DNA from: an uncultured Bacteroidales bacterium
GTDB taxonomy: Bacteria; Bacteroidota; Bacteroidia; Bacteroidales; Muribaculaceae
Length of the DNA stretch: 64,000 nt
NCBI GenBank assembly: GCA_902777835.1
Contig: CACYVC010000009.1
Span: 1-64,000 of the forward strand
Direction of reading: 5' to 3'
Shown here piece after piece: positions 1-64,000 of this stretch (position 1 is its first letter; each line of letters opens with the position of its first letter). The notes below the pieces were generated by a model, which did not search any database, had not been told where the DNA came from, and worked only from the letters and a program-made list of their open reading frames with translations. A program made the translations under genes and the position numbers.

Positions 1-16
1 GAAAAAACACAAAAAC

Positions 17-56
17 AAGCCGCCTGAGACATATCGCATTCTCAGGCGGTTTATTT
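17..56. terminator. Bidirectional intrinsic terminator
   Basis: A perfect 10-bp stem (20-29 with 40-49) has an A-run before it and a T-rich run after it. It can end transcription from the left on the plus strand and perhaps the minus-strand gene that follows. Confidence 0.6.
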
Positions 57-58
57 TT

Positions 59-99
59 AAAGAGGATCTGACATAAGCCTATTATGACACACCCTCTTT
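59..99 (-). repeat. Interspersed hairpin repeat, copy 1
   Basis: Read on the minus strand this begins GAGGGTGTGTCA and ends in CCTCTT, and can fold end to end. A second sequence of the same design, sharing the first 12 bases, lies at 25554-25590. It may also act as the terminator of the DUF4954 gene. Confidence 0.4.
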
Positions 100-157
100 T
101 ATTAATAGTGTCTGAGAACGCTTATACTTGGAGTTTGGCTTCAGAACATTTAGAATG

Positions 158-2026
158 TTACATATATAATTTCTGATTCTCGAAATCCACTTCGCCTTCG
201 AGTTGAGTGACGAAATCGTCAAGCACGTCGCGTTCCACATCGCCGAGGCTATACTCCTTCTCGGCATCTTTGCGTATCAGCGATATCCACTCGCGGCGAG
301 CAGCCACATAGTCGGCATGGATGTGCTCCACTGTCTCGGCATCAAGATTATCTATGTGATAGTAATCAAGAATCATGCGATAGGTCCACGCCCAGCGATA
401 TTCGTTATAATTCTTGTGGATAACGACAAAGCGTGCAAGCACGTCTTCTATCGACTCAAGTTTGCCATCGATGACATCGTTGACAAGTCGCTGCTCTTCG
501 CTCACAGGAAGCAACATTCCTGAGAGATCGACCCAGTCGCCTTCGCCAGCGCTCGATGCTGGCACAACTGGAAGATGACGCTTGAGCACAGCGCCCATAT
601 AGATGCGTAATGCCAAGTCATAGTAACGGATGCCTTTGCGCAGCAATGGAGCCTTGATGACATACTCGTGGTAGTTGTAGGTGCTCACATTATCGCCGCT
701 GGCAGCACGCAGGTTCTCGAGGATCTTCTTGCCGCGCAGCACCTCACTGATTGAGAATGGACTAAGCCAGTCGAAGTTGACTATGCTCTTGCGGTCGGCA
801 AGGCGGCGCTTGTCGCGCTTTGGCCACTTGCGTATGTCGCGATAGAGTCCCACTGTGGCGAAATTGCGACCAGGCACCAAATACATGGTGTCGCTGTAGG
901 CTATAAGATAAGAGAACGGCAAGTCACGCGTGTCGGGGTGATACATCAGTTTGCCAAACAGCACGCTGAATGTGCCAATATTGGCAGGCATAAGCAGATA
1001 AGCTCCACTGGCAGTCTTGCTGCCACGCTCGAGGATGCCGTAGTGCATAGGCCCCATCTTGTAGGCATGGTTGCTGAAGTTGGTCGCAGAGCCAGCGTTG
1101 TAGAACGAGAACTGACCGCCAATGAGCAGCGAACTCTTGTGGTGACTCACGGAGAATGGTCCACAGAAGGCGGCACACGCCTCACCATTCGACATGTAGC
1201 TATTGGCAAAGAACACGCTTGATGCAGCGGTGAAGCCATTGCTCAATTCACACGCCTCGCCCACCATGCAATCAACAATCTTCACACTATTGATAATAGT
1301 AGAACCACCACTGATTATAGAGTTCTCGCAAATCACACCAGTGCCAATGGTAATTGGATTGTTGATAGCGCTGCTAATGGTGCAATTGCTTATGCGTGCA
1401 GCACCCTTGATGTGGCTGCCGTCGCCTATCATAGCGTCGGTAATCTCGTTGGTGTTGATTATAGTCACACTGTCACCAATAGTGCAACAAGCCACCTTTT
1501 TAGACTCAATGAATGTCTCCACAAGTTTGGTGATAGCCTTTTGAAAGACGTGGTTGCACTGCTGCTTCACCATGAGAGCAGCAAGCTGGCTGTTGAGGCC
1601 GTCGAAGAGGATGAGGTTGCCCTTTCCTATCTCGTTAAGCACCGAGATCACGTTACCCTGTCCGTAGGTGGCATCGGGACTAGTGCTCTCGATTGTGCAC
1701 ACGTTAGAGATGTGGCAGTTATTGCCAATCTCCACATTATTCATATAATTGCCAATATTCTCAATGAGGCAGTTGTCGCCAATGGTGACGTTGCGCAGCG
1801 TGGCGTTGTTGATGCCACAGCGCTTCACGAAGCCATCGCTAACCTCGATACTGCCGCTGCAGTCGCCTATGGCCACATTGCCATAAAAAGTAACGCGATG
1901 AATACAGTTTGGGTCGAAACGCGAAGTTACATTTACCTTCTTCCAATCTTCGGCTTGGCAACCGTTGGCTTTTAAACACTCTATCTCCTCATCACTAAGG
2001 AAACGGTAGGTTACTGATTGTTTCAT
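158..2026 (-). CDS. DUF4954 family left-handed beta-helix protein
   Basis: A 622-residue protein typical of Bacteroidales DUF4954. The first 300 residues are rich in the I-G-x-x hexapeptide pattern (for example VTIGDNCLIENI, VEIGNNCHISNV) that builds a left-handed beta helix, as in bacterial acyl- and nucleotidyltransferases that use UDP or CoA substrates. The second half (residues about 330-620) is mostly alpha and specific to this family. No enzymatic activity is established. I chose the ATG at 2026 (MKQSVTYRF) over an upstream ATG at 2077, because a TAATTTTG -7 box sits at 2072-2065, just upstream. The gene stands alone, with a hairpin beyond its stop. Confidence 0.8.
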   Translation of the reverse strand: MKQSVTYRFLSDEEIECLKANGCQAEDWKKVNVTSRFDPNCIHRVTFYGNVAIGDCSGSIEVSDGFVKRCGINNATLRNVTIGDNCLIENIGNYMNNVEIGNNCHISNVCTIESTSPDATYGQGNVISVLNEIGKGNLILFDGLNSQLAALMVKQQCNHVFQKAITKLVETFIESKKVACCTIGDSVTIINTNEITDAMIGDGSHIKGAARISNCTISSAINNPITIGTGVICENSIISGGSTIINSVKIVDCMVGEACELSNGFTAASSVFFANSYMSNGEACAAFCGPFSVSHHKSSLLIGGQFSFYNAGSATNFSNHAYKMGPMHYGILERGSKTASGAYLLMPANIGTFSVLFGKLMYHPDTRDLPFSYLIAYSDTMYLVPGRNFATVGLYRDIRKWPKRDKRRLADRKSIVNFDWLSPFSISEVLRGKKILENLRAASGDNVSTYNYHEYVIKAPLLRKGIRYYDLALRIYMGAVLKRHLPVVPASSAGEGDWVDLSGMLLPVSEEQRLVNDVIDGKLESIEDVLARFVVIHKNYNEYRWAWTYRMILDYYHIDNLDAETVEHIHADYVAARREWISLIRKDAEKEYSLGDVERDVLDDFVTQLEGEVDFENQKLYM

Positions 2027-2077
2027 TTTTATATCAATTATTGTATCTAGTCCTTTTAGGCTTGCAAAATTAGGCAA

Positions 2078-2530
2078 TAAAAACTACATAGACCTAATAC
2101 CAAGGCCCCTTTAACCTATATTGCGAATCATAACCATTTTTTCAAGAAAAATGAAATGACTTACTAATCTATCCAAGAAAAAATCAAGTGAGTTTAAAGC
2201 TTTAATTTCTAAATGGTGGGGGCTATAAATTGCACTTTGCATATTATCAACTAAATGTAAAAAAGAAATCTCCGATGGGCTTGATGGCCTTTCGGAGATT
2301 CTTTACCGTCCTGGGGTGCAATCACTGCAACAGAACTTATATTGTTTTATTACGAAAAAGTTAATTACAAACTAAAAAAGTTTGAAGCTAGATTTATTAT
2401 TCGCTACTTTGACTAGAATTTATGCAATCGGTTTAATTAAAAATTCAACTTTAACCTTTGTTAACTAATTCCCTGCCGTTCCCTATGCCGCGGCTTGGCC
2501 GTGGCCAACCAGCAATTCCCTTCACCGTGA
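2078..2530. other. Gap between DUF4954 and RAYT genes
   Basis: No gene is visible. The gap holds the probable -7 box for the DUF4954 gene (2065-2072, minus strand), a terminator-like hairpin (AATCTCCGA at 2267-2275 pairing with 2292-2300, with A-rich and T-rich flanks) and the left REP-like repeat of the transposase. The rest is AT-rich and featureless. Confidence 0.5.
2474..2506. repeat. REP-like palindrome, left of RAYT
   Basis: This 33-bp segment matches 3633-3665 at 31 of 33 positions. Its core (2487-2505) folds into an 8-bp stem, GCCGCGGC with GCCGTGGC (one G-T pair), with a TTG loop. The two copies are in the same orientation on either side of the transposase gene. Confidence 0.7.
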
Positions 2531-3517
2531 TCATGTCTTGTCGCGGTTCCTTTCACATATTTCCTTAGCCATGTCGTTGAGTGCATGGCACTTGTCACGA
2601 GTGATTGTCAATCTCTCGTTGTGATGCTTCCATGGGGAAAGAAGCAATAAGCGCCCTTGTGCACAAGCGTCAAAAAAGCGGCCTCCAGGTTTGGCAAGTG
2701 GCGCAAAACCATTCTCACGAAGAACAATTACTGGAAATCCGTTCTCAAAAACTGCCCTCATAATTGTCTTCTCGCCTTTACTGATGCTTGGCGATACTGG
2801 GACTGCGCCATCTCGGGCTCTGCTAAGAAAACTTTGGCATGCTTCCTCGATTTGCTCATCACTCATGTTGCGGCTGCATTGCACCTGTAGCAGTTCAGGA
2901 GCATCAAGCAGGAATATATTTCCTTGAGCGGCAAAGGTAAAACCAGCAACATCTACATTCCTGCGCACACGAAACAAGTCTGGACTACTGCGCTTGAGCG
3001 CAAAACGTCGAGGGTTGTCATGAATGTAGTTATTGAAATTTTCAAGTTGGCCTTTCCTGTCAAGAATATGATCATTATAGCCATCTTCCCACAAAGCATT
3101 ATGCCCACTAGCAATCGCCCCTTGCTGCTTCATGTTGCGAAACTCACGATTGCACGCCACTCTAAAACCATTGATAATAACACCCAAATGCACTGGGATT
3201 GGCTCGTTTACAAAGATGATGAAATGTAGATGGTCGGGCATGACCTGATGAGTCAAAATCTTGACCTGATTATAAAACTGGGGAATTTTGAGCAGAGCTT
3301 GTTGCACAGCTGTTCCTAGAGCACTCAAATGCATGGTGGCAGGCTGCGACTGACCATCGCCGACAATATGACCAAGCAGCGGTTGGTGTTCCTTAACAAC
3401 CAGCGTTATCATGTAGATGCAACGCGACTTGTAGTCATGTCCTAAGCGCCGGCGCTTCATTGAGGGCTTAGCCTCACCAGCCCACCGCTTCTTTTGTTGA
3501 AACTCTTCCCAATCCAT
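2531..3517 (-). CDS. REP-associated tyrosine transposase (IS200/IS605-like Y1)
   Basis: A 328-residue single-strand DNA transposase of the Y1 family. The HUH motif is visible as MPDHLHFIIF near residue 95, and the likely catalytic tyrosine lies in YIHDNPRR near residue 170. Such domesticated proteins (RAYTs) act on palindromic REP sequences. Three matching palindromes flank this gene. The ATG at 3517 (MDWEEFQQKK) was chosen because a longer upstream reading frame would run through the palindrome at 3566-3584. The C-terminal 130 residues extend beyond the transposase fold and are of unknown role. No terminal inverted repeats or partner TnpB gene were seen, so this is likely a stationary RAYT, not an active insertion sequence. 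Confidence 0.85.
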   Translation of the reverse strand: MDWEEFQQKKRWAGEAKPSMKRRRLGHDYKSRCIYMITLVVKEHQPLLGHIVGDGQSQPATMHLSALGTAVQQALLKIPQFYNQVKILTHQVMPDHLHFIIFVNEPIPVHLGVIINGFRVACNREFRNMKQQGAIASGHNALWEDGYNDHILDRKGQLENFNNYIHDNPRRFALKRSSPDLFRVRRNVDVAGFTFAAQGNIFLLDAPELLQVQCSRNMSDEQIEEACQSFLSRARDGAVPVSPSISKGEKTIMRAVFENGFPVIVLRENGFAPLAKPGGRFFDACAQGRLLLLSPWKHHNERLTITRDKCHALNDMAKEICERNRDKT

Positions 3518-3565
3518 ATAATAAAGAAAAAACAAAAAATTTAAAAAAGAGCCCCCGAGTGGACA

Positions 3566-3584
3566 ACCACGGCGGAGCCGTGGT
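3566..3584. repeat. REP-like palindrome, upstream of RAYT start
   Basis: A perfect 8-bp stem, ACCACGGC with GCCGTGGT, and a GGA loop. The core is the same as in the repeats at 2474-2506 and 3633-3665, in the opposite orientation to them. Confidence 0.65.
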
Positions 3585-3632
3585 ATAGAGGACAATGGTT
3601 GTGTGGTGGCGGCATGATGGTTGTGGTGTTAT

Positions 3633-3665
3633 TGCCGTTCACTATGCCGCGGCTCGGCCGTGGCC
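3633..3665. repeat. REP-like palindrome, right of RAYT
   Basis: Second copy of the 33-bp repeat (two mismatches to 2474-2506). Its core hairpin is at 3646-3664. It abuts the radA stop codon, so it may also act at the 3' end of the radA transcript. Confidence 0.7.
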
Positions 3666-5054
3666 CTATCCAAAGAGATACTGGAATGCCTCTTCCACCT
3701 TTGCGGCTTCTACAATCTTTATTTTCATGCCTTTTATGCTCACTCCCTTTAGGTTGTTGCGTGGCACGATGATTGTGCTGAAGCCGAGCTTCTCGGCCTC
3801 GGCAATGCGCTGCTCTATGCGGGTAATTTGGCGCAGCTCACCACTCAAACCCACTTCGGCACTGAAGCACACTCCCTGCTGTATGGCGATATCTACATTA
3901 GATGATAGGATGGCGCAAATTACTGCCAAGTCGAGGGCCGGGTCATTGACTTTGAGTCCACCAGCTATATTGAGGAACACGTCTTTTTGGGCGAGTTTAA
4001 ATCCCACACGCTTCTCAAGCACTGCAAGGAGCATGTTCATGCGTCGTGGGTCAAAGCCCGTTACTGAGCGCTGGGCGGTGCCATAGGCTGCTGTGCTCAC
4101 TAGCGCCTGTACCTCGATTAGGAAGGGGCGTGCGCCATCAATGGTTACGCCAATGGCGGTTCCCGAGAGATCCTGATCCATCGCCGAGAGCAACATCTCG
4201 CTAGGGTTAGTGACCTCGAGTAGTCCAGTCTCACGCATTTCATAGATTCCCATCTCGCTCGTTGAACCAAAGCGGTTTTTGATGGAGCGCAGAATGCGAT
4301 ACATATAATGACTGTCACCCTCAAACTGCAACACAGCGTCAACGATGTGCTCCAAAACTTTGGGACCTGCAATAGTGCCTTCCTTGTTGATGTGACCAAT
4401 GAGAATCACAGGCACTCCGCTAGTCTTGGCATAGCGCAAGAACGCAGCGGCGCACTCACGCACCTGGCTCACGCTGCCTGCCGCACTGTCGAGCTCATCG
4501 CTGGCGATGGTCTGAATAGAATCGATAATCACAAGATCGGGGGCACTCTCCTTGATGCTGGCAAAGATGCTCGAGAGCGATGTCTCGCAGATGATGTAGC
4601 ACTCGCAGTCCTGGTCGCTACCAGCAATGCGGTCGGCACGCATACGCAGCTGCTGCGGGCTCTCCTCACCACTGACATAAAGAACCTTGCGCGAGCGGAT
4701 GCGAAGCACGTTCTGCAGCACCAGCGTACTCTTGCCTATGCCCGGCTCGCCGCCAATAAGCACGATACTTCCTGGCACGAGTCCGCCTCCCAACACGCGG
4801 TTGAGTTCACCACTAGGCAACTTGATGCGCGGCAACTGCTCTGCCTTGATGTCGTTGATTTTCACCGGCACAGCGCTCTTGCGATGTCCATTGTCGTCGG
4901 CACCAAACAGAGTCCCTTTGCTTGATTTGGGCACTACCGGCTCCTCAATATAAGTGTTCCACTCTCCGCATGAGGGGCACTTACCTATCCATTTTGGCGA
5001 TTCCGCTCCACAGTTCTTGCAGAAATATGTAGTTTTAGTTGTTTTCTTTGCCAT
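3666..5054 (-). CDS. radA: DNA repair protein RadA
   Basis: A 462-residue branch-migration helicase of homologous recombination. It has an N-terminal zinc finger (Cys12, Cys15, Cys26, Cys29), a RecA-like ATPase with Walker A GGEPGIGKST (residues 101-110), the RadA hallmark KNRFG near residue 260, and a C-terminal Lon-like domain (about 290-462). Length is normal for the family. The ATG at 5054 (MAKKTTKT) was chosen since it places the zinc finger at the usual distance from the N terminus. A well-formed promoter lies just upstream (5104-5074). Confidence 0.97.
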   Translation of the reverse strand: MAKKTTKTTYFCKNCGAESPKWIGKCPSCGEWNTYIEEPVVPKSSKGTLFGADDNGHRKSAVPVKINDIKAEQLPRIKLPSGELNRVLGGGLVPGSIVLIGGEPGIGKSTLVLQNVLRIRSRKVLYVSGEESPQQLRMRADRIAGSDQDCECYIICETSLSSIFASIKESAPDLVIIDSIQTIASDELDSAAGSVSQVRECAAAFLRYAKTSGVPVILIGHINKEGTIAGPKVLEHIVDAVLQFEGDSHYMYRILRSIKNRFGSTSEMGIYEMRETGLLEVTNPSEMLLSAMDQDLSGTAIGVTIDGARPFLIEVQALVSTAAYGTAQRSVTGFDPRRMNMLLAVLEKRVGFKLAQKDVFLNIAGGLKVNDPALDLAVICAILSSNVDIAIQQGVCFSAEVGLSGELRQITRIEQRIAEAEKLGFSTIIVPRNNLKGVSIKGMKIKIVEAAKVEEAFQYLFG

Positions 5055-5073
5055 AACGTTTGCTTTTATGCCA

Positions 5074-5104
5074 CAAAGATAATGAAAAGATAGCAACAAA
5101 CCAA
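5074..5104 (-). promoter_or_regulatory. radA promoter
   Basis: On the minus strand, TTG (5104-5102), 20 bases, then TATCTTTG (5081-5074), which matches the Bacteroidota sigma-ABfr consensus TTG N19-21 TAnnTTTG. Confidence 0.7.
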
Positions 5105-5149
5105 AAAGTGAAAAAAATCACTGTTTTGTGTAATTTTTACACGAAATTC

Positions 5150-5180
5150 TTGGATAATAAAAAAATATTTTGTATTTTTG
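5150..5180 (+). promoter_or_regulatory. Promoter of the ADP-ribosylglycohydrolase gene
   Basis: TTG (5150-5152), 20 bases, TATTTTTG (5173-5180). Transcription should start near 5187, giving a leader of about 55 bases. It diverges from the radA promoter. Confidence 0.7.
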
Positions 5181-5243
5181 TCAAAAATATGGCGATGCCT
5201 GGACCAGAATAGAGTACATACAAGTAATTAAGACCATTAGACT

Positions 5244-7148
5244 ATGTTAGGAGCAGTATTTGGAGATATTGTAGGGAGTGCCTACGAATGGCACAATGTG
5301 AAGACAAAGGTTTTCCCATTGCAGAGGCAGGAAACCCGTTACACCGACGACAGTGTGATGACACTCGCTGTAGCAAAGTGGCTTCTTGAAGACCCATCGC
5401 ACAGCGAGAGCCATCTAATAAAGTGCATGCAACTGCTGGGTCGAGAACATTTTAATGCAGGCTATGGCGGAAGATTCAGAGCGTGGCTGATGACTGATAA
5501 TCCACAGCCCTATAATAGTTGGGGCAACGGCTCGGCTATGCGAGTAAGTCCTGTTGCCTTGTGTGCCACTTCCTTAGAGGAGGCATTGGAGCTAGCGAGA
5601 ATTACAGCCAATGTAACCCATAACCATCCTGAGGGAGTAAAAGGGGCTATGGCTATTGCCGAATGTGTTTATCGCTGCCTTGTGGCACCCGATGTTGACA
5701 CTGCTAAACGAGACATTCGCGAAGTGATTCCTCAAAAGTATGGCTACAATCTCTCCAGGACACTTGATGAGATTCGCCCAAATTACCAGTTTTATGTAAG
5801 CTGTCAAGACAGTGTGCCCGAAGCCATCATTGCCTTCCTTGAGAGTGACTCTTTGGAGGACTGTGCACGTAATGCAATTTCAATAGGTGGCGACTCCGAC
5901 ACAATTGCTGCAATAGCATGTTCTATCTATGCAGTGAAAAACAATCTTGAAGATGAGACACTTGCAAAAGAATTTGAGCAATATCTTTCACCAGACCTCC
6001 TTCGCATAATGGAAGACTTTGAGAAAATGGTAGGAAGTATGAAAGACAGGAGTAACGCACATTTACTTGATAAAAAGAACGTAAAAAACACATTACAAGA
6101 CCGAATCAGAGGTTCGCTTATTGGTGGAGCCATTGGCGACGCTTTGGGTTACCCCGTAGAGTTTATTTACCCTTTTGAAGAGATACAGGCAAAATATGGT
6201 GAGCGCGGCATCACACGGCTCGACACAATGCAATTTTGGCTCGGCAGTGATAAACAAAACGCTAAGGCAGTGGTCTCGGACGACACTCAGATGACGCTTT
6301 TCACTGCCAATGGTCTGCTTAATGCCAAGCAACAGGGCATTGACATGAAGCACGGCATTTGTCGTGCCTACGTAGAGTGGTATGTCACCCAAACTGGAAA
6401 GAAATTGAGCAGTTTCAACGACTGCTGGATTAGCAGTGTGCCTGAGTTAAATGCGAACCGAGCGCCAGGAACTACTTGTATGTCAGCATTAAATACTATT
6501 TATTATGGTGGTGAACCTCATAATAACAGCAAAGGCTGTGGTGGCGTAATGCGCATTGCGCCAATTCCTCTATATGCTTCTGTAGAGTCGCGCATGGATG
6601 TAACCGAAGCCGCCAGACTTGCCGGTGAAGCCGCCGAGATAACACATCAGCACCCACTCGGTTATATTCCTGCCGCATTGATGGCCCACGTTATCTATCG
6701 CCTTGCACTGGAGGAGCAACCCACCAAATCAAACCTTAAACAATACATAGTTGAAGGTATGGAGGCTTTGGAGAAACTTTATCCCGAGAGTCCCATCGAA
6801 GTTCAAGAGATGCAGACTTTGGTTAAACAAGCTATTAACTGCTCAGAGAATCAACTGCCCGATCTTGAGAATATCATCTCTCTTGGCGAAGGATGGGTTG
6901 GAGATGAGGCATTGGCTATTGCCCTATATTGCTGTCTGCGTCACTTCGACAGCTTTGAGGAAGCCCTTATAGCATCAGTAAACCATGGTGGCGACAGTGA
7001 CAGCACAGGTGCTGTGACAGGAAACATCCTTGGAGTTGCTGTAGGATATGATGCAATTCCACAGTTCTTCAAAGATGACTTAGAGATGCATGATTTAATA
7101 CTACACATGGCCGATGACTTGTATCGTGGCGAAGTGACGTTAATGTAA
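5244..7148 (+). CDS. Tandem-domain ADP-ribosylglycohydrolase (DraG/ARH-like)
   Basis: A 634-residue protein made of two complete ADP-ribosyl-hydrolase domains, joined near residue 285. Each half has the family's two metal-binding signatures: TDDSVMT (34-40) and GGDSDT (about 215) in the N half, SDDTQMT (about 343) and GGDSDST (about 582) in the C half. The family removes ADP-ribose from arginine or other acceptors on proteins or nucleic acids, using two Mg or Mn ions. Both halves keep the acidic residues, so both may be active. The usual length is about 300 residues, so this is a duplication or fusion. There is no adjacent ADP-ribosyltransferase; the substrate is unknown. Confidence 0.85.
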   Translation: MLGAVFGDIVGSAYEWHNVKTKVFPLQRQETRYTDDSVMTLAVAKWLLEDPSHSESHLIKCMQLLGREHFNAGYGGRFRAWLMTDNPQPYNSWGNGSAMRVSPVALCATSLEEALELARITANVTHNHPEGVKGAMAIAECVYRCLVAPDVDTAKRDIREVIPQKYGYNLSRTLDEIRPNYQFYVSCQDSVPEAIIAFLESDSLEDCARNAISIGGDSDTIAAIACSIYAVKNNLEDETLAKEFEQYLSPDLLRIMEDFEKMVGSMKDRSNAHLLDKKNVKNTLQDRIRGSLIGGAIGDALGYPVEFIYPFEEIQAKYGERGITRLDTMQFWLGSDKQNAKAVVSDDTQMTLFTANGLLNAKQQGIDMKHGICRAYVEWYVTQTGKKLSSFNDCWISSVPELNANRAPGTTCMSALNTIYYGGEPHNNSKGCGGVMRIAPIPLYASVESRMDVTEAARLAGEAAEITHQHPLGYIPAALMAHVIYRLALEEQPTKSNLKQYIVEGMEALEKLYPESPIEVQEMQTLVKQAINCSENQLPDLENIISLGEGWVGDEALAIALYCCLRHFDSFEEALIASVNHGGDSDSTGAVTGNILGVAVGYDAIPQFFKDDLEMHDLILHMADDLYRGEVTLM

Positions 7149-7207
7149 GCCATAAAATGAAGAAAAAGACAGCCTCACTTTTTTTTTCATTTTTATCGCT
7201 TCATTCT

Positions 7208-7238
7208 TTGCACTTTAGAGAATAATCACTTATCTTTG
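7208..7238 (+). promoter_or_regulatory. Promoter of the secreted-protein gene
   Basis: TTG (7208-7210), 20 bases, TATCTTTG (7231-7238). The leader to the ATG at 7295 is about 50 bases. Confidence 0.7.
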
Positions 7239-7294
7239 TGAACGAAAAAAAATTATTAATTCAAACAACTGAAAACTGTTAATTCTGAACTATT

Positions 7295-7870
7295 ATGAAA
7301 CTACGATTCACACTCATTATGCTAGCAGTGCTTGCTACTGCTTCTATGCTTAGCGCACAGAATAATAAGCGCATAGAACAAATTCGTCAGGCCTATGCCG
7401 ACAGGTTGGAGATAATGCAGAATAAGCCCTATGACGGTCCATTTAACGAGATTGGTGTGGATGTTGCCCAAAACCTTCCCGGAACGGGACTGTATGAGCG
7501 TCACGATAAGTTCTATTTTACTCAGGAGCAGTACAGTGCCGATGGTTCAATGTGCAGTCTGCTATACTTCGTCACCAGCAAGGCGACCTATGTTCACGGC
7601 ATGCACGGCTATTACTGGGAGTTCCTATGGGACGCAATGGAGGGAGACCCCATGTTTGCCCTGCTCGTGCGTGATGAAGGCGGCACAAAGAAGGAATATC
7701 GCTTCTATTTCGAAAACAACAAGGTTATCAAAACAGTTCCCGAATTCAAGCAGTGGCCCAAAGAGAAAAGCATGGAAACACTGCACCCTGACGTTATTGA
7801 CAAGCCTGCCGATGTGCTGAAACTCATGAAAGAGAAGCAGGCCGAGTTCATGACGCTAATAAAGAAGTAA
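7295..7870 (+). CDS. Secreted protein of unknown function
   Basis: 191 residues with a clear signal peptide (MKLRFTLIML, hydrophobic to about residue 20, cleavage likely after LSA in MLSAQ). The mature part is a soluble protein with many aromatic residues (YYWEFLWDAMEG near 107-118), compatible with a small beta-rich periplasmic protein. I do not recognise the family. It has its own promoter and terminator, so it is monocistronic. Confidence 0.75.
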   Translation: MKLRFTLIMLAVLATASMLSAQNNKRIEQIRQAYADRLEIMQNKPYDGPFNEIGVDVAQNLPGTGLYERHDKFYFTQEQYSADGSMCSLLYFVTSKATYVHGMHGYYWEFLWDAMEGDPMFALLVRDEGGTKKEYRFYFENNKVIKTVPEFKQWPKEKSMETLHPDVIDKPADVLKLMKEKQAEFMTLIKK

Positions 7871-7879
7871 GAGATTAAT

Positions 7880-7936
7880 CACCGAATCTTTTAACCATTT
7901 ACCCGCAATAATATTTGGCGGGTCGGTGTTTTTTGC
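7880..7936 (+). terminator. Terminator after the secreted-protein gene
   Basis: CACCG and ACCCGC on the 5' side pair with GCGGGT and CGGTG on the 3' side as nested stems with a one-sided bulge, followed by six Ts. The next gene's promoter overlaps its right arm. Confidence 0.6.
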
Positions 7937-7945
7937 CTACCTTTG
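7915..7945 (+). promoter_or_regulatory. Aminotransferase promoter
   Basis: TTG (7915-7917), 20 bases, TACCTTTG (7938-7945). The A-rich leader that follows has imperfect repeats of the word AACTAA/AACTTA. Confidence 0.65.
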
Positions 7946-8022
7946 CCCCCGAAAATGATAACGAAACTATTAACTAAAAACTAAGAACTAAATACTTAGA
8001 ACTTAAAAACTATAAAACAACT

Positions 8023-9216
8023 ATGCCTATCATTTCACAACGCGGCATCGACATGCCCGCATCGCCAATTCGCAAGCTTGCCCCATTTGCTGTGGCAGCA
8101 AAGCAGAAAGGTATCAAAGTGTATCACCTCAACATCGGCCAGCCCGACATCGCTACTCCTCAAGAGGGTCTTGACGCTCTCAAGAACGTAGATCGCAAGG
8201 TGCTCGAGTATTCGCCCTCACAGGGCTATCAGAGCTATCTCGACAAACTCGTGGGCTACTATGGCCGCTACGACATTAAGCTCGACGCCAGCAACATCAT
8301 CGTTACCTGCGGTGGTAGCGAGGCGCTGCAGTTTGCCTTCTTGTCTTGCTTCAACCCTGGCGACGAACTCATCGTTCCCGAACCAGTGTATGCCAACTAT
8401 ATGGGCTTTGCCAACGAGATGGGCGTGAAGGTGCGCACCATCACCACCAAGATTGAGAACGGCTATGCTCTGCCAGGCATAGAGGAGTTTGAGAAGCTTA
8501 TCACCGACCGCACACGTGCTATCATGATTTGCAACCCCAACAACCCCACCGGCACACTTTACTCTGACGAGGAGCTCCTACAACTTCGCGACTTGGTGAA
8601 GAAGCATGACCTCTACCTCATCAGCGACGAGGTTTACCGCGAGTTCCGTTACAACGACAAGCCTTACCTTAGCGCTTTGCACCTTGAGGGCATCGAGGAT
8701 AATGCTATCGTCATTGACTCTGTATCTAAGCGCTACAGCGAGTGCGGTATCCGCATTGGAGCCTTTATCACCCGCAACAAAGAACTGCTTACTACAGTAA
8801 TGAAGTTTGCTCAGGCTCGTTTGAGTCCCCCATTGATTGGTCAAGTTGTTGCCGAGGCTTCGCTCTATGCACCACAGGCCTATCATCAGGGTGTTTATGA
8901 CGAATACATCGCTCGCCGCAACTGCCTCGTTGAGGGTTTGAACAAGATTCCTGGTGTTTTTGCACCAATGCCAATGGGTGCTTTCTATGCCATGGCAAAA
9001 CTCCCCGTGCAAGACTGCGACGATTTCTGCCGCTGGTGCCTTGAGGAGTTTAGTTATGAGGGTGAGACAGTGATGATGGCTCCAGCCACAGGTTTCTACG
9101 CCACTCCAGGTGCTGGCAAGAACGAAGTGCGCATGGCCTACGTACTCAAAATCGAAGACCTCAAGCGTGCCCTCATCGTCCTTGAGAAAGCCCTTGAAGC
9201 TTACAATGCACGATAA
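8023..9216 (+). CDS. Class I/II pyridoxal-phosphate aminotransferase
   Basis: 397 residues, the length of AspC/AspB-type aminotransferases of fold type I. Visible features are the substrate-side motif NIGQPDIATP (residues about 39-48), NPNNPTG (about 170-176), and the PLP-binding lysine in SVSKRYSECG (Lys236), with Arg at the usual C-terminal carboxylate-binding position. It most likely moves an amino group between aspartate or another amino acid and 2-oxoglutarate; the exact substrate cannot be read from sequence. It stands alone between its own promoter and a strong terminator. Confidence 0.92.
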   Translation: MPIISQRGIDMPASPIRKLAPFAVAAKQKGIKVYHLNIGQPDIATPQEGLDALKNVDRKVLEYSPSQGYQSYLDKLVGYYGRYDIKLDASNIIVTCGGSEALQFAFLSCFNPGDELIVPEPVYANYMGFANEMGVKVRTITTKIENGYALPGIEEFEKLITDRTRAIMICNPNNPTGTLYSDEELLQLRDLVKKHDLYLISDEVYREFRYNDKPYLSALHLEGIEDNAIVIDSVSKRYSECGIRIGAFITRNKELLTTVMKFAQARLSPPLIGQVVAEASLYAPQAYHQGVYDEYIARRNCLVEGLNKIPGVFAPMPMGAFYAMAKLPVQDCDDFCRWCLEEFSYEGETVMMAPATGFYATPGAGKNEVRMAYVLKIEDLKRALIVLEKALEAYNAR

Positions 9217-9235
9217 ATAATCAACACATACACAT

Positions 9236-9267
9236 AAATCGCCAGAGCCTTGTGGTTCTGGCGATTT
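9236..9267. terminator. Bidirectional terminator between convergent genes
   Basis: A perfect 11-bp stem (9236-9246 with 9257-9267) with a T-run on the plus side and A-rich DNA before it. It separates the aminotransferase (+) from the AddB-like gene (-). Confidence 0.85.
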
Positions 9268-9288
9268 TTTATCACATTTCGGGTTTTA

Positions 9289-12255
9289 TTATGCCTGTGA
9301 ATTTCTTCGACAGAAGTCGATATAACGGCAGTATCGACAAGAATTGTTATCCTGAGATTGCACAAAGGGGGTATCAGAGTCGAAGAGCGAAGCAATCTCT
9401 TTGTCCATCCTCTCCTTAAACTCACCGTTTATTATGTGATAGTCGGCAAGTTGTGAACCATTATAGATTGCACCAGTCTGACTCATATCGCGCAATTTAT
9501 AAATTACCGGCATAATGGCTTCATCGGTACCCTTTTCTAGCGCATAAGCGTTGCAATAGAGCATGAGCTGAAGAATCCCTTTGAAGTTATGGTCTTTGGT
9601 TGGGACGGCAAAGAGGTCATCAACACTAGTGAAGGCGGTGGTGTCTCCACCTGTCTTGTAATCGACGATTCGAAGCTTGCCATCAGGAAGACGGTCGATG
9701 CGGTCGGCAATATATTTAAAATTGAAATCCACACCGCCATAGTTGAGCGAGATGGTATGCTCACATTCACACTCCACAATGGTAAAAGCATTGTCATCGA
9801 TATTGTTGAGCAGATTCATGTCGTAATTTAACGCCGCCATGACATATTTCTTAATAGCGACACTCACTATTGCAGCCTCGCCAACCAGCGAGCCACTACT
9901 GCTGTTGCGCAGATACTTCTCGTTGACAAGTGTTTCGACTACTCTGTCAAGATCGCACTTGATGAATTTCTTTATATCTTTACACTTCACTGTGTGTTCG
10001 CCGTTGTGTGCCTCAGGTGGGTAATAGAGGTGCTGCAAGGTGTCATGAACAATGGTTCCAAAAGTGCCAGCATCCATAAAGTCAACATCGTCGTCGCTGG
10101 CACGCAGGCACTCTATCTTATTAAAATAGAACATCAGCGGACAATTGACATACTCCTTAATGGTGCTAGCCGATAGTGTGCGTGTGCCTTTGCCTGTCAT
10201 GAAGGTCTCTAGCTGCCTGAGAGCATAATCACGCTTAGGCATCTTAATGGTGACAGGGTCGGTAGTGGCGCTTGAGAGGGTAAACATGCGGCGTTTCACA
10301 TTGCAGCCATACACCAACTCAAGTTGCGGCACATATCGAGTCACTTCACCGCTGCCCATAGCTTGGTCGCTGGTGTCATATACCATAATCAATCGCTTGG
10401 CATGGCCAATGAGTCGATAGAAGTTGTAGTTCCACATCATCTCTTGGTCAGCCGATGTTGACATGGCATAATTACGGCGCATGAAATCACTGATAAAGGA
10501 ATTGCGGCGAGTCTTGCCAGGCATCATACCCTCGTTTGCCGAAAGGATAATGATATTCTCAAAGTCGAGGCAACGGGTCTCAAGCATTCCCATAATCTGC
10601 AGTCCTTGCAACGGCTCACCCTCAAAGGGGATAGAGAACGCTGCCTCCAAACGCTCAATGAGGTAATATACCGATGTCTCACAAGGAGGCACCTGATACC
10701 TGGTCAAAGCGTCAATGAGCTGGTTGAGCACCTCAATATACTGGTTGAGGAAGGCTTCTTGCAAAGTCATGACAGGCTGCTCTGAACTTTCCTGCTCACT
10801 TTCATCTATATCCTTTGGAGAGGCCTTCATCATCTCGATTAAGGTATTACAGAAGTCTATATACTGTCTCAATAGCTTGTTCACACCATTGGCATCATTA
10901 TCCTGGTCGATGGTGGTGAACAGCAATGCCAGCTTTGTAGTGGCAAAGGTGGACTGAGGCACGGCAAATAGTCCTTTCTCGGCTATAACACGTCGCAACT
11001 CTAGAGCTTCGTCGCCAAAATAGTTCTTGACAATGGGGTGCGAGAGCACGATTTTCACGTCACCACGGTAGAACGTCCACTCGCCGTCGGCATTGCGTCG
11101 TGCTTGACTGTGCATCTTGGCAACAATCCTCATGAGCGATGCTATATCGCTGGCGCTCAACGGATAGCCCATTGTCACATTCTTCTTGTCGATCTGAGGC
11201 GGCAAGGAGTTGAGCAATGGTACCAGCAAACCATCATCGGGGAGGATGAGAGCGGTGTTGATGGCATCAGAACTATTGAGCACACCATCATCAGTAAGTT
11301 TTTTAAGAAGATGATAGCAATACTTCGCCTGCCCCACATTAGATGGCACGCCCACCACCTCTATCTCAGGAAACTCAGTGATGTTCTCTATAGTGAAGTC
11401 AATTGGCTCGGGAAACTCTTCCCTGAAGAATTTCACAAATCTAGAGCCATTGTTGATGTTCTCATCATTGGCAAACGCTGCCGATGCCAAATCCCAGAAG
11501 AATAGTGCCCTACCCTGCTGTTTCAAGCGCTTAAAGATTGCCAACTCACATGTTGTGAGCATATTGAATCCCACAAACACAAATTTCTCGTTGTTCTTGA
11601 ATTCCTTATTTTTCACAGCATCAACCGCATCGCGATACATCTTGCCCATTGAACATAGACCGCGCGACTGAAGCTCTTTGTTGTAGTCCACATAGAGTTG
11701 ATAGAGGCTCTGCCATAGCTTCAGATACTTGGCTTTCACACCGTCCTTGTCGGCGCCTTCTCCATCGTAATTTCGCCAGAAATCCTCACTATCAGCCGCA
11801 ACACCTTCTAAGCTGAGGTTGAAGTAGTGGGAAACAATCTCCTGAAGGTCGCCATCAAGGTAGTTTGCCTGTATCTCGCGCTGCTCTTTCACGTTCTTGA
11901 AAAGCTTTTCGGGGTCAACGAGATACATGTCCACATCATTGAAATCGTTAAGCACAACATTTCCCCAATAGACAAATTTGTCAAACTTATAGTCTTCGTT
12001 ACCAGCGATTCGGGTATAGCATTTATAAAGCAAGAAAAGCGCCTCGACAGGTTTCACTGGCACATTGCCAGTGAGCAATGACAAGAAATCGGTGATAGTC
12101 ATCACTTCGGGCATGAGATACACGCCGTTGCTAGCCAAGTCGAGTTCACGCTCCAAGAACTTGCAACTACGGTGGTTGGGCATCACGAAACAGTAATCGT
12201 GAATCGCAGGCTTAGCCTGAAAATATTGAGCAATTTGAGTTAAGAAGGACTTCAT
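9289..12255 (-). CDS. AddB-like PD-(D/E)XK nuclease
   Basis: A 988-residue protein with the layout of AddB: a UvrD-like helicase body without a convincing Walker A at the N terminus, then a RecB-type nuclease domain. The nuclease core is visible near residue 880 as the D and K of RLPDGKLRIVDYKTGG. Four cysteines suited to an Fe-S cluster are seen: one in YVNCPLMFYF (about 716) and three in CRYCRYIDFC at the very C terminus. AddAB enzymes resect double-strand breaks for RecA loading and degrade foreign DNA. No AddA helicase partner lies in the window. It is followed closely by holB upstream on the same strand. Confidence 0.85.
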   Translation of the reverse strand: MKSFLTQIAQYFQAKPAIHDYCFVMPNHRSCKFLERELDLASNGVYLMPEVMTITDFLSLLTGNVPVKPVEALFLLYKCYTRIAGNEDYKFDKFVYWGNVVLNDFNDVDMYLVDPEKLFKNVKEQREIQANYLDGDLQEIVSHYFNLSLEGVAADSEDFWRNYDGEGADKDGVKAKYLKLWQSLYQLYVDYNKELQSRGLCSMGKMYRDAVDAVKNKEFKNNEKFVFVGFNMLTTCELAIFKRLKQQGRALFFWDLASAAFANDENINNGSRFVKFFREEFPEPIDFTIENITEFPEIEVVGVPSNVGQAKYCYHLLKKLTDDGVLNSSDAINTALILPDDGLLVPLLNSLPPQIDKKNVTMGYPLSASDIASLMRIVAKMHSQARRNADGEWTFYRGDVKIVLSHPIVKNYFGDEALELRRVIAEKGLFAVPQSTFATTKLALLFTTIDQDNDANGVNKLLRQYIDFCNTLIEMMKASPKDIDESEQESSEQPVMTLQEAFLNQYIEVLNQLIDALTRYQVPPCETSVYYLIERLEAAFSIPFEGEPLQGLQIMGMLETRCLDFENIIILSANEGMMPGKTRRNSFISDFMRRNYAMSTSADQEMMWNYNFYRLIGHAKRLIMVYDTSDQAMGSGEVTRYVPQLELVYGCNVKRRMFTLSSATTDPVTIKMPKRDYALRQLETFMTGKGTRTLSASTIKEYVNCPLMFYFNKIECLRASDDDVDFMDAGTFGTIVHDTLQHLYYPPEAHNGEHTVKCKDIKKFIKCDLDRVVETLVNEKYLRNSSSGSLVGEAAIVSVAIKKYVMAALNYDMNLLNNIDDNAFTIVECECEHTISLNYGGVDFNFKYIADRIDRLPDGKLRIVDYKTGGDTTAFTSVDDLFAVPTKDHNFKGILQLMLYCNAYALEKGTDEAIMPVIYKLRDMSQTGAIYNGSQLADYHIINGEFKERMDKEIASLFDSDTPFVQSQDNNSCRYCRYIDFCRRNSQA

Positions 12256-12286
12256 TATATAAGGTTATCGGTTTCCTTTTTTTAAA

Positions 12287-13408
12287 TCACTTTTTAATAA
12301 GAATTGTTATCCTCACTGCTATGTCGAAGAGGACTATTTTGGCATTGGCGTTGCCGCGAATGTCGCGGGCGGCGTCGCTGAAGAGCTTGAGCATGCGCTC
12401 AACATTCTCTTCGGTGATAAAGCGAGCGAAATTCTTGCTGAACTGCGACTCCTCCTGTGTCTCATAGTTGAGAGCACCTATGTGCAGATTGTAAATGTAG
12501 TTCTCACGCACCATGCGTGCGGCATAATTCAGGAAGCGCTGCGATTTCTCGCGCTTATAGTCGGCAATGTCTTCGCTCCATGCTTTCAAGCCCTGCATAT
12601 CGCGCATGTAGGCCAGTCGCATAAGGGCGACAAACTGCTTGTGGAAGTCGTGAATCTCACTGCTGTGATCCATGTTGCGCATGGCTAGCACCACGTTTCC
12701 GTCGGCAGGGGCGGCAATGGCAAGTGCCTCAGTAATGTCGATGCCATGAGTGCGCGCCAAGTGCTCTGCAATCTGCTGCGTCGATGGTTTGCGAAGCTCT
12801 ATGCGCTGCGTGCGTGAATAGATAGTAGGCAGTATCGCTTTGGCATTGTCGGTGGTGAGCAGAAAGATGCTGTCGGGTTCGGGTTCCTCAATGAGCTTGA
12901 GGAGCTTATTGGAACATTCTTTATTCATCTTGTCGGCCTGCCACATGATGAGGACCTTATACTTAGCGGTGTAGGCGCTGAGACTCATTTTTCTCACTAT
13001 GCTGTCGCTCTCGCTGGCATAGATGATGGGTTGAGCGTTCTCGTTACCTATTATCGAGAGCCATTGTTCATAGTCCTCGGCAATTACACCGCCCTCCACA
13101 AATTCTTTCCACTCTTTGCCAAAGTCCTCGCTAACAGGCTTCTCACCCTTCTTGGTGATGGGATAAGAGAAGAAAGTGTCGGCATGGTTCATCGACTGGT
13201 GCTGCAAGCACGCAGGGCACATTCCGCAAGAGTCACCATTGATGCGGTTGGTGCAGTGGATATACTGAGCGGTGGCCATTGCCAGTGCGAGTTTAGGCAC
13301 TCCTGGCTCGCCATGGAAGAGCAATGCATGTGGAATGTGGTCACTATCGACCATGCGCCGCACCTGCTCTATCGCCTTTTCATTGCCTATTATATCGCTG
13401 AATCTCAT
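12287..13408 (-). CDS. holB: DNA polymerase III delta' subunit
   Basis: 373 residues with the clamp-loader AAA+ fold. HALLFHGEPGVPKLALA (about 26-42) corresponds to the P-loop but lacks the conserved GK, as delta' subunits often do. A zinc module follows (Cys53, Cys62, Cys65, Cys68 region, CGMCPAC). LIEEPEPDS and YSRTQRIEL match the sensor 1 / SRC region. It would act in the clamp loader that places the beta clamp at primed sites. It is 32 bases downstream (transcriptionally upstream) of the AddB-like gene, so the two probably share a transcript. Confidence 0.9.
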   Translation of the reverse strand: MRFSDIIGNEKAIEQVRRMVDSDHIPHALLFHGEPGVPKLALAMATAQYIHCTNRINGDSCGMCPACLQHQSMNHADTFFSYPITKKGEKPVSEDFGKEWKEFVEGGVIAEDYEQWLSIIGNENAQPIIYASESDSIVRKMSLSAYTAKYKVLIMWQADKMNKECSNKLLKLIEEPEPDSIFLLTTDNAKAILPTIYSRTQRIELRKPSTQQIAEHLARTHGIDITEALAIAAPADGNVVLAMRNMDHSSEIHDFHKQFVALMRLAYMRDMQGLKAWSEDIADYKREKSQRFLNYAARMVRENYIYNLHIGALNYETQEESQFSKNFARFITEENVERMLKLFSDAARDIRGNANAKIVLFDIAVRITILIKK

Positions 13409-13431
13409 TTAAATATAAAACCTTTTTATGT

Positions 13432-14961
13432 TTACATTGCAACTGAATCAGAATAGTATTCATCATCGCTTGCCATACTGGGATAATAATTATTGGCATT
13501 AATAGTTTTGTTAAGCTTCTCCACAAGCTTGTTGGCCTTGCGTTGCTCGGCATCGCTAAGGTCGGTGCTATAGAGGGCTGCTTTTGCCCATGTCAAGGCT
13601 TTTTCATAATCTTTCTTTTCCTCATAAAGAATCGCCAGCGGATAAAAAGCGCGAGCCGAGTCCATCTCGGCATATTCCTTTAGGAGCTTAAAATCGTCAT
13701 TGTCGATGGCATATTCCAGCGATGTGTCATCGCTGTCTCTACCACCTTTGCTACTCTTACTACTGCCAGATGTTAATGCTATATATCCCCATGCAGCTAG
13801 GCCTAACACCAAAATCGTTGCCAAAGCGCTCAGAGCGATGATGAGTCCACGTTTTGACTTGCGTTTTGGCTCACGGTTATAAGCATTATTGGGATAACTA
13901 GGATAATTTGGACGACTGTAATCTTGCTTCACATAACCACCCGAAACGATACGTGTCTCGGAACCTGCATCGGGTGCTGGTTGTGGAGTAACATTGTTAT
14001 GGCGCACGGTGGAATTCCCACCCTGTGGAGATGACGCATTGGCAATGAAGCCATTCATAAACTGCCTGATTGTGGCAGGACGATTATTAAAGTCCTTGCT
14101 CATACCGCGCACTATGTTGTCGATAGTCACCTTACTCGCACGCCCGTAAAGGTCGGCGGCAATGGTAGCGGCATTTACATCAAAAGCACTTTTGGGATCG
14201 CGACCAGTGAGCAGGAAGTAGCAGGTAGCACTCAAGGAATAGATGTCAAGACGAGGGTCAAATCGGGAAACCCCAGCAAACTGCTCCATGGGCGAATATC
14301 CTTGCGTCACACCCTTAGATGGGCGTGTGGTGGTGGGAGCGCCATCACTAGTGAAATGTACCGAGATGCCAAAATCTATGAGCACCGGCACGTCGGGTCC
14401 ACCGTCGTCGCTCTGCCGCATGACTATGTTCTCGGGCTTGATGTCGAGGTGAAGCATGTGGTTGTCGTGCAAGCACTGGATAGCGCCAGCCACAGGAGTG
14501 ATGATGCCAAGCATCGCCGCCTCGCCAAGGCCTCCACCATTGGCTTTCACCATCTTGCGCAAATCGCCACCCGACAGGTATTCCATCACGAAATAGGCAG
14601 TATTGTTGGCCTCAAACACCTCGTTCACGCTCACAATGTTGCTGTTGATGCTGCATATGCGCTGCAATCGCTGTCCCTCGGCGATGAAGTCCTTGAGACA
14701 CGCTTCCATCTCGTTCTTGGTAGTTGGTGAGTAGAGCATCTGTGTAGAACCCTCATTGCGCCAGCAACTCGATGGGAAGAATTCCTTGACGGCAAAGTGA
14801 GTGGTGACCGCAATATTTCCAGCCATGATTCGCGCCTTCACCTTATAGGTGATGCCAAATCCGCCCTGCCCCAGCACTTGCTCGATAGTATAGACATGCG
14901 ACCCACCAGTGAGCTTAAAACCCACAGGCAACGCTTGTTCATATTTCTTTCCTTCTGCCAT
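13432..14961 (-). CDS. Transmembrane Ser/Thr protein kinase
   Basis: 509 residues. The kinase domain (about 15-300) has an intact glycine loop GQGGFG (31-36), catalytic Lys59, HLD in place of HRD (171-173) with DIKPEN, and DFG (196-198), so it should be active. A proline- and asparagine-rich linker leads to one membrane helix (about 372-396), which puts the kinase in the cytoplasm. The C-terminal 110 residues outside have a Sel1/TPR-like stretch (AFYPLAILYEEKKDYEKALTW). The gene starts a run of signalling genes on the same strand, with two FHA phosphothreonine readers further upstream. The kinase is separated from them by a terminator at 15006-15038. Confidence 0.92.
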   Translation of the reverse strand: MAEGKKYEQALPVGFKLTGGSHVYTIEQVLGQGGFGITYKVKARIMAGNIAVTTHFAVKEFFPSSCWRNEGSTQMLYSPTTKNEMEACLKDFIAEGQRLQRICSINSNIVSVNEVFEANNTAYFVMEYLSGGDLRKMVKANGGGLGEAAMLGIITPVAGAIQCLHDNHMLHLDIKPENIVMRQSDDGGPDVPVLIDFGISVHFTSDGAPTTTRPSKGVTQGYSPMEQFAGVSRFDPRLDIYSLSATCYFLLTGRDPKSAFDVNAATIAADLYGRASKVTIDNIVRGMSKDFNNRPATIRQFMNGFIANASSPQGGNSTVRHNNVTPQPAPDAGSETRIVSGGYVKQDYSRPNYPSYPNNAYNREPKRKSKRGLIIALSALATILVLGLAAWGYIALTSGSSKSSKGGRDSDDTSLEYAIDNDDFKLLKEYAEMDSARAFYPLAILYEEKKDYEKALTWAKAALYSTDLSDAEQRKANKLVEKLNKTINANNYYPSMASDDEYYSDSVAM

Positions 14962-15005
14962 GGTAATATTTATTTGTTAATTATCAGCAAACAAGCAATA
15001 AAAAA

Positions 15006-15038
15006 GTGGTTTAAAGCGCAACTCCGCTATTAAACCAC
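15006..15038 (-). terminator. Terminator of the Sel1/FHA/caspase cluster
   Basis: A perfect 9-bp stem (15006-15014 with 15030-15038) followed on the minus strand by six Ts. It lies between the Sel1 gene and the kinase gene. CAAATTTA at 15038-15045 could be the kinase's own -7 box (minus strand), but no -33 box is well placed. Confidence 0.75.
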
Positions 15039-15104
15039 AAATTTACGACATTTTTCTGAAACGACACACTTTTCAATAACTAATTTTCAAGTCGGCTTAA
15101 ACTC

Positions 15105-16703
15105 TCAGAACTTGGTATTGACGAGCATATTGATTAGTGAGTTATTTTCTTTTGTCTTCCTGAGTTTGTCGATGTGCTTATTGAGGTCTTCGCCTTCAGG
15201 AAGCTTAGCAATTCCTTTCTCGTAGAGGTTAGCGAGTTGCTTGGCGGCATCGGGGGTGAGAGCGTGCTGTGCCTCGGCAAGGAGGTAATACTTAGCGGCT
15301 TTCTCTACATCCATACCCACGCCAGTGCCCTTGAGGTATTTCTCGGCGAGACGACATTGCGCTGCGGCGCATCCACCGTCAGCCGCCTTGGTAAGCATCT
15401 CGATTGCACCTTTTTCGTCCCTCTTAACCCCATTGCCATTTTCCATGAGGAAAGCCAGATAGTAGCAAGCAAGCGGACTTTCTTTGCTTACTTTTTCAAA
15501 CATCTTGGCAGCCTTCTTCATGTCGCGTTTCTTGTAGTTCTTGTTAGTGAGCACAACGCCTTGCATTGTAGTTCCATCGGCAACCTGAGCCTTCTCCATC
15601 GCCTTGAACTGGTCCATTGCGACATCATATTTACTTGTGATGTTATATTCATATAGACCCCTGAGGTAGCTATAGAACGGGTCGTTACGGCCTTTGAGCT
15701 CGGCGATAAGTTTGCCATATTCGTCAGCCTTATTAGCCGAAGCCGTGAGCGCCATCCATTGTGCCGCTAGGGGATAGTTCTTACCGAAGCCTTCACCCAA
15801 GCGGTAACAGTTGGCAAGAATCCACATTGCCTTGTTGTTTCCCTTCTCAGCGGCAACCTTTATCATCTGCGCCCCCTTCTCTTTGTCGCGAGTTACGCCG
15901 TTGCCATAGAAGTAACTCTCACCCAGCTTCAGGTTAGCCGCCACATGACCTTCGTTGGCCGCCATCATCAGATACCTCATTCCCTCTTTCTTGTCTTGCT
16001 CAACGCCCACTTCTCCATCATAGAGCATAAGTCCACAAAAGTAGGCGGCCCTGATATCGCCCTGGTCGGCGGCTTTCTTGAAGTACTTGAACGACTCAGC
16101 ACGCTTGTCGTGGTTATAGAGGTAAAGCCCCACAGGCATATAGCTTTCCTTATCGCCAGCATCGGCAGCAAGTTGTTGATATTCTGCCGCCTTGTCGGTG
16201 TTGCGTTTCACACCTACACCCTTATCGTAACACTCCTGCATGAATTTGCAAGCAAAGAGGTCGCCGCCCTTTGCCATCTCGTCAAAAATTTCCACCATCC
16301 CTTTATAACCATCTCTCGTGGCAATCAAGAAAAGCTTCATTGCACGATCATGGTCTTTTTCCACACCCTCGCCATTGTAATAGAGCAGGCCGAGCCATCC
16401 TTTGGCTTCGGTACTATATTGTGCAGCCTCGGGAGTATCGGTCTCGGCGGCATCAAGGAACCACTTAGCGGCAGTTTTAAAGTTTTTCTCAGCGCCTTCT
16501 AAGCCACCATAATAGGCCTTGCCAAGCAAGAGCATTGCATGGGCATCGCCATTAGCTGCACGCTCGCGCAACATATCAAGAGAACTTTTTTCGGCAACTG
16601 TCTCGATTTTATTGTTGGTATTTGATTTCTGTTTCTGCGCACTGGCAGCAGTAAAAGTAAGTGCCAGCACAAGAGTCAAAATAAAAAAGGTATATCGTCT
16701 CAT
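15105..16703 (-). CDS. Secreted Sel1-repeat protein
   Basis: 532 residues with a signal peptide (MRRYTFFILTLVLAL, cleavage after SAQ near residue 23). The mature protein is a run of about ten Sel1-type repeats, 36-residue helix pairs with the A-x-x-x-L-G-x-x-Y-x-x-G pattern (for example LLGKAYYGGLEGAEKN, LGESYFYGNGVTRDKE, RLAEKYLKGTGVGMD). Sel1 proteins are adaptor scaffolds. The ATG at 16703 was chosen because it gives a clean signal peptide; an upstream ATG at 16736 would overlap the FHA gene. It lies in the kinase/FHA cluster and is likely its periplasmic scaffold, which is inference. Confidence 0.88.
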   Translation of the reverse strand: MRRYTFFILTLVLALTFTAASAQKQKSNTNNKIETVAEKSSLDMLRERAANGDAHAMLLLGKAYYGGLEGAEKNFKTAAKWFLDAAETDTPEAAQYSTEAKGWLGLLYYNGEGVEKDHDRAMKLFLIATRDGYKGMVEIFDEMAKGGDLFACKFMQECYDKGVGVKRNTDKAAEYQQLAADAGDKESYMPVGLYLYNHDKRAESFKYFKKAADQGDIRAAYFCGLMLYDGEVGVEQDKKEGMRYLMMAANEGHVAANLKLGESYFYGNGVTRDKEKGAQMIKVAAEKGNNKAMWILANCYRLGEGFGKNYPLAAQWMALTASANKADEYGKLIAELKGRNDPFYSYLRGLYEYNITSKYDVAMDQFKAMEKAQVADGTTMQGVVLTNKNYKKRDMKKAAKMFEKVSKESPLACYYLAFLMENGNGVKRDEKGAIEMLTKAADGGCAAAQCRLAEKYLKGTGVGMDVEKAAKYYLLAEAQHALTPDAAKQLANLYEKGIAKLPEGEDLNKHIDKLRKTKENNSLINMLVNTKF

Positions 16704-16732
16704 AATAATAGATTTTGAGATTTTTAAGTTTC

Positions 16733-17866
16733 TCATTTATTGTCGTCAGCTTTAACAAAAGAGATAATTGTCTTACCCATGCCTATTGTGTCACCATAAT
16801 TGAGTTGAACAACATTTTCATGGTTCACCACCCGGCCATTGACATAAACATTATTCAATGAGCGAAGCACTCTCAGTTCATAGGTGTAATCATTAAGGTC
16901 GGGCCTACACACTGCATTTATTTCGACCGACTGACGGCTCATCTCATCATCGCCTTGAATCATTACGTTAGAAGGAAGTTCAGGATCATAGCGACCTATG
17001 GTGTTGCGACCACGCTTAAGACGATAAGTCTCGGTTCGACCAGCCTTCCAGCAAAGCATGCCCTTTGGGTCGGTAAAGGTAACCACAGGAGGTGCCGGAG
17101 GTGTTGGGGCAACTGGGTGAGGCGGAGGAGCAGCACCCACATTTTGATAAGGAATGGGAGGAGGTGTAACACCAGACACTGCGGGTGGCACCACAGGAGG
17201 CCGCACAGAAGGGGCTGGCATTGGTGGAGGCATGGCATGACCTCTCGAACGTCCTCCACCGCCAAACCCTCCAGGGTTCAGCATCACAGTGTGTGGTCCA
17301 TCATCTTCATCCTGATTTTGCAGCGGTGCAGGTGGCGGAGTGTTAACCATTGCAGCAGGAGGCGACACCTCACCCTGCGACTGGTACAGCACCTGGGTGC
17401 CGCATTTTGAGCATTTGACTTTAATCAACTTGCCAGCGACTCGAGGCATAATCACGATATTCTTGCTGCATCCTGGACACTCGAAGCGGTATTGCGTGTT
17501 TACTGCAGCCTTCTCCATGATTTGGTAATGTGCTTTGCCTGGAGGCACTATGGCTGCTCCCAGCACAGGGATAACAACATAAGAAGCCGACTTAACTACA
17601 GCAGGAGTGGGAGCGGCCATCTTATGCTTCAAATCCTCGGGCAAGTCATGCGATATCACCCTGTCGTCTAGGGCATCCGACTTGAGCACCTTGCGCTCGG
17701 CAGATGCTTTAACCTCAAACGACACCTTGTTCTGACAATGTGTGCAAGCAAATTTGTATCTACCTGGTCTTGACGGCATTCTCACCCTCAAAGCCTTTCC
17801 ACAGTTGCCACACACAACGGTCTCAACTCTGGACTGTGCAGGATTATTATTGTTTTCTTGGTTCAT
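16733..17866 (-). CDS. Zinc-ribbon and FHA domain protein
   Basis: 377 residues. Two CxxC...CxxC zinc ribbons come first (Cys20/23 with Cys46/49 region, then ECPGCSKN paired with KCSKCGT near 130-160). A glycine/proline-rich linker (about 195-270) follows, then a C-terminal FHA domain (about 275-372) with the GR, S and N residues that bind phosphothreonine (RNTIGRYD, MSRQSVEI, NNVYVNGR). It has no signal peptide, so it is cytosolic, where it could read marks placed by the nearby kinase. The same zinc-ribbon pair without FHA occurs in the gene at 20223-20615. Confidence 0.85.
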   Translation of the reverse strand: MNQENNNNPAQSRVETVVCGNCGKALRVRMPSRPGRYKFACTHCQNKVSFEVKASAERKVLKSDALDDRVISHDLPEDLKHKMAAPTPAVVKSASYVVIPVLGAAIVPPGKAHYQIMEKAAVNTQYRFECPGCSKNIVIMPRVAGKLIKVKCSKCGTQVLYQSQGEVSPPAAMVNTPPPAPLQNQDEDDGPHTVMLNPGGFGGGGRSRGHAMPPPMPAPSVRPPVVPPAVSGVTPPPIPYQNVGAAPPPHPVAPTPPAPPVVTFTDPKGMLCWKAGRTETYRLKRGRNTIGRYDPELPSNVMIQGDDEMSRQSVEINAVCRPDLNDYTYELRVLRSLNNVYVNGRVVNHENVVQLNYGDTIGMGKTIISFVKADDNK

Positions 17867-17908
17867 TCTTTATCATTTTGAGATTATGGATAGAGGTTAA
17901 ATCCTCCC

Positions 17909-17947
17909 AACTATGAACTATGAACTGTGAACTATGAACTAAAAACT
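17909..17947. repeat. Tandem 7-bp repeat
   Basis: Five copies of AACTATG or a near variant and a partial sixth, directly beyond the acidic protein's stop. Short repeats of this kind are common in Bacteroidales intergenic DNA. Confidence 0.7.
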
Positions 17948-19301
17948 ACACCATGTCCATGCCATCGTCATAGATGTCGGCCTCCATTTCCATAGAGTTG
18001 TCATAGGAGTCTTCGGGGATGTAGGTTGTGTTATCGGCAACCAACTCATTGCTGTTGTCAACAAACTCTACAGGATCCTCGTTAACCTCGGCAGTAGCGT
18101 CCTCTCCAAGGTATTGTTCGAGCTCATTGTCATCGACAATCACCTCCTCGTCGGCCATAGCATACTGGTCATTGTTGACGTCACCAGTGCTGGCATCCAT
18201 TATGAGGTCATCATCTTCCATAATGATGTCATCATCGTTCATGGCTATGTCATCACCACCAACAATATCGCCAGGATCGTCTATGATAATATCATCGTCG
18301 CCAACAATGCCGTCGGTCTCGTCGTCCATAATGATATCATCATCGTTCATGGCAGTATCGTCATCATAGATGCTTCCTTCACCACCTTCATCATCCCTAT
18401 CGGGGAGATCGCGTTGAGCCACCAGCTCACCGTCGTCGGTAACAATAATGTCCTGATCGATGTCGTCGTTATCGGCAAAGATTCTGTCCTCCGAGCCCGG
18501 GGCGATATATCCGCCTTCGGTGTCGATGATTGCCTCGAGATCGCCACGAGTGAAAGCAAACTGTTCATTGATAGACATTCTCTCACCGCTATTGGGGTTC
18601 ATTGCCACATCATATATGCCTGACCCTGGCTCTCCCTCAGTAATAAGCACATATCCACCGTTACCATCTTCAAAGAGCATACCGGTCACCTCATTACCAT
18701 CTTGATCGGCTATAGTGCGCCATCCCACTGGCGACCATTCGTCTTGCTTCACGTCAACATCTATTTGGTCACGCTCAATGATTGTGTCGGTGCGGTCATC
18801 TATATCACCACCGTCGTCATCGTCACGACCTTGCGGGTTGCGTGGTCCTCTGCGATCATCATCATCGTCGCGGCGGCCAGGGCGTCCAGGACGTCCCGGA
18901 CGAGCATCGTCGTCATCGTCACGAGGGTCACGACGGTCGCGCGGATCGCGTCGGTCGCGTCGGAGCTCATCATCATCGCGAGGTTCGCGTTGTTCCTCGG
19001 GCTTTTCTTTATCCTCTTTCAGTAGGTCTTTGTCGTCATCATAGTAACCATCATCTTCGTTGCCTTCCTCATTGCCATTCTCATTCTCCACCTCTTCTTC
19101 GTCATCATCGTCGAGGTCGTAGTGCTTCTTATTGAGCGCATCACTAATCACTGTAGCACCTGCTGCGGCTCCACCCGCGGCTCCTGCAATTCCCACACCT
19201 ACTGCGGCACCCACTGCTGCACCTTTTGAGACTTTTTTCTTTTCTTCTTCGCTCTCCATATTGGGAAGTGGTGGAGGCGTGTTATTTTTTATAGTATCCA
19301 T
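17946..19301 (-). CDS. Acidic repeat protein with glycine-rich membrane segment
   Basis: 451 residues, very acidic. After a short N terminus comes a glycine/alanine-rich hydrophobic segment (about 25-55, GVGIAGAAGGAAAGA), then KKHYDLDDDDEEE, an Arg/Asp-rich stretch (about 90-165, DRRDPRDRRDPRDDD) and a small folded domain (about 185-270, PVGWRTIADQDGNE ... EGEPGSGIYDVA ... FTRGDLEAII). The rest is a low-complexity tail of D, I, M and N. It is a paralogue of 20736-21806. It may bind cations or a basic partner. Function unknown. Confidence 0.75.
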   Translation of the reverse strand: MDTIKNNTPPPLPNMESEEEKKKVSKGAAVGAAVGVGIAGAAGGAAAGATVISDALNKKHYDLDDDDEEEVENENGNEEGNEDDGYYDDDKDLLKEDKEKPEEQREPRDDDELRRDRRDPRDRRDPRDDDDDARPGRPGRPGRRDDDDDRRGPRNPQGRDDDDGGDIDDRTDTIIERDQIDVDVKQDEWSPVGWRTIADQDGNEVTGMLFEDGNGGYVLITEGEPGSGIYDVAMNPNSGERMSINEQFAFTRGDLEAIIDTEGGYIAPGSEDRIFADNDDIDQDIIVTDDGELVAQRDLPDRDDEGGEGSIYDDDTAMNDDDIIMDDETDGIVGDDDIIIDDPGDIVGGDDIAMNDDDIIMEDDDLIMDASTGDVNNDQYAMADEEVIVDDNELEQYLGEDATAEVNEDPVEFVDNSNELVADNTTYIPEDSYDNSMEMEADIYDDGMDMV

Positions 19302-19389
19302 AATAATATTTTTACGTGTTTTGCCACATCATGAGTGTGACACAGTTAATAATTATATGACTAAGTTAATAGGCCACTTCAAAATCAAG

Positions 19390-20169
19390 TTACCACTTAG
19401 AGATAACGGTGTCGTGCTCACTAGAGGGGCCTATGAGCTGAGGATGCTGCACCATCTCGGGGTCTTCACTCTCCATGCGCATGGTAACCTCATTATAGAC
19501 ATACTTGAACAGCTCAATTATGGTGATTTTGCGGTCGTTATCGCGGTCGGCCTGTCCACGGAATCCCTTGATGAGAGCGTTACCAAACACCGAGTGCCGT
19601 ACTGGTGTCGATTCACGGTTGATGATGCTCTTGGAAGTCTCATTAGGACGACTCGACACCATGAAGGTGATGCCACTCTTCACCGCATCATCGCTCCAGT
19701 TAGGATCAGAAGTGAGTCCATTTTGCTTGCTGATACTTCCTGAGAAGCAAGCCATGACAAAAACATAAACATGTTTTGTCTTGCTCTTGGAGAGGATGTC
19801 GATAATCTCCTTGTAATAAACCGCGCCACCGCCGTAGGTGAGCAAAAAGCCATCCTCGCTTCCATGAGTGGCGAAGAAGAGCACAATGCGGTCGTTGGGG
19901 CTCTTAGCAGCAGCCACCACGTTCTTCACGCGCTTTAGGATATTCTCGCGGGTTGCATACTGGTTAACTATCACGCTGCCTTTGTAACCTTGCTTCACTA
20001 AGGCCTTTTTGAAATCTATGGCATCATATTGCGCCGAGGAGATATCCTCTGCACCAGGAGTGTTGCACTTCGACAATCCCATGCAGAAACAATAGTTCTT
20101 AGCAGCAACATTTCCACTGCCCAATAAAATGGCTAATGCCATAAATAATATCACTGATAATTTTTTCAT
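19390..20169 (-). CDS. Secreted caspase-like (C14) cysteine protease
   Basis: 259 residues with a signal peptide (about 1-23, ends VAA|KNY). The caspase/metacaspase fold is shown by the catalytic histidine in FFATHGSEDG (His102) and the catalytic cysteine in VMACFSGS (Cys141), with YGGGAVYYKEI between them as in peptidase family C14. DRDNDRKITIIELFKYV (about 215-232) resembles an EF-hand calcium loop. It has no obvious prodomain. It is embedded in the kinase/FHA/acidic-protein cluster, so cleavage of a cluster partner is a reasonable guess, not shown by the sequence. Confidence 0.85.
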   Translation of the reverse strand: MKKLSVILFMALAILLGSGNVAAKNYCFCMGLSKCNTPGAEDISSAQYDAIDFKKALVKQGYKGSVIVNQYATRENILKRVKNVVAAAKSPNDRIVLFFATHGSEDGFLLTYGGGAVYYKEIIDILSKSKTKHVYVFVMACFSGSISKQNGLTSDPNWSDDAVKSGITFMVSSRPNETSKSIINRESTPVRHSVFGNALIKGFRGQADRDNDRKITIIELFKYVYNEVTMRMESEDPEMVQHPQLIGPSSEHDTVISKW

Positions 20170-20222
20170 ATCTATCTAGTTTTTATTGTTATCTAATATA
20201 GTGTGTCTCAGTTGGTCGAGTG

Positions 20223-20615
20223 TTATTCTTTTGGCGCCACAGCCTTGTAGGCAATGGTAGTGCCGCATTTCTCACATTTCGTCCTAAGCACCTTGCCAGC
20301 CTCGGCGGGGATGATCGAAATCTTGTTGTTGCAATCGGGGCACGTCACCTTGTAGGGATGCCCCACAATGCCGCGCTTCTTGATTACATAGAACTTGTCT
20401 TTTACCTTCTCGGCAGGTCCCAGCTCTGGCACTATAAGGCGTGGGGCAATCACTGTCTTGGCTGGAGCCTCTTCTTTAGTAACCACAAACCTCACCATTT
20501 CTTTGCAGTGCGGGCAACACACCTTGTAGCGCCCTGCCATCGCTATTTTCACTTTAAAGGCCTTTCCGCAAGAGTTGCATTGTCTCTTGAGAATTGTAAT
20601 TTCATTTTTGTTCAT
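20223..20615 (-). CDS. Double zinc-ribbon protein
   Basis: 130 residues with two zinc ribbons: CNSCGKA/CPHCKEM (about 13-40) and CPDCNNK/CEKCGTT (about 92-122). It lacks other domains and a signal peptide. The two ribbons resemble those at the N terminus of the FHA protein at 16733-17866, which suggests gene duplication within the cluster. Role unknown; probably a cytosolic binding module. Confidence 0.75.
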   Translation of the reverse strand: MNKNEITILKRQCNSCGKAFKVKIAMAGRYKVCCPHCKEMVRFVVTKEEAPAKTVIAPRLIVPELGPAEKVKDKFYVIKKRGIVGHPYKVTCPDCNNKISIIPAEAGKVLRTKCEKCGTTIAYKAVAPKE

Positions 20616-20735
20616 TTCTATTATATTTTAATTGTTAGTACATAATGAAATCAAAACGGTGTTCCACAAATCACCCGCGTCACATCAAGGGAAAGATGTC
20701 TTTGGCAATTTATAGAACACCCGTCGCTATTTTTT

Positions 20736-21806
20736 TTACACCATCATGGTATCGTCGATGGGTTCATCAAGCAAATCATCATCGTGGTAGAGATCTTCAT
20801 CGGCCAAAGGCTCATCGAGTTCGGGAGGATTATCATAATCCCCCGAATCCTCGCCTTCATCGTTGATTGCGACCTCATCATCTTCGAGAACATCCTCTTC
20901 ATCAGCAGGATAGACATCGGCCTCTTCATCAGGATAGACATCTTCATCGGCTAAATCCTCGTCAAGAATCACATCATCCTCGTCAAGAATTATCTCGTCA
21001 TCATCAAGAATCACATCGTCTTCGTCAAGATTCACGTCATCATCGTCAACGATGACATCATCGTCGTCAATAACTATTTCGTCCTCATCTGTGAGGTCTT
21101 CATCTGTGAGGTCCTCATCTGTGAGGTCCTCATCTGTGAGGTCCTCATCATCGCCGAGGTCTTCACTGTCTCCATCGTCATCAATATCATCCATGTCGGT
21201 TGGCATATCGGGTTCAACGAGGTCATCATCTGCTTCGATATAGGGATTTGGTATCACGTTCTCAAGTTCCTCTCGTGTATAGAAATCATCGACATGAATA
21301 ATGCCATAAGGCTCTTGAGTCATGTCTATGACAGTGTCGTAGATGCCTGAACCTGGCTGGCTCTCGGCCAATGCATACATGGCGCCTCCCGATTCTTTAT
21401 CGCCCATGAGGAAGAAATAAATGTCGTTGCCATCCTCATCGACCTCGGCATACCATCCTAGTGGCTCTAATTCAGAAGCATCGCCTCCCTCAGGAAGACC
21501 AGGCTCTTGATCCCGCTGAATGTGATGAACATGATGGTGCACATGATGCTCAACGTGTTCAACTTGCTCTGTGTTTTCCTCGGTTTTTTCATGAGAGATT
21601 TCATCGGTAGGATTTTCTACATCCTCGATGTCGTCGTCATCGTCGTCAAGGTCATAGTGCTTCTTACTGAACACTTTGTCGAGCATGACTCCAACGCCAG
21701 CTCCTGCTGCCGTTGCTGCCCCCACGCCGAGACCTATTGCTAAACCACTCAACCTCTTACCACTTTTCATTGCTGCTGGTGCTAAATTTGCTTTTTTAGT
21801 TTCCAT
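20736..21806 (-). CDS. Acidic repeat protein, paralogue of the 17946-19301 gene
   Basis: 356 residues from the ATG at 21806 (METKKANLAP). It shares the layout of the other acidic protein: glycine/alanine-rich hydrophobic segment (about 20-45), KKHYDLDDDDDD, a His-rich stretch (about 85-100), the folded PLGWYAEVDEDGND ... SQPGSGIYDTV ... FYTREELENVI domain, then a long Asp/Glu tail. The tail has four DNA-level 15-bp repeats encoding LTDED (21086-21145). The ATG at 21884 would lie inside the FHA gene's 3' end, so the internal one was preferred. Confidence 0.72.
   Translation of the reverse strand: METKKANLAPAAMKSGKRLSGLAIGLGVGAATAAGAGVGVMLDKVFSKKHYDLDDDDDDIEDVENPTDEISHEKTEENTEQVEHVEHHVHHHVHHIQRDQEPGLPEGGDASELEPLGWYAEVDEDGNDIYFFLMGDKESGGAMYALAESQPGSGIYDTVIDMTQEPYGIIHVDDFYTREELENVIPNPYIEADDDLVEPDMPTDMDDIDDDGDSEDLGDDEDLTDEDLTDEDLTDEDLTDEDEIVIDDDDVIVDDDDVNLDEDDVILDDDEIILDEDDVILDEDLADEDVYPDEEADVYPADEEDVLEDDEVAINDEGEDSGDYDNPPELDEPLADEDLYHDDDLLDEPIDDTMMV
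21086..21145. repeat. Coding tandem repeat, 4 x 15 bp
   Basis: Four copies of CATCTGTGAGGTCCT (first copy one mismatch) within the acidic protein gene, encoding LTDED on the minus strand. In-frame unit gain or loss could change tail length. Confidence 0.85.
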
Positions 21807-21862
21807 ATAATTTTTGTTTTGTGCCTCACATGTGAGGCTTAGTTTATATTCTCTTGGTTCTA

Positions 21863-22507
21863 TCACTTTTGGCATCTGCCGCATTTCAGGTTCTCAATCT
21901 CATCGCTTGAAAGTTTGCGGTCACACTCAGGGTTGGGACACTGGCTGAACAGCTTGCGCTTCTTGATGATTTTAGACCTTTTGCCCTGGGCATCATAAAA
22001 CGTAGTAGCACCCATAGTCAAGAGCGAGAGGCCACGATAAACATGAAACATCATTCCTGTGGATTTAGGATCGGCTAATTGCCAAAACACTGTGCCAATA
22101 GTGAAAACAAGCATCACAATGAAAATACTAAGCCGTACCCATTTCGCGCGCTTTGTCACATTTTCCTCTTCCTGGTCAAACTCCAGTTTCTTGTTGCGCA
22201 TGTAGAGATGCTCGTCAACATAGTCGCCGGGGTTGGTGAGCTGTTTAGCATAGAAACAGCAGCCTGCAGAATTGTCGGCGCCGAGGACTATAAACGACAT
22301 CTCTGAGATCTGCATTCCCTGAGGTCCCACTCTCATTAATTCGCCTGTCGTCTCATTGCGTACAAAGGTGCCGTTAGTAGAGTTGCAATCAGCAAGAATC
22401 CAGCGACCGTAATCGTCAATCGTTACTGTAGCATGAACTTTGCTGACTCCAATTCCATTGATTTTAAAAGGCTGATCGCCCGACTTCCCTAAGGTTATAG
22501 TTTTCAT
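21863..22507 (-). CDS. FHA domain membrane protein with C-terminal zinc ribbon
   Basis: 214 residues. The FHA domain is N-terminal (about 1-85: SKVHATVTIDDYGRW, DCNSTNGTFV), with the S-x-x-H and N-x-T residues that bind phosphothreonine. Two membrane helices follow (about 122-175), then a zinc ribbon (CPNPECDRKL ... CGRCQK, 190-213). The domain order is the mirror image of the FHA protein at 16733. It is the first gene of the minus-strand run ending at the 15006-15038 terminator, and likely recruits kinase-phosphorylated partners to the inner membrane. Confidence 0.85.
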   Translation of the reverse strand: MKTITLGKSGDQPFKINGIGVSKVHATVTIDDYGRWILADCNSTNGTFVRNETTGELMRVGPQGMQISEMSFIVLGADNSAGCCFYAKQLTNPGDYVDEHLYMRNKKLEFDQEEENVTKRAKWVRLSIFIVMLVFTIGTVFWQLADPKSTGMMFHVYRGLSLLTMGATTFYDAQGKRSKIIKKRKLFSQCPNPECDRKLSSDEIENLKCGRCQK

Positions 22508-22831
22508 TTATGAGATATTTATGTTTTAATTATCGCTATTGTGTAATGGTTTTCTAATGCAGAACATTCTTGAGCATATCATGAGAGTAGCATCAAAAAG
22601 CAAAAATGCACCATTTTTTCAAAAACTCCACAAATTTAATGATAATATTTTAAATATTAAATATAAATATATAAAAAATTGAAATGAGCAGGCATAAACC
22701 TACCCATTTTAGAATTGTGAAAAGTAGAAGGAAGAAAGTGAAAGGGAAATCGTTCTTCGTTGTTCGTTTATCGTTGTTCGTTTATCGTTATTCGTTTATC
22801 GGGGATTGGAGGACATGAATGGCTCTCGCTT
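22508..22831. other. AT-rich gap between FHA cluster and truA
   Basis: No gene seen. It should carry the promoter for the FHA/acidic/caspase run; CAAATTTA at 22631-22638 is a possible minus-strand -7 box, but no -33 box is well placed. A tandem repeat lies at 22757-22798. Confidence 0.5.
22757..22798. repeat. Tandem repeat, 3 x 14 bp
   Basis: Three copies of TCGTTGTTCGTTTA (third with one change), just beyond the truA stop. Confidence 0.85.
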
Positions 22832-23590
22832 TCACCTCTCTCCATATTTCACGTCCCACAGAAACAGCGCATGAGCGGGCATTGAGGTGCCAGCAGCGCA
22901 ACGGTCTTTCTTCTCGATGATGCGACAAAAGTCCTCAACCGTGATTTTGTGGTTCCCCACATCAACGAGCGTGCCCACGATGGCACGCACCATGTTACGC
23001 AAGAAGCGGTCAGCGGTGATGGTAAACACCCACTGCTCCACATTGAGATCAAGCGGGGCCTTGACGCGAGACCATTGCGCCTCGGTGATGTGGCAGATGT
23101 TGGTCTTCACATCGGTGTGGAGTTTGCTGAACGAGGTAAAATCTTCATAGTCCATAAGGTGCTGTGCCGCCTCATTCATAAGTCCAAAATCAAGGCGAGG
23201 GTTGCACTGCCAGCTCAGCGAGCGAAGCAGCGGCGACTTGCCCGTGTGGGCGAAGTATTTATAAGTGCGACTAGTGGCATCGAAACGCGCATGGGCAGTA
23301 TCTGACACCTCAATCACCTCGTGGATGGCAATATCTTGTGGCAAGATGCCATTAAGGCTTCGCACCAGCAACTGAGGATTGGCAATGGGCTGCTCGGTGT
23401 CGAAGTGGGCATACATGGTGGCTGCGTTCACTCCAGCGTCGGTGCGTCCTGCACCAGTTATGGGCGTTTCGTGGCGCAGCACCATGGCCAGCGCCTTCTC
23501 TATGGTCTCCTGCACGCTCACATCGTTAGGCTGAATCTGCCACCCGTGATAGGCTGCACCCTGAAATGATATTTTGAGAAAATAACGCAT
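22832..23590 (-). CDS. truA: tRNA pseudouridine(38-40) synthase TruA
   Basis: 252 residues, the normal TruA length. The catalytic aspartate is in GAGRTDAGVNA (Asp51). NMVRAIVGTLVDVG near 205 is the conserved C-terminal motif. The enzyme makes pseudouridine at positions 38-40 of the tRNA anticodon stem. It starts four bases after the esterase gene stop on the same strand, so the two are likely co-transcribed. Confidence 0.96.
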   Translation of the reverse strand: MRYFLKISFQGAAYHGWQIQPNDVSVQETIEKALAMVLRHETPITGAGRTDAGVNAATMYAHFDTEQPIANPQLLVRSLNGILPQDIAIHEVIEVSDTAHARFDATSRTYKYFAHTGKSPLLRSLSWQCNPRLDFGLMNEAAQHLMDYEDFTSFSKLHTDVKTNICHITEAQWSRVKAPLDLNVEQWVFTITADRFLRNMVRAIVGTLVDVGNHKITVEDFCRIIEKKDRCAAGTSMPAHALFLWDVKYGER

Positions 23591-23593
23591 AAA

Positions 23594-24508
23594 TTAAGGC
23601 CTTAGCATAAACATCAGGGGATAATGAAGACGTTGTGCCCAATAGATTTCCATGTGTTGATGACCTTCAAAAACAAGGCTCTCGAAATGGTCGCTGTCCC
23701 AGCCAAGGCCCATTATCATCTTGTCCAAAGAGTACTGAGATGCGCTATAGGTGCCGTCAAGCTCTACATCACCTCGGTCCATGTAGATAAGGCTAGTATT
23801 GGGAGCTGGCAGCTTAGATTTCACATAGTTGCGGAAACCAGTCGCCCACGCCTCGCTGTTATATTTGGGATTATAGAAATTCATAGACGAGTGGGTTGAC
23901 ATGCACACCGCGCCGCCAAACACCTGTGGATACTCACAAAGGGCATACATCGAGATTAATCCGCCCATGCTCGACCCCATCACGAAAGTGTGCTCACGTG
24001 TGGTCAACGGTTTGTAACGAAGATCGATAAAGGGCTTCACCTCCTCAACGAGGAAGCGTAGATAATCGTCGCCCTTATAGACGCTCACATCAACATCGGC
24101 ACGCAGGTCTTCGGGCACATACTCATAGCACTTTGTTGGGAAATAGTCGTTGAGGCGGTTTTTGCTATTATCAACGCCCACCACGATGCATCGCCTTATC
24201 TTGCCCTCGGCGATGAGGCGTCCCATCACTTCATCTACCTTCCACTCTTGCTTGTTCCATGTGGTAGTGGCGTCGAAGAGCATCTGCCCGTCGTGCATAT
24301 ATAGCACATCGCACGGCTCGCCTACGACATAGCCGTCGGGGAGCCACACTGTGACGTTGCGCGCCTCTATATATTGTGACTTAAACTGTGGGAAAAACTC
24401 CAGGCGCCCCGAGCTTACCTGCTGCTGCGCCTCGGCAGGTTCCTGGGCCAGCATTGGCATGGTGCTGCACAATACTGCCAGCACTATCAACATAATTTTA
24501 ATTTTCAT
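23594..24508 (-). CDS. Secreted esterase of the enterochelin esterase/EstD type
   Basis: 304 residues with a signal peptide (about 1-21, ending MLAQ). It is an alpha/beta hydrolase: the nucleophile serine lies in MGSSMGGLIS (about residue 171), and VYMHDGQMLFD with VVGVDNSKNRLNDY is typical of the Fes-like/esterase D group. The likely catalytic histidine is near SDHFESLVFEGHQH at about 275-288. Substrates could be acyl or feruloyl esters on polysaccharides, or siderophore esters. Upstream partner of truA. Confidence 0.85.
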   Translation of the reverse strand: MKIKIMLIVLAVLCSTMPMLAQEPAEAQQQVSSGRLEFFPQFKSQYIEARNVTVWLPDGYVVGEPCDVLYMHDGQMLFDATTTWNKQEWKVDEVMGRLIAEGKIRRCIVVGVDNSKNRLNDYFPTKCYEYVPEDLRADVDVSVYKGDDYLRFLVEEVKPFIDLRYKPLTTREHTFVMGSSMGGLISMYALCEYPQVFGGAVCMSTHSSMNFYNPKYNSEAWATGFRNYVKSKLPAPNTSLIYMDRGDVELDGTYSASQYSLDKMIMGLGWDSDHFESLVFEGHQHMEIYWAQRLHYPLMFMLRP

Positions 24509-24724
24509 AGCATTTTCATATTTTTGGATAAATTAGGCTGCACCTCGGAAAAACATAAATAAATTTTGTTTTTCTCTCGGTTTGCACTAATTTTGATGCA
24601 AAAATAGTAAAAATATCATTGATTTCTATTATATTTGCACAAAATATGCTTTAAGGGTATGGCAAAGGCCAATTACTTCACCATTATCTAAAGAATATTG
24701 TCTAACAAACTAAAATAGCGTAAC

Positions 24725-25426
24725 ATGAAAAAAAATCGTTTATTCTGGATTTTGATGCTGGCTGTTCTTGTCCCAGCACTTGTATTGAGTGCTTGCGAGA
24801 AAAAGAAAAAGTACCACTACGACGATGAGGAAGAGGACGAGAGCACTGAGCAAGTGGAGAGTGGCGACTCCGACAGCAAGAAAGAGAAGAAGCTAATCTT
24901 TGGAGAGTATAAACTTGACAAAGAAAGTTTTGAGGCATTCTTCGGAGAAGACATCGAGAAATCGGCTAAAGAGCAAGGTGCCACCCTCGACATCTTGACA
25001 AGCTTCAACTTCAACGATGATGATGCTCTCGACGTGCAGATGGTTTATAATGCATCGATCTACTTCAAAGAAATTCGCAACACCTTGAAGTTAAATATGA
25101 TAATTGGAGCAACAGGAAAATGGCATCACGACCAGGAAAACAAGCAGCTCACAATCTCTATCGATGACCTAAAAATCAACGATGCGAATTTCTCATTTGC
25201 CAAAGAAGATGCCACCACCAAAGAAATCAGAAGACAGCTCGGTGGCGACCAAGGCTTCAAGAATCAAATGATGAAAGAGATGGACATCGATGCCGAAATG
25301 GAGAAAGTAAAAAAGACACAAGTCTTTACTGTGACACGACTCCAACCCGACGGCTTCACCATCAAACCGCTTGACAGCGAGAAGAGAGTGAAATTTGAGA
25401 AAGTTGACGTTGACTACGAGCAATAA
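24725..25426 (+). CDS. Acidic lipoprotein of unknown function
   Basis: 233 residues with a lipoprotein signal (MKKNRLFWILML ... VLSAC, lipidated Cys24). After the lipobox comes KKKKYHYDDEEEDE, similar in style to the KKHYDLDDDD start of the acidic proteins in the kinase cluster. The rest reads like an outer-membrane lipoprotein with a lipocalin-like beta fold (GATGKWHHDQENKQLTIS), typical of many Bacteroidales proteins. A -7 box TATATTTG is at 24630-24637, and a strong terminator follows. Confidence 0.75.
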   Translation: MKKNRLFWILMLAVLVPALVLSACEKKKKYHYDDEEEDESTEQVESGDSDSKKEKKLIFGEYKLDKESFEAFFGEDIEKSAKEQGATLDILTSFNFNDDDALDVQMVYNASIYFKEIRNTLKLNMIIGATGKWHHDQENKQLTISIDDLKINDANFSFAKEDATTKEIRRQLGGDQGFKNQMMKEMDIDAEMEKVKKTQVFTVTRLQPDGFTIKPLDSEKRVKFEKVDVDYEQ

Positions 25427-25450
25427 TCGCAACGACACATCATCACACAA

Positions 25451-25478
25451 AATCACCCCAGGGGCACTTGGGGTGATT
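25451..25478 (+). terminator. Terminator of the lipoprotein gene
   Basis: A perfect 10-bp stem (25451-25460 with 25469-25478) followed by TTTTAATTT. This is the last clear host element before the prophage. Confidence 0.88.
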
Positions 25479-25553
25479 TTAATTTATCATTAGTGCCTGG
25501 GAAAGATGGGGCAACTGCTCCACAAAGGTGACATTCGGCGATTAAAAACCAAT

Positions 25554-25590
25554 GAGGGTGTGTCAAAATGAAGATATGACATGCCCTCTT
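25554..25590 (+). repeat. Interspersed hairpin repeat, copy 2
   Basis: GAGGGTGTGTCA pairs with TGACATGCCCTC (12 bp, two G-T pairs). The first 12 bases are the same as the repeat at 59-99 (minus strand). It sits close to the inferred phage edge. Confidence 0.55.
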
Positions 25591-25658
25591 AAACAATTAT
25601 AAAACAACTCAATAGAAATAACAAAAGTAAATGTCGCAGTAAAATTGTTGCTTCTTTG

Positions 25659-25689
25659 CACCCACTAGCAAACAAGTTTGCCGTGGGTG
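25659..25689. other. Hairpin near the left phage edge
   Basis: CACCCAC (25659-25665) pairs with GTGGGTG (25683-25689), with an inner GCAAAC/GTTTGC stem. This lies in a 415-base stretch (25427-25841) that has no gene. It is either a terminator or part of an attachment region; I cannot tell. Confidence 0.4.
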
Positions 25690-25699
25690 GACAAATGAA

Positions 25700-25729
25700 A
25701 AACGGTTGCGACTTTCGTCACAACCGTTT
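25700..25729 (-). terminator. Terminator downstream of the phage repressor
   Basis: A perfect 9-bp stem (25700-25708 with 25721-25729), A-rich on the left, so it gives a T-run after the hairpin on the minus strand. It can end the repressor transcript. Confidence 0.65.
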
Positions 25730-25841
25730 CTTTTGATTGGCGGAGAGGACAAGAATATTTTTTTGTTTTCTCGCCCTCATAGTTGGTCTATTCGTCAACC
25801 ATTTACATTCAGGATTCGCTGCATTATCGTCTATAACCCGT

Positions 25842-26213
25842 CTATGATTTTGAGCCCTCAAGTTGCTGCTTCAAGAGGGCAATCATGTCCTCGAGGAGGG
25901 CGATTCTTTTGTCCTTCTCCTCGATGATTCTGTCCTGAGCCTGGGCTTTTCCCTTGAGCTCGCCTATAGTTATGCTGGCAACATTGTTGGAATTTCCAAT
26001 CACATTGTATCCATAACTTTTGGCTCGCTGAAACAGCGTGTCGATGGGCACATCAAAAAAATCTGCAATTTTTTCAAGCCTTTCGGCGGTAGGGTTGCCT
26101 TTGACGAGCGACGTAATTGAACCGTTACTTTGTAATTGGAGATGCTCCAATAAATCTTTGGCTCGCAAACCGCGCTCCTTTAGCAATACGTTGATTACTT
26201 GACCGTTGTACAT
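25842..26213 (-). CDS. XRE-family phage repressor
   Basis: 123 residues. The N-terminal helix-turn-helix is XRE-like (about 1-60: VINVLLKERGLRAKDLLEHL, SITSLVKGNPTAERLEKIADFF). A coiled coil at the C terminus (about 90-120, IIEEKDKRIALLEDMIALLK) should serve for dimerisation. It lacks the LexA-like peptidase domain of lambda CI. It faces the rightward phage genes across a 142-base region with two inverted repeats, so it is the likely lysogeny repressor. Confidence 0.82.
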   Translation of the reverse strand: MYNGQVINVLLKERGLRAKDLLEHLQLQSNGSITSLVKGNPTAERLEKIADFFDVPIDTLFQRAKSYGYNVIGNSNNVASITIGELKGKAQAQDRIIEEKDKRIALLEDMIALLKQQLEGSKS

Positions 26214-26248
26214 AAAAATGATGAGTTTTAATAATTTTTAACTTTAGA

Positions 26249-26330
26249 AAAACCAATAATATTTTGTTGGTTTTGCAAAATCTTTTGTAGTTTTGCAGTC
26301 CAAAATTAGGACAAAGTTTTGGACTGACAA
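26249..26330. promoter_or_regulatory. Divergent promoters and operators (lysis-lysogeny switch)
   Basis: Rightward promoter: TTG (26264-26266), 21 bases, TAGTTTTG (26288-26295). Leftward promoter on the minus strand: TTG (26330-26328), 19 bases, TAATTTTG (26308-26301). Two perfect inverted repeats overlap them: AAAACCAA (26249-26256)/TTGGTTTT (26267-26274), and CAGTCCAAAA (26296-26305)/TTTTGGACTG (26317-26326). The second covers the leftward -7 box and the rightward start site, so one bound protein could block both. Confidence 0.65.
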
Positions 26331-26355
26331 AATTTTTCGATAATATTTTATTGAT

Positions 26356-26547
26356 ATGGTTATAATTGACTACTACCGCAATCTATCTGCTAAACAGAAG
26401 ATTCAATTCCGAGACCAAGCGATGGCCATCACCGGTTGGGCACGTAGCACTTTCTTTTACAAAATGCAGCATGGCAACTTACAGCCGCTTGAAATTTCCG
26501 CACTTGAAGAACTCATCAAAACTATAACTTATGATCGAGAAGATTGA
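26356..26547 (+). CDS. Small early phage regulator
   Basis: 63 residues, first rightward gene. LSAKQKIQFRDQAMAITGWARSTFFYKMQHG looks like a small helix-turn-helix of Cro/Cox type, though the match is weak. Its end overlaps the next gene's start by 17 bases, so they are likely coupled. Position alone suggests a repressor antagonist. Confidence 0.65.
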   Translation: MVIIDYYRNLSAKQKIQFRDQAMAITGWARSTFFYKMQHGNLQPLEISALEELIKTITYDRED

Positions 26548-27079
26548 ATTTTACAACACGCCCGACGGGTCGGTGTGTTGCAAGCCGGAAGGCAAACCTA
26601 TGTTTGTTCTCGATGAGAGCTGCCGCAAACTCATCGAGGAGATGGTCATCACCATCAAGGAACTCTATCCCGATGCCTTCAAGGCATTGAGCGAAATCTA
26701 CTCCACCAGTGAACGCAACAGGGCATTCTATGAATACCGCATCGTCCATCGCTTTATCCGCTGCAACTTCGGTGAATATGACGCGTTGCACACCGACATC
26801 GATGCCATGGGTGGATTTCACCTCGAAGATGTAAAATGCCCCATGCGTGGAGAATGTGTGCTCGAGGGCTGCGTGTGCCACCCACGACTGCAATCAACTT
26901 TGTCTCCCAGGGAGCAGGAGGTGGCCGAACTGCTTGGTCGTGGGTACGACAAACTTGAAGTCGCCAATGAGCTGAATATTTCGGTCTACACAGTATCACG
27001 CCATGTGGCCAACATCAAAGCACGTCTCAAATTGCGTCACACCAACCAGATTGTTTCATACTTCAAAACGCACGATTGA
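26531..27079 (+). CDS. LuxR-type HTH regulator
   Basis: 182 residues. The C-terminal 60 residues are a LuxR/GerE helix-turn-helix (LSPREQEVAELLGRGYDKLE, then NISVYTVSRHVANI). The N-terminal 115 residues contain several cysteines (CPMRGECVLEGCVCHP near 107-122) that could bind a metal or an Fe-S cluster; this part I do not recognise. It could be the activator of the later phage promoters, an inference from its early position. Confidence 0.8.
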   Translation: MIEKIEFYNTPDGSVCCKPEGKPMFVLDESCRKLIEEMVITIKELYPDAFKALSEIYSTSERNRAFYEYRIVHRFIRCNFGEYDALHTDIDAMGGFHLEDVKCPMRGECVLEGCVCHPRLQSTLSPREQEVAELLGRGYDKLEVANELNISVYTVSRHVANIKARLKLRHTNQIVSYFKTHD

Positions 27080-27080
27080 C

Positions 27081-27335
27081 ATGTACAAAATCAAAGACTG
27101 GGAGAAAGCTATACGCTATCGCAAAGATGTTCAGTTCAACGAAATCTATCTGAAAGATGGGCTCGTTGACATCGTGATAGGCACCGCACTCGTCCCTTAC
27201 AGGAAGGTGCGCGGTGAAGTCAAGTATCGCTGGCGCAAGGTTCGTTGGAACAAATATGGCCTCTGCCTCAATGCAAACGGCACAGAGGCCGCCACATTGT
27301 ATCATTATAATATTCACTTCAACGTTGCGCAATAG
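27081..27335 (+). CDS. Small phage protein
   Basis: 84 residues from ATG 27081 (MYKIKDWEKAIRYRKDVQ), one base after the LuxR-type gene's stop. Rich in basic and aromatic residues, no known domain. Two bases separate its stop from the primase-helicase start, so it is part of the early operon. Confidence 0.65.
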   Translation: MYKIKDWEKAIRYRKDVQFNEIYLKDGLVDIVIGTALVPYRKVRGEVKYRWRKVRWNKYGLCLNANGTEAATLYHYNIHFNVAQ

Positions 27336-27337
27336 AC

Positions 27338-30300
27338 ATGATCAGCGAGAGAGACATAGAGCAGGTCCTTAACCGTGCCGACATCGTTGACGTGGTGGAA
27401 CGCTGCATGGGTGCGCTTGGGAGAGGCAATAAGGCATGTTGCCCCTTCCACAATGAGCGCACGCCATCGTTCCACGTCAACCCGCGCACACAGACATGGC
27501 ACTGTTTCGGGGGGTGTCCCCAGGGGGACAACGGGGGTGACGTGATTAACTTCGTCATGAAGTTTAAACACCTCACCTTCCCCGAGGCGGTAAAAGACCT
27601 GGCCCAACAATACGGTGTCACCATCGAGGAGACACGCGACGTGCGCACCGATGAGGAAATACAAGCTCAGCAGAAGCGTGAGAGTATGTTTGCCATCAAC
27701 CAGTGGGCAGGTCAATTCTATGTGCAAGCTATTGCCGAAAACAATGACAAGGCCAGGTTCGCTCTCAACTATGCCGTTGAGAAGCGTGGTTGGGGTGCTG
27801 AATATGTTGCCGAGAATGGCATCGGTTACGCTGATGGAGGCCGTGACTCGCTCTATAAAGCAGCAAAAGCTGCCGGGCAACCTATCGAGTTGATGATAGA
27901 GCTCGGCTTGCTGCGGCGTGACGAGCACGGCGAAATCTACGACTTCTACCGTGACCGGCTTATGATACCCATCCGCGACCGATTCAGGCGCATCATCGGC
28001 TTCACCGCACGCGCCCTCGGCGAGAGCAAAGCCAAGTATATCAACAGCCCGACAAGCGCACTCTACGAGAAGAAAGAGACTATCTTCGGCATTGATAACG
28101 CAATCACTTCGGCACGCAAAGAAGACATTTTCTACCTTGTTGAAGGCGCGCCTGATGTAATCAAGCTTCAGAGCATAGGCATCACCAACACTGTGGCCTC
28201 ACTTGGCGGTGCATGGAGCGCAACCCACTTTGAGCAGCTGCACCGCCATGCCAACAAAGTGTGCTTTATTCCTGACGCCGACCCACCGAAAAAAGGTGAG
28301 CACATGGGTGCCGGCAAAAAGTTTGTCTGTGCTAACGGTATGATAGCACTGAAAGCAGGACTGGGTGTTACCGTCAAGGAGATTCCCGCCTTGCCTGACG
28401 AGAAGCGTGACCCGGACAGCTACATCACCAGCGCTGCCGTGCTTGACTCCATCGAGGAGAAAGACTTTGTCGTGTGGTATGCGGATATATTGTTTGAGCC
28501 TACCGAGACAGTTGAAGCCAAGAGCGCAGTTGTCACCGAGATTGCCAACCTGCTCGCCATCATCAAAGATGATGTCAAGGTGCAGATGCTGCTCAAACAA
28601 CTGCAGAAGCTATACCCCGACAAAGCCTTGTGGAAGTCGGCGCTGGGTGCAGCACGCAAAGCTAACAAGGAGCAAAAGGTGTCGGGCGACAAGGCGCAGA
28701 TGCTCAACAAAGAGCTGCTTGCCAAGTTCGGGTTCTATGAAAGTGGTCACTGCTATTGGTCAATAGGTAAGGATGGCGAATACCAGTGGAGCAACTTCGT
28801 GATGGAACCGATGTTCCACATCAAAGACCCTTTGTGGCCAAAGCGCCTGTATCGCATAACAAACTATAGAAACTTCACCGAGATTATAGAATTAAAGCAG
28901 GAGGATCTGTGCTCACTCTCGAAGTTCAAACAGAAGATCGAGGGCTTGGGCAACTTCATCTGGCTTGCTAAAGAAGAACATCTTACAAAATTAAAGATGT
29001 ACCTCTACGAGAAAACAGAAACAGCCCTCGAGATAACGCAGCTCGGGTGGCAGCGCAAAGGTTTTTTTGCCTTTGGCAATGGTTGCTTCTACAACGGCAA
29101 CTGGTATGATACCGATGACTATGGCATAGTGCGACTGGGTGACGAGCTGGGCAACTTCTACCTGCCGGCTAACAGCCGCATCTATCGTGACGAGACCAAA
29201 CTTTTTGCTTTTGAGCGACGCTTCGTTCACCTCGCCCTGGGTGGCATATCGCTGCGAGACTACACCACCAAACTGATTGAGGTGTTTGGCGACAATGCTA
29301 AGGTGGGCGTATGCTTCCTGCTCGCCACGTTGTTCCGTGACGTGATTGCCGGTTACACCAAGGCGTTCCCGATTCTCAACCTATTCGGCCCGGTGGGTAG
29401 CGGTAAGAGTGAACTGGGGCACTCGCTGATGTCGTTCTTCATCATCGACAACACACCGCCTAACATTCAAAACTCTACCGTTCCGGCACTCGGCGACATC
29501 ATCGCACAATGCGCCAATGCTCTTGTGCATATCGACGAGTATAAGAACGACATTGACTATCTCAAGATTGAATTCCTCAAAGGACTGTGGGACGGCAGTG
29601 GACGAAGCCGTATGAATATGGATCGTGACAAGAAGCGAGAGATAACATCGGTGGACTGCGGTGTAATCCTCAGCGGACAGGAGATGCCGACCGCTGACAT
29701 CGCTCTTTTCACCCGTGTGATTTTCCTCACATTCAACCAGAGTGTGTTCAGCACCGAGGCCAAGGCTCGCTTTGAGGAGATGAAGGAGATCCGTAAGCGC
29801 GGACTCTCACACCTCACACTGCAGATCTTGCAACACCGCGCCAAATTCGAGAGTGAATTTGCCGGCAACTATAACACTGCACTGAGCGATATTGTCGAGA
29901 ACACGCGCCATGAGGAGGTGCAAGACCGCATCATGCGCAACTGGTGTGTGCCGCTGGCGGCGTTCCGCACACTCAGCGGTGTGCTCGACCTGCCGATGAC
30001 CTACCGCGAGATGCTGAACATATGCGTCGATCATGTGCTCATGCAGAACAGCGAGTGCAAGACCAGCAACGAGCTCGCCAACTTCTGGCAGGTGGTTGCA
30101 TACCTGCTGCAGGATGGCAAAATTTTCAAGGACTCCGACTTCAAAATCCGCTATGTGCAGCGTTTCAAGTGTGACACAACCGACACCATCGAATGGCAGC
30201 GACCTAAGCCGGTGCTGCTGCTCCGCAAGAGCCGTATCTTCATGCTCTACAAGCGCAACGGCAAGCTGGTGGGCGACAACACGCTGCCCGCCGAGACGCT

Positions 30301-30577
30301 TGCCTACTATCTGGAGAAGTCTAAAGCCTACATCGGGCTTAAACGCTCAGTGCGTTTCAAGAATATCATCGAAGGTCGCCAAGATGTGACCATCGAGAAA
30401 GATGAATGGGGCCACGACAAGGTAAAGGCTACCGACAGCGTTGACCGTGCCTACTGTTTCGACTATGAGATGGTGCGCGACGGCTACGGCATCAACCTCG
30501 AAGTGGTTACAGACGGCATCGAAGAAGACTATGAAGAACCACGCCAGGAACCGCAACAACAGCAAATCCCTTATTAA
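27338..30577 (+). CDS. Phage primase-helicase (CHC2 zinc finger, TOPRIM, ATPase)
   Basis: 1079 residues. A DnaG-type CHC2 zinc finger is N-terminal (about 33-60: CCPFHNERTPSFHVN, CFGGC), followed by a TOPRIM domain (about 264-330: YLVEGAPDVIKL, then FIPDADPPKKG with the DxD acidic pair). The second half has a P-loop LFGPVGSGKSELGHS (about 682-696), with VHIDEYKND as Walker B near 728-736. Such fused proteins prime and unwind phage DNA. The iteron array 350 bases downstream fits an origin used by this protein. The gene is larger than the usual 700-900 residues. Confidence 0.88.
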   Translation: MISERDIEQVLNRADIVDVVERCMGALGRGNKACCPFHNERTPSFHVNPRTQTWHCFGGCPQGDNGGDVINFVMKFKHLTFPEAVKDLAQQYGVTIEETRDVRTDEEIQAQQKRESMFAINQWAGQFYVQAIAENNDKARFALNYAVEKRGWGAEYVAENGIGYADGGRDSLYKAAKAAGQPIELMIELGLLRRDEHGEIYDFYRDRLMIPIRDRFRRIIGFTARALGESKAKYINSPTSALYEKKETIFGIDNAITSARKEDIFYLVEGAPDVIKLQSIGITNTVASLGGAWSATHFEQLHRHANKVCFIPDADPPKKGEHMGAGKKFVCANGMIALKAGLGVTVKEIPALPDEKRDPDSYITSAAVLDSIEEKDFVVWYADILFEPTETVEAKSAVVTEIANLLAIIKDDVKVQMLLKQLQKLYPDKALWKSALGAARKANKEQKVSGDKAQMLNKELLAKFGFYESGHCYWSIGKDGEYQWSNFVMEPMFHIKDPLWPKRLYRITNYRNFTEIIELKQEDLCSLSKFKQKIEGLGNFIWLAKEEHLTKLKMYLYEKTETALEITQLGWQRKGFFAFGNGCFYNGNWYDTDDYGIVRLGDELGNFYLPANSRIYRDETKLFAFERRFVHLALGGISLRDYTTKLIEVFGDNAKVGVCFLLATLFRDVIAGYTKAFPILNLFGPVGSGKSELGHSLMSFFIIDNTPPNIQNSTVPALGDIIAQCANALVHIDEYKNDIDYLKIEFLKGLWDGSGRSRMNMDRDKKREITSVDCGVILSGQEMPTADIALFTRVIFLTFNQSVFSTEAKARFEEMKEIRKRGLSHLTLQILQHRAKFESEFAGNYNTALSDIVENTRHEEVQDRIMRNWCVPLAAFRTLSGVLDLPMTYREMLNICVDHVLMQNSECKTSNELANFWQVVAYLLQDGKIFKDSDFKIRYVQRFKCDTTDTIEWQRPKPVLLLRKSRIFMLYKRNGKLVGDNTLPAETLAYYLEKSKAYIGLKRSVRFKNIIEGRQDVTIEKDEWGHDKVKATDSVDRAYCFDYEMVRDGYGINLEVVTDGIEEDYEEPRQEPQQQQIPY

Positions 30578-30595
30578 CTATATAAGCGTAGAATT

Positions 30596-30832
30596 ATGGA
30601 ATACAAAATTGAAAGAGACGGCGGTGAAGTGACCGTCTGGAATGAAGCAGCCGCAGTTGGTTTGCGCTTCACTGAAGGCGAGACATTGCAACTTTACATG
30701 TGTGCGATTGTCCTTCCTCCTTGGAAAGAACTCTCACCGAGAGACCTGGAACGAATTCAACGAGTTGCTAATGAAATTACAGACTATTGCCGAGAAAAAT
30801 GGCCGCGTGAATTTGCACCTATTTCAAGTTGA
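30596..30832 (+). CDS. Small phage protein
   Basis: 78 residues (MEYKIERDGGEVTVWNEA), 18 bases after the primase-helicase gene. No known domain. Last gene before the iteron region. Confidence 0.6.
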   Translation: MEYKIERDGGEVTVWNEAAAVGLRFTEGETLQLYMCAIVLPPWKELSPRDLERIQRVANEITDYCREKWPREFAPISS

Positions 30833-30929
30833 CACGACCATTGCAGACTGTGCCCACGACCACATCGGCCGTGGGCTTTCTGTCTGCCGTGAGGTGACAC
30901 AACTTTTTTATTTGAGGCAATTTCGTCTA

Positions 30930-31064
30930 CTACATGCGCTACAAACGCTACATCGCAATATATCAAGCATTTAACAAAACTACAACCTGCCTACAATGCG
31001 CTACAATCAGCTACATTTTACTACATTTTTTTGATTTTACTACAAATCATATATAAATACTACA
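30930..31064. other. CTACA iteron array, probable replication origin
   Basis: Ten direct copies of CTACA start at 30930, 30939, 30948, 30980, 30991, 31001, 31011, 31021, 31040 and 31060. Spacings are 9, 9, 32, 11, 10, 10, 10, 19 and 20, so most copies lie on the same helix face. Inverted TGTAG follows at 31067 and 31141. The array runs into AT-rich DNA, and the whole stretch 30833-31243 has no gene. Location after the primase-helicase supports an origin or initiator-binding site. Confidence 0.6.
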
Positions 31065-31227
31065 AATGTAGCTCCATGATGAGAATAATGTTGTTTCATT
31101 ATATTGCTTATAATCAATATTTTATAATCTTATAGGCAAATGTAGCGCGTGTTGCAGCCTTTTCATGTGTGCCAAAAATAAATTATCGTTTTCGATTGTA
31201 TATTACCGTTATCAGCAAAATATTTAG

Positions 31228-31235
31228 TATCTTTG
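31228..31235 (+). promoter_or_regulatory. -7 box TATCTTTG before the 31244 gene
   Basis: A good Bacteroidota -7 box but with no TTG at the right distance. The ATG at 31244 would be within a few bases of the start of the transcript, so the mRNA may be nearly leaderless. Confidence 0.45.
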
Positions 31236-31243
31236 CGCTCTGT

Positions 31244-31729
31244 ATGAGCCAATTTGTGATATATATAAAGCTTGAAAAGTACCTGGCGGAGTGGCTGACG
31301 CACTCGCTGGGTAACCCTGTCGTGTTCCCTACCGGCTCAAACGAGAACGCGGTGATTCGGGCTTTCATACAAAAATTGCCCGAGGATAAGATGCCTGAGG
31401 TCGCTACCGAGGGTGCAACGGCTATCTGTATCCCGGACAGCAAGGCGAAACCGCCATCCTCATACAACTACATGGGCGTTAAAGGCAAGAAGGCTGTACA
31501 TGAAGCCATTATGGACTTGTTCATTCAGAACCTATGGAATGACCTGCGACGCATTGAGAACAGCGGCGTAGGCGTGAACACTCGTATCGCTGCATGGTGC
31601 GAAATGCACGGCATCTCTATTGACCGGGTTGAGACGGTCAGGCAAAAGTACTACCGCATCCGTGACGCTTATACGAAAAAGGGCATCAATCTCCAAAGCT
31701 CTACACGTGAAAAAAGCGATGGACAATGA
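31244..31729 (+). CDS. Phage protein, possible DNA-binding or terminase-like factor
   Basis: 161 residues from ATG 31244 (MSQFVIYIKLEKYLAEWL). The last third (WCEMHGISIDRVETVRQKYYRIRDAY) looks like a helix-turn-helix. I do not recognise the family. An ATG at 31169 in the same frame is less likely, since the -7 box at 31228 would then lie inside the gene. Confidence 0.65.
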   Translation: MSQFVIYIKLEKYLAEWLTHSLGNPVVFPTGSNENAVIRAFIQKLPEDKMPEVATEGATAICIPDSKAKPPSSYNYMGVKGKKAVHEAIMDLFIQNLWNDLRRIENSGVGVNTRIAAWCEMHGISIDRVETVRQKYYRIRDAYTKKGINLQSSTREKSDGQ

Positions 31730-31747
31730 GCACTGTTTTCCGAAAAC

Positions 31748-31787
31748 GTGAACAACCCTGCACAACTGTGAACAAACCCGCACAACT
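31748..31787. repeat. Tandem repeat, 2 x 20 bp
   Basis: Two adjacent copies of GTGAACAAMCCYGCACAACT and a partial third, between two phage genes. It may be a protein-binding site. Confidence 0.6.
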
Positions 31788-31813
31788 GCGCACAAACTTA
31801 AACAAATTGAGAT

Positions 31814-32230
31814 ATGCAACAACTTCTTCAAAACATCATCAAAGTTGAGTTCATTGAAACTCGCTACCTCAAAAATATGGTGCTTCTTGGCAACCATGCG
31901 GTGAGCTTGCAGTACTGGCGCAACTTCATAGATTTGTGCCTGGTGGGGCTCGCCTCAGTGGATGTGTCGCAGAACGTGGAGAACGGCAGCCGCTTGACGA
32001 CCGTCAAACTCACCGCTCACACGACCGATGATTTTCATGTGGATCATCGGCGACTGGCATGGCGCGTGACCACCGTCGATGGCAAGCAGTATCTCATAGG
32101 CATCAATGAGCAGCCGTTCCCGGTGACCACGGTCAGTGACAACTACCCGGACAAATCGACCGAACCAAGTGGCAAAATTATTACTGTCAGCTGGCAAACA
32201 CCGCTCGATTTGCTTGAAATCAAGGCTTAA
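31814..32230 (+). CDS. Phage protein of unknown function
   Basis: 138 residues (MQQLLQNIIKVEFIETRY), mostly beta strand by pattern, no signal peptide or known motif. It is the last gene before the first late-type promoter. Confidence 0.6.
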   Translation: MQQLLQNIIKVEFIETRYLKNMVLLGNHAVSLQYWRNFIDLCLVGLASVDVSQNVENGSRLTTVKLTAHTTDDFHVDHRRLAWRVTTVDGKQYLIGINEQPFPVTTVSDNYPDKSTEPSGKIITVSWQTPLDLLEIKA

Positions 32231-32233
32231 TTG

Positions 32234-32268
32234 GTCTTTTTGACTTCAAAAAGGTCGTAATAACTTTG
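32234..32268 (+). promoter_or_regulatory. Late-type phage promoter 1 (head operon)
   Basis: GTCTTTTT (32234-32241), 19 bases, TAACTTTG (32261-32268), then CA. The same design, with the same spacing, precedes four other phage genes (39183, 48327, 53532, 63558). Confidence 0.7.
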
Positions 32269-32285
32269 CACAAAATAACTTACAT

Positions 32286-33326
32286 ATGGACTATCAAATC
32301 ATTATTGACGACTACATCGGCGACTGGTGGCTGGGCACTGATAAACGGAGCATACGCCGCCAGCTGGCACGCCATAAAGATGAGCACGTCGATGTCAAGA
32401 TTTCGTCGCTGGGTGGCAGCCTCGATGACGGTCTTGACATAAGGCAGCAGTTCATCGATCATGGCGATGTCACCGCTCACCTGCATGGCTTCGTGGCAAG
32501 CGCGGCAACCGTGCTCGCCATGGGTGCCAAGCACATCGTGATGGGCAAGTATGCGTTGTTCCTCGTTCATCAGTGCAGCAATGAGGTCTTTGAATGGGGG
32601 CAGATGAATGCCACCGACTTGCAGAGCCTCATCGACAGGCTGCAGAAAAACAAGGAGGACAATGAGAAGATTGACGGCGTGCTCGCCGCCATGTACGCAT
32701 CTCGCTGCAAGAACCACTCGCAGGAAGAACTGCTTGACCTGCTCAAGGAGAGCAAATGGCTCACCGCGCAGGAGGCTCTTGACTGGGGCTTCATCGACGA
32801 AATCGCTGAAGATGACGTAGCACCCGAAATGACTAACGCACTCGCCCGCAAATTCAACGCCGCAGGGCTACCGCTGACAGGGCTGGAAATCCAACCCGAC
32901 AGCAACGCCTTCGGCATCCGCACCATCATCGACTCCTTGAAAGCAATCAAGGATCTGCTTACTCCAAAGAACAAACTCGCTGCGTGTGATGACACCAGCA
33001 CAAACATCGTAATCATGGAAAAGAAGTTTACCAACGTGGCGAGCCTGCTCAAGCTCGAGGCCATCGCCATCACCGACGGCAGCGCAACGCTGACCGCCGA
33101 CCAGTTGCAGGCGATTGAAGACCGCCTGAATGAGCTCCAGTCGCAACGCAAGGCTGATGCCGATACCATCGCCGAGCGCGACAACACCATCAACAGCCTG
33201 AACGAGCAGGTCAGGAACCTGCAACAGGCTCCTGCCGACACCACGGCAAAGGTTGACGAGGCTTCGGCCGATAACCGACCCGTGACAAGCAAAGAAATGT
33301 TTAACCAAATCAAAGACCTCATTTAA
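32286..33326 (+). CDS. ClpP-type prohead protease with C-terminal scaffold
   Basis: 346 residues. The N-terminal 200 residues are a ClpP/S14 serine protease: SSLGGSLDDG (40-49), catalytic Ser72 in GFVASAATVLAMG, and His95 in YALFLVHQ. The C-terminal part from about residue 244 has a coiled coil (LQAIEDRLNELQSQRKADAD and onward), as in capsid scaffolds. Fusion of protease and scaffold is known in phages such as lambda. It matures the prohead. An in-frame ATG at 33015 may make the scaffold alone. The stop is one base before the capsid gene. Confidence 0.85.
   Translation: MDYQIIIDDYIGDWWLGTDKRSIRRQLARHKDEHVDVKISSLGGSLDDGLDIRQQFIDHGDVTAHLHGFVASAATVLAMGAKHIVMGKYALFLVHQCSNEVFEWGQMNATDLQSLIDRLQKNKEDNEKIDGVLAAMYASRCKNHSQEELLDLLKESKWLTAQEALDWGFIDEIAEDDVAPEMTNALARKFNAAGLPLTGLEIQPDSNAFGIRTIIDSLKAIKDLLTPKNKLAACDDTSTNIVIMEKKFTNVASLLKLEAIAITDGSATLTADQLQAIEDRLNELQSQRKADADTIAERDNTINSLNEQVRNLQQAPADTTAKVDEASADNRPVTSKEMFNQIKDLI
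33015..33326 (+). CDS. Possible nested scaffold protein
   Basis: An in-frame internal ATG (MEKKFTNVASLLKLEAIA) just where the protease domain ends would give a 103-residue scaffold with the coiled coil, as Nu3 is made inside gene C of lambda. Inference only. Confidence 0.35.
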   Translation: MEKKFTNVASLLKLEAIAITDGSATLTADQLQAIEDRLNELQSQRKADADTIAERDNTINSLNEQVRNLQQAPADTTAKVDEASADNRPVTSKEMFNQIKDLI

Positions 33327-33327
33327 T

Positions 33328-34329
33328 ATGGGACAAATGACAATCACCCCCGAACAACTGCAGCTGAGCGGACATAAATTCCGCACTGAGCTGCTGCAGA
33401 TGCCCGTGCATGCCATGCAGGAGACCCTGCAGTACATGACGCTGCGCCGTGGCATCCGCTACGCTGAGACTGTGGGAGAGCTCACCGGCAACATCGAGCT
33501 GGGCCCTTACAGCGAGACCCGTATTGACAACGATGGCATGAACATCAAGGGACGCACGCTCTTCACCTTCCTCGGTAGCGTGGTCAAGAAGTTCTCGCCT
33601 AACAGCGTGGTCAAGTCTATCTACGACTCTGCCTTCACTAAGGGAGAGGAACTGAAGAGCGTGGACATCGCGCTGCGCGTGCTGGCTTACCTCACCGCAA
33701 AGCTCGGCCACAACCTGCAGTCGCACATCTGGGATGCTGTGCGCAACGACAACGGCACCACCAGCGTCGCTCTGTTCAATGGCTTCGACACCATCACCAC
33801 CAGTGAAATCGGAGCTACCACGCCCACCATCAGCACCACCATCGGCAACCTCTTTGAGTTTACCGAGGCTATCACCGCCAGCAACGCTGTTGACCAAATC
33901 AAGGCGTTCTGCGAGGCTGCCAGCGAGTTCCTCGTGGATGCCGGTCAGCGTGTGAACCTCTACTGCTCACCCGCCATCTACCGCAACTATCTCAAGGACT
34001 ACCAGGCTACCGTCGGCGCTATCCCCTACAACACCAGCTACGACAAGACTGTGGTCGAGGGATTCGAGAATGTGCACTTCGTGCCTCTGTACAACAAGGC
34101 AAACTCGCCTTACATCCACCTCTCCACTCAGGCCAACATGCTCGTGGGCGTGAACCTTGAGGGCGAGGAGGAAGACATCCGCATCGAGAAGCATGAGGCC
34201 TTCGTGCTCCAGTACATCGCCACCATGTTCTTCGGGGTGCAGTTCGAAAGCATCAATCCCGAGCGTCTGCTCGTTGGTAAGTTGTATTCTACATCTGCTT
34301 CAGCTGGCGGTAGCGAAGGTAATCATTAA
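33328..34329 (+). CDS. Major capsid protein
   Basis: 333 residues, directly after the protease/scaffold gene, the usual place for the capsid. A long N-terminal helix region (about 1-60), a beta-hairpin-like LGPYSETRIDNDGMNIKGRT (E-loop-like), and C-terminal P-domain-like IEKHEAFVLQYIATMFFGV fit an HK97-type fold, but sequence identity to known capsids is not obvious to me. Very even codon use suggests high expression. Confidence 0.75.
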   Translation: MGQMTITPEQLQLSGHKFRTELLQMPVHAMQETLQYMTLRRGIRYAETVGELTGNIELGPYSETRIDNDGMNIKGRTLFTFLGSVVKKFSPNSVVKSIYDSAFTKGEELKSVDIALRVLAYLTAKLGHNLQSHIWDAVRNDNGTTSVALFNGFDTITTSEIGATTPTISTTIGNLFEFTEAITASNAVDQIKAFCEAASEFLVDAGQRVNLYCSPAIYRNYLKDYQATVGAIPYNTSYDKTVVEGFENVHFVPLYNKANSPYIHLSTQANMLVGVNLEGEEEDIRIEKHEAFVLQYIATMFFGVQFESINPERLLVGKLYSTSASAGGSEGNH

Positions 34330-34348
34330 AAAGAAAGGAGATTGACTT

Positions 34349-34960
34349 ATGGCAAACAATAATCCCTGCGCATCGACCGCGCTCTATGAATCGCTTGTGC
34401 ACTGCAAAGGCACTACAGTTCTCCCCGGTCTGCGCCCCCACATCTTCTACATCGCAAAGAGCGATATTGTGACGTTCCCCGCTCCTCCCAACACCGTGCC
34501 CTCGGGCGGCTCGATGGGAGCACTGGCGACTATCAGCGAAAACTTTGTTCTCAAGGCTGACGCGAAATGGAAGCGCATCGACATCATCGCAAGCGCATCT
34601 AATGTGAACAGCGAGAGCCAAGGCGAGGCACCCAGCAAGACATTCAACAACACCGGTGCATTCCGCTACCCGGGCAACAATGCTGAGGCTGCGGCCTTCT
34701 GCCGTCAGGCTAACGCCGACGACATCGTGTATCTCTGGCCACAGCGTGATGGGCAATACCGTGTTCTCGGTAACTCGATGTTCGAGACCAACACCACGCC
34801 CGCCCAAGAGAGCGGCTCGGCTGAGACTGATGCCTCGGGCACCACAATCAACGTGGCGGTGACCGACATCATGCCCTCGCCTTTCTACACTGGAAAGATT
34901 GAGACCGAAGACGGCGACATCAGTGGGGCTGATGGCTCTCCTGTCGCCGCTGGTGGATAA
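34349..34960 (+). CDS. Phage structural protein
   Basis: 203 residues (MANNNPCASTALYESLVH), beta-rich with a Gly/Asp/Ser-rich C terminus. It follows the capsid gene by 19 bases and ends in a strong terminator. It could be a head decoration protein or the tail tube protein. Confidence 0.6.
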   Translation: MANNNPCASTALYESLVHCKGTTVLPGLRPHIFYIAKSDIVTFPAPPNTVPSGGSMGALATISENFVLKADAKWKRIDIIASASNVNSESQGEAPSKTFNNTGAFRYPGNNAEAAAFCRQANADDIVYLWPQRDGQYRVLGNSMFETNTTPAQESGSAETDASGTTINVAVTDIMPSPFYTGKIETEDGDISGADGSPVAAGG

Positions 34961-34995
34961 TCATATTTTGCAAGCCTCGCATGGACCCTTTCCCC

Positions 34996-35037
34996 AGGTC
35001 GGGCACCAGTCTTATAGTAGCCTGGACTGCCCGGCCT
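34996..35037 (+). terminator. Terminator after the capsid operon
   Basis: A 10-bp stem (34996-35005 with 35028-35037, one G-T pair) with an inner CCAG/CTGG stem, followed by TTTTTTAATTT. It would cap high-level capsid transcription. Confidence 0.85.
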
Positions 35038-35053
35038 TTTTTAATTTCTCATT

Positions 35054-35875
35054 ATGGACAACAAACTGACTCAACAAATCACCGACTGGCTGAACACACC
35101 ACGCGCTCAGCGTGACATCAACGACGGTGCCATGATGCTGCTGCGGCTGAACAACAACCGCTTCCTCTATGCCAACATCTTGCGCCGACCTGATAAGTTC
35201 GCCGATAAATTGGAGTACGAGCTGCGGAAACACCTGCGCATTCGACTCGACAACATGACCATGGCCGATGTTGTCAGACTCGAAGCTCATGTGATTCCTG
35301 CAGCTGAAAAAACGCTTGCCACACCTCCGGCAGTCATATCTACAGATGATGAACTGCCCGAGGCTAAGGTCGCCAGGGGCCGACGTGTGGACCACGACCG
35401 ACTCCCTGCCGCAGTGCAAGCGTTATGGGACAACAACCTTCAGCTGTACAAAACCATCAAGAATGTTTTTGAACAACTGAAGACCATGGAGCGGGCAGAG
35501 CCGTGCGACCGATACGAGTATCTGAAGATACTGGATGAAGCCGACAAGAAGTACCGCGCCAATCTCGAACGCTATGACGGCTTCGTCATCGGCAACGAGC
35601 CTGACGCTTCCCCTGCGGTGCAGGACGCGACAGACAACGCCACCGACGACCAAGCCGCCCGCAAGATTAACGCCGCGCGCAAGACTTTAAGCAAGTATAA
35701 GAAGATACTTGCCAAATCACTGGAGCAGGACAATGCCGAGAAAGCCGACACCGCCAAGGAGAAAATCCTTGACAGCGTCGCAGCAATCCGCAACGCCGGT
35801 GGCATCGTGGGTGCCGCCGTCACTGCAGAGTTGCTGGCTCTGGGCATCAACATAAATGACGATGCCCAGGCGTGA
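35054..35875 (+). CDS. Phage protein, helical
   Basis: 273 residues (MDNKLTQQITDWLNTPRAQR), almost all helix by pattern, with charged, coil-prone stretches (about 150-260, AARKINAARKTLSKYKKIL). No known domain. It overlaps the next gene's start by 20 bases, so it is part of the pre-terminase operon. Confidence 0.65.
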   Translation: MDNKLTQQITDWLNTPRAQRDINDGAMMLLRLNNNRFLYANILRRPDKFADKLEYELRKHLRIRLDNMTMADVVRLEAHVIPAAEKTLATPPAVISTDDELPEAKVARGRRVDHDRLPAAVQALWDNNLQLYKTIKNVFEQLKTMERAEPCDRYEYLKILDEADKKYRANLERYDGFVIGNEPDASPAVQDATDNATDDQAARKINAARKTLSKYKKILAKSLEQDNAEKADTAKEKILDSVAAIRNAGGIVGAAVTAELLALGININDDAQA

Positions 35876-36347
35876 GGTCAATCACCTGAAACCGTTGTCG
35901 AACACGCCCCTGCAGGCTTACTTCGACAACCGTTTGCAGCTGGCAGACGTGATTGACCAGGTTCTGCGGCAAATCGGTCCTGCTGAACTGGTGATTTCGA
36001 CCTTCTCGACAAGCGATGCGTTCATCAGACGCTTGCACCGACTGAAGAACGAAGGCCTGGTAAAGTCTTGCTCGCTGTTTCTCGACTTGAAGGCAAGTCG
36101 AAAAACGGTACTTCTTGCCGGCTTCATCAAATCGGTCTTCGATGCTGTGTTCCTCTGCGAGAACCACAGCAAAGTGGTGCTGCTCGGCAACGACAGTCAC
36201 CGCGTGACAATCGTCACTTCGCAGAACCAAACACAGGGCAACCGCATGGAATGCGGCATGATCACTACCGACAACGACATCTATCAATACATCACACATG
36301 GATTCCTACAACTCAAAAATGCTGCACTACCTCTCGACAGGCTTTGA
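35856..36347 (+). CDS. Phage protein with PLD-like C terminus
   Basis: 163 residues. LVISTFSTSDAFIRRLHRLK (about 47-66) and VLLGNDSHRVTIVTSQNQTQ with GNRMECG (about 108-135) match the general layout of phospholipase D-like nucleases, including the N-x-T and R-x-E end of the motif, but the lysine of HxK is absent. Nuclease or DNA-binding role possible. The start may be the first or third codon. Confidence 0.55.
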   Translation: MTMPRREVNHLKPLSNTPLQAYFDNRLQLADVIDQVLRQIGPAELVISTFSTSDAFIRRLHRLKNEGLVKSCSLFLDLKASRKTVLLAGFIKSVFDAVFLCENHSKVVLLGNDSHRVTIVTSQNQTQGNRMECGMITTDNDIYQYITHGFLQLKNAALPLDRL

Positions 36348-36618
36348 CCAAGATATGCTCGACCGTATCGCCGAGCTGGCGGGCGACCTGACACCCATCA
36401 GCGAGATGGCTGCGCTGCTTGACCTCAATGAGGACATGCTGCGCCTGGCCATCAACGACAAATCCTCGCCGGTGAGACGCGTCTATCTCAAAGCCAAAGC
36501 CGAGACGGCACACAAACTGCGCAAGCAGGAGATTGAACTGGCCGAAGTGGGCTCGCCGCTGGCAGTACAGCTCACATCGGCATACCTGCGTGATATGCAA
36601 ACCGACGAAGACCTGTAA
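36298..36618 (+). CDS. Small phage protein, candidate terminase small subunit
   Basis: 106 residues with a helix-turn-helix-like region (LTPISEMAALLDLNEDMLRL, about 30-50), then helices. It overlaps its upstream neighbour by 50 bases and the next gene by one (TAATG). Position in front of the large terminase supports a packaging role. Confidence 0.55.
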   Translation: MDSYNSKMLHYLSTGFDQDMLDRIAELAGDLTPISEMAALLDLNEDMLRLAINDKSSPVRRVYLKAKAETAHKLRKQEIELAEVGSPLAVQLTSAYLRDMQTDEDL

Positions 36619-37238
36619 TGTTACCTGCTATTCTTGACACAGCGAAAGACTATCTTTTTGCTGACGTGGGCAAAATGATTGAGGCGGGGCTGCCTGAAAA
36701 GACGCAGCGCCACCTCATTCGCTTGCGTGACATCTACAACTACTGGCTGCAGTTCCCGATGACGAAAGACCGCGAACTGGTGGCGCACATCATGCAGGCC
36801 TACTCACTACAGGCCACACAGGCTTACGCTGACTTGCGGCTGGTCAAAGCTCTGCTCGGCGACTTGCAGAAGTCAACCAAAGAATATCACCGCTACCGCC
36901 TCATCGAGATGATTAACGCTGCCTACGAGATGGCACGCATCAACCGGGACGCTAAGAGCATGGTGGCAGCCGCCGACAAGTATGGCAAATACACCCAGCT
37001 CGACAAAGAAGACCTTATCGATCGCGGCTTCGACAAGATAATGATCCAACCGTTCAAGCCCACCGATGATCCGTCAGTGGCGGGCTTCAAGCCGGTGCCT
37101 AACATCCGCGAGAAGATTCAGAAGAAGATTGCCTCATACTGGAACGAGGAAATCGAAGAAGTGGAGTTTGAGGCGGTTGAGTTCGATGAGGATGAAATAT
37201 TCAAACCAAAACCCAAACAGGATGAAGCAGCCGATTGA
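36618..37238 (+). CDS. Phage protein, possible DNA-packaging factor
   Basis: 206 residues, helical, with an acidic tail (EEIEEVEFEAVEFDEDEIF, about 175-193). Its 3' end overlaps the large terminase start by 17 bases. Either this or the preceding gene is likely the small terminase. Confidence 0.55.
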   Translation: MLPAILDTAKDYLFADVGKMIEAGLPEKTQRHLIRLRDIYNYWLQFPMTKDRELVAHIMQAYSLQATQAYADLRLVKALLGDLQKSTKEYHRYRLIEMINAAYEMARINRDAKSMVAAADKYGKYTQLDKEDLIDRGFDKIMIQPFKPTDDPSVAGFKPVPNIREKIQKKIASYWNEEIEEVEFEAVEFDEDEIFKPKPKQDEAAD

Positions 37239-38850
37239 ACCACAGCCATTCTACTTGAACGACATTCAGAACGAGGTTATCTATACCGGCGCAAAGGACA
37301 CCATCCTCTGCGCTGGACGTGCCTTGGGCAAGGGCGTGGTGCATGCCTTGTGGAACTTGCGCAACATGCAGCGCATGCCTGGATCTATCACTGGCATCGT
37401 TTCTCCCAACTGCAAGCGTGCGCTCACCAACACGCTGCCATCGATGTTGGTGCATTGGGAGAAACTTGGCTACCTGCGCAACGTGCATTGGTGTATTGGC
37501 ATCAAGCCTCCTAAAGCTTGGCATTGGCCAGAGCCTATCTTCCGTCCTGAGAACTATGAGAATGTGCTGTCGTTCTACAACGGCAGCATTGGCTTCATCA
37601 TATCCCAGGACCGAAGCGGCACATCGAACTCTCAGTCTTACGACGCGCTCGACATCGACGAAGCTAAGTTCATCGACTTCGAGCAGCTGAAAGACGAGAC
37701 GCTACCAGCCAACCGAGGCAACCGCCAATACTTCGGCAAGCACTACTTCCACCACGGCATGCTTATCACAAGTGATATGCCAGTGACCAAGAAAGGCTCT
37801 TGGTTCCTGGAGTATGAACACAAGTGCGACCCCGAACTGATTGAGCTGATACAAGGCACGGTCTATGAGGTGTGGCGTGTGGAGCAGAAGATTAAAGCCT
37901 TACTCGCTGAGGGCAAGACTATCCCTGCTTGGCTGCGCTCACAGCTGCGAACGCTCAACCGTGACCTGTGCCGTATGCGCTCCGTGGCCACCTACTACCG
38001 TGAGGCATCCACCATCTACAATATGCAGGTGCTTGGCGAGGCATTCATCAACCAGCTAAAGCGTGACCTGCCACCGCTCACGTTCCAGACATCGGTACTC
38101 TGCAAGCGCATCGGCATTGCTCGTGATGGCTTCTATTCATCAATGACCGAGGGCAACAAGTACAGTGCCACCAACTTCTCGTACCTCGATAACCTGGAAT
38201 ATCAGTTCGATAAGATTAAAGAGCCGTCATCTCTTGCCGATGCTGATGTGGACTTCAATCAGTCGTTGTGCATCGCGTTCGACTACAACGCCAATATTAA
38301 CTGGCTTGTAGTGGGGCAGCCACGCAAGGCGCAACTGCTTATCCTCAAATCATTCTTCGTCAAGTTCGAGCGCAAACTTCCCGAACTGATTGATGACTTC
38401 TGCAAGTACTACCGACACCACAAGCGTCGGGAGGTTGTGTTCTACTACGACAGCACAGCTCTCGGCTCGAACTATGCGGTGAACCGTGAAGATTTCCGTT
38501 GGGTCATCATCAACGAGTTCAAGAAGCGAGGCTGGCGGGTGCGTGATGTGTATATTGGTAGACCTATGCACCACATCGAAAAGCAGCTGCTCATCAACCG
38601 CATGATGGCTGGCCATGCTCGACTGCGCCCGATGTTCAACCGTGAGAACAACGAGGACTTGCTTGTCAGCGTGCAGACCGCTGGCGTGTACAATGGCAAC
38701 AAGGATAAGCGTGGCGAGAAATTGGCCGAGACCGAAGAAGATAAATTGGAAGCTCGTACCGATGGAAGCGATGCCTTTGACACGCTCTGCATCGGGTGCG
38801 AGAAGATGCCGCAGTCCTCGCACTCTGTGCAGGTGACTTCATCATTCTAA
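37222..38850 (+). CDS. Terminase large subunit
   Basis: 542 residues from ATG 37222 (MKQPIEPQPFYLND). ATPase: Walker A-like CAGRALGKGVVHAL (about 29-42; reads GRALGKGV instead of the common G-x-G-K-S/T) and Walker B ALDIDEAK (about 138-145). The nuclease domain begins near residue 350 with FDYNANINW and continues through YYDSTALGSN. It packages phage DNA into the prohead. A frame-compatible upstream start would run through the preceding gene and was not used. Confidence 0.88.
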   Translation: MKQPIEPQPFYLNDIQNEVIYTGAKDTILCAGRALGKGVVHALWNLRNMQRMPGSITGIVSPNCKRALTNTLPSMLVHWEKLGYLRNVHWCIGIKPPKAWHWPEPIFRPENYENVLSFYNGSIGFIISQDRSGTSNSQSYDALDIDEAKFIDFEQLKDETLPANRGNRQYFGKHYFHHGMLITSDMPVTKKGSWFLEYEHKCDPELIELIQGTVYEVWRVEQKIKALLAEGKTIPAWLRSQLRTLNRDLCRMRSVATYYREASTIYNMQVLGEAFINQLKRDLPPLTFQTSVLCKRIGIARDGFYSSMTEGNKYSATNFSYLDNLEYQFDKIKEPSSLADADVDFNQSLCIAFDYNANINWLVVGQPRKAQLLILKSFFVKFERKLPELIDDFCKYYRHHKRREVVFYYDSTALGSNYAVNREDFRWVIINEFKKRGWRVRDVYIGRPMHHIEKQLLINRMMAGHARLRPMFNRENNEDLLVSVQTAGVYNGNKDKRGEKLAETEEDKLEARTDGSDAFDTLCIGCEKMPQSSHSVQVTSSF

Positions 38851-38924
38851 TTGGGGTGGTAAGTGACTCACCGCGGCACGCTGAAAACGCCCACGGGCGC
38901 ACGGCGAGCGACCGCTGGCATATT

Positions 38925-39170
38925 CCGCCGACATTAAGGCGGTAAGCGGCTCGGCGGCGTAGGGCAGTGGGGGCAGAACTTTCGTTCTGACCGCAGAATT
39001 GCGGTCAAATTGCGCTCGCAATACCCTATTTGTTAAGGGTTTTGCTCGCTGGAGTCGCGAAGGACTTCGCTTTTACCCCTCGTGGGTCGCATCTAAAATA
39101 GGGTAATTCCCCTATTCCAGAAACTTCTACGACCCACGAATGAAACCATTTTATTGAGGCCAATAAAATG
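38925..39170. other. Cluster of hairpins upstream of the tape-measure gene
   Basis: The 384-base gap 38851-39234 has no gene but at least eight inverted repeats: 38925/38942, 38975/38988, 38989/39006 (perfect 7 bp, GAAT loop), 39009/39022, 39023/39040, 39057/39070 (followed by TTTTA), 39081-39089 with 39130-39138 (perfect 9 bp) around an inner 39097/39116, and 39147-39156 with 39161-39170 (perfect 10 bp). It may be a set of terminators or a structured RNA. Confidence 0.6.
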
Positions 39171-39182
39171 AGAGCTGTGGCA

Positions 39183-39217
39183 GTCTTTTTATAGACTTCC
39201 GCATTGGTTTAACTTTG
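39183..39217 (+). promoter_or_regulatory. Late-type phage promoter 2 (tape measure)
   Basis: GTCTTTTT (39183-39190), 19 bases, TAACTTTG (39210-39217), CA. No TTG in the standard position. Confidence 0.7.
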
Positions 39218-39234
39218 CACAAAAAGCAACGATT

Positions 39235-42200
39235 ATGCCTGATATATCAACAAAAGCAACTGTCGGCATTGAGCTGAACACCCAACCAGTGGGGCGCAAG
39301 ATTGCCGAACTGGAAACCAAACTCGACAAACTGAACGAAAAAAAACGTCAGTTTGAGGCGGCTGGCGACCAGAAAGGTCTTGTCAAAATTCAAAAGGAGA
39401 TTAACAAGGTCTCTCGTCAGCTTGACACCGCTCGCACCGCTTCGGAGCGGTGCAAGGCTGCTTTGGCGAAACTCAATGAGTCATCGCCAAAGGAATTGCG
39501 TCACACACTCAAACAGCTGAAATCCGACTTGGACCACATGGAGCGTGGCTCGTCGGCTTGGAAAGCTCACGTCGAAGCCATCAAACGGGTTAAAGCTGAA
39601 ATCAAAAGTGTGGATGCTGAGCTTCGGGAACATGAAGGGCTGCTGTCGCGCATCAACCGCAAGGTGAATGAGTGGGGCATGAGCATCGCCAGTGCTGCCG
39701 CTGCCTTCACCGGCTTGGTGTTTACAGCACGCCAAGCGGTGCAAGCCTATGCCGACATGGAGGCCGAGATGGCTAATGTTCGCAAGTTCACCGGCATGAC
39801 GGCCGATGAGGTGGAGCGATTGAATGACGAGTTCAAGAAAATCGACACTCGCACCAGTCGCGAAGATCTGAACAAACTGGCACAAGAGGCTGGCCGCTTG
39901 GGCTTGCAGAGCCAGGAAGACGTGCTTGGCTTTGTCAACGCTGCGAACCAAATAAATGTGGCTCTCGATGACCTGGGTGAGGGTGCTACGCTGACACTTT
40001 CCAAGCTGACCGACATATTCGGCGATAAAGACCGGCTCGGTGTGGAGCAGTCGCTGCTCGCCGTGGGCTCGGTCATCAATGAGCTGTCGCAGAACTGCAC
40101 GGCTTCGGCTCCATACCTTGCCCAGTTCGCTCAACGCCTTGCAGGTGTTGGCAAGCAAGCCAATATGACCATTCCGCAGATCATGGGCTTTGCTGCCGTG
40201 CTTGACTCGCAAGGCCAAGCGGTGGAAATGAGTGCCACTGCCCTCTCGCAACTCATCATGAAGTTGTTCCAGGATCCAGCCAAGATCGCCAAGGCTACCG
40301 GCATGGACCTGCAAAAATTCAGCAAAGTGCTGAAAGAGGACACCAACGAAGCGCTGTTGATGCTCCTCCAGCGACTGAATGAGCTTGGCAATCTCAATGT
40401 GTTGGCTCCCGTTTTCGATGCCATGGGCACCGATGGTGCACGCGCATCGCAGGTTATTGCTGCTCTCGCTGGCAATGTTGACATGGTGAAACGTCAACAG
40501 ATAGAAGCTAACAAGGCTTTCAAAGAGGGCACATCAATCACGAAAGAGTACAATGTGCAGAACAACACTGTGCAAGCACAACTCGATAAGGCCAAGAAGC
40601 GCTTCCACGAAATGGCGGTAGAACTGGGCGAAAAACTTGCACCGGCTATGAAGTACGCCATCACTGGCACCAGTGCCATGATGCGAGTGCTTTCAACCGC
40701 TGTTTCGTTTATATCTAATCATAAAGCACTTGTCGTTAGCCTTACGGTGGCTATCGTGTCATATACTTTGGCAACGAAAGCATCTGCTATGGCTCAGACA
40801 TTGTGGAATGCCGCTCAGAAAGCTGCGAATGTGGTGATCAAAACGGTAGAGGCTACGGTTATCGCAATCAAGTATGCCTATTTCCTCCTGACTGACCAGC
40901 TGCGTAAGGCTGATGTCGCACAAAAGGCCCTCAATCGAACTATGAAAGCCAATCCTTATGGCTTGGTTCTCGCTGCGCTGTCTGTGTTGATTGGTGCCAT
41001 AATAGACTTGACATCAAGAGCAGAAGAAAATCGACGCAAGGCAGAGGAGGCCAGAAAGGAATATGAGGAGTGGAAAGAATCACTCGTTGATATCGGCCAG
41101 GCCAGTGCAGACTATTGCGCTGGTGAGATAACCCGCCTAAAGGCACTTTATAAAGAAGCTACTAATGAGGCTCTTTCTAGGCGTGAGCGTATCAAGGCCG
41201 CCAATGAACTGCAGAGTATCTACCCCACAGTTTTTGGGAACCTCTCTACTGAAGCCATCATGACTGGTCAGGCTGCTGCAGCTTACGACAGTCTGACGCA
41301 ATCAATCATCAACTCGGCGAGGGCTCGTGCCGCTGCCGCTAAGATTGAGGAGAATGAACGTGAGTTACTGGCTTTGGAGGATAAGCTTGAAAAGCAAAAA
41401 GAAGACCGTGATGCTAAGCAAAAAGCCGCTAACGATAAGCGTAAACAAGCCAACAAGGTCAAAGAAGAAAATAAAGGTACGGTCTATGGTGCTGCTCTTG
41501 GTGACACGCGAGAAATGAATAGCCGAGAAGTGCAATCGGCTGTTGGCGCAATGAATGAAGCTGGTGCTGCTGCCGCCAAAGCGGAGAAAGCGGCCCAAGA
41601 TGCTTCTGATGCTGTCGCTACTACTGAAAAGCAAATCCAAACTATTAACCAGGCTAATCAAACATTGGCCGAGAAATATAAGGTTTCTGCTTCTCAGCTG
41701 AAAACTCCTACCGCACCTACCTTCACACCTGGGGCGGGCTTTAAGCCGATTGACGAGAAAGCTGCCAAGAAAGCCGCTGCCGAGGAAAAGAAACGCCAGC
41801 GTGAGGCTGATGCTGCCGAGAAAAAACGCAAGGCAGAAGAAGAAAAAAAGGCTAAGCAGGAGTTCAAAGATGATGTCGAGAGGGTTAAAAAGAATCTTGC
41901 CGACCAAAATGCAGCGGCTCTTAATGCCTACAACAAAGGAGAGATAGACTATGTGACATACCTTGATCGTAAGCAAGCAGCGTCTGAAAAATATTATAAA
42001 GCGGCCGAAGAAGTCTACAAGAAACATGGTCTTGAAGAGTCTGATGATTTGGCAAAGCTCAGGGAGAAGCAAGCCGAAGAAGATAAGAAATATAAAGAGG
42101 CGCGAAATAAGATGCTCAAGGAGCAGTATGCCCAGGAACGTGACCTTGCCAAAGTCGCCGCTAATATGGAGTACTATAATCCAGACAATAAAGAGGCCTA

Positions 42201-43653
42201 TCACAACCAGCGTGTGCTGGACGAGAAACTGGCCCAAATTGACCTTGAATATCTACGCAAGGTACTGAAGGCGCAGACAGAAGGCTCTCAAGAATATGAA
42301 GCCGCACGCCGAGCCCTTGAAAAAGCAGAGCGTGATGAAGAACTTCGTCAGCGTAAAAAGCTTGAGGAAGATCTTTCTGCTTGGCTATACATCTATTCGC
42401 AGCAGGGTGCTAAGGATCGTATGGATGCAGAACTGCGCGTTGCAAAGCAACTCTACGACCAAAAACTGCTCAAAGAGGAAGAATACCAGGAAGCTCGTGC
42501 CGCCATCGAGAAGAAGTATCGAGACGAGGTGAACTCTAAGACTGGCACCAAAGCCAAGAATCAAGACTTCGACGATGCCAAGGATACCTACGATAAGCAG
42601 ATGAATGCACTCGAGGATGCACGCAAGCAAGGGCTTATCTCACAAGAGGACTATGAGTCGCGCAAGTTCCAGATCACGCAGAACTACCACAACAAGATTG
42701 TGGAGCTAATCAAAGGTCAAGGCTCGGAGTGGGCTACCATGGTCACCACGCTCGTCGAGACTTGGAAGGCTGGTTTCGAGAATCTCGGCAGCACCTTACC
42801 TGAGAAACTTAAAAGCATCGCCGATATGGCATCGGCAGCATTCGCTATAATGAATGCCGGTGTCAAGTCTTACACCGACTATGCCAATGCTTGCCGCGAC
42901 CTCGAACTTGCTAAAGTAGAAAAGAATTACAAAGCGCAGATTGACGCTGCTGGCAACAATGACAAGAAAAAGAAGAAACTTGAAGAACAGAAAGAGAAGG
43001 AAATCGCTAAGATTAAGACCAAGTATGATAAACGTGCTATGGTCATCGAGATGGCGCAAGCCGTGGCATCGACAGCAATGGCTGCGATTAATGCTTATGC
43101 CAGCGCAGCGCAAGTGCCGATGATTGGTTACATACTTGGCCCAATTGCTGCCAGTATGGCCCTCGCGGCTGGTGCCTTGCAAATCGCTACCATCAAGAAG
43201 TCGCACCAGGCGCAGCAGATGGGCTACTACGAGGGTGGCTTCACGAGCCGTGATCCAAACAACCGCCGTGAAGCCGGTGTGGTGCACGCCAATGAGTTCG
43301 TGGCGAACCATAATGCTGTGTCGAATCCTCAGTTGCTTCCTGTGCTTCGTTTGATAGACCAAGCGCAACGCAACAACACAGTGGGCTCGCTCACTCGAGA
43401 AGATGTGAGTCGTGCCATCGGACAGGGTGCCATACTCGGCGATATGACTGTCGCCCAGCAACGCACCGCCGAACAGCACGACACCTCGATGGTGATGGTA
43501 GCAGCCTCCATGGAGCGGCAGACCGATGCCATCAACGAACTCAACGCTCGCCTTGCCGACGGCATTGAGTCGTTCATGGTGATGGACGGCGAGCGGGGTT
43601 TTGACCGCTCGTGGGAACGTTACCAGCGCATGAAGAACAATCCCAAGCGATGA
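39235..43653 (+). CDS. Tail tape-measure protein
   Basis: 1472 residues. A TP901-type tape-measure domain at about 150-480 (YADMEAEMANVRKFTGMTAD, LTKLSDIFGDKD-like repeats of GMTADE...), hydrophobic segments near 500-530 and 585-600, and long Lys/Glu-rich coiled coils (about 700-1200). VMAAINAYASAAQVP-like and membrane-facing segments lie near 1290-1320, and ESG-type ends follow. It sets tail length, so the tail is long and Siphoviridae-like. At roughly 1.5 angstrom per residue a tail of about 200 nm is expected (inference). Confidence 0.93.
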   Translation: MPDISTKATVGIELNTQPVGRKIAELETKLDKLNEKKRQFEAAGDQKGLVKIQKEINKVSRQLDTARTASERCKAALAKLNESSPKELRHTLKQLKSDLDHMERGSSAWKAHVEAIKRVKAEIKSVDAELREHEGLLSRINRKVNEWGMSIASAAAAFTGLVFTARQAVQAYADMEAEMANVRKFTGMTADEVERLNDEFKKIDTRTSREDLNKLAQEAGRLGLQSQEDVLGFVNAANQINVALDDLGEGATLTLSKLTDIFGDKDRLGVEQSLLAVGSVINELSQNCTASAPYLAQFAQRLAGVGKQANMTIPQIMGFAAVLDSQGQAVEMSATALSQLIMKLFQDPAKIAKATGMDLQKFSKVLKEDTNEALLMLLQRLNELGNLNVLAPVFDAMGTDGARASQVIAALAGNVDMVKRQQIEANKAFKEGTSITKEYNVQNNTVQAQLDKAKKRFHEMAVELGEKLAPAMKYAITGTSAMMRVLSTAVSFISNHKALVVSLTVAIVSYTLATKASAMAQTLWNAAQKAANVVIKTVEATVIAIKYAYFLLTDQLRKADVAQKALNRTMKANPYGLVLAALSVLIGAIIDLTSRAEENRRKAEEARKEYEEWKESLVDIGQASADYCAGEITRLKALYKEATNEALSRRERIKAANELQSIYPTVFGNLSTEAIMTGQAAAAYDSLTQSIINSARARAAAAKIEENERELLALEDKLEKQKEDRDAKQKAANDKRKQANKVKEENKGTVYGAALGDTREMNSREVQSAVGAMNEAGAAAAKAEKAAQDASDAVATTEKQIQTINQANQTLAEKYKVSASQLKTPTAPTFTPGAGFKPIDEKAAKKAAAEEKKRQREADAAEKKRKAEEEKKAKQEFKDDVERVKKNLADQNAAALNAYNKGEIDYVTYLDRKQAASEKYYKAAEEVYKKHGLEESDDLAKLREKQAEEDKKYKEARNKMLKEQYAQERDLAKVAANMEYYNPDNKEAYHNQRVLDEKLAQIDLEYLRKVLKAQTEGSQEYEAARRALEKAERDEELRQRKKLEEDLSAWLYIYSQQGAKDRMDAELRVAKQLYDQKLLKEEEYQEARAAIEKKYRDEVNSKTGTKAKNQDFDDAKDTYDKQMNALEDARKQGLISQEDYESRKFQITQNYHNKIVELIKGQGSEWATMVTTLVETWKAGFENLGSTLPEKLKSIADMASAAFAIMNAGVKSYTDYANACRDLELAKVEKNYKAQIDAAGNNDKKKKKLEEQKEKEIAKIKTKYDKRAMVIEMAQAVASTAMAAINAYASAAQVPMIGYILGPIAASMALAAGALQIATIKKSHQAQQMGYYEGGFTSRDPNNRREAGVVHANEFVANHNAVSNPQLLPVLRLIDQAQRNNTVGSLTREDVSRAIGQGAILGDMTVAQQRTAEQHDTSMVMVAASMERQTDAINELNARLADGIESFMVMDGERGFDRSWERYQRMKNNPKR

Positions 43654-43687
43654 TATCTTAATTTCAACGTTTATATAGTAACTGATG

Positions 43688-44212
43688 AGTGGCGGTGCCA
43701 GTGATGGTATCGCCACTATTATTTCGCCTATGCCTCTCGGCAGGCTGGTGGGGCGTTGTGCTGCTGCGGTGGCGGTGAGTGCTGCCCACTACCGGCCCAT
43801 TTCCTCGCTTCAACCATCGTGCTCCTTGCCCTTGTCACATGGTCATAATCATCTTGCAACCGTTAGAGTGGCGGTTGAACGGACTTGCATCTTAGAACTT
43901 GCAACCCCCCTCTCGCGCTCACCCCTTGACCTTGGCTTGTGGGCTCCCATCAGCGTGACCACCTCTTGGCAATTACTCGGCGCGGTTCTCTCCTCTGGCA
44001 TTCATACAAAGGGTTTCGGGTCGGGCATTCGTCGGTGTCGGCACCCGCTGGGCTTGCCGGTTGTCGCCTGTATTTCCGCACTGCGTGCCCTGCCTTGCCG
44101 CCTGGGTGGTGGGAGGCGTGGCAAGCGGCCAGATGTGACATTGTTCATCGTCGCGTCTGAGTGGACCATAACAAATTTTGAGAGTAATTTTTTCTTTTAC
44201 ACCGCAAAGTTA
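43688..44212 (-). ncRNA. Apparently non-coding 0.5-kb region with opposing promoter
   Basis: The gap 43654-44370 has no convincing gene. On the minus strand TTG (44232-44230), 17 bases, TAACTTTG (44212-44205) could start a leftward transcript, opposite to all phage genes nearby. The region is not AT-rich like other gaps and has stems, e.g. CTTGCC+GCC (44094-44102) with GGC+GGCAAG (44115-44125), and AGTGGCG (43688-43694) with CGCCACT (43711-43717). It might be a large phage RNA of the GOLLD/ROOL kind, but I could not match any. Confidence 0.3.
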
Positions 44213-44370
44213 CGGCTTGGCTCGATATGCAAGGTCAGGCGCTGTTTCAGCCGAAATCTCCAGCCCTGCGGGTAGTATTTAGCCTTGGAAAACCTTGCTG
44301 GCAATCTCACTCTTTGCTCGTCACGTGGCAGTGTAAATAAAAAATTATTCACTCTTAAAATTTCTATGTT

Positions 44371-44943
44371 ATGGTACACATTTCAAACACTCCCGATTTC
44401 GAGAACAACGACAACATCTTCATGGCTGCTCGCTACACCTACATCCCCACCACCGTTCAGGCTGATGGCAAGGCTTGGGGCATCCGCAAGAAAGTGTGGA
44501 AATTCAAAGACGGCGACACCGCCATCTCAGCAGAGGTCGCCCAGTGGGTTAGCACGACACTCGACGAGTCTATGCCTGACCTCGAAAACTGTACCTTCGT
44601 CTGCATACCTGCAAGCAGCGAGGAGAGAACACAGATGCGCTACGAGCAATTCGCTCAAGAGGTCTGCAAGGCAACGCAGATGGCTAACGCCTACAAGCAC
44701 ATCAAGGTCGAGGGAACACGACTCGCTATTCACGAGCACAAGGTGTGCAAGTCTATCTCTAAGGTGCAAGTCTTGAAGTTCGACCGCCGTTTCTTCAACG
44801 GACGCAAGGTGATTATCTTCGACGATGTGATTACCAAGGGCAAGAGCTTCAGCACCATGGTTGAGTATCTCGAGGAGATGGGCGCAAAGGTGGTGGGCGG
44901 CATATTTCTCGCCGCTACCGCTTTCCAGCACAACACGAAATGA
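44371..44943 (+). CDS. Phage-encoded phosphoribosyltransferase-like protein
   Basis: 190 residues. The C-terminal half has the PRPP-binding signature VIIFDDVITKGKSFS (about 148-162), hydrophobic strand, two acids and a small-residue loop, as in ComF/purine phosphoribosyltransferases. The N-terminal half has the second PRTase-like part CTFVCIPASSEERTQ. The pyrophosphate loop is not conserved in an obvious way. It could salvage nucleotides or modify a host target. Its own terminator follows at 44951. Confidence 0.75.
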   Translation: MVHISNTPDFENNDNIFMAARYTYIPTTVQADGKAWGIRKKVWKFKDGDTAISAEVAQWVSTTLDESMPDLENCTFVCIPASSEERTQMRYEQFAQEVCKATQMANAYKHIKVEGTRLAIHEHKVCKSISKVQVLKFDRRFFNGRKVIIFDDVITKGKSFSTMVEYLEEMGAKVVGGIFLAATAFQHNTK

Positions 44944-44950
44944 TCTCCCT

Positions 44951-44976
44951 GCCTCCCACCCACGGGAGGCTTTTTT
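44951..44976 (+). terminator. Terminator of the phosphoribosyltransferase gene
   Basis: GCCTCCC (44951-44957) pairs perfectly with GGGAGGC (44964-44970), then TTTTTTA. Confidence 0.9.
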
Positions 44977-45017
44977 ATGCTCAATGTTAATAAATTGTTG
45001 AAATCTAAAATATTTTA

Positions 45018-45126
45018 TTGGTAATTCGGAAATTGTTGCTACCTTTGCCACCACATAGAAATGATGAGTTGCAGCGATATGCTGTAAGTTTGACGGTCAG
45101 CTTGCTGTGAAGCAGGCTGATTTTTA
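45018..45126 (+). ncRNA. Candidate small RNA with own promoter and terminator
   Basis: A strong promoter, TTG (45018-45020), 19 bases, TACCTTTG (45040-45047), should start RNA near 45053. About 70 bases on there is a terminator: TCAGCTTGCT (45097-45106) with AGCAGGCTGA (45111-45120, one G-T pair), then TTTTTA. Between them CAGC/GCTG forms a second small stem. No reading frame of note lies in this space. Confidence 0.55.
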
Positions 45127-45138
45127 TTGGCACAGAAT

Positions 45139-45169
45139 TTGCACACTCTAAAAATTAGAGTTATCTTTG
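45139..45169 (+). promoter_or_regulatory. Promoter of the secreted phage protein
   Basis: TTG (45139-45141), 20 bases, TATCTTTG (45162-45169); host-type, unlike the late phage promoters. The gene could thus be on in the lysogen. Confidence 0.75.
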
Positions 45170-45191
45170 CACCATCTAAATCGTTATTTCT

Positions 45192-45740
45192 ATGTACAGA
45201 CTCATCGTTAATATATTATTGGTTGCGTGTTTCGCCCTGCCTTCGTGGGGCAAATTCGCCGGACTCGCCTATGTGGGCGAGATAGAATGGGATAAGAGAC
45301 ACCAGACTGCCGTGAAGCTATTTTGTGACACCACGGCGACTGACACGGTGTGGTCTCTCGAGATGCAGGGCGCGGTGGAGCATTATGACACGCTGCTGCT
45401 CAAAACGGGCGACGGCAAGGTGTTGGAGCTGGTTCCATACGACGAGAAGTTTGACCATGTTACCGACAGCATCGGGCACAGCTCTGTCACGGGTGAGCTG
45501 ATGGAGTTCTATCACTACGAGACGGTGATATACTTCCACATCACCACCACCGCCTTAAACTACATCGCTGAACATGGCATCGCTAAACTGCGCTATGGGC
45601 ACAACGAATTCTATAGAGACAAGGACTACAAGCACAACGAGTTCGGTAAAGACCTTGCCGAAGCCTACCATAAGGTCCTCGAGCAGATGTCACCCGACTA
45701 TGTGCCACCACAGAAACCATCTATCCGGGACGGCTTCTGA
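45192..45740 (+). CDS. Secreted phage protein, possible lysogenic conversion gene
   Basis: 182 residues with a signal peptide (MYRLIVNILLVACFALPSWG, cleavage near 20). A cysteine at position 13 lies within the hydrophobic part and is not a good lipobox. The mature protein has many His, Tyr and Glu residues and no known domain. It has its own host-type promoter right after a terminated small RNA, which is typical of 'moron' genes expressed by the prophage. Confidence 0.7.
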   Translation: MYRLIVNILLVACFALPSWGKFAGLAYVGEIEWDKRHQTAVKLFCDTTATDTVWSLEMQGAVEHYDTLLLKTGDGKVLELVPYDEKFDHVTDSIGHSSVTGELMEFYHYETVIYFHITTTALNYIAEHGIAKLRYGHNEFYRDKDYKHNEFGKDLAEAYHKVLEQMSPDYVPPQKPSIRDGF

Positions 45741-45774
45741 TACATGTTACATCATTTTAGAAAAAATAAAGTAT

Positions 45775-46359
45775 ATGGAAACTTTCATAATGATTCTCTT
45801 AGTTCTTGTAATAGCCTTTGTTGTGGGCTTGCTTATAAAGAGCAGTAAAAATGAACCTAAGGATAATAGCACCCCCAAAACTAAAGAAAAGTTCGTAAAC
45901 GAGAAAGCTCTTGAACTCAAAATACCAAAGACTCTGGAAGATGAATTAAATCAAGATGATATCTCAATTAAAGTTACAATAAAGACTGACAGATCGCTTG
46001 CTTATGCAAGGCATCCTGAGATAGTAGAAGCGGAACGCCTTAAATATCATGAACCACAACGTGCGCTTGAGATATTATTGCCGCTATGTGATGTCGAAAA
46101 AGGCATCTATGTTAAGCACATGTGCCTTTTTTGCTATAGGCAGATGAAAGACCCTGAATCTGAAAAGCAAATGATTTATCGTATTCTTGATAGAATTGAG
46201 ACAGTCCAGCCAGATGAATGTGATGAGCTGGAGTATGAGAACATGAAATGCTCGACACAAAAATATTTAGATAGAATGAAATGGGTCGAAACATTGATAG
46301 AGCGAAAGCGCATTAGAGAAGAAAAAGCTAAGTTAAAGGCGAATAGACCTACGAAATAA
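45775..46359 (+). CDS. Phage membrane-anchored protein
   Basis: 194 residues from ATG 45775. One N-terminal membrane helix (MILLVLVIAFVVGLLI, about 5-20), then a cytoplasmic or periplasmic soluble domain with a TPR-like helix pattern (PQRALEILLPLCDVEKGIYV). AT-rich compared with neighbouring genes, which suggests a separate acquisition. Perhaps co-transcribed with the preceding gene. Confidence 0.7.
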   Translation: METFIMILLVLVIAFVVGLLIKSSKNEPKDNSTPKTKEKFVNEKALELKIPKTLEDELNQDDISIKVTIKTDRSLAYARHPEIVEAERLKYHEPQRALEILLPLCDVEKGIYVKHMCLFCYRQMKDPESEKQMIYRILDRIETVQPDECDELEYENMKCSTQKYLDRMKWVETLIERKRIREEKAKLKANRPTK

Positions 46360-46374
46360 TATGTTCTACAACAT

Positions 46375-46400
46375 AAATCCGCAAAAATGCGGATTTTTTT
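46375..46400 (+). terminator. Strong terminator
   Basis: AAATCCGCA (46375-46383) with TGCGGATTT (46388-46396), perfect 9 bp, followed by a long T-run. Confidence 0.93.
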
Positions 46401-46643
46401 TTGCTCAATTCAAAAACTCGACATATCTTTGCTGTCGCTAAACATTCACGGTAGTCAGTCTACCCCGCCGGGCATCGGATATTGCTCACAACATTGCGGT
46501 GGGCTTTTTTTATAGCCTATACCAGCCAAATACATACGGCTGCCTTATCCAACGATTTTTGCTCTTCGGGGTGACATCGTGAATGTTTAGCGACGGGATA
46601 ACGGCAGCCGTTTTTCTGCCATCACGCTAAACATTCACGAGCA
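46401..46643 (+). promoter_or_regulatory. Leader with possible RNA switch upstream of the 46644 operon
   Basis: Promoter: TTG (46401-46403), 20 bases, TATCTTTG (46424-46431). The leader holds one word three times: copy 1 GTCGCTAAACATTCACG (46434-46450), copy 2 its perfect 17-base inverse (46578-46594), copy 3 CGCTAAACATTCACG (46625-46639), four bases before the first ATG at 46644. Copy 2 can pair with copy 1 or copy 3. It lies in the loop of another stem (46536-46550 with 46596-46611, one bulge) followed by TTTTT. A T-run at 46505-46511 after a weaker stem may be another stop. Confidence 0.5.
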
Positions 46644-46901
46644 ATGAAAACAGTATCATTGACCCCGAACGAGAGCGTTCCCATCAGGGAACTGGCCAAA
46701 GTGCTTGCCACAAAAGCACTGGAGTTTCTAACCTCGCTACGCCTGAGCATCGTGCTTGGCGTGGTGGCTTTCATCGCCATCATGTCCTATCACATCACCG
46801 GTGCACATCCTGTGCGCATGGCGTGCATCACACTCGCCTGGGCGGTGCAGCTCGCCCTCTACCTCACCATTGACATCAAGAAAGGAGGTGCCGAGTTATG
46901 A
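46644..46901 (+). CDS. Small two-helix membrane protein, holin candidate
   Basis: 85 residues with two membrane helices (about 30-50 and 57-76: LSIVLGVVAFIAIMSY, MACITLAWAVQLALYL) and a charged end (DIKKGGAEL). Size and topology fit a holin, but no lysozyme gene is next to it. It is first of four genes coupled by ATGA overlaps. Confidence 0.6.
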   Translation: MKTVSLTPNESVPIRELAKVLATKALEFLTSLRLSIVLGVVAFIAIMSYHITGAHPVRMACITLAWAVQLALYLTIDIKKGGAEL

Positions 46902-47248
46902 AAGCCTGGAACCGTGAGAGCCGAGAGCTCAAGCTGCGCTACGACATGAAGCGCGCCCAAGTGAACCTTAGCTTTAACCAGCGTCAGGTGCAACTGAGCC
47001 ATGAGATTGACATGGCCAAGAACGAACTGCACTACTGCAACCAGAGTATGCGCCAGGCAGGTGCAGACATTGTTGCACTGAAGTCACGGCTCGATGCTGC
47101 CGTGGAGCGCATTCATGAGCTGTCGCAGAAGAAGGTGCTGCTTGACTTCGACCGCAAGAACTGTCTCGTGGCACTCGAGCGCGAGCACGCCGCCGAAGTC
47201 GATGCCCTCGAAGCTAAATACAACCGAGAGGAGGTGGTTGCCGTATGA
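46898..47248 (+). CDS. Coiled-coil phage protein
   Basis: 116 residues, nearly all coiled coil (about 10-110: RESRELKLRYDMKRAQVNLS and on). No signal peptide. It overlaps its neighbours by ATGA at both ends. Possibly spanin-like or structural; unclear. Confidence 0.65.
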   Translation: MKAWNRESRELKLRYDMKRAQVNLSFNQRQVQLSHEIDMAKNELHYCNQSMRQAGADIVALKSRLDAAVERIHELSQKKVLLDFDRKNCLVALEREHAAEVDALEAKYNREEVVAV

Positions 47249-47520
47249 AAGGACACATCTGGACGTTTGAGTTGCGCAAGGGCACACAAGTTCTTGAGCA
47301 CTTCGAGGGCACCTGCCCCGAGTGCCACCGCAAGGGTGACGATCTGGCCACACGCTTAGGCAGCGTGGAGTGCTATGCCTTCAACGAGCCGCTGAACCAG
47401 TGGCAGAAGATGGGCACTTACCGTGGCCACTATGTGTTCACCGACAGCTTCGGCGATGACCGCCGCATGAAATTCGATTACTCCGGCATGGCTCCCATGG
47501 GAAAGGAGGTGGCCGTATGA
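47245..47520 (+). CDS. Small phage protein
   Basis: 91 residues with CPECHRKG (about 29-36), a single CxxC that could be half a zinc site. ATGA overlaps with both neighbours. Function unknown. Confidence 0.62.
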   Translation: MKGHIWTFELRKGTQVLEHFEGTCPECHRKGDDLATRLGSVECYAFNEPLNQWQKMGTYRGHYVFTDSFGDDRRMKFDYSGMAPMGKEVAV

Positions 47521-47846
47521 ACACTATCGACATCAAAGGTTATCTCGACAACCTCGAGACCTATATCCACGACCCCGAGCGCATGGGCTTTGCAGACAAC
47601 ATTATCCCTGTGGCGATGTGGCTGCGCGGCTTCTTGCCGGGTGATGATGAGAACAGCATGCACAACATGAGCGGCACCGACATACGTGCGCTGCTGTGCG
47701 ACATCGTTGACGTGGACCTAAATGACGTGTCACGGCTGATGGTGCTGGCGGGCTACTCGCTGAGCGGCAACCGCCTGCATCCCGAGTGGATGATGCAGCC
47801 CATCGACAACGAGGTGGTGCGCGTGACCGAGCTTGGTCAAAATTAA
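47517..47846 (+). CDS. Small phage protein
   Basis: 109 residues, soluble, helical (YLDNLETYIHDPERMGFADN). Last of the four coupled genes. Its stop codon lies inside the first TGGTCAAWWTTRACCA palindrome. Confidence 0.62.
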   Translation: MNTIDIKGYLDNLETYIHDPERMGFADNIIPVAMWLRGFLPGDDENSMHNMSGTDIRALLCDIVDVDLNDVSRLMVLAGYSLSGNRLHPEWMMQPIDNEVVRVTELGQN

Positions 47847-47849
47847 CCA
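47834..47849. promoter_or_regulatory. Palindromic operator-like site 1
   Basis: TGGTCAAAATTAACCA, covering the stop codon of the preceding gene. One of three related 16-bp palindromes within 520 bp. Confidence 0.5.
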
Positions 47850-47891
47850 AAGCGACACATTTTTTTACATAGAACCAAAATAGATCGTCAA

Positions 47892-47921
47892 AGCCCTGCT
47901 CCGGGAGGCGCGGGGCTTTTT
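47892..47921 (+). terminator. Terminator after the four-gene unit
   Basis: AGCCCTGC (47892-47899) with GCGGGGCT (47910-47917, one G-T pair), then TTTT. The T-run merges into palindrome 2. Confidence 0.75.
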
Positions 47922-47936
47922 GGTCAATTTTGACCA
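47921..47936. promoter_or_regulatory. Palindromic operator-like site 2
   Basis: TGGTCAATTTTGACCA, perfect 7-bp arms, extended by T/A on each side. It lies 31 bases upstream of the -7 box at 47968. Confidence 0.55.
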
Positions 47937-47947
47937 ATAATATAATC

Positions 47948-47975
47948 TTGGTTTCAACAATATATTGTATCTTTG
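47948..47975 (+). promoter_or_regulatory. Promoter of the small membrane-protein gene
   Basis: TTG (47948-47950), 17 bases (a little short), TATCTTTG (47968-47975). Confidence 0.55.
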
Positions 47976-47996
47976 CAACATTAAACTCTTGTTATT

Positions 47997-48149
47997 ATGG
48001 GCATAATACTTAAAATCTTGATAGGCCTGGTGCTGCTGGCTGTGCTGGCGGTGGTCGTTGTGTTCGGGGCCTACTTCATCGCCGTTGTACGGCATGAGTG
48101 GCGATGGCGAAAATTGACTACTGACGAATACAGGGAGAAATATGAGTAG
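47997..48149 (+). CDS. Small single-helix membrane protein
   Basis: 50 residues: MGIILKILIG start, one long membrane helix (about 3-31) and a basic then acidic tail (RHEWRWRKLTTDEYREKYE). Its end overlaps the next gene by 8 bases. Could assist lysis or act on the host membrane. Confidence 0.65.
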   Translation: MGIILKILIGLVLLAVLAVVVVFGAYFIAVVRHEWRWRKLTTDEYREKYE

Positions 48150-48324
48150 CAAGAAAAAAGATGAGACCTGGCTGGCCGTGCCGCCCAGTGTGCTGGCGCG
48201 TGTGCTGTGCCGCTACTGCACGGCATGCGGCAAGCGTGACAGCCGACGGCAGCACCCGCTGCAGTGCCTGAGTGTGAAACGCTTCATCGCCGAGCTGCGC
48301 GACCGCTCACGTGGCCTGGGCTGA
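48142..48324 (+). CDS. Small Cys-rich phage protein
   Basis: 60 residues (MSSKKKDETWLAVPPSVLAR) with CRYCTACGKR (about 24-33) and one more Cys, which suits a zinc-binding knuckle. Coupled to the preceding membrane-protein gene. Function unknown. Confidence 0.55.
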   Translation: MSSKKKDETWLAVPPSVLARVLCRYCTACGKRDSRRQHPLQCLSVKRFIAELRDRSRGLG

Positions 48325-48326
48325 CT

Positions 48327-48361
48327 GTCTTTTTAGCTGGTCAAATTTAACCATAACTTTG
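48327..48361 (+). promoter_or_regulatory. Late-type phage promoter 3 (tail operon)
   Basis: GTCTTTTT (48327-48334), 19 bases, TAACTTTG (48354-48361), CA. The ATG at 48366 is only five bases beyond, so the transcript may be leaderless. Confidence 0.7.
48338..48353. promoter_or_regulatory. Palindromic operator-like site 3
   Basis: TGGTCAAATTTAACCA, filling the spacer of late promoter 3 up to the base before its -7 box. A protein bound here would directly control the tail operon. Confidence 0.6.
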
Positions 48362-48365
48362 CACT

Positions 48366-49382
48366 ATGATTAATTTCAATGACATAGGCTCCTGGCACTT
48401 TGTGAGCGAGCTTGACGTGATTGAGGTGACCGCTGCCGCCAATGTGGAGGTGCGCATCACCGCAGCCGACGGTTCGGTGCTGCTCGACGGCACCTACATC
48501 CCGGTGGACGGTGTGGCGCGAGTGTATCACCTGCACAAACTGTTGTCGCCGCTGATCGTAGAGGTGGTGGCCGACTTCACGCTGACGGTGGGCGGCGTGA
48601 GCAAGACGGTGCATGTGGTGCAGAGCCGCGTGGCGGTGAGCGAGACGGCGAGCGAGTTCCTGCCGTCGTTCTTCCTGAGCCCGGTGATGACCGAGCGCGA
48701 CACCGCCCTGGGGCGCAAGGAACTGCTCTCGATCCTGCCCATTGAGGCAACGCTGCCCACGGTGCAAGCGGTGTGCAGCTTCTGGGACGGCAGCGCGGTG
48801 GTGACCGACACCAAGACTTTGTCACCAGTCTTAGTCACCGGCGTAGTGACAGAGATAGACGTGAGCCCCGACCAGTTTGTGGACACCACGGTGGGCGAGC
48901 TGGTGGGCTACACGATCACCGCCGGAGAACGCCGCATGGCATACCGAGTGAGTGCGCTGCCCACCGCCGAAGTGGCTATGCTGGTGCGCAACACCTTCGG
49001 GGCCTGGGAACCGGTGTACTTTGCCGGTATGAGCGAGAACGCGCCCGAGTACACTCGCGAGACGGCGATGGTGAACGGCGGGCTGCGACTGTATAACATC
49101 GAGGAGGTGGACACGGTGCGCAGCTACAGCGGTCCGTTGCGCCCCAGCGGCGTGGCCCTGCTGCGTGACCTGGCCCGCAGCCGCGACGTGGTGCTGCTGG
49201 TCAAGGGCGTGGCGAGCGACATGGTGGTGGTGACCGCCGTGGACGTGAAGCACACCACCGCCGACAACGACATCCCCGACATGACGGTGACGTGGCGGCG
49301 GTCGAGCCTGCTGAGCGCGAAGCTGGTGCCTGTGCGTACTCCTAAACTGTTTGACGAGACATTCGATGAGACCTACAACTAA
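48366..49382 (+). CDS. Phage tail/structural protein
   Basis: 338 residues (MINFNDIGSWHFVSELDVIE), beta-rich, two repeats of Ig-like pattern. It is first in the late operon that runs to the neck genes. No known domain that I can name; likely a virion protein. Its last 17 bases overlap the next gene. Confidence 0.65.
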   Translation: MINFNDIGSWHFVSELDVIEVTAAANVEVRITAADGSVLLDGTYIPVDGVARVYHLHKLLSPLIVEVVADFTLTVGGVSKTVHVVQSRVAVSETASEFLPSFFLSPVMTERDTALGRKELLSILPIEATLPTVQAVCSFWDGSAVVTDTKTLSPVLVTGVVTEIDVSPDQFVDTTVGELVGYTITAGERRMAYRVSALPTAEVAMLVRNTFGAWEPVYFAGMSENAPEYTRETAMVNGGLRLYNIEEVDTVRSYSGPLRPSGVALLRDLARSRDVVLLVKGVASDMVVVTAVDVKHTTADNDIPDMTVTWRRSSLLSAKLVPVRTPKLFDETFDETYN

Positions 49383-49614
49383 AGGCGTGATTCACATCAA
49401 GGATGCCATCACGCTGCTTGAAGCCGGCTATCCTTGCGACCTGCGCTTGTGGAAACTGAGCACGGGCGACATCCTGCACTACCGCGGAGCGGTGTGCATA
49501 GGCGGCCACTGGCGGCGCGGCACGCACCGCGTGCGCCTGCCGGAGAGCGGCTTGATACGTGAGTTCCGCGATGTGACCCTATTCGAGATTAACAATATGA
49601 CCATATACAGATGA
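49366..49614 (+). CDS. Small phage protein
   Basis: 82 residues from ATG 49366 (MRPTTKGVIHIKDAITLLEA). GVIHIKDAITLLEAGYPCDL looks like a small structural module. It ends 4 bases into the portal-like gene (ATGA overlap). Confidence 0.6.
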   Translation: MRPTTKGVIHIKDAITLLEAGYPCDLRLWKLSTGDILHYRGAVCIGGHWRRGTHRVRLPESGLIREFRDVTLFEINNMTIYR

Positions 49615-51002
49615 AACGCGAAGACTTTAACATCAACCTGCCCAAAGGCGAGATATTCACCGTGGGCAAGAGCAAGGTGGCGGCGCTGATGAGCGAGGTG
49701 GGCAGCTCGGCCGACATCTTCGACGAGGACGGGCTGCCGTCGGTGCGCGACCTGCCGCAGTATGGCGGCAAGTACCAGTATGTACCTTTCGGTGCCGACG
49801 ACCAGCTGCCGTTTGAGATGATCCGGCTGATTGGCGAGGATGAGATCATGAGCCAGAACAAACTGTTTAACGTGCTGACCTGCTACGGCAATGGCTTGCG
49901 CTATAACAACCCCGCCACTGGCGCGCCTACCACCGACGCGGAGGTGAGCCGCTGGGCGTTCCAGAACTCGCTGCCGGAGTTTTTCCTGGAACAGGCCACC
50001 GACATGAAATACTTCTTCTTTGCCGTGGCTGTGCTCATCATGAGCCGCGACGGCAAGAAGATTGTGCAGGTGCGTCACAAGGAGGCGTGCTACTGCCGCT
50101 TTGAGAAAGCCGACAGCCGCGGTCGCATCAACCATGTGTTCTATGCCAACTGGCGCGGCCAGCGCAGCTTGCAGGCCAAGGACATCGAGGTTATTCAGTT
50201 GCTCGACGAGAAAGACCCGCTGGGCCACCTCGAGGTGCTGATGGGGCGTGCCCCAGGTTGGGACGGGCTGACCAAGGAGCGCACCAAGAACCGCAAGTTT
50301 GCCGTGCTGATGCGCTTCCCAACACCGGGGCTACAATACTACCCTGTGCCGTATTACACGGCAATCTTCCGCGGCGACTGGTTTGACATCAAGAAACTCA
50401 TCGGCACTGGCAAGAAAGCTAAGCTGCGCAACCATGCCAGCGTGAAATACCAGGTGGAGGTGCATCGCGACTACTGGTATAACATCTGCGACGAGGAGAA
50501 CATCACCGACCCGCTGAAGCAAGCCGAGCGCATCAAGCAGGAGAAAGAGAACATCAAGAACTTTGTGGCTGGCATCGAGAACAGCGGCAAGGTGTGGATC
50601 ACGGGCTACTACATCGACCCTAACGGCAAAGAGAACCGCATGGTGCGCATCAACGTGATAGATGCAAGCAAAGAGGGCGGCGACTGGAGCGAAGACATCC
50701 AGGAGGCGGCCAACATGACTTGCTATGGCGACAACATCCACCCGAACCTCGTGGGTGCCACACCTGGCAAGTCGCAGATGAACAACAGCGGCAGCGACAA
50801 GCGCGAGTTGTTCACGCTCAAGCAGAGCCTCGAGAAGTCGTGGCACGACATTATGCTCAAGGTGCATTGGGTTATCATCTACTTCAACGGCTGGCAAGAC
50901 CGTGCCGTGCCCGACGTGCCGCTGATCATGCTGACCACACTGGACCAAAAGACCGACGCTAAAGAAGTTTCACTGAACCAAGATAACAACGACGAACAAT
51001 GA
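49611..51002 (+). CDS. Candidate portal protein
   Basis: 463 residues. The order of features fits a portal: a long helical N-terminal part, YQYVPFGADDQLPFEMIRLI, then a wing/stem region with FFFAVAVLIMSRDGKK and a C-terminal helical tail ending in charged residues. PNLVGATPGKSQMNNSGSDK (about 384-403) resembles the region before the crown in portal-like proteins. It is followed at once by the neck-type genes, which supports the call. It could instead be a different head-tail protein. Confidence 0.6.
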   Translation: MKREDFNINLPKGEIFTVGKSKVAALMSEVGSSADIFDEDGLPSVRDLPQYGGKYQYVPFGADDQLPFEMIRLIGEDEIMSQNKLFNVLTCYGNGLRYNNPATGAPTTDAEVSRWAFQNSLPEFFLEQATDMKYFFFAVAVLIMSRDGKKIVQVRHKEACYCRFEKADSRGRINHVFYANWRGQRSLQAKDIEVIQLLDEKDPLGHLEVLMGRAPGWDGLTKERTKNRKFAVLMRFPTPGLQYYPVPYYTAIFRGDWFDIKKLIGTGKKAKLRNHASVKYQVEVHRDYWYNICDEENITDPLKQAERIKQEKENIKNFVAGIENSGKVWITGYYIDPNGKENRMVRINVIDASKEGGDWSEDIQEAANMTCYGDNIHPNLVGATPGKSQMNNSGSDKRELFTLKQSLEKSWHDIMLKVHWVIIYFNGWQDRAVPDVPLIMLTTLDQKTDAKEVSLNQDNNDEQ

Positions 51003-51805
51003 CACGCGAAGAATTTGAATACTATGTGCCGAGTGCTGTGATGCCCGATGACACGTTGTTTGAGCGTATCGCCGAGCAGTTGGCCGAGGGCGAGACGGCT
51101 GTAAAATCGCTGCTGGGTGGTGACCTGTATGCCGCGAGAGAGGAAGACTTGACGCTGCTGAACCTGTGCAAGCGCATGGCTTGCCTGACGGCGTACAAAC
51201 TGGCGATTCCACACCTTGACCTTGTGCTGACGGAGAACGGTTTCGGGGTGGTGAGCAACCAGAATGTGGCTCCTGCAAGCGCGGAGCGTGTGAACCGCCT
51301 GAGGCAGCAGGTGCAGTTTGCGCTTGACGACACGATCGACGAGCTGCTGGACCTGCTGCGTGGCAACAAGCAATGGGTGAATACACATGTGGCGGTGGAG
51401 GTGTTCCGCTCGCTGGCGTGGAACGGTCGGCAGCAACTGGTGTACTTCGGCGTGCCTAACGGTCACCGCTCGACCCTTGACGAGCTGCGGCCGAAGATTA
51501 CGGCGGCTGAGGCAAAGGTGCAGCACTGCATCTCGCCGGAGTTCTACCAGGAGCTGTGTGACGCTGTGCGTCTGCGCACGGCCACGGCTGAGCAGAACAC
51601 GGCGATCCACAAGATACTGATGACGGTGGGCGCCGATGTGACCGAAGACCGGGCGATGGCGCACTTCCACGTGAAGAAACTGGTGGAGTGGCTCGACGGC
51701 AACATCCGCACGTTCTCTACCTACGCCAACTCGACGGCCTACGCTGCCAACACGTTTGAACCTTACAAGAACGAGAAGGATGACCCGTGCTACTTTTTCG
51801 GTTGA
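50999..51805 (+). CDS. Phage protein, DUF6712-like
   Basis: 268 residues (MTREEFEYYVPSAVMPDDTL), helical. ATGA overlap with the portal-like gene. It recalls Bacteroidota phage proteins annotated as DUF6712 in the portal/neck region, but I cannot confirm that. Confidence 0.55.
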   Translation: MTREEFEYYVPSAVMPDDTLFERIAEQLAEGETAVKSLLGGDLYAAREEDLTLLNLCKRMACLTAYKLAIPHLDLVLTENGFGVVSNQNVAPASAERVNRLRQQVQFALDDTIDELLDLLRGNKQWVNTHVAVEVFRSLAWNGRQQLVYFGVPNGHRSTLDELRPKITAAEAKVQHCISPEFYQELCDAVRLRTATAEQNTAIHKILMTVGADVTEDRAMAHFHVKKLVEWLDGNIRTFSTYANSTAYAANTFEPYKNEKDDPCYFFG

Positions 51806-52535
51806 GCAGAACCGGCTGCGGTTGACAGTGCCGACCGGGTGGCACGAACTGAGCCAGGGCGAGCTGTGCATGGCGCTGCGATGCAAGGCGCGCAACGAGG
51901 AGCCATGGCGGCAGCGGCTGGCAGTGCTGCTGCACTTGACAGGCATGAAGATCATCAGGCGCGAGGGCGCACACTGGGTGTGCAGCGTGCCCACCGATGA
52001 GCAGAAGTCGCAACGCTTCAACCTCGACCACGAACTGCTGCCGAGCATCCTTGACAATCTACAGTGGCTGGATGAGCCCGGCGGCCACCCCGTGCGTCCT
52101 GACCGACTGCGCGGCGTGGCTGCCCTGCCGGCCACGCTGCATGATGTGGCCTTCGGCACCTACCTGCAGTGCGAGAACTGCTACCAGGGCATCTTGCAGA
52201 GCCAGAGCGAGGCGGCGGTGACACACCTTGCCACGCTGCTATACCCCGGGCTGAAGGGCAAACTGGCGATGTGGGAGCAGCTGGGCGTGATACAGTGGTG
52301 GGCACAGGTGAAGACGCTATTTTCCCAGCAATGGCCGAACTTTTTCAAGCCGGGCGACGGCGGCAGCGCCGCCGCGATGGTGGAGGTGATGAACAACCAA
52401 ATCAGGGCGCTGACCGGCGGCGACGTGACCAAAGAGGCCGAGATCCTGGGCATCGACACGTGGCGCGCGCTGACCGAGCTGGATGCCAAGGCCCGCGAGG
52501 CCGACGAGTTTAACCGCAAAATGAAGAAGAAATGA
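51780..52535 (+). CDS. Phage protein of unknown function
   Basis: 251 residues from ATG 51780 (MTRATFSVEQNRLRLTVPTG). The first 40 residues are beta-like, then helix. The start overlaps the preceding gene by 26 bases. Probable head-tail joining or tail-assembly role by position only. Confidence 0.6.
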   Translation: MTRATFSVEQNRLRLTVPTGWHELSQGELCMALRCKARNEEPWRQRLAVLLHLTGMKIIRREGAHWVCSVPTDEQKSQRFNLDHELLPSILDNLQWLDEPGGHPVRPDRLRGVAALPATLHDVAFGTYLQCENCYQGILQSQSEAAVTHLATLLYPGLKGKLAMWEQLGVIQWWAQVKTLFSQQWPNFFKPGDGGSAAAMVEVMNNQIRALTGGDVTKEAEILGIDTWRALTELDAKAREADEFNRKMKKK

Positions 52536-53035
52536 ACGCACGACAACTCTTTGACTACATAGGCTACTTTGAAGACCTTTGGCAGAGCAACAAACTGGCA
52601 CAGGCAGAGAACTTCAAGTTCTGCACCTGCTCTGGCATCGAGACCTTGCAGGGCCCGCTGCAGCAGTTCCGCACAGCACCAGCATTCTTCTGCGTGGATG
52701 ACACCAACGACGGTGCCACATTCCGTGGTCGCAACGGCGGCTGGTTCAAGAAACGCACAGTGACGGTGTTCCTAATGCACCGCTACAACATCAAATCGAT
52801 GGCCACCTACACGGCAGCACTCGAGAAATGCCGCACGCTGTTCCGTCAGCTGCTCACCCGTATGCTCATCGACGAGGATTTGCTGAGCAACGAAATGGTG
52901 TACCTGCGTACCGAGAGCGTGCTGAGTCGTGAACTGGGGCAATACTTCCTGAATGGCTGCACCGGTCTCTACTTCATGGTAGAGGTCGCCGAGCCTATCG
53001 ACCTAACCTTTGACGCGACGGAATGGCAGAGCTGA
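52532..53035 (+). CDS. Phage neck/tail-completion protein
   Basis: 167 residues (MNARQLFDYIGYFEDLWQSN), mixed alpha/beta, length typical of head-tail connector or tail-terminator proteins. ATGA overlap with the gene before, and a 13-base overlap with the gene after. Inferred from order. Confidence 0.6.
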   Translation: MNARQLFDYIGYFEDLWQSNKLAQAENFKFCTCSGIETLQGPLQQFRTAPAFFCVDDTNDGATFRGRNGGWFKKRTVTVFLMHRYNIKSMATYTAALEKCRTLFRQLLTRMLIDEDLLSNEMVYLRTESVLSRELGQYFLNGCTGLYFMVEVAEPIDLTFDATEWQS

Positions 53036-53526
53036 ACCGACAGGAGATAGAACGCCAGCAGCAACTGTGGGTTGACAACTGGGCGAAGATGATGGTGCAG
53101 ATTTGGCAAGACAAACTGCAGTACTGGAACATCCGGCGCACCGGCGCGCTGATGGGCTCGTTCACCGAGAGCGTGTCACATGACGGCTTGAGCGCAAACA
53201 TCGTGATGCGCTTCCTTGCCTACGGCATCTATCAAGCCTACGGCGTGGGCAACGGCTACAGCCACGACAACGGCGGCGATCTGCCGTTCCTGGGTGCGGC
53301 CTACCGAAAGGAGCATAGGCTGGACGTGCCGCGCAAAGTGGGCCCTGCATGGGGCGGCTACTACAGCAGCGGCGAGCCACGTGAGAGGCGCGACTGGTTC
53401 AATCCAAAACTCTACGCCTCACTGATGCGAATGAAAGAGACTATGGCGCACATGATAGGTGAGGAGGCCGCCGCAGTGATCTGCGAAGCCCTCGAGGATG
53501 CCGGCAAAGCCGTAGGGCGACGTTAG
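53023..53526 (+). CDS. Phage neck/head-tail joining protein
   Basis: 167 residues (MAELNRQEIERQQQLWVDNW). RRTGALMGSFTESVSHDGLS and VMRFLAYGIYQAYGVGNGYS recall HK97 gp10-like tail completion proteins (a G-A-L-x-x-S-F start and a Y-A-x-x-x-x-x-G middle). Last gene before the fibre gene. Confidence 0.65.
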   Translation: MAELNRQEIERQQQLWVDNWAKMMVQIWQDKLQYWNIRRTGALMGSFTESVSHDGLSANIVMRFLAYGIYQAYGVGNGYSHDNGGDLPFLGAAYRKEHRLDVPRKVGPAWGGYYSSGEPRERRDWFNPKLYASLMRMKETMAHMIGEEAAAVICEALEDAGKAVGRR

Positions 53527-53531
53527 GAGCT

Positions 53532-53566
53532 GTCTTTTTGTCTGCGCTTCGTGAATGATAAATTTG
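53532..53566 (+). promoter_or_regulatory. Late-type phage promoter 4 (fibre gene)
   Basis: GTCTTTTT (53532-53539), 19 bases, TAAATTTG (53559-53566), CA. The ATG follows 31 bases later. Confidence 0.7.
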
Positions 53567-53597
53567 CAGTGTATTTAATCACTAAAATCATTATGTA

Positions 53598-56500
53598 ATG
53601 AGTAAACTAAGCAACCTATTGCAACAAGCCGCCGTGATTCGCGACGCTACAGAGGAGCACGAGAACACCGCGGTGAGAGTCGGCACTATGTTTGTCGACT
53701 TCATCCAGAGTTGCCTCGATGTGCTGCCGCCCGAGATAGTGGATGCCACAGGCATCTCGACGAGCACAAGCGAGACCAACTTTGTGGTGCGCTATCGCAC
53801 GGTTGACGACACGGGGGCGAGCGTGAGCAAGAGCATCACCATCCCTGCCGCGTCGAGTGCCAACGCCGGTCTGCTGTCAACATCGCTGCTGGCACAGATT
53901 AACCAGGTCATCACGTCGGTGACTGCCGCCGTGAGCGAGCTGGCCACCGTTAGAGGCATCGCCGAGGGCGCACAGACCACAGCCACCCGAGCCGAAGGCA
54001 AAGCCGACGCTGCGCAGAGTGCGGCTGACGATGCCGATGTTGCGGCGCAAGCAGCGCAGAGCGCGGCCGACGCGGCACAATCAGCAGCCGAGGCAGTAGC
54101 CGCCACCGTGGAAGCGATGAAGAAGTACGGCTACAAGTTCATGGGTGTGGCCACGCCGGCCACGGACCCCGGCACACCGAGCGAGAACGTGTTCTACCTC
54201 GCCACCACCGAGGGCTACTACACCCACTTCCCGACCAACGCGGCAACCGAGGAAGGACCGCTCTACTTCACTATTGGAGCCGACGAGGTCGCCATCTTGC
54301 GCTACACCAAGCCGACCGACGACACGCCAATCGTCACCAACTGGAGCAAGGTGACGCTGAACCTTGCCAAAGGTACGGCGATAACCGAAATAAGAACCGC
54401 CATTGAGACCCTGCAGAGCAACATCAGCGACCTTGAGGACGGCCTCGCACCTCGCCTGTTCTTCAACGGCAACGTGCTCACTGGCACCGAGGGCGATAAC
54501 CTCTCGCTCGCACAGTTCGTGGCATTGACCGCCGGCACCGTTTTCGCCTTTGCCCGCAAGAAAGGTGTTGTGGTGGCTCTCTCTACCGCTGACGGCTTGA
54601 AGAACTACCAGTGGAAAGGCACGACATGGAACAACACCGACGACTGGCGCAACTTCGGCGGCTCGGCTGCCGTGGGCAACTGCTACAACGTCACCAACGA
54701 GGCGAGCGACCTGCTGCCTGCCGGCACGGGTTACTTCACCCTCACCACCGCCATCGCGGCCGTGAAGACCAAAGGTGTGCAGGGTGTGGGTATGCAGATA
54801 ACCTTTGCCGTTGGAGAGTCCACATGGAAGACTTACCAGTATGTGGGTGCCGACGTGACCGACACCAATTTTGACCTCGAGACCAACTGGGTTGACATGG
54901 CGGGTATCACCGCAGGCAACGAGGCAGTAATCAACATTCTCGACCTTTGCGGCCCTTGCACGGTTGCCCCTTACTACAACCTGCAATATGCCATCGCCGC
55001 GCTTGTTGACAAGCAGAATGCGACAGGTATCACCTACGCAAAGAGTGGCCTTGTCATCACTTACCCGATAGGCGAGAACCTTTGGGAGGCCAAGCAGTTC
55101 AACGGCATCGTCGAGAACTTCGGCGAGACCGGCCTGTGGAAAGACTTCGGCGGTGGCGGCAGTGCCGATGTAGAGACCAGCGACACCCCTGTCAGTGGTG
55201 GCGAGGACGCGTTCAGCACAGGCGGCGCTTATACCCACCTCGCAAAGGGTGTGGAGATGCTGGAGGATAGCGAGGCACAGCAGCGTGAGGATTACGTTGA
55301 GGGCTACAACTACTTCTATCTCATCAACGAGAACGGAGACCGCATCGGCAACGTGTGGCGCATACCTAAAGGCGGTGGCGGCTCATCGACGACCAAAGTG
55401 TTCAGCGTGAACTTCCAACAATCGCCGTTCTATGCCGCCGTTGGTGGTAATTTCACCTTGCGTGCGTCAATCCGCAGCGCGACCGAGGAAGGTGGCGTGA
55501 CAACTACCGACAGCATCGAGTCAATCCAAATCGTGGACCGCGACACTGCCCAGGTGTTGTTCAGCGACACCACGACACACGCATCGAGCGAGAGCCGCAC
55601 CGACTACTCGTTCACCTTTGACCTGTCCTCGTTCTTCACCTCGGCAAGCACCCGTCGCCTGCAACTGATTGCTGTGGACGGTGCCGGAGACAGGGCATCA
55701 CGCACCATCAACGTGGTGGCCGTGGACGTGACTTGCCAGTGCGTGCAGGTGCTCAACTACACCAATGCGAGTGTGGTGTTCACTACCGACACCGTCAAGT
55801 CGTTGCAGATGTATCAGTTCCCGAACAACCAGGGCACGATTACCGCCGTCGTTGACATCTTCGTTAACGGCGAGTGGGTGAACATCGGCACGGCACAGGT
55901 CACAGACAGTTATGCCCACAACATCACCGTCAACCCGACCGCCTTGGGCTTGACGCACGGCGCATACCCCATCCGTATGTACGGCACCGACAACGCCAGC
56001 AGCGTGCGAGGCAACACCGTCTATTCGACCATCATGGTTGTTGACACGGCGAGTTCGCTGCCTATCGTCGCCATGCGCTACAACGATGCCAACAATGGCG
56101 AGGTGCGGCTCTACGATACCGTGGCTCTTGAAGTCACCGCCTACACGCCCGACGCACAGGAGAGCGAGGTGGTAGTTACCGAGAACGGGGCCACCATCGC
56201 CACGCTGAATGTGAACCGCAGCGCCGTGGAGACCGTGAACCGCCAAATTAGCGGCGTGGAGCAAGGCACGACACTTGCCTACCAAGCCACGAGCGGAGCC
56301 AGCGCGAGCGGCACAATCAGCCTCACCGTCAACGGCAGCGTGATTGATGCGGCACTGACCACCGGCGCGATATGTGCATTCGACTTCGCCAACCGCACCA
56401 ACAGCGAGGCAGGAAACCACGAAATCGTGGACGGCAACTACGAGATAGCCGTGAAAGGCTCTAACTGGTCGTCCAACGGCTTCAAGAACTATCTCGGCGG

Positions 56501-59500
56501 CAACGCCCTTGCCGTGAAAGAGAACGTGACGGCAGAGTTGAACCTCGCTCCGTTCGCCACTGTAGATGTCGCCAGCACAGGTTTCGCCCTGCTGTTCCAG
56601 TTTGCCTCGAACAACATCGCCGACAACGATGCCCACCTCATGGAGTGCTACGACGAGAACAACGGAGCGGGCTTCTACATCACCGGTCAGGCTATCGGCA
56701 TCAAGTGCGGCAGCAAGGTCGAGGAGAGAACCTACCCCAACGGCGAGCGCATCACCGTTGGCATCCTCGTTGAGCCATCGAGCAAGTATGTGGAGTTCAA
56801 AGGCACGCGTTACTCGCTGATCAAGTTGTTCATCAACGGCGAGGAGAGTGCCTGTGTCGAATACACCTCCAATAACGACCTATTGCAGGACAGTACCATC
56901 AAGTTCAGCGGCATCGAGGGTGACTTCTACCTCTACTACCTGATTGCGTGGATGCAGTACATCGCCTGGATGCTGCAGTTCTTCAACTACCTCGTCAAGT
57001 TGACCGACACCTCGGCGATGGTGACGGAGAATACCTTCGAGGACGTGTGGAGCGGAAACACCTCCAACGGCCCCACGGCTGCAAAGCTCACCGCAAAGGG
57101 CATGCCGTACTTGATTGAGGCACCGTTCAACGGCAGTGACATCACCGCCCTGGACAACACCACCTCGACGAGCCGCAACAACTATATCACGCTGACCTAC
57201 CGCGACCCGAGCCGTCCGTGGCGCAACTTCGTCGCTACCGATGTGCGCCGGCGCAACCAGGGTACGACCTCGGCGAAGCGTCCCATCAAGAACGCCCGTT
57301 ACTACCTCGCCAAGAAGAACGGCTCGACCTACGACAAGGCGACCAAGACCGGCGGCACGGTTGTCACGCCCGAGCTGTCGAGAACCGAGTTCATTGCCGC
57401 CTACGGCACCGAGCACATCGCGCTATACGACGAGGCTGTGGCACTGTTCGCCAAGAATAAGGTGCGTGTGAGAGAGGACAGCATTCCTGTTGACCTCATC
57501 ACCGTCAAGGTGGACTACTCGGACAGCACCAACGCCAACGACTGCGGCGCGTGCAACATGATGAACACCGTCTATCGCCGTCTGGGAGCGCAGTACATGA
57601 CCCCTGCGCAACGCTACTACGATGGCACCTACGATAACGGCGATGTCCATTTGACGGGGTTGCAGTTGAACCACTCGACGGCCAACCACCCGATTGCCAT
57701 GTACCGCGACTTCAGCGGCACCGGGACGAGCCTCAAGTTCTACGCCAAAGGCAACTGGAAGGAGGACAAGAACGAGCAGATGGCTCTCGGCTTCAAGGAC
57801 ACGCCGGGCTACAACAAGGGCTGCCTCAACTACGGCGACTTCGTTGAGTTCTTCGGCACGTCGAGCGAGACGCTGGCGCAAGCCGTGACCCGCTTCCTCT
57901 CTGCAAGCGTCACGAAGGACACGAGTAAGGTTTACCTTATCTCGCAGTACTGCGGCTCGTCCTACAAGTTCTACCGCTATCGCAATGGCGCGTGGACCGA
58001 CACCACTGGCACAATGCGGCAGGTGAACGGCGCATGGGTCATCACTGGCGACGTACTGAACCCAGTGGACGGCTTCGAGTTGCTTGCCTACCAGGGAATG
58101 TGCTGGTGGCAGGGCGTTGCGAGCGTGAGCGACTTCATGGCTCCCAGCACCAACATCTCCTCTTGGGTGCAGAAACTCATCGATAAGGAGGGCAGCGGCG
58201 TGTCCGGCACCACGTTCCCCGCATGGACCAACTACTTCGAGTGCATGATTGACGATGACCAGCTGCAGGCCGACCTCGCCATGGGGCGCAAGGCTCCCTA
58301 CTGGCTCTACCGCCTGCTCAAGTTCTGCAACGACTGCGACTACTCGCAGGGTGCGGACCTCAGCGGCGACTGGCACGACAATCTCTACAAGTACGTCAAG
58401 CCCTATGCGCTGTATGTTTACAACGCGTTCACCGACTATCTCGCCGCCGTTGACCAGCAGGCCAAGAACATGCAGCCCATGTTCTTCCTCGACGAGGGAG
58501 GCTCGGTAGAGGGAGGTGTGTACAAGTACAACGGCGTGGCCACCGAGGATTGTGCCGTGCGCATGTACCCCAACAAGGTGTACGATGCCGACACCCTGCT
58601 CGGCAAGGACAACGCCGGTGGCGCGACCGTCGATCCCGAAGTTGACCCCAACAAGCCGAGCGACCCGACAACTGGCTACAACAACCCCTACGCCGGTTGG
58701 GGCTCCGTGTTGTGGAACAACATCTACCGCCAGCCAACCGTCAAGGTCGATGCGAACAACGAGACCGACATGAACACCATCGTGGCGGCCATGCGCAACC
58801 TGCAAGCCACCGTTGACGGTGTTTCTCTGTCGCCGTTCTCGCCCGAGGGCTGCAAGCACTTCTTCCTCGACAACATCTGCAAGCGTTGGCAGAAGACTGT
58901 CAGCTCGTATGACGGCGAGAGCAAGTACATCGACAGCACCGAGAACATCGACACAACGGTAGAGGACAACACCACCTACTTCTACGCGCTGCACGGCTTG
59001 CGCCTCACCTCGCTGCCGTCGTTCATCGACCGCCGTTTCCGTGTCCGTGACGGCTTCTACCGCACCGGATTGTTCTTCAGCGGTGTATGGTCGGCGCGTA
59101 TCAACGGCAACGTGAGCACGTCAGGCATCACTATCAAGGCCGCCAAGACGGGCTACTTCGGTGTCGGTAGCGACAACTCTGGCAACCTGCGTGAGAGCGT
59201 GTATCTTGAGGCCGGTGAGAGCCACCGCTTCACGCTGTTCGACCACACCGAGGGCTCATTGCTCTACATCTACCAGGCGAACCGCATCAGGGAGATAGAC
59301 CTCAGCGAGATTTCCATTTCGCAGAGCGAGATTGTGTCGTTCGGTGCTTTCACCCTCGCAGAGAAGATAATCCTCGGTGGAGCTGACCACGTCAACATGG
59401 GCATCGGCTCTTACGCCCCCATGACCGAACCGCCGCTGGGCTCGCTGCCGTTCCTCAAGGAGTTGAACATCGTCAACACCCTTGCCACGGCCATCGACGC

Positions 59501-61700
59501 GTCGCAATGTCCTCGTCTGGAGACTTTGGACGCGACCGGTTCACCGCTTGCGAGCCTCGCCCTTGCCGAGACTTCGCCTGTGAGTGTGCTGACCCTGCCA
59601 GCGACCATCTCTCGCCTGACGTTGGTCAACCTGCCCAACCTGTCGTATGAGAGCGGTTGCCTCACTTTCGAGGGAATGAGCGCACTCACGCAGATACGCA
59701 TCGACGGCTGTCCGCTGCTTGATGGGGCGAAACTGCTCAACGATGCAGTGACCGCAGGCGCATCGCTGTCGCGCATCCGTCTTGCGGGCATTGACGTGAA
59801 CGGAAAGAGCGACATCCTCGTTGCCCTGCGCGACATGGGTGTGCGTGGACTTGACGCAAACGGCGATGCTATTGCTGAGAGCAACCAATGTTCCGGCTTG
59901 ACTGGTGTGTGGACGTGCAGCGATGTGATAGAGGCCACCTTGCTCGCCAGCCTGCAAGCCTACTTCCCGTTGCTGACCATCTACAACGCCCAGTACACGG
60001 TCGTTCAGTTGGATGACAGCAAGACCGCGCCTGCCGAGGACAGCGTCATCAACCTTGACAACGGCACTTATGCCAACGACGGCAAGATGGGCTACGTCGC
60101 CAGCGGCCATATAACCAAGATTAAGGCAATGATGCACGTCTATAAGTCTGTGTACGACGAGAGTGCACAGAAGATGAAGTGCTACCAACTTGACGATGAC
60201 GACATCGAACTGCTTGCCAACGGCGAGTCCTTTGACAGGACCGATGCAGGTGGCGAGGGCTACGATGTGATGCTCGGCCTGCCTCATTTTTGGTACAAGG
60301 GAGTGAACGACGCGCTCAACAGGAAGAAATACCTCGTACTGTCGAGCGAGACCGGCACACCCCGAAGTACTGCATCCGCCATCAGCCGTGTGTCGCTTGC
60401 TGCAACCATTGACGGGGCGGCCAACCCTGCTTTGGTCGCCGAGTACGTGGCCGTGTATATGTCGGCGTTCAATGTCGGTGACGTGTTCTCTTCCGCCAAC
60501 CTGGGCCAGTCGTCCACCACGAAAGTCTATCAGATGAGCGTGGTGGGCATGAAGCAGGTGCGCTGGCCGACCATGAGCAGTTCGACCACCGGCATCCTGT
60601 TCCTCGACAAGGACGGCAAGGTCATCAGCAAGTTCGCGCCGTCGATCGCCGACAGCATGACCGACTTCCTCGCCGGTGACTACGTGTTCATGGACGTGCC
60701 TGCCAACGCCGTGAGGTTCGTGTTCACCGTGCCCATCACGTTCGGCAACACCACCACACTCGACGAGAGCGAGGCTATCGCCGTCAGCAGTACGGCGATT
60801 GAGGCTATCGAGCCCGACTGGGTGGAGCATGAGTTTGAACTCATCGGCACCTACAAGGCTTACAAAGACGCGCTGCAACGTCTGCGCAGTGTGAGCGGTG
60901 TGGCACCCACCCGAGGCTCGGGAACGAGCACCACATCAAGTTACTGGCAATACGACGCCAACGGCAATGTCGTTTCGGCCTTGCCCGACAGCAGCCGCAC
61001 GTTCAACATGACGTACCTCGACTTCCGCAACCTCTCGCGCTGCCGTGGAGCGGGATACCAGCTTGTGGACTACGAGATGCACAAGTGCGTTGACCTGCTG
61101 TTCCTCGCCTGCTTCGGCACCCGCAACAGCCAGTCGCTGTTCGGCAACGGACAGGGCAACGGCACGCAGACCGGCGGCAGCGACATCTACACGACCAACA
61201 TCGAGCGTGACGCGTCGCCGCTGCGTGAGGCCTCGCGGCCCCGTTTCTTCGGCTTGGAGGACTGGTGGGGCAACTGCTGGGAGTTTATGGACTTCGTGGC
61301 CATCAATGTCAAGAGTTACGCCGAGTACTACAAGAACAAGTGCGAGGTTCCTGCCGGCAGCGATACGGACAGGGTTTGGCACATCCGCATGCCCGACGGC
61401 ACCGAGCGCGCCGTCAAGGGCGACCCGAACAGCAACTCAGGCGAGATTGTCCGCTTGCGCTGGGGGCGCTTCTGCGATGTGGTGCCGAGCAAGTTGCACA
61501 CCAACAGCAGCTACAACCAGTACTACTGCGACATGATGGAAATGCAGAACTCTACTGGTCGCGTCGTGGCGCGGTCCGGGCACTACAACAATGCGTACTG
61601 CGGCTTCGTCTTCGTGAGCGCGAACAGCGCTTCCTCGAGCTCGAACGGCAGCGGCGGCGCGCGGCTTGCCTTCAGGGGCGCAATCGAAATCGTCGAGTAG
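53598..61700 (+). CDS. Giant receptor-binding fibre, DGR target protein
   Basis: 2700 residues. In order: tail-anchor-like N terminus (1-115), alanine-rich coiled coil (about 118-175), a repeated beta segment (about 180-540), Ig-like domains (about 600-918), a LamG/concanavalin-like domain (about 925-1135), a long central part, a leucine-rich-repeat-like stretch (about 1914-2044), and a C-terminal C-type-lectin/formylglycine-enzyme-like domain (about 2450-2700, with GLEDWWGNCWEF near 2551). The last 47 residues hold the variable repeat (VR, 2654-2690) and a conserved tail AFRGAIEIVE. It should bind the host surface, and its tip is diversified by the downstream reverse transcriptase. Confidence 0.92.
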   Translation: MSKLSNLLQQAAVIRDATEEHENTAVRVGTMFVDFIQSCLDVLPPEIVDATGISTSTSETNFVVRYRTVDDTGASVSKSITIPAASSANAGLLSTSLLAQINQVITSVTAAVSELATVRGIAEGAQTTATRAEGKADAAQSAADDADVAAQAAQSAADAAQSAAEAVAATVEAMKKYGYKFMGVATPATDPGTPSENVFYLATTEGYYTHFPTNAATEEGPLYFTIGADEVAILRYTKPTDDTPIVTNWSKVTLNLAKGTAITEIRTAIETLQSNISDLEDGLAPRLFFNGNVLTGTEGDNLSLAQFVALTAGTVFAFARKKGVVVALSTADGLKNYQWKGTTWNNTDDWRNFGGSAAVGNCYNVTNEASDLLPAGTGYFTLTTAIAAVKTKGVQGVGMQITFAVGESTWKTYQYVGADVTDTNFDLETNWVDMAGITAGNEAVINILDLCGPCTVAPYYNLQYAIAALVDKQNATGITYAKSGLVITYPIGENLWEAKQFNGIVENFGETGLWKDFGGGGSADVETSDTPVSGGEDAFSTGGAYTHLAKGVEMLEDSEAQQREDYVEGYNYFYLINENGDRIGNVWRIPKGGGGSSTTKVFSVNFQQSPFYAAVGGNFTLRASIRSATEEGGVTTTDSIESIQIVDRDTAQVLFSDTTTHASSESRTDYSFTFDLSSFFTSASTRRLQLIAVDGAGDRASRTINVVAVDVTCQCVQVLNYTNASVVFTTDTVKSLQMYQFPNNQGTITAVVDIFVNGEWVNIGTAQVTDSYAHNITVNPTALGLTHGAYPIRMYGTDNASSVRGNTVYSTIMVVDTASSLPIVAMRYNDANNGEVRLYDTVALEVTAYTPDAQESEVVVTENGATIATLNVNRSAVETVNRQISGVEQGTTLAYQATSGASASGTISLTVNGSVIDAALTTGAICAFDFANRTNSEAGNHEIVDGNYEIAVKGSNWSSNGFKNYLGGNALAVKENVTAELNLAPFATVDVASTGFALLFQFASNNIADNDAHLMECYDENNGAGFYITGQAIGIKCGSKVEERTYPNGERITVGILVEPSSKYVEFKGTRYSLIKLFINGEESACVEYTSNNDLLQDSTIKFSGIEGDFYLYYLIAWMQYIAWMLQFFNYLVKLTDTSAMVTENTFEDVWSGNTSNGPTAAKLTAKGMPYLIEAPFNGSDITALDNTTSTSRNNYITLTYRDPSRPWRNFVATDVRRRNQGTTSAKRPIKNARYYLAKKNGSTYDKATKTGGTVVTPELSRTEFIAAYGTEHIALYDEAVALFAKNKVRVREDSIPVDLITVKVDYSDSTNANDCGACNMMNTVYRRLGAQYMTPAQRYYDGTYDNGDVHLTGLQLNHSTANHPIAMYRDFSGTGTSLKFYAKGNWKEDKNEQMALGFKDTPGYNKGCLNYGDFVEFFGTSSETLAQAVTRFLSASVTKDTSKVYLISQYCGSSYKFYRYRNGAWTDTTGTMRQVNGAWVITGDVLNPVDGFELLAYQGMCWWQGVASVSDFMAPSTNISSWVQKLIDKEGSGVSGTTFPAWTNYFECMIDDDQLQADLAMGRKAPYWLYRLLKFCNDCDYSQGADLSGDWHDNLYKYVKPYALYVYNAFTDYLAAVDQQAKNMQPMFFLDEGGSVEGGVYKYNGVATEDCAVRMYPNKVYDADTLLGKDNAGGATVDPEVDPNKPSDPTTGYNNPYAGWGSVLWNNIYRQPTVKVDANNETDMNTIVAAMRNLQATVDGVSLSPFSPEGCKHFFLDNICKRWQKTVSSYDGESKYIDSTENIDTTVEDNTTYFYALHGLRLTSLPSFIDRRFRVRDGFYRTGLFFSGVWSARINGNVSTSGITIKAAKTGYFGVGSDNSGNLRESVYLEAGESHRFTLFDHTEGSLLYIYQANRIREIDLSEISISQSEIVSFGAFTLAEKIILGGADHVNMGIGSYAPMTEPPLGSLPFLKELNIVNTLATAIDASQCPRLETLDATGSPLASLALAETSPVSVLTLPATISRLTLVNLPNLSYESGCLTFEGMSALTQIRIDGCPLLDGAKLLNDAVTAGASLSRIRLAGIDVNGKSDILVALRDMGVRGLDANGDAIAESNQCSGLTGVWTCSDVIEATLLASLQAYFPLLTIYNAQYTVVQLDDSKTAPAEDSVINLDNGTYANDGKMGYVASGHITKIKAMMHVYKSVYDESAQKMKCYQLDDDDIELLANGESFDRTDAGGEGYDVMLGLPHFWYKGVNDALNRKKYLVLSSETGTPRSTASAISRVSLAATIDGAANPALVAEYVAVYMSAFNVGDVFSSANLGQSSTTKVYQMSVVGMKQVRWPTMSSSTTGILFLDKDGKVISKFAPSIADSMTDFLAGDYVFMDVPANAVRFVFTVPITFGNTTTLDESEAIAVSSTAIEAIEPDWVEHEFELIGTYKAYKDALQRLRSVSGVAPTRGSGTSTTSSYWQYDANGNVVSALPDSSRTFNMTYLDFRNLSRCRGAGYQLVDYEMHKCVDLLFLACFGTRNSQSLFGNGQGNGTQTGGSDIYTTNIERDASPLREASRPRFFGLEDWWGNCWEFMDFVAINVKSYAEYYKNKCEVPAGSDTDRVWHIRMPDGTERAVKGDPNSNSGEIVRLRWGRFCDVVPSKLHTNSSYNQYYCDMMEMQNSTGRVVARSGHYNNAYCGFVFVSANSASSSSNGSGGARLAFRGAIEIVE
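61556..61667 (+). repeat. DGR variable repeat (VR)
   Basis: 112 bp at the 3' end of the fibre gene, aligned without gaps to the template repeat at 61882-61993. There are 12 mismatches, all at adenines of the template (8 A-to-G, 3 A-to-T, 1 A-to-C), changing 11 codons: H2662, Y2663, Y2667, C2668, F2672, S2674, S2677, S2681, G2684, S2685 and G2686. Its 3' end holds an 11-bp G/C-only run, CGGCGCGCGGC (61655-61665), like the IMH at which mutagenic homing starts. Confidence 0.97.
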
Positions 61701-61736
61701 CGAGCGTGAGCGTCGGCGAAAAAATCGGCAAAGCGT

Positions 61737-61771
61737 AGAGTGAGAGTCGCCGTAAGGCGGCTGCTCACTCT
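61737..61771. other. Hairpin downstream of VR
   Basis: AGAGTGAG (61737-61744) pairs with CTCACTCT (61764-61771), then AGTCGCC (61745-61751) with GGCGGCT (61756-61762) around a GTAA loop; one unpaired G. In the Bordetella phage DGR a hairpin just after VR promotes homing; this one is 69 bp from VR and may play that part. Confidence 0.6.
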
Positions 61772-61777
61772 CCCTTT

Positions 61778-61800
61778 AGCCGCGAAGCGGCTTCGATTTT
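61778..61800 (+). terminator. Terminator of the fibre gene
   Basis: AGCCGC (61778-61783) with GCGGCT (61787-61792), loop GAA, then TCGATTTTG. Moderate T-run. Confidence 0.5.
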
Positions 61801-61843
61801 GAAAATTTTTTGTTCCAGGTGGCACAAATCGCAAAAAATGCCG

Positions 61844-61851
61844 TACCTTTG
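61844..61851 (+). promoter_or_regulatory. -7 box for the template-repeat RNA
   Basis: TACCTTTG, 31 bases before the template repeat. No TTG at the usual distance; the nearest is too far (61810). RNA would start near 61857 and run through TR into the reverse transcriptase gene. Confidence 0.45.
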
Positions 61852-61881
61852 TCGCCGAAATCAAGGCGGACGACCTCTTTG

Positions 61882-61993
61882 TGGTCGCGTCGTGGCGCGG
61901 TCCGGGAACAACAACAATGCGAACTACGGCTTCGTCTACGTGAACGCGAACAACGCTTCCTCGAACTCGAACAGCAACAACGGCGCGCGGCTT
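61882..61993 (+). repeat. DGR template repeat (TR)
   Basis: 112 bp, non-coding, the unmutated template of the VR. It has 27 adenines, of which 12 differ in VR. Read in the VR frame it gives a run rich in Asn (AAC codons), the codon that gives most substitutions under A-mutagenesis (including Tyr, Ser, His, Asp, Gly and others). Partial similarity goes on for about 10 bases beyond the end (aatttcaagg versus gccttcaggg), with 4 differences, one of them not at A. Confidence 0.97.
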
Positions 61994-62212
61994 AATTTCA
62001 AGGTACACCGCCCATGTTTCAGCGTGGGCAGGTCGCAAATCGTTCCTCTACGTCGGCGACGTGTCGCCATGACGCAAGGGCGAGGGGTCTGAGCCTCGGC
62101 AATCCTTTGTGGAGGAAGTTAATTTCCTCCACGAGAAGACCGAAACAAAAGAAACGTGGCAGAATTGCCGGTAGCGGAAGCGACAGTGACGAGCCACACC
62201 ACCCTGAAGGCA
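61994..62212 (+). other. Structured spacer between TR and reverse transcriptase
   Basis: No gene and no avd here. Stems: GCCCATG/CGTGGGC near 62010-62030, ACGTC/GACGT near 62050, CGAGG/CCTCG near 62080, and a perfect 9-bp GTGGAGGAA (62109-62117) with TTCCTCCAC (62124-62132). In studied DGRs, RNA next to TR folds and binds the RT complex to prime cDNA. Confidence 0.55.
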
Positions 62213-63511
62213 ATGAAACGATATGGGCACTTGATACCGTTAATCATCGAGCAGGGAAACATGAGCACCAGCTTTGATGATGTGCTCGGCGACTTGAAGA
62301 ACGAGAGCCGCAAGGCCACTCTGCGGGCAAGGAAACAGGACATCATCGACCGATTAGCAGCCGCCATCCGTGACGGCTCTTTTCGTATCACCACCGTCCA
62401 TGAGATGGAAGTCACCGACGGCCCGAAGCGGCGTGTCGTGCAGGCACCGCCCGTCATCCAGCGCATAGGCTGCCACGCCATCATGAACATCGTTGACCAA
62501 GTGTGCTACAAGTCAATGATACCCACCAGCGCGGCGAGCATCAAGGGGCGAGGTATGCACTACCTGCACAAGATTGTGAGCGACGACCTGCGGCAGCACC
62601 CCGGCGAGACCACCTACTTCTACAAGTGCGACATCAAGAAGTTCTACGAGAGCATTGACCAAGACATAATGTATGAGTGTGTCTGTCGTTATATTAAAGA
62701 CAAGACATTGCTGCCGATACTCGAGAACTTTGTGCGCGTCATGCCGTCAGGTTTGGCGATAGGTCTGCGCAGTTCGCAGTGCTTCGGCAACATTCTCCTT
62801 GACAGATTGGACCACTTCATGAAAGAAGTGGTGAAAGTGCGTTATTACTACCGCTACTGCGACGACATAGTGATGCTGCACCACGACAAGAAGACTCTTT
62901 GGCTGTGGCGTGACATCCTCGTTGACCAACTCGCGTTGCTCGGCTTGTCAATCAAAGACAACGAGGTGGTGCGTCCTGTCGCCGACGGGCTGGACTTTCT
63001 CGGCTTCATTCACTACGGCACCCATTCGCTGCTGCGCAAGCGAGTGAAGAAGCGGTTCGCCCGGCACATGGCGAAAGTCAAGTCACGCAAGCGGCGTGTC
63101 GCCCTCATGGGCTCGTTCAAGGGCATGGCGGTGCACGGAGACTGCAATCATTTATATTACACAATAACAGGACAGCACATGAAAAAGTTCAGCGAGATGG
63201 GTGTGACCTACACCCCTGCCGACGGGAAGAAACGTTTCCCCGGCAAAATGATGCGCCTTGGCGCTATAGTAAACAAAACCATTGAAGTCCACGACTACGA
63301 GAGCGGGATTAAGACGAGCCAGGGTGAAGACCGCTATGTTGTCAGTTTCTTCGACCCTGCAACAAAAGAGTGGGGCAAGTTCTTCACAGCGTCCGAGGAG
63401 ATGAAAAACATTCTCGATCAGATCAGCGACATCGAGGACGGCTTTCCTTTTGAGACAACAATCATCAGCGAGGTGTTCGACGGAAACAAAGTCAAGTACA
63501 AGTTCAGTTAA
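62213..63511 (+). CDS. DGR reverse transcriptase
   Basis: 432 residues from ATG 62213 (MKRYGHLIPLI, the usual N terminus of DGR RTs); a GTG at 62156 gives 19 more. Retron/DGR-type fingers-palm: CDIKKFYESID with Asp140 (motif A), GLRSSQCFGNILLDRL with Gln189 (the SQ that marks DGR RTs, where other RTs have QG), YCDD at 215-218 (catalytic motif, M replaced by C), then GLDFLGFI. It reverse-transcribes TR RNA with errors at adenines. The C-terminal 160 residues beyond the thumb are longer than usual. Confidence 0.93.
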   Translation: MKRYGHLIPLIIEQGNMSTSFDDVLGDLKNESRKATLRARKQDIIDRLAAAIRDGSFRITTVHEMEVTDGPKRRVVQAPPVIQRIGCHAIMNIVDQVCYKSMIPTSAASIKGRGMHYLHKIVSDDLRQHPGETTYFYKCDIKKFYESIDQDIMYECVCRYIKDKTLLPILENFVRVMPSGLAIGLRSSQCFGNILLDRLDHFMKEVVKVRYYYRYCDDIVMLHHDKKTLWLWRDILVDQLALLGLSIKDNEVVRPVADGLDFLGFIHYGTHSLLRKRVKKRFARHMAKVKSRKRRVALMGSFKGMAVHGDCNHLYYTITGQHMKKFSEMGVTYTPADGKKRFPGKMMRLGAIVNKTIEVHDYESGIKTSQGEDRYVVSFFDPATKEWGKFFTASEEMKNILDQISDIEDGFPFETTIISEVFDGNKVKYKFS

Positions 63512-63530
63512 CTAAGTTCTTCAATAAAGG

Positions 63531-63565
63531 CAGCGCACTCTATGAATGGAGTGCGCTGTCTTTTT
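63531..63565 (+). terminator. Terminator after the reverse transcriptase
   Basis: CAGCGCACTC (63531-63540) with GAGTGCGCTG (63549-63558), perfect 10 bp, then TCTTTTTA. The T-run is also part of late promoter 5. Confidence 0.92.
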
Positions 63566-63592
63566 ATATTACTTCACGCTCAACTAACTTTG
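63558..63592 (+). promoter_or_regulatory. Late-type phage promoter 5
   Basis: GTCTTTTT (63558-63565), 19 bases, TAACTTTG (63585-63592), CA. Confidence 0.7.
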
Positions 63593-63609
63593 CAAAAAAA
63601 AAGAACATA

Positions 63610-64000
63610 ATGGACAAAATCTACGGAGCCGTTGCGCGTTTTGACGGCATTCAGCAAATAGGACGCACCACATTTGAAGTGTTCTATGGTTTTGGTGAAG
63701 ACGATAATGGTAAGTTCCAGTATCGACAAACACTCCCTTATAAGCCTCCTTTTGAATTCGTTAAGGACATGATTTTAACACAGGTGAATGCTAACACCCA
63801 GGAGAAAATCACGTCTGGCTTCATGTGGAAAGATAAACTCGTGTGGCTTAGTGAAGCTAACCAGTTGAACTATGCCCGTGACTTCGCTGTAGCTTACTAC
63901 TGCGAAAAGAATGGTGAGCAGTATTCTTTACCTACATACAAATTTGGTACAGACGAGACCCCCATTTTCTACACTTTTGAAAGCTTTGAGGAATTCAAGC
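63610..64000 (+). CDS. Phage protein, cut by the window end
   Basis: At least 130 residues, open to the edge (MDKIYGAVARFDGIQQIGRT). No domain recognised. A late promoter directly precedes it, so it may be a fibre-assembly or virion protein expressed with the fibre. Confidence 0.7.
   Translation, partial: MDKIYGAVARFDGIQQIGRTTFEVFYGFGEDDNGKFQYRQTLPYKPPFEFVKDMILTQVNANTQEKITSGFMWKDKLVWLSEANQLNYARDFAVAYYCEKNGEQYSLPTYKFGTDETPIFYTFESFEEFK

Follow-up and report, generated by a model that had tools for sequence, protein, structure and literature searches.

An RT-3 RNA occupies the template-to-reverse-transcriptase spacer of a very probable diversity-generating retroelement in a Bacteroidales prophage

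In this study, we analyzed the first 64,000 nucleotides of contig CACYVC010000009.1 (the window), in which a reverse transcriptase (RT) cassette sits in a 43-kb prophage, from a gut-type Bacteroidales bacterium, that ends in tRNA-Ser; all features described here lie on the forward strand. The cassette begins with a tail fibre gene (53598..61700), an open reading frame of 2700 residues that matches PHROG 14959 over residues 428 to 2700 and PHROG 5302 ("tail protein") over residues 2416 to 2692 and that carries a variable repeat (VR; 61556..61667) at its 3' end. The VR is followed, after 214 bp, by a template repeat (TR; 61882..61993), a structured spacer RNA (62038..62197), the RT gene (62213..63511), and a gene for a PHROG 19239 protein (63610..64000, continuing past the window to contig position 64095). 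No C-type lectin domain was detected in the fibre tip by Pfam or by sequence comparison with the PDB, and a sequence search found no PDB relative of the tip. Because no domain was matched, the C-type lectin reading rests on precedent, which suggests that the tip may adopt such a fold.

Realignment confirmed, exact to the base, the 112-bp repeats of an earlier note on this DNA. The alignment is free of gaps and has 12 mismatches, each of which falls on a TR adenine (A>G 8, A>T 3, and A>C 1), and the program reproduced the 11 altered codons (2662, 2663, 2667, 2668, 2672, 2674, 2677, 2681, 2684, 2685, and 2686, the last altered twice). The TR contains 27 adenines in 112 bases, and the probability that 12 random sites would all be adenines is 3.9e-9; a base-blind score (+1/-2) recovered the identical block, again with 12/12 mismatches at A. 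Beyond this block, the repeat extends to 61677 in the VR copy and 62003 in the TR copy, with 4 further differences, one of which is T>C. The search for further VRs that the earlier note had recommended, with the TR as the query against the 2.89-Mb genome, returned only the TR itself and the single VR. The 3' end of the VR (..CGGCTTGCCTTC; 61655..61677) is IMH-like and carries a fixed difference from the TR, GCCTTC being present in 67/68 VR ends and 0/68 TR ends; the IMH*-like 3' end of the TR (61994..62003) was defined by repeat alignment and comparison with relatives.

These features recur among loci with an RT of the same clade. Our set of 92 clade loci excludes duplicates of one record, the RT fragments L014, L022, and L133, and L026 (LoVEphage, with its RT in pieces); L082, the repeat of which is 430 bp, was left out of the VR/TR, VR-side hairpin, box, and close-pair counts. 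With near-identical loci kept, TR/VR pairs accompany the RT in 68 of the 92 loci, and no pair with a TR at most 700 nt upstream of the RT was found in the other 24. Nine of these have less than 700 nt of upstream sequence, two have a remote VR, and one (L011) has a VR-TR interval that looks collapsed relative to that of L008, which leaves 12 without an explanation. Adenine specificity, for which the earlier note had named a contrary spectrum in relatives as refuting, was borne out: 792 of 805 mismatches in 67 VR/TR pairs (the window included and near-duplicate loci retained) fall at TR adenines, where A makes up 1723 of 7375 TR bases. Among 20 close relative pairs, the VR differs in 12, with 157 of the changed sites at adenines and 6 elsewhere, and is unchanged in 8. 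Six of the pairs listed have RT DNA that is 100% identical and identical TRs; the VR is the same in three of them and differs in three, at 13/27 A and 0/75 other sites (L070/L069), 15/25 A and 0/79 other sites (L079/L080), and 11/24 A and 1/77 other sites (L016/L017). Between the window and L005 (RT, 96.5% nucleotide identity), the VR differs at 14/23 A and 0/57 other sites. These comparisons of sequence suggest that the DGR is likely to be in natural use in these phages; in a hankyphage, a member of the same clade, diversification of the VR at TR adenines has been measured in culture (PMC12135933).

The RT is 432 residues long, matches PHROG 1423, and contains the motifs IGLRSSQ and YRYCDD; the SQ motif is a mark of the DGR RT clade. 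Its best solved match is 8ub7, the BPP-1 DGR RT (fold E value, 4.8e-18; profile E value, 2.8e-57), the nearest solved RT on both measures. Together with the adenine-specific mismatches, these data upheld the earlier identification of a DGR. ATG 62213 is a likelier translation start than GTG 62156, a choice favored by alignment with relatives and by the structured RNA that covers 62038-62197. The C-terminal domain (residues ~340-432; alignment A5, C-termini of 53/92 loci) is predicted, weakly, to be OB-like: the best match of its model has an E value of 0.04 and a TM score of 0.43, with non-OB chains within the top ten, and no PDB match was found at an E value of 0.001 or better. Residues ~274-340 of the full RT model have a pLDDT of <50. 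L019, the RT reference of which contains stops, was left out of the protein alignments.

The TR-RT spacer is the Rfam RT-3 RNA (RF03068), which scores 46.4 bits against a gathering cutoff of 40.5 and 70.3 bits with our own covariance model, of whose training set the window is part. Its core (62038-62147) covaries: in an alignment of 18/92 loci (A6, realigned after RNAalifold gave only 10 pairs on a first alignment, A4) in which identical rows were counted once, 18 of 21 pairs are changed on both sides, with a score of 0.535 versus 0.174 for shuffled and at most 0.085 for slid alignments. Single-sequence folding of the window spacer (z, -1.63) was uninformative. Searching from the RT, the Rfam model found the RNA in 86 of 87 clade records (39/40 plus 47/47, counts that include close relatives sharing ancestry), 84 of them above the cutoff, and among six phage loci scanned with RF03068, the matches were the three clade phages. 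Our own model found the RNA in all 86 clade loci given to it, compared with 0 of 9 other DGR loci; the scan covered 86/92 loci, 18 of them the training set, with the near-duplicates L009, L017, L055, L056, L058, and L069 left out. Searching from the RNA, the core motif picked out 13 IMG/VR contigs (5 of them records new to the locus set), every one of which carries a clade RT on the same strand, with an RT match that starts 45 to 171 nt downstream. Of 101 genomes from the genus, 9 carry the RT and 8 of these also have the RNA, which was found in no others; the ninth RT is a fragment at a contig end. Across 296 genomes of the phylum, RF03068 matched the window's own copy only. The RT-n motifs were reportedly introduced in a 2017 paper. 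The assignment of RT-3 to the DGR TR-RT spacer and its pairing with this RT clade appear to be new here: no link between RT-3 and DGRs was found in the literature searched, in the parts available (including PMC12386605, PMC7657543, PMC8144416, and PMC11701678), a scope outside which the original RT-n description lies.

Two shorter conserved elements lie between the repeats. The sequence TACCTTTG (61844..61851), just before the TR, fits TAnnTTTG, which we take to be the Bacteroidales -7 box consensus; with identical regions counted once, it occurs at -70 to +10 of the TR in 38 of 56 distinct loci, versus 1.66 in shuffled sequences and 1 upstream of the VR, and it may act as the promoter of the TR RNA. 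Behind the VR, a hairpin, GAGTGAG..GTAA..CTCACTC (61737..61771), lies within DNA that folds with a z score of -3.67 (61701-61830); the motif is found 39 to 83 nt past the VR in 46 of 67 loci (near-identical loci kept). Where the TR is >500 nt away, it adjoins the VR in 8 of 10 loci, those 8 being mutually related. This long conserved hairpin appears to stay with the VR rather than the TR and is a candidate for a role in targeting, as a target hairpin or cruciform. A strict GRNA tetraloop hairpin after the VR was rejected: a perfect 6-bp GC-rich stem with a GRNA loop occurs in 2 of 57 distinct regions, versus 0.1 in shuffled DNA, and the longer hairpin was put in its place. In DNA folding of the same regions, GRNA loops occur in 7/57 and GNNA loops in 19/57, versus 0.7 and 1.4 when shuffled. 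The spacer RNA, the promoter-like box, and the VR-side hairpin were absent from the description in the earlier note.

Comparison with known systems places the kind of element among those already known, the window adding one more phage to a known DGR clade. The DGR of hankyphage p00 from Bacteroides/Phocaeicola (BK010646, PMC6199706, PMC12135933) has the same order of fibre-VR, TR, RT-3 RNA, RT, and PHROG 19239, an RT with 48% identity over all 432 residues, including the C-terminal domain, a VR end of GCCTTC, and an RT-3 score of its own of 146.6 bits; it differs in its host and in that no GAGKGAG..CTCMCTC hairpin was found at the locus. Bacteroides phage BS-TP4 (PQ571277) has a 51% identical RT, an RT-3 score of 74.5 bits, and the same VR-side hairpin; unlike the window, it carries RelE-like and XRE-like genes between the VR and TR. 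Bordetella phage BPP-1 likewise has a receptor-binding gene with a 3' VR, a TR, a structured spacer, an RT of the same fold, and a post-VR hairpin; however, Avd lies between its VR and TR, its RT has 328 residues and no C-terminal domain, and its spacer is RF03022 ("Phage_DGR"), not RT-3 (TR, 1079-1212; Phage_DGR RNA, 1217-1349; brt, 1357 in L030). The hairpin of the clade is also longer and farther from the VR than the published GRNA type, which lies at 4 to 34 bp in the published set (PMC3240598).

The accessory protein Avd is present in most, but not all, DGRs. Profiles for Avd (PF22296/PF05635) gave no matches on the window's contig (C9), in 21 clade virus records, or in three clade phages. 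PF22296 was positive for BPP-1, phiARM81mr, VHML, and BalMu-1; the annotated Avd of FP_Brigit went undetected, a sign of incomplete sensitivity of the profile. Where the earlier note had called the DGR complete, its identity as a DGR stands, but no Avd gene was detected nearby and the tip has no lectin match in sequence searches. BPP-1 requires Avd (PMC12875486).

Based on these data, we conclude with high confidence that the cassette is a hankyphage-type diversity-generating retroelement carried by a temperate phage of Bacteroidales. It can be proposed that an RNA would start at the box just before the TR and carry the TR and the folded RT-3 spacer, that the RT would bind this spacer, its OB-like C-terminal domain taking over some of the tasks that Avd performs in BPP-1, and that the RT would prime near the TR/spacer junction and make a copy of the TR that is error-prone opposite adenines. 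This cDNA would then displace the VR sequence from the shared 5' end to the IMH, perhaps aided by the hairpin behind the VR, and so yield an altered fibre tip. More broadly, RT-3 may be the template-RNA scaffold of an Avd-less Bacteroidales phage DGR clade in which the spacer RNA and its cDNA would be held not by Avd but by an OB-fold tail of the RT, possibly together with PHROG 19239. RT-4, RT-14, and RT-17, which belong to sequence families separate from RT-3, as does RT-18, occupy the TR-RT spacers of FP_Epona, BalMu-1, and cr6_1, and would be the same organ in other DGRs, as probably would RT-18, for which the LBR48 stretch searched yielded no TR; in this view, most share a GUA/GAA internal-loop hairpin by the RT start, so a single ancestral DGR RNA architecture can be envisaged. 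We consider the chances of this broader proposal to be about even.

One alternative, somewhat less likely than not, is that the role of Avd is held by the PHROG 19239 protein or a diverged Avd, the OB-like RT tail being incidental. PHROG 19239 is present in 28/28 clade records versus 0/9 other DGR phages and adjoins the RT in 27 of the 28 (not in G300; coordinates compared by eye), remaining beside it in G363 although the VR is ~26 kb away; furthermore, PMC6199706 proposes, from size and pI, that a small ORF close to the RT of hankyphage is Avd. Against this, the protein has no PF22296/PF05635 match, and in the window, a terminator-like hairpin (63526..63563; 17 pairs, a loop of 4, and a T-rich tail) separates its gene from the RT, in a stretch with 5 such sites versus 3.1 by shuffling. 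Phage records also label it DUF4376, a label that suggests a tail-side resemblance. Unlikely, in our view, is a DGR as described in which RT-3 lies outside the template ribonucleoprotein and is a cis-regulatory leader controlling translation or transcription of the RT mRNA. The median distance from the end of its core to the RT start is 59 nt (range, -16 to 177; n = 86), and the RNA would lie in the RT 5' leader, but it also follows the TR by a median of 22 nt (range, 4 to 135; n = 61), and in BPP-1 this position is taken by the Phage_DGR RNA, a spacer that folds, recruits bRT-Avd, and primes cDNA (PMC12875486). An RT from a defense or retron system that lies beside the fibre by chance is highly improbable: PADLOC RT profiles score on it (best, RT_UG17, 6.6e-23), as expected for any related RT, but its nearest solved match by fold and profile is the BPP-1 DGR RT, and TR/VR pairs attend the clade; a defense RT was accordingly rejected. 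A decayed duplication with an adenine bias arising by chance or ordinary mutation has a negligible probability, given the bias itself, and is in our view refuted by VRs that differ beneath constant TRs in close relatives; nothing was found in its favor.

If the assignment of RT-3 to the template RNA of the DGR holds, an RNA that has no stated function in the available parts of the literature searched gains a job, and covariance models could locate DGR RNAs where TR/VR detection fails, as with remote VRs and fragments. An Avd-free DGR would also provide a simpler system for adenine-specific reverse transcription and targeted protein diversification.

The prophage itself differs from hankyphage, which is transposable according to PMC12135933, in having a phage integrase beside tRNA-Ser. 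The left copy of an 18-bp att-like repeat, TTGGCGGAGAGGACAAGA, lies at 25737..25754 and the right copy at contig positions 68914-68931 in tRNA-Ser; no other repeat of at least 13 bp turned up when 20-28 kb was compared with contig 67.0-69.3 kb.

We confirmed that the repeats of the diversity-generating retroelement (DGR) lie where the earlier note had placed them, with the variable repeat (VR) at 61556-61667 and the template repeat (TR) at 61882-61993. As that note had also claimed, they differ only at adenines (12 of 112 positions, all among the 27 TR adenines; hypergeometric probability of 12/12, 3.9e-9), and the differences alter 11 codons; a base-blind score recovered the identical 112-bp block. 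The additional VRs that it had suggested seeking with the TR as the query did not appear, since in the 2.89-Mb genome the TR matches itself and one VR only. The element belongs to an already known DGR type. For specialists, the main interest lies in reading RT-3 and its sister families as DGR template RNAs and in a reverse transcriptase (RT) that carries a C-terminal domain, with no detectable Avd.

The RT was used as a query against IMG/VR, GTDB genomes, and phages (one search comprised the best 80 of 311 matches), which gave a clade of 92 loci among the matches listed, window included, with RT identity of at least 40%. In 68 of these 92 listed loci, there was a TR/VR pair with the TR no more than 700 nt upstream of the RT. 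The extension score behind this count favors A mismatches; therefore, the adenine bias was recounted with symmetric scoring. Among the loci listed, 792 of 805 mismatches in 67 pairs (L082 excluded, near-duplicate loci retained) fell at TR adenines; A accounted for 1,723 of the 7,375 TR bases in these pairs and stood on the VR side in only 2 of the 805 mismatches. Nine of the 24 pairless loci have less than 700 nt of upstream sequence, and two others have a remote VR on the opposite strand, about 25 kb away in G372 (L116; 15/15 mismatches at A) and about 26 kb away in G363 (L106; 8/10 at A); in this clade, a TR can therefore probably serve a distant VR. Comparison of L011 (1-1806) with L008 indicated that the VR-TR interval has apparently collapsed to one copy, which looks like an assembly effect or VR-TR recombination. 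For the remaining 12 loci, no explanation for the missing pair was found.

Natural activity was assessed in 20 locus pairs, not all independent, that share at least 95% identity in RT DNA. The VR was identical in 8 pairs and differed in 12, at a summed 157 A sites versus 6 non-A sites. Six pairs had 100% identical RT genes and identical TRs; three of these shared a VR (L057/L055, L096/L094, and L115/L114), and in the others the VR differed at 13 adenines (L070/L069) or 15 adenines (L079/L080) and no other positions, or at 11 adenines and 1 other position (L016/L017). Over the 80 nt compared, the window and L005 have the same TR sequence, and their VRs differ at 14/23 A positions and 0/57 others. 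This is a real DGR, and the sequences of its close relatives provide evidence of natural use. Sequencing of hankyphage, from the same clade, has shown VR diversification in culture (PMC12135933). The nearly identical DGRs L055 to L058, on separate IMG/VR contigs, carry a single common VR, while several other close pairs differ.

The TR-RT spacer (62038-62197) matches the Rfam family RT-3 (RF03068; 46.4 bits versus a cutoff of 40.5). The Rfam model, run against entire records for 87 of the 92 loci in the clade, matched (E ≤0.001) in 39/40 and 47/47 of them, 84 above the cutoff, and in 0/14 controls; the lone miss, L083, was recovered by our own covariance model, R1. Among six phage loci scanned, hankyphage, BT-TP2, and BS-TP4 scored 146.6, 125.2, and 74.5 bits; LoVEphage and cr10_1 had no RT-3, and LMMB had only a subthreshold RT-17 match. 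R1, built from 18 sequences and 21 pairs and covering the 5' core only, detected the RNA in 86/86 clade loci given versus 0/9 other DGR loci. The RNA starts a median of 22 nt after the TR (range, 4 to 135; n = 61) and ends a median of 59 nt before the RT (range, -16 to 177), overlapping the chosen RT start codon in 4/86 loci. Two tests that began with the RNA sidestep selection by RT. The core motif occurred in 13 IMG/VR contigs (8 already in the set, 5 new), all 13 with a clade RT on the same strand whose match began 45 to 171 nt downstream; in 5, the available stretch stops within the RT. Within the genus, 8 of 101 genomes had the RNA, all of them among the 9 RT-bearing genomes; in the ninth, the RT is a fragment located at the end of a contig. 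Across 296 genomes of the phylum, the RNA was present in the window's genome only.

In 71 distinct RNA sequences, 91.2% of cells pair, and both partners have changed in 18 of the 21 pairs (299 such cells versus 92 in shuffles). The covariation score was 0.535 for the alignment fitted to R1 (shuffled, 0.174; slid, no more than 0.085) and 0.453 for a MAFFT alignment of 18 sequences from which the structure was hand-drawn (shuffled, 0.190; slid, no more than 0.166). These data support helix P1 (62040-62045 with the GGGCGA side), the CGUG-loop hairpin, the inner stem, and a UCGGC/GCCGR helix, with weaker support for the short P2 (paired at 79.9%). RT-3 is one of the families for which Rfam 15 used CaCoFold to redraw the fold, adding 8 covarying pairs; the Rfam passages on RT-3 make no mention of DGRs (PMC11701678, PMC7657543).

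Rfam matches above the cutoff were found in 5 of 16 other DGR-type phage loci: RF03022 'Phage_DGR' in BPP-1, RT-4 in FP_Epona, RT-14 in BalMu-1, RT-18 in LBR48, and RT-17 in cr6_1. One DGR RNA is therefore already in Rfam, as the BPP-1 spacer. In FP_Epona, BPP-1, BalMu-1, and cr6_1, the TR lies directly upstream of the RNA and the RT directly downstream; no TR was found within the available stretch of LBR48. Seven of the 16 loci had weaker RT-17, RT-14, or RT-4 matches, and four matched none of these families. By eye, the RT-3, RT-14, RT-17, RT-18, and Phage_DGR consensuses have a GUA..GAA internal-loop hairpin near the RT start, which is absent from that of RT-4; this possibly common hairpin is a lead. 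R1, limited to the 5' core, picks up none of these other RNAs. The RT-4/14/17/18 matches (L028, L033-L036, L039-L042, L044, and L045) lie in the TR-RT spacers of phages that include crAss-like ones; many are below the cutoff, suggesting that the Rfam models could be widened.

The RT (62213-63511, forward strand) matches PHROG 1423 (reverse transcriptase; 2e-102). The best structural match of its AlphaFold model (mean pLDDT, 77.7; below 50 at about residues 274-340) is the BPP-1 DGR RT 8ub7 (E = 4.8e-18), whose protein is also the top match of a 17-sequence RT profile (2.8e-57), the profile match being confined to positions 2-327 of 439. The C-terminal domain, aligned for 53 of the 92 listed clade loci, was modeled alone (pLDDT, 82.4) as three strands, a helix, and two strands. 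It matched no solved structure at E ≤0.001; the best match was PRD1 single-strand-binding protein P12 (E = 0.04; TM, 0.43), followed by Teb1, human SSB, and RPA OB domains intermixed with unrelated chains. These models weakly support an OB-like domain.

The Avd profiles PF22296 and PF05635 had no match on the whole contig, among 21 virus records from the clade, or in 3 of its phages; PF22296 was positive in 4/9 nonclade DGR phages (BPP-1, phiARM81mr, VHML, and BalMu-1), and the annotated Avd of FP_Brigit escaped detection. Matches in genomes G000, G299, G300, and G306 fall on contigs other than the DGR contig. A possible rival for the Avd role is the PHROG 19239 protein (63610-64000, running on past the window to contig position 64095; 2610-3095 of L003, a stretch of this contig; labeled DUF4376 in phage records), which may be a DGR accessory factor: it accompanies the RT throughout the clade, its gene directly following the RT in 27/28 records.

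The motif TAnnTTTG, which we take to be the Bacteroidales -7 box, occurs at -70 to +10 of the TR in 38/56 distinct loci, versus 1.66 shuffled and 1 upstream of the VR; the window has a candidate consensus match at 61844-61851. A hairpin, GAGKGAG..CTCMCTC, follows the VR by 39 to 83 nt in 46/67 loci. It may be a terminator of the fiber transcript; a search for terminators found five such sites versus 3.1 by shuffling, including a second terminator-like stem at 61778-61792. In 10 loci, the TR is 0.8 to 0.9 kb from the VR, and the hairpin stays beside the VR in 8 (related to each other), which argues for a candidate target-side element; the motif is absent from the other 2. In BS-TP4 (L023, 3956-4616), RelE-like and XRE-like genes separate the VR and TR, and the hairpin stays with the VR. 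Such a target-side element would resemble the hairpin/cruciform of the BPP-1 DGR (PMC3240598).

The prophage that houses the DGR cassette has genes for a primase, a head protease, a tape measure protein, and a phage integrase. It spans about 43.2 kb between 18-bp direct repeats, the left at 25737-25754 and the right at contig positions 68914-68931 (L003, 7914-7931), within a tRNA-Ser(gct) gene beside the integrase gene. Same-genus relatives, at least two of them from rumen according to their labels, are metagenome-assembled genomes labeled Muribaculaceae, Porphyromonadaceae, or Prevotellaceae. One metagenome-assembled genome, CAMHQD, has two DGR copies (L125 on contig 9 and L127 on contig 116), with RTs 94% and 89% identical to that of the window. 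LoVEphage yields three separate matches across its DGR-type RT region, which is annotated as several small genes, with an upstream TR/VR pair (13/14 mismatches at A). An ADP-ribosylglycohydrolase gene (Pfam, 4.5e-104) at 5244-7148 belongs to the contig's host portion.
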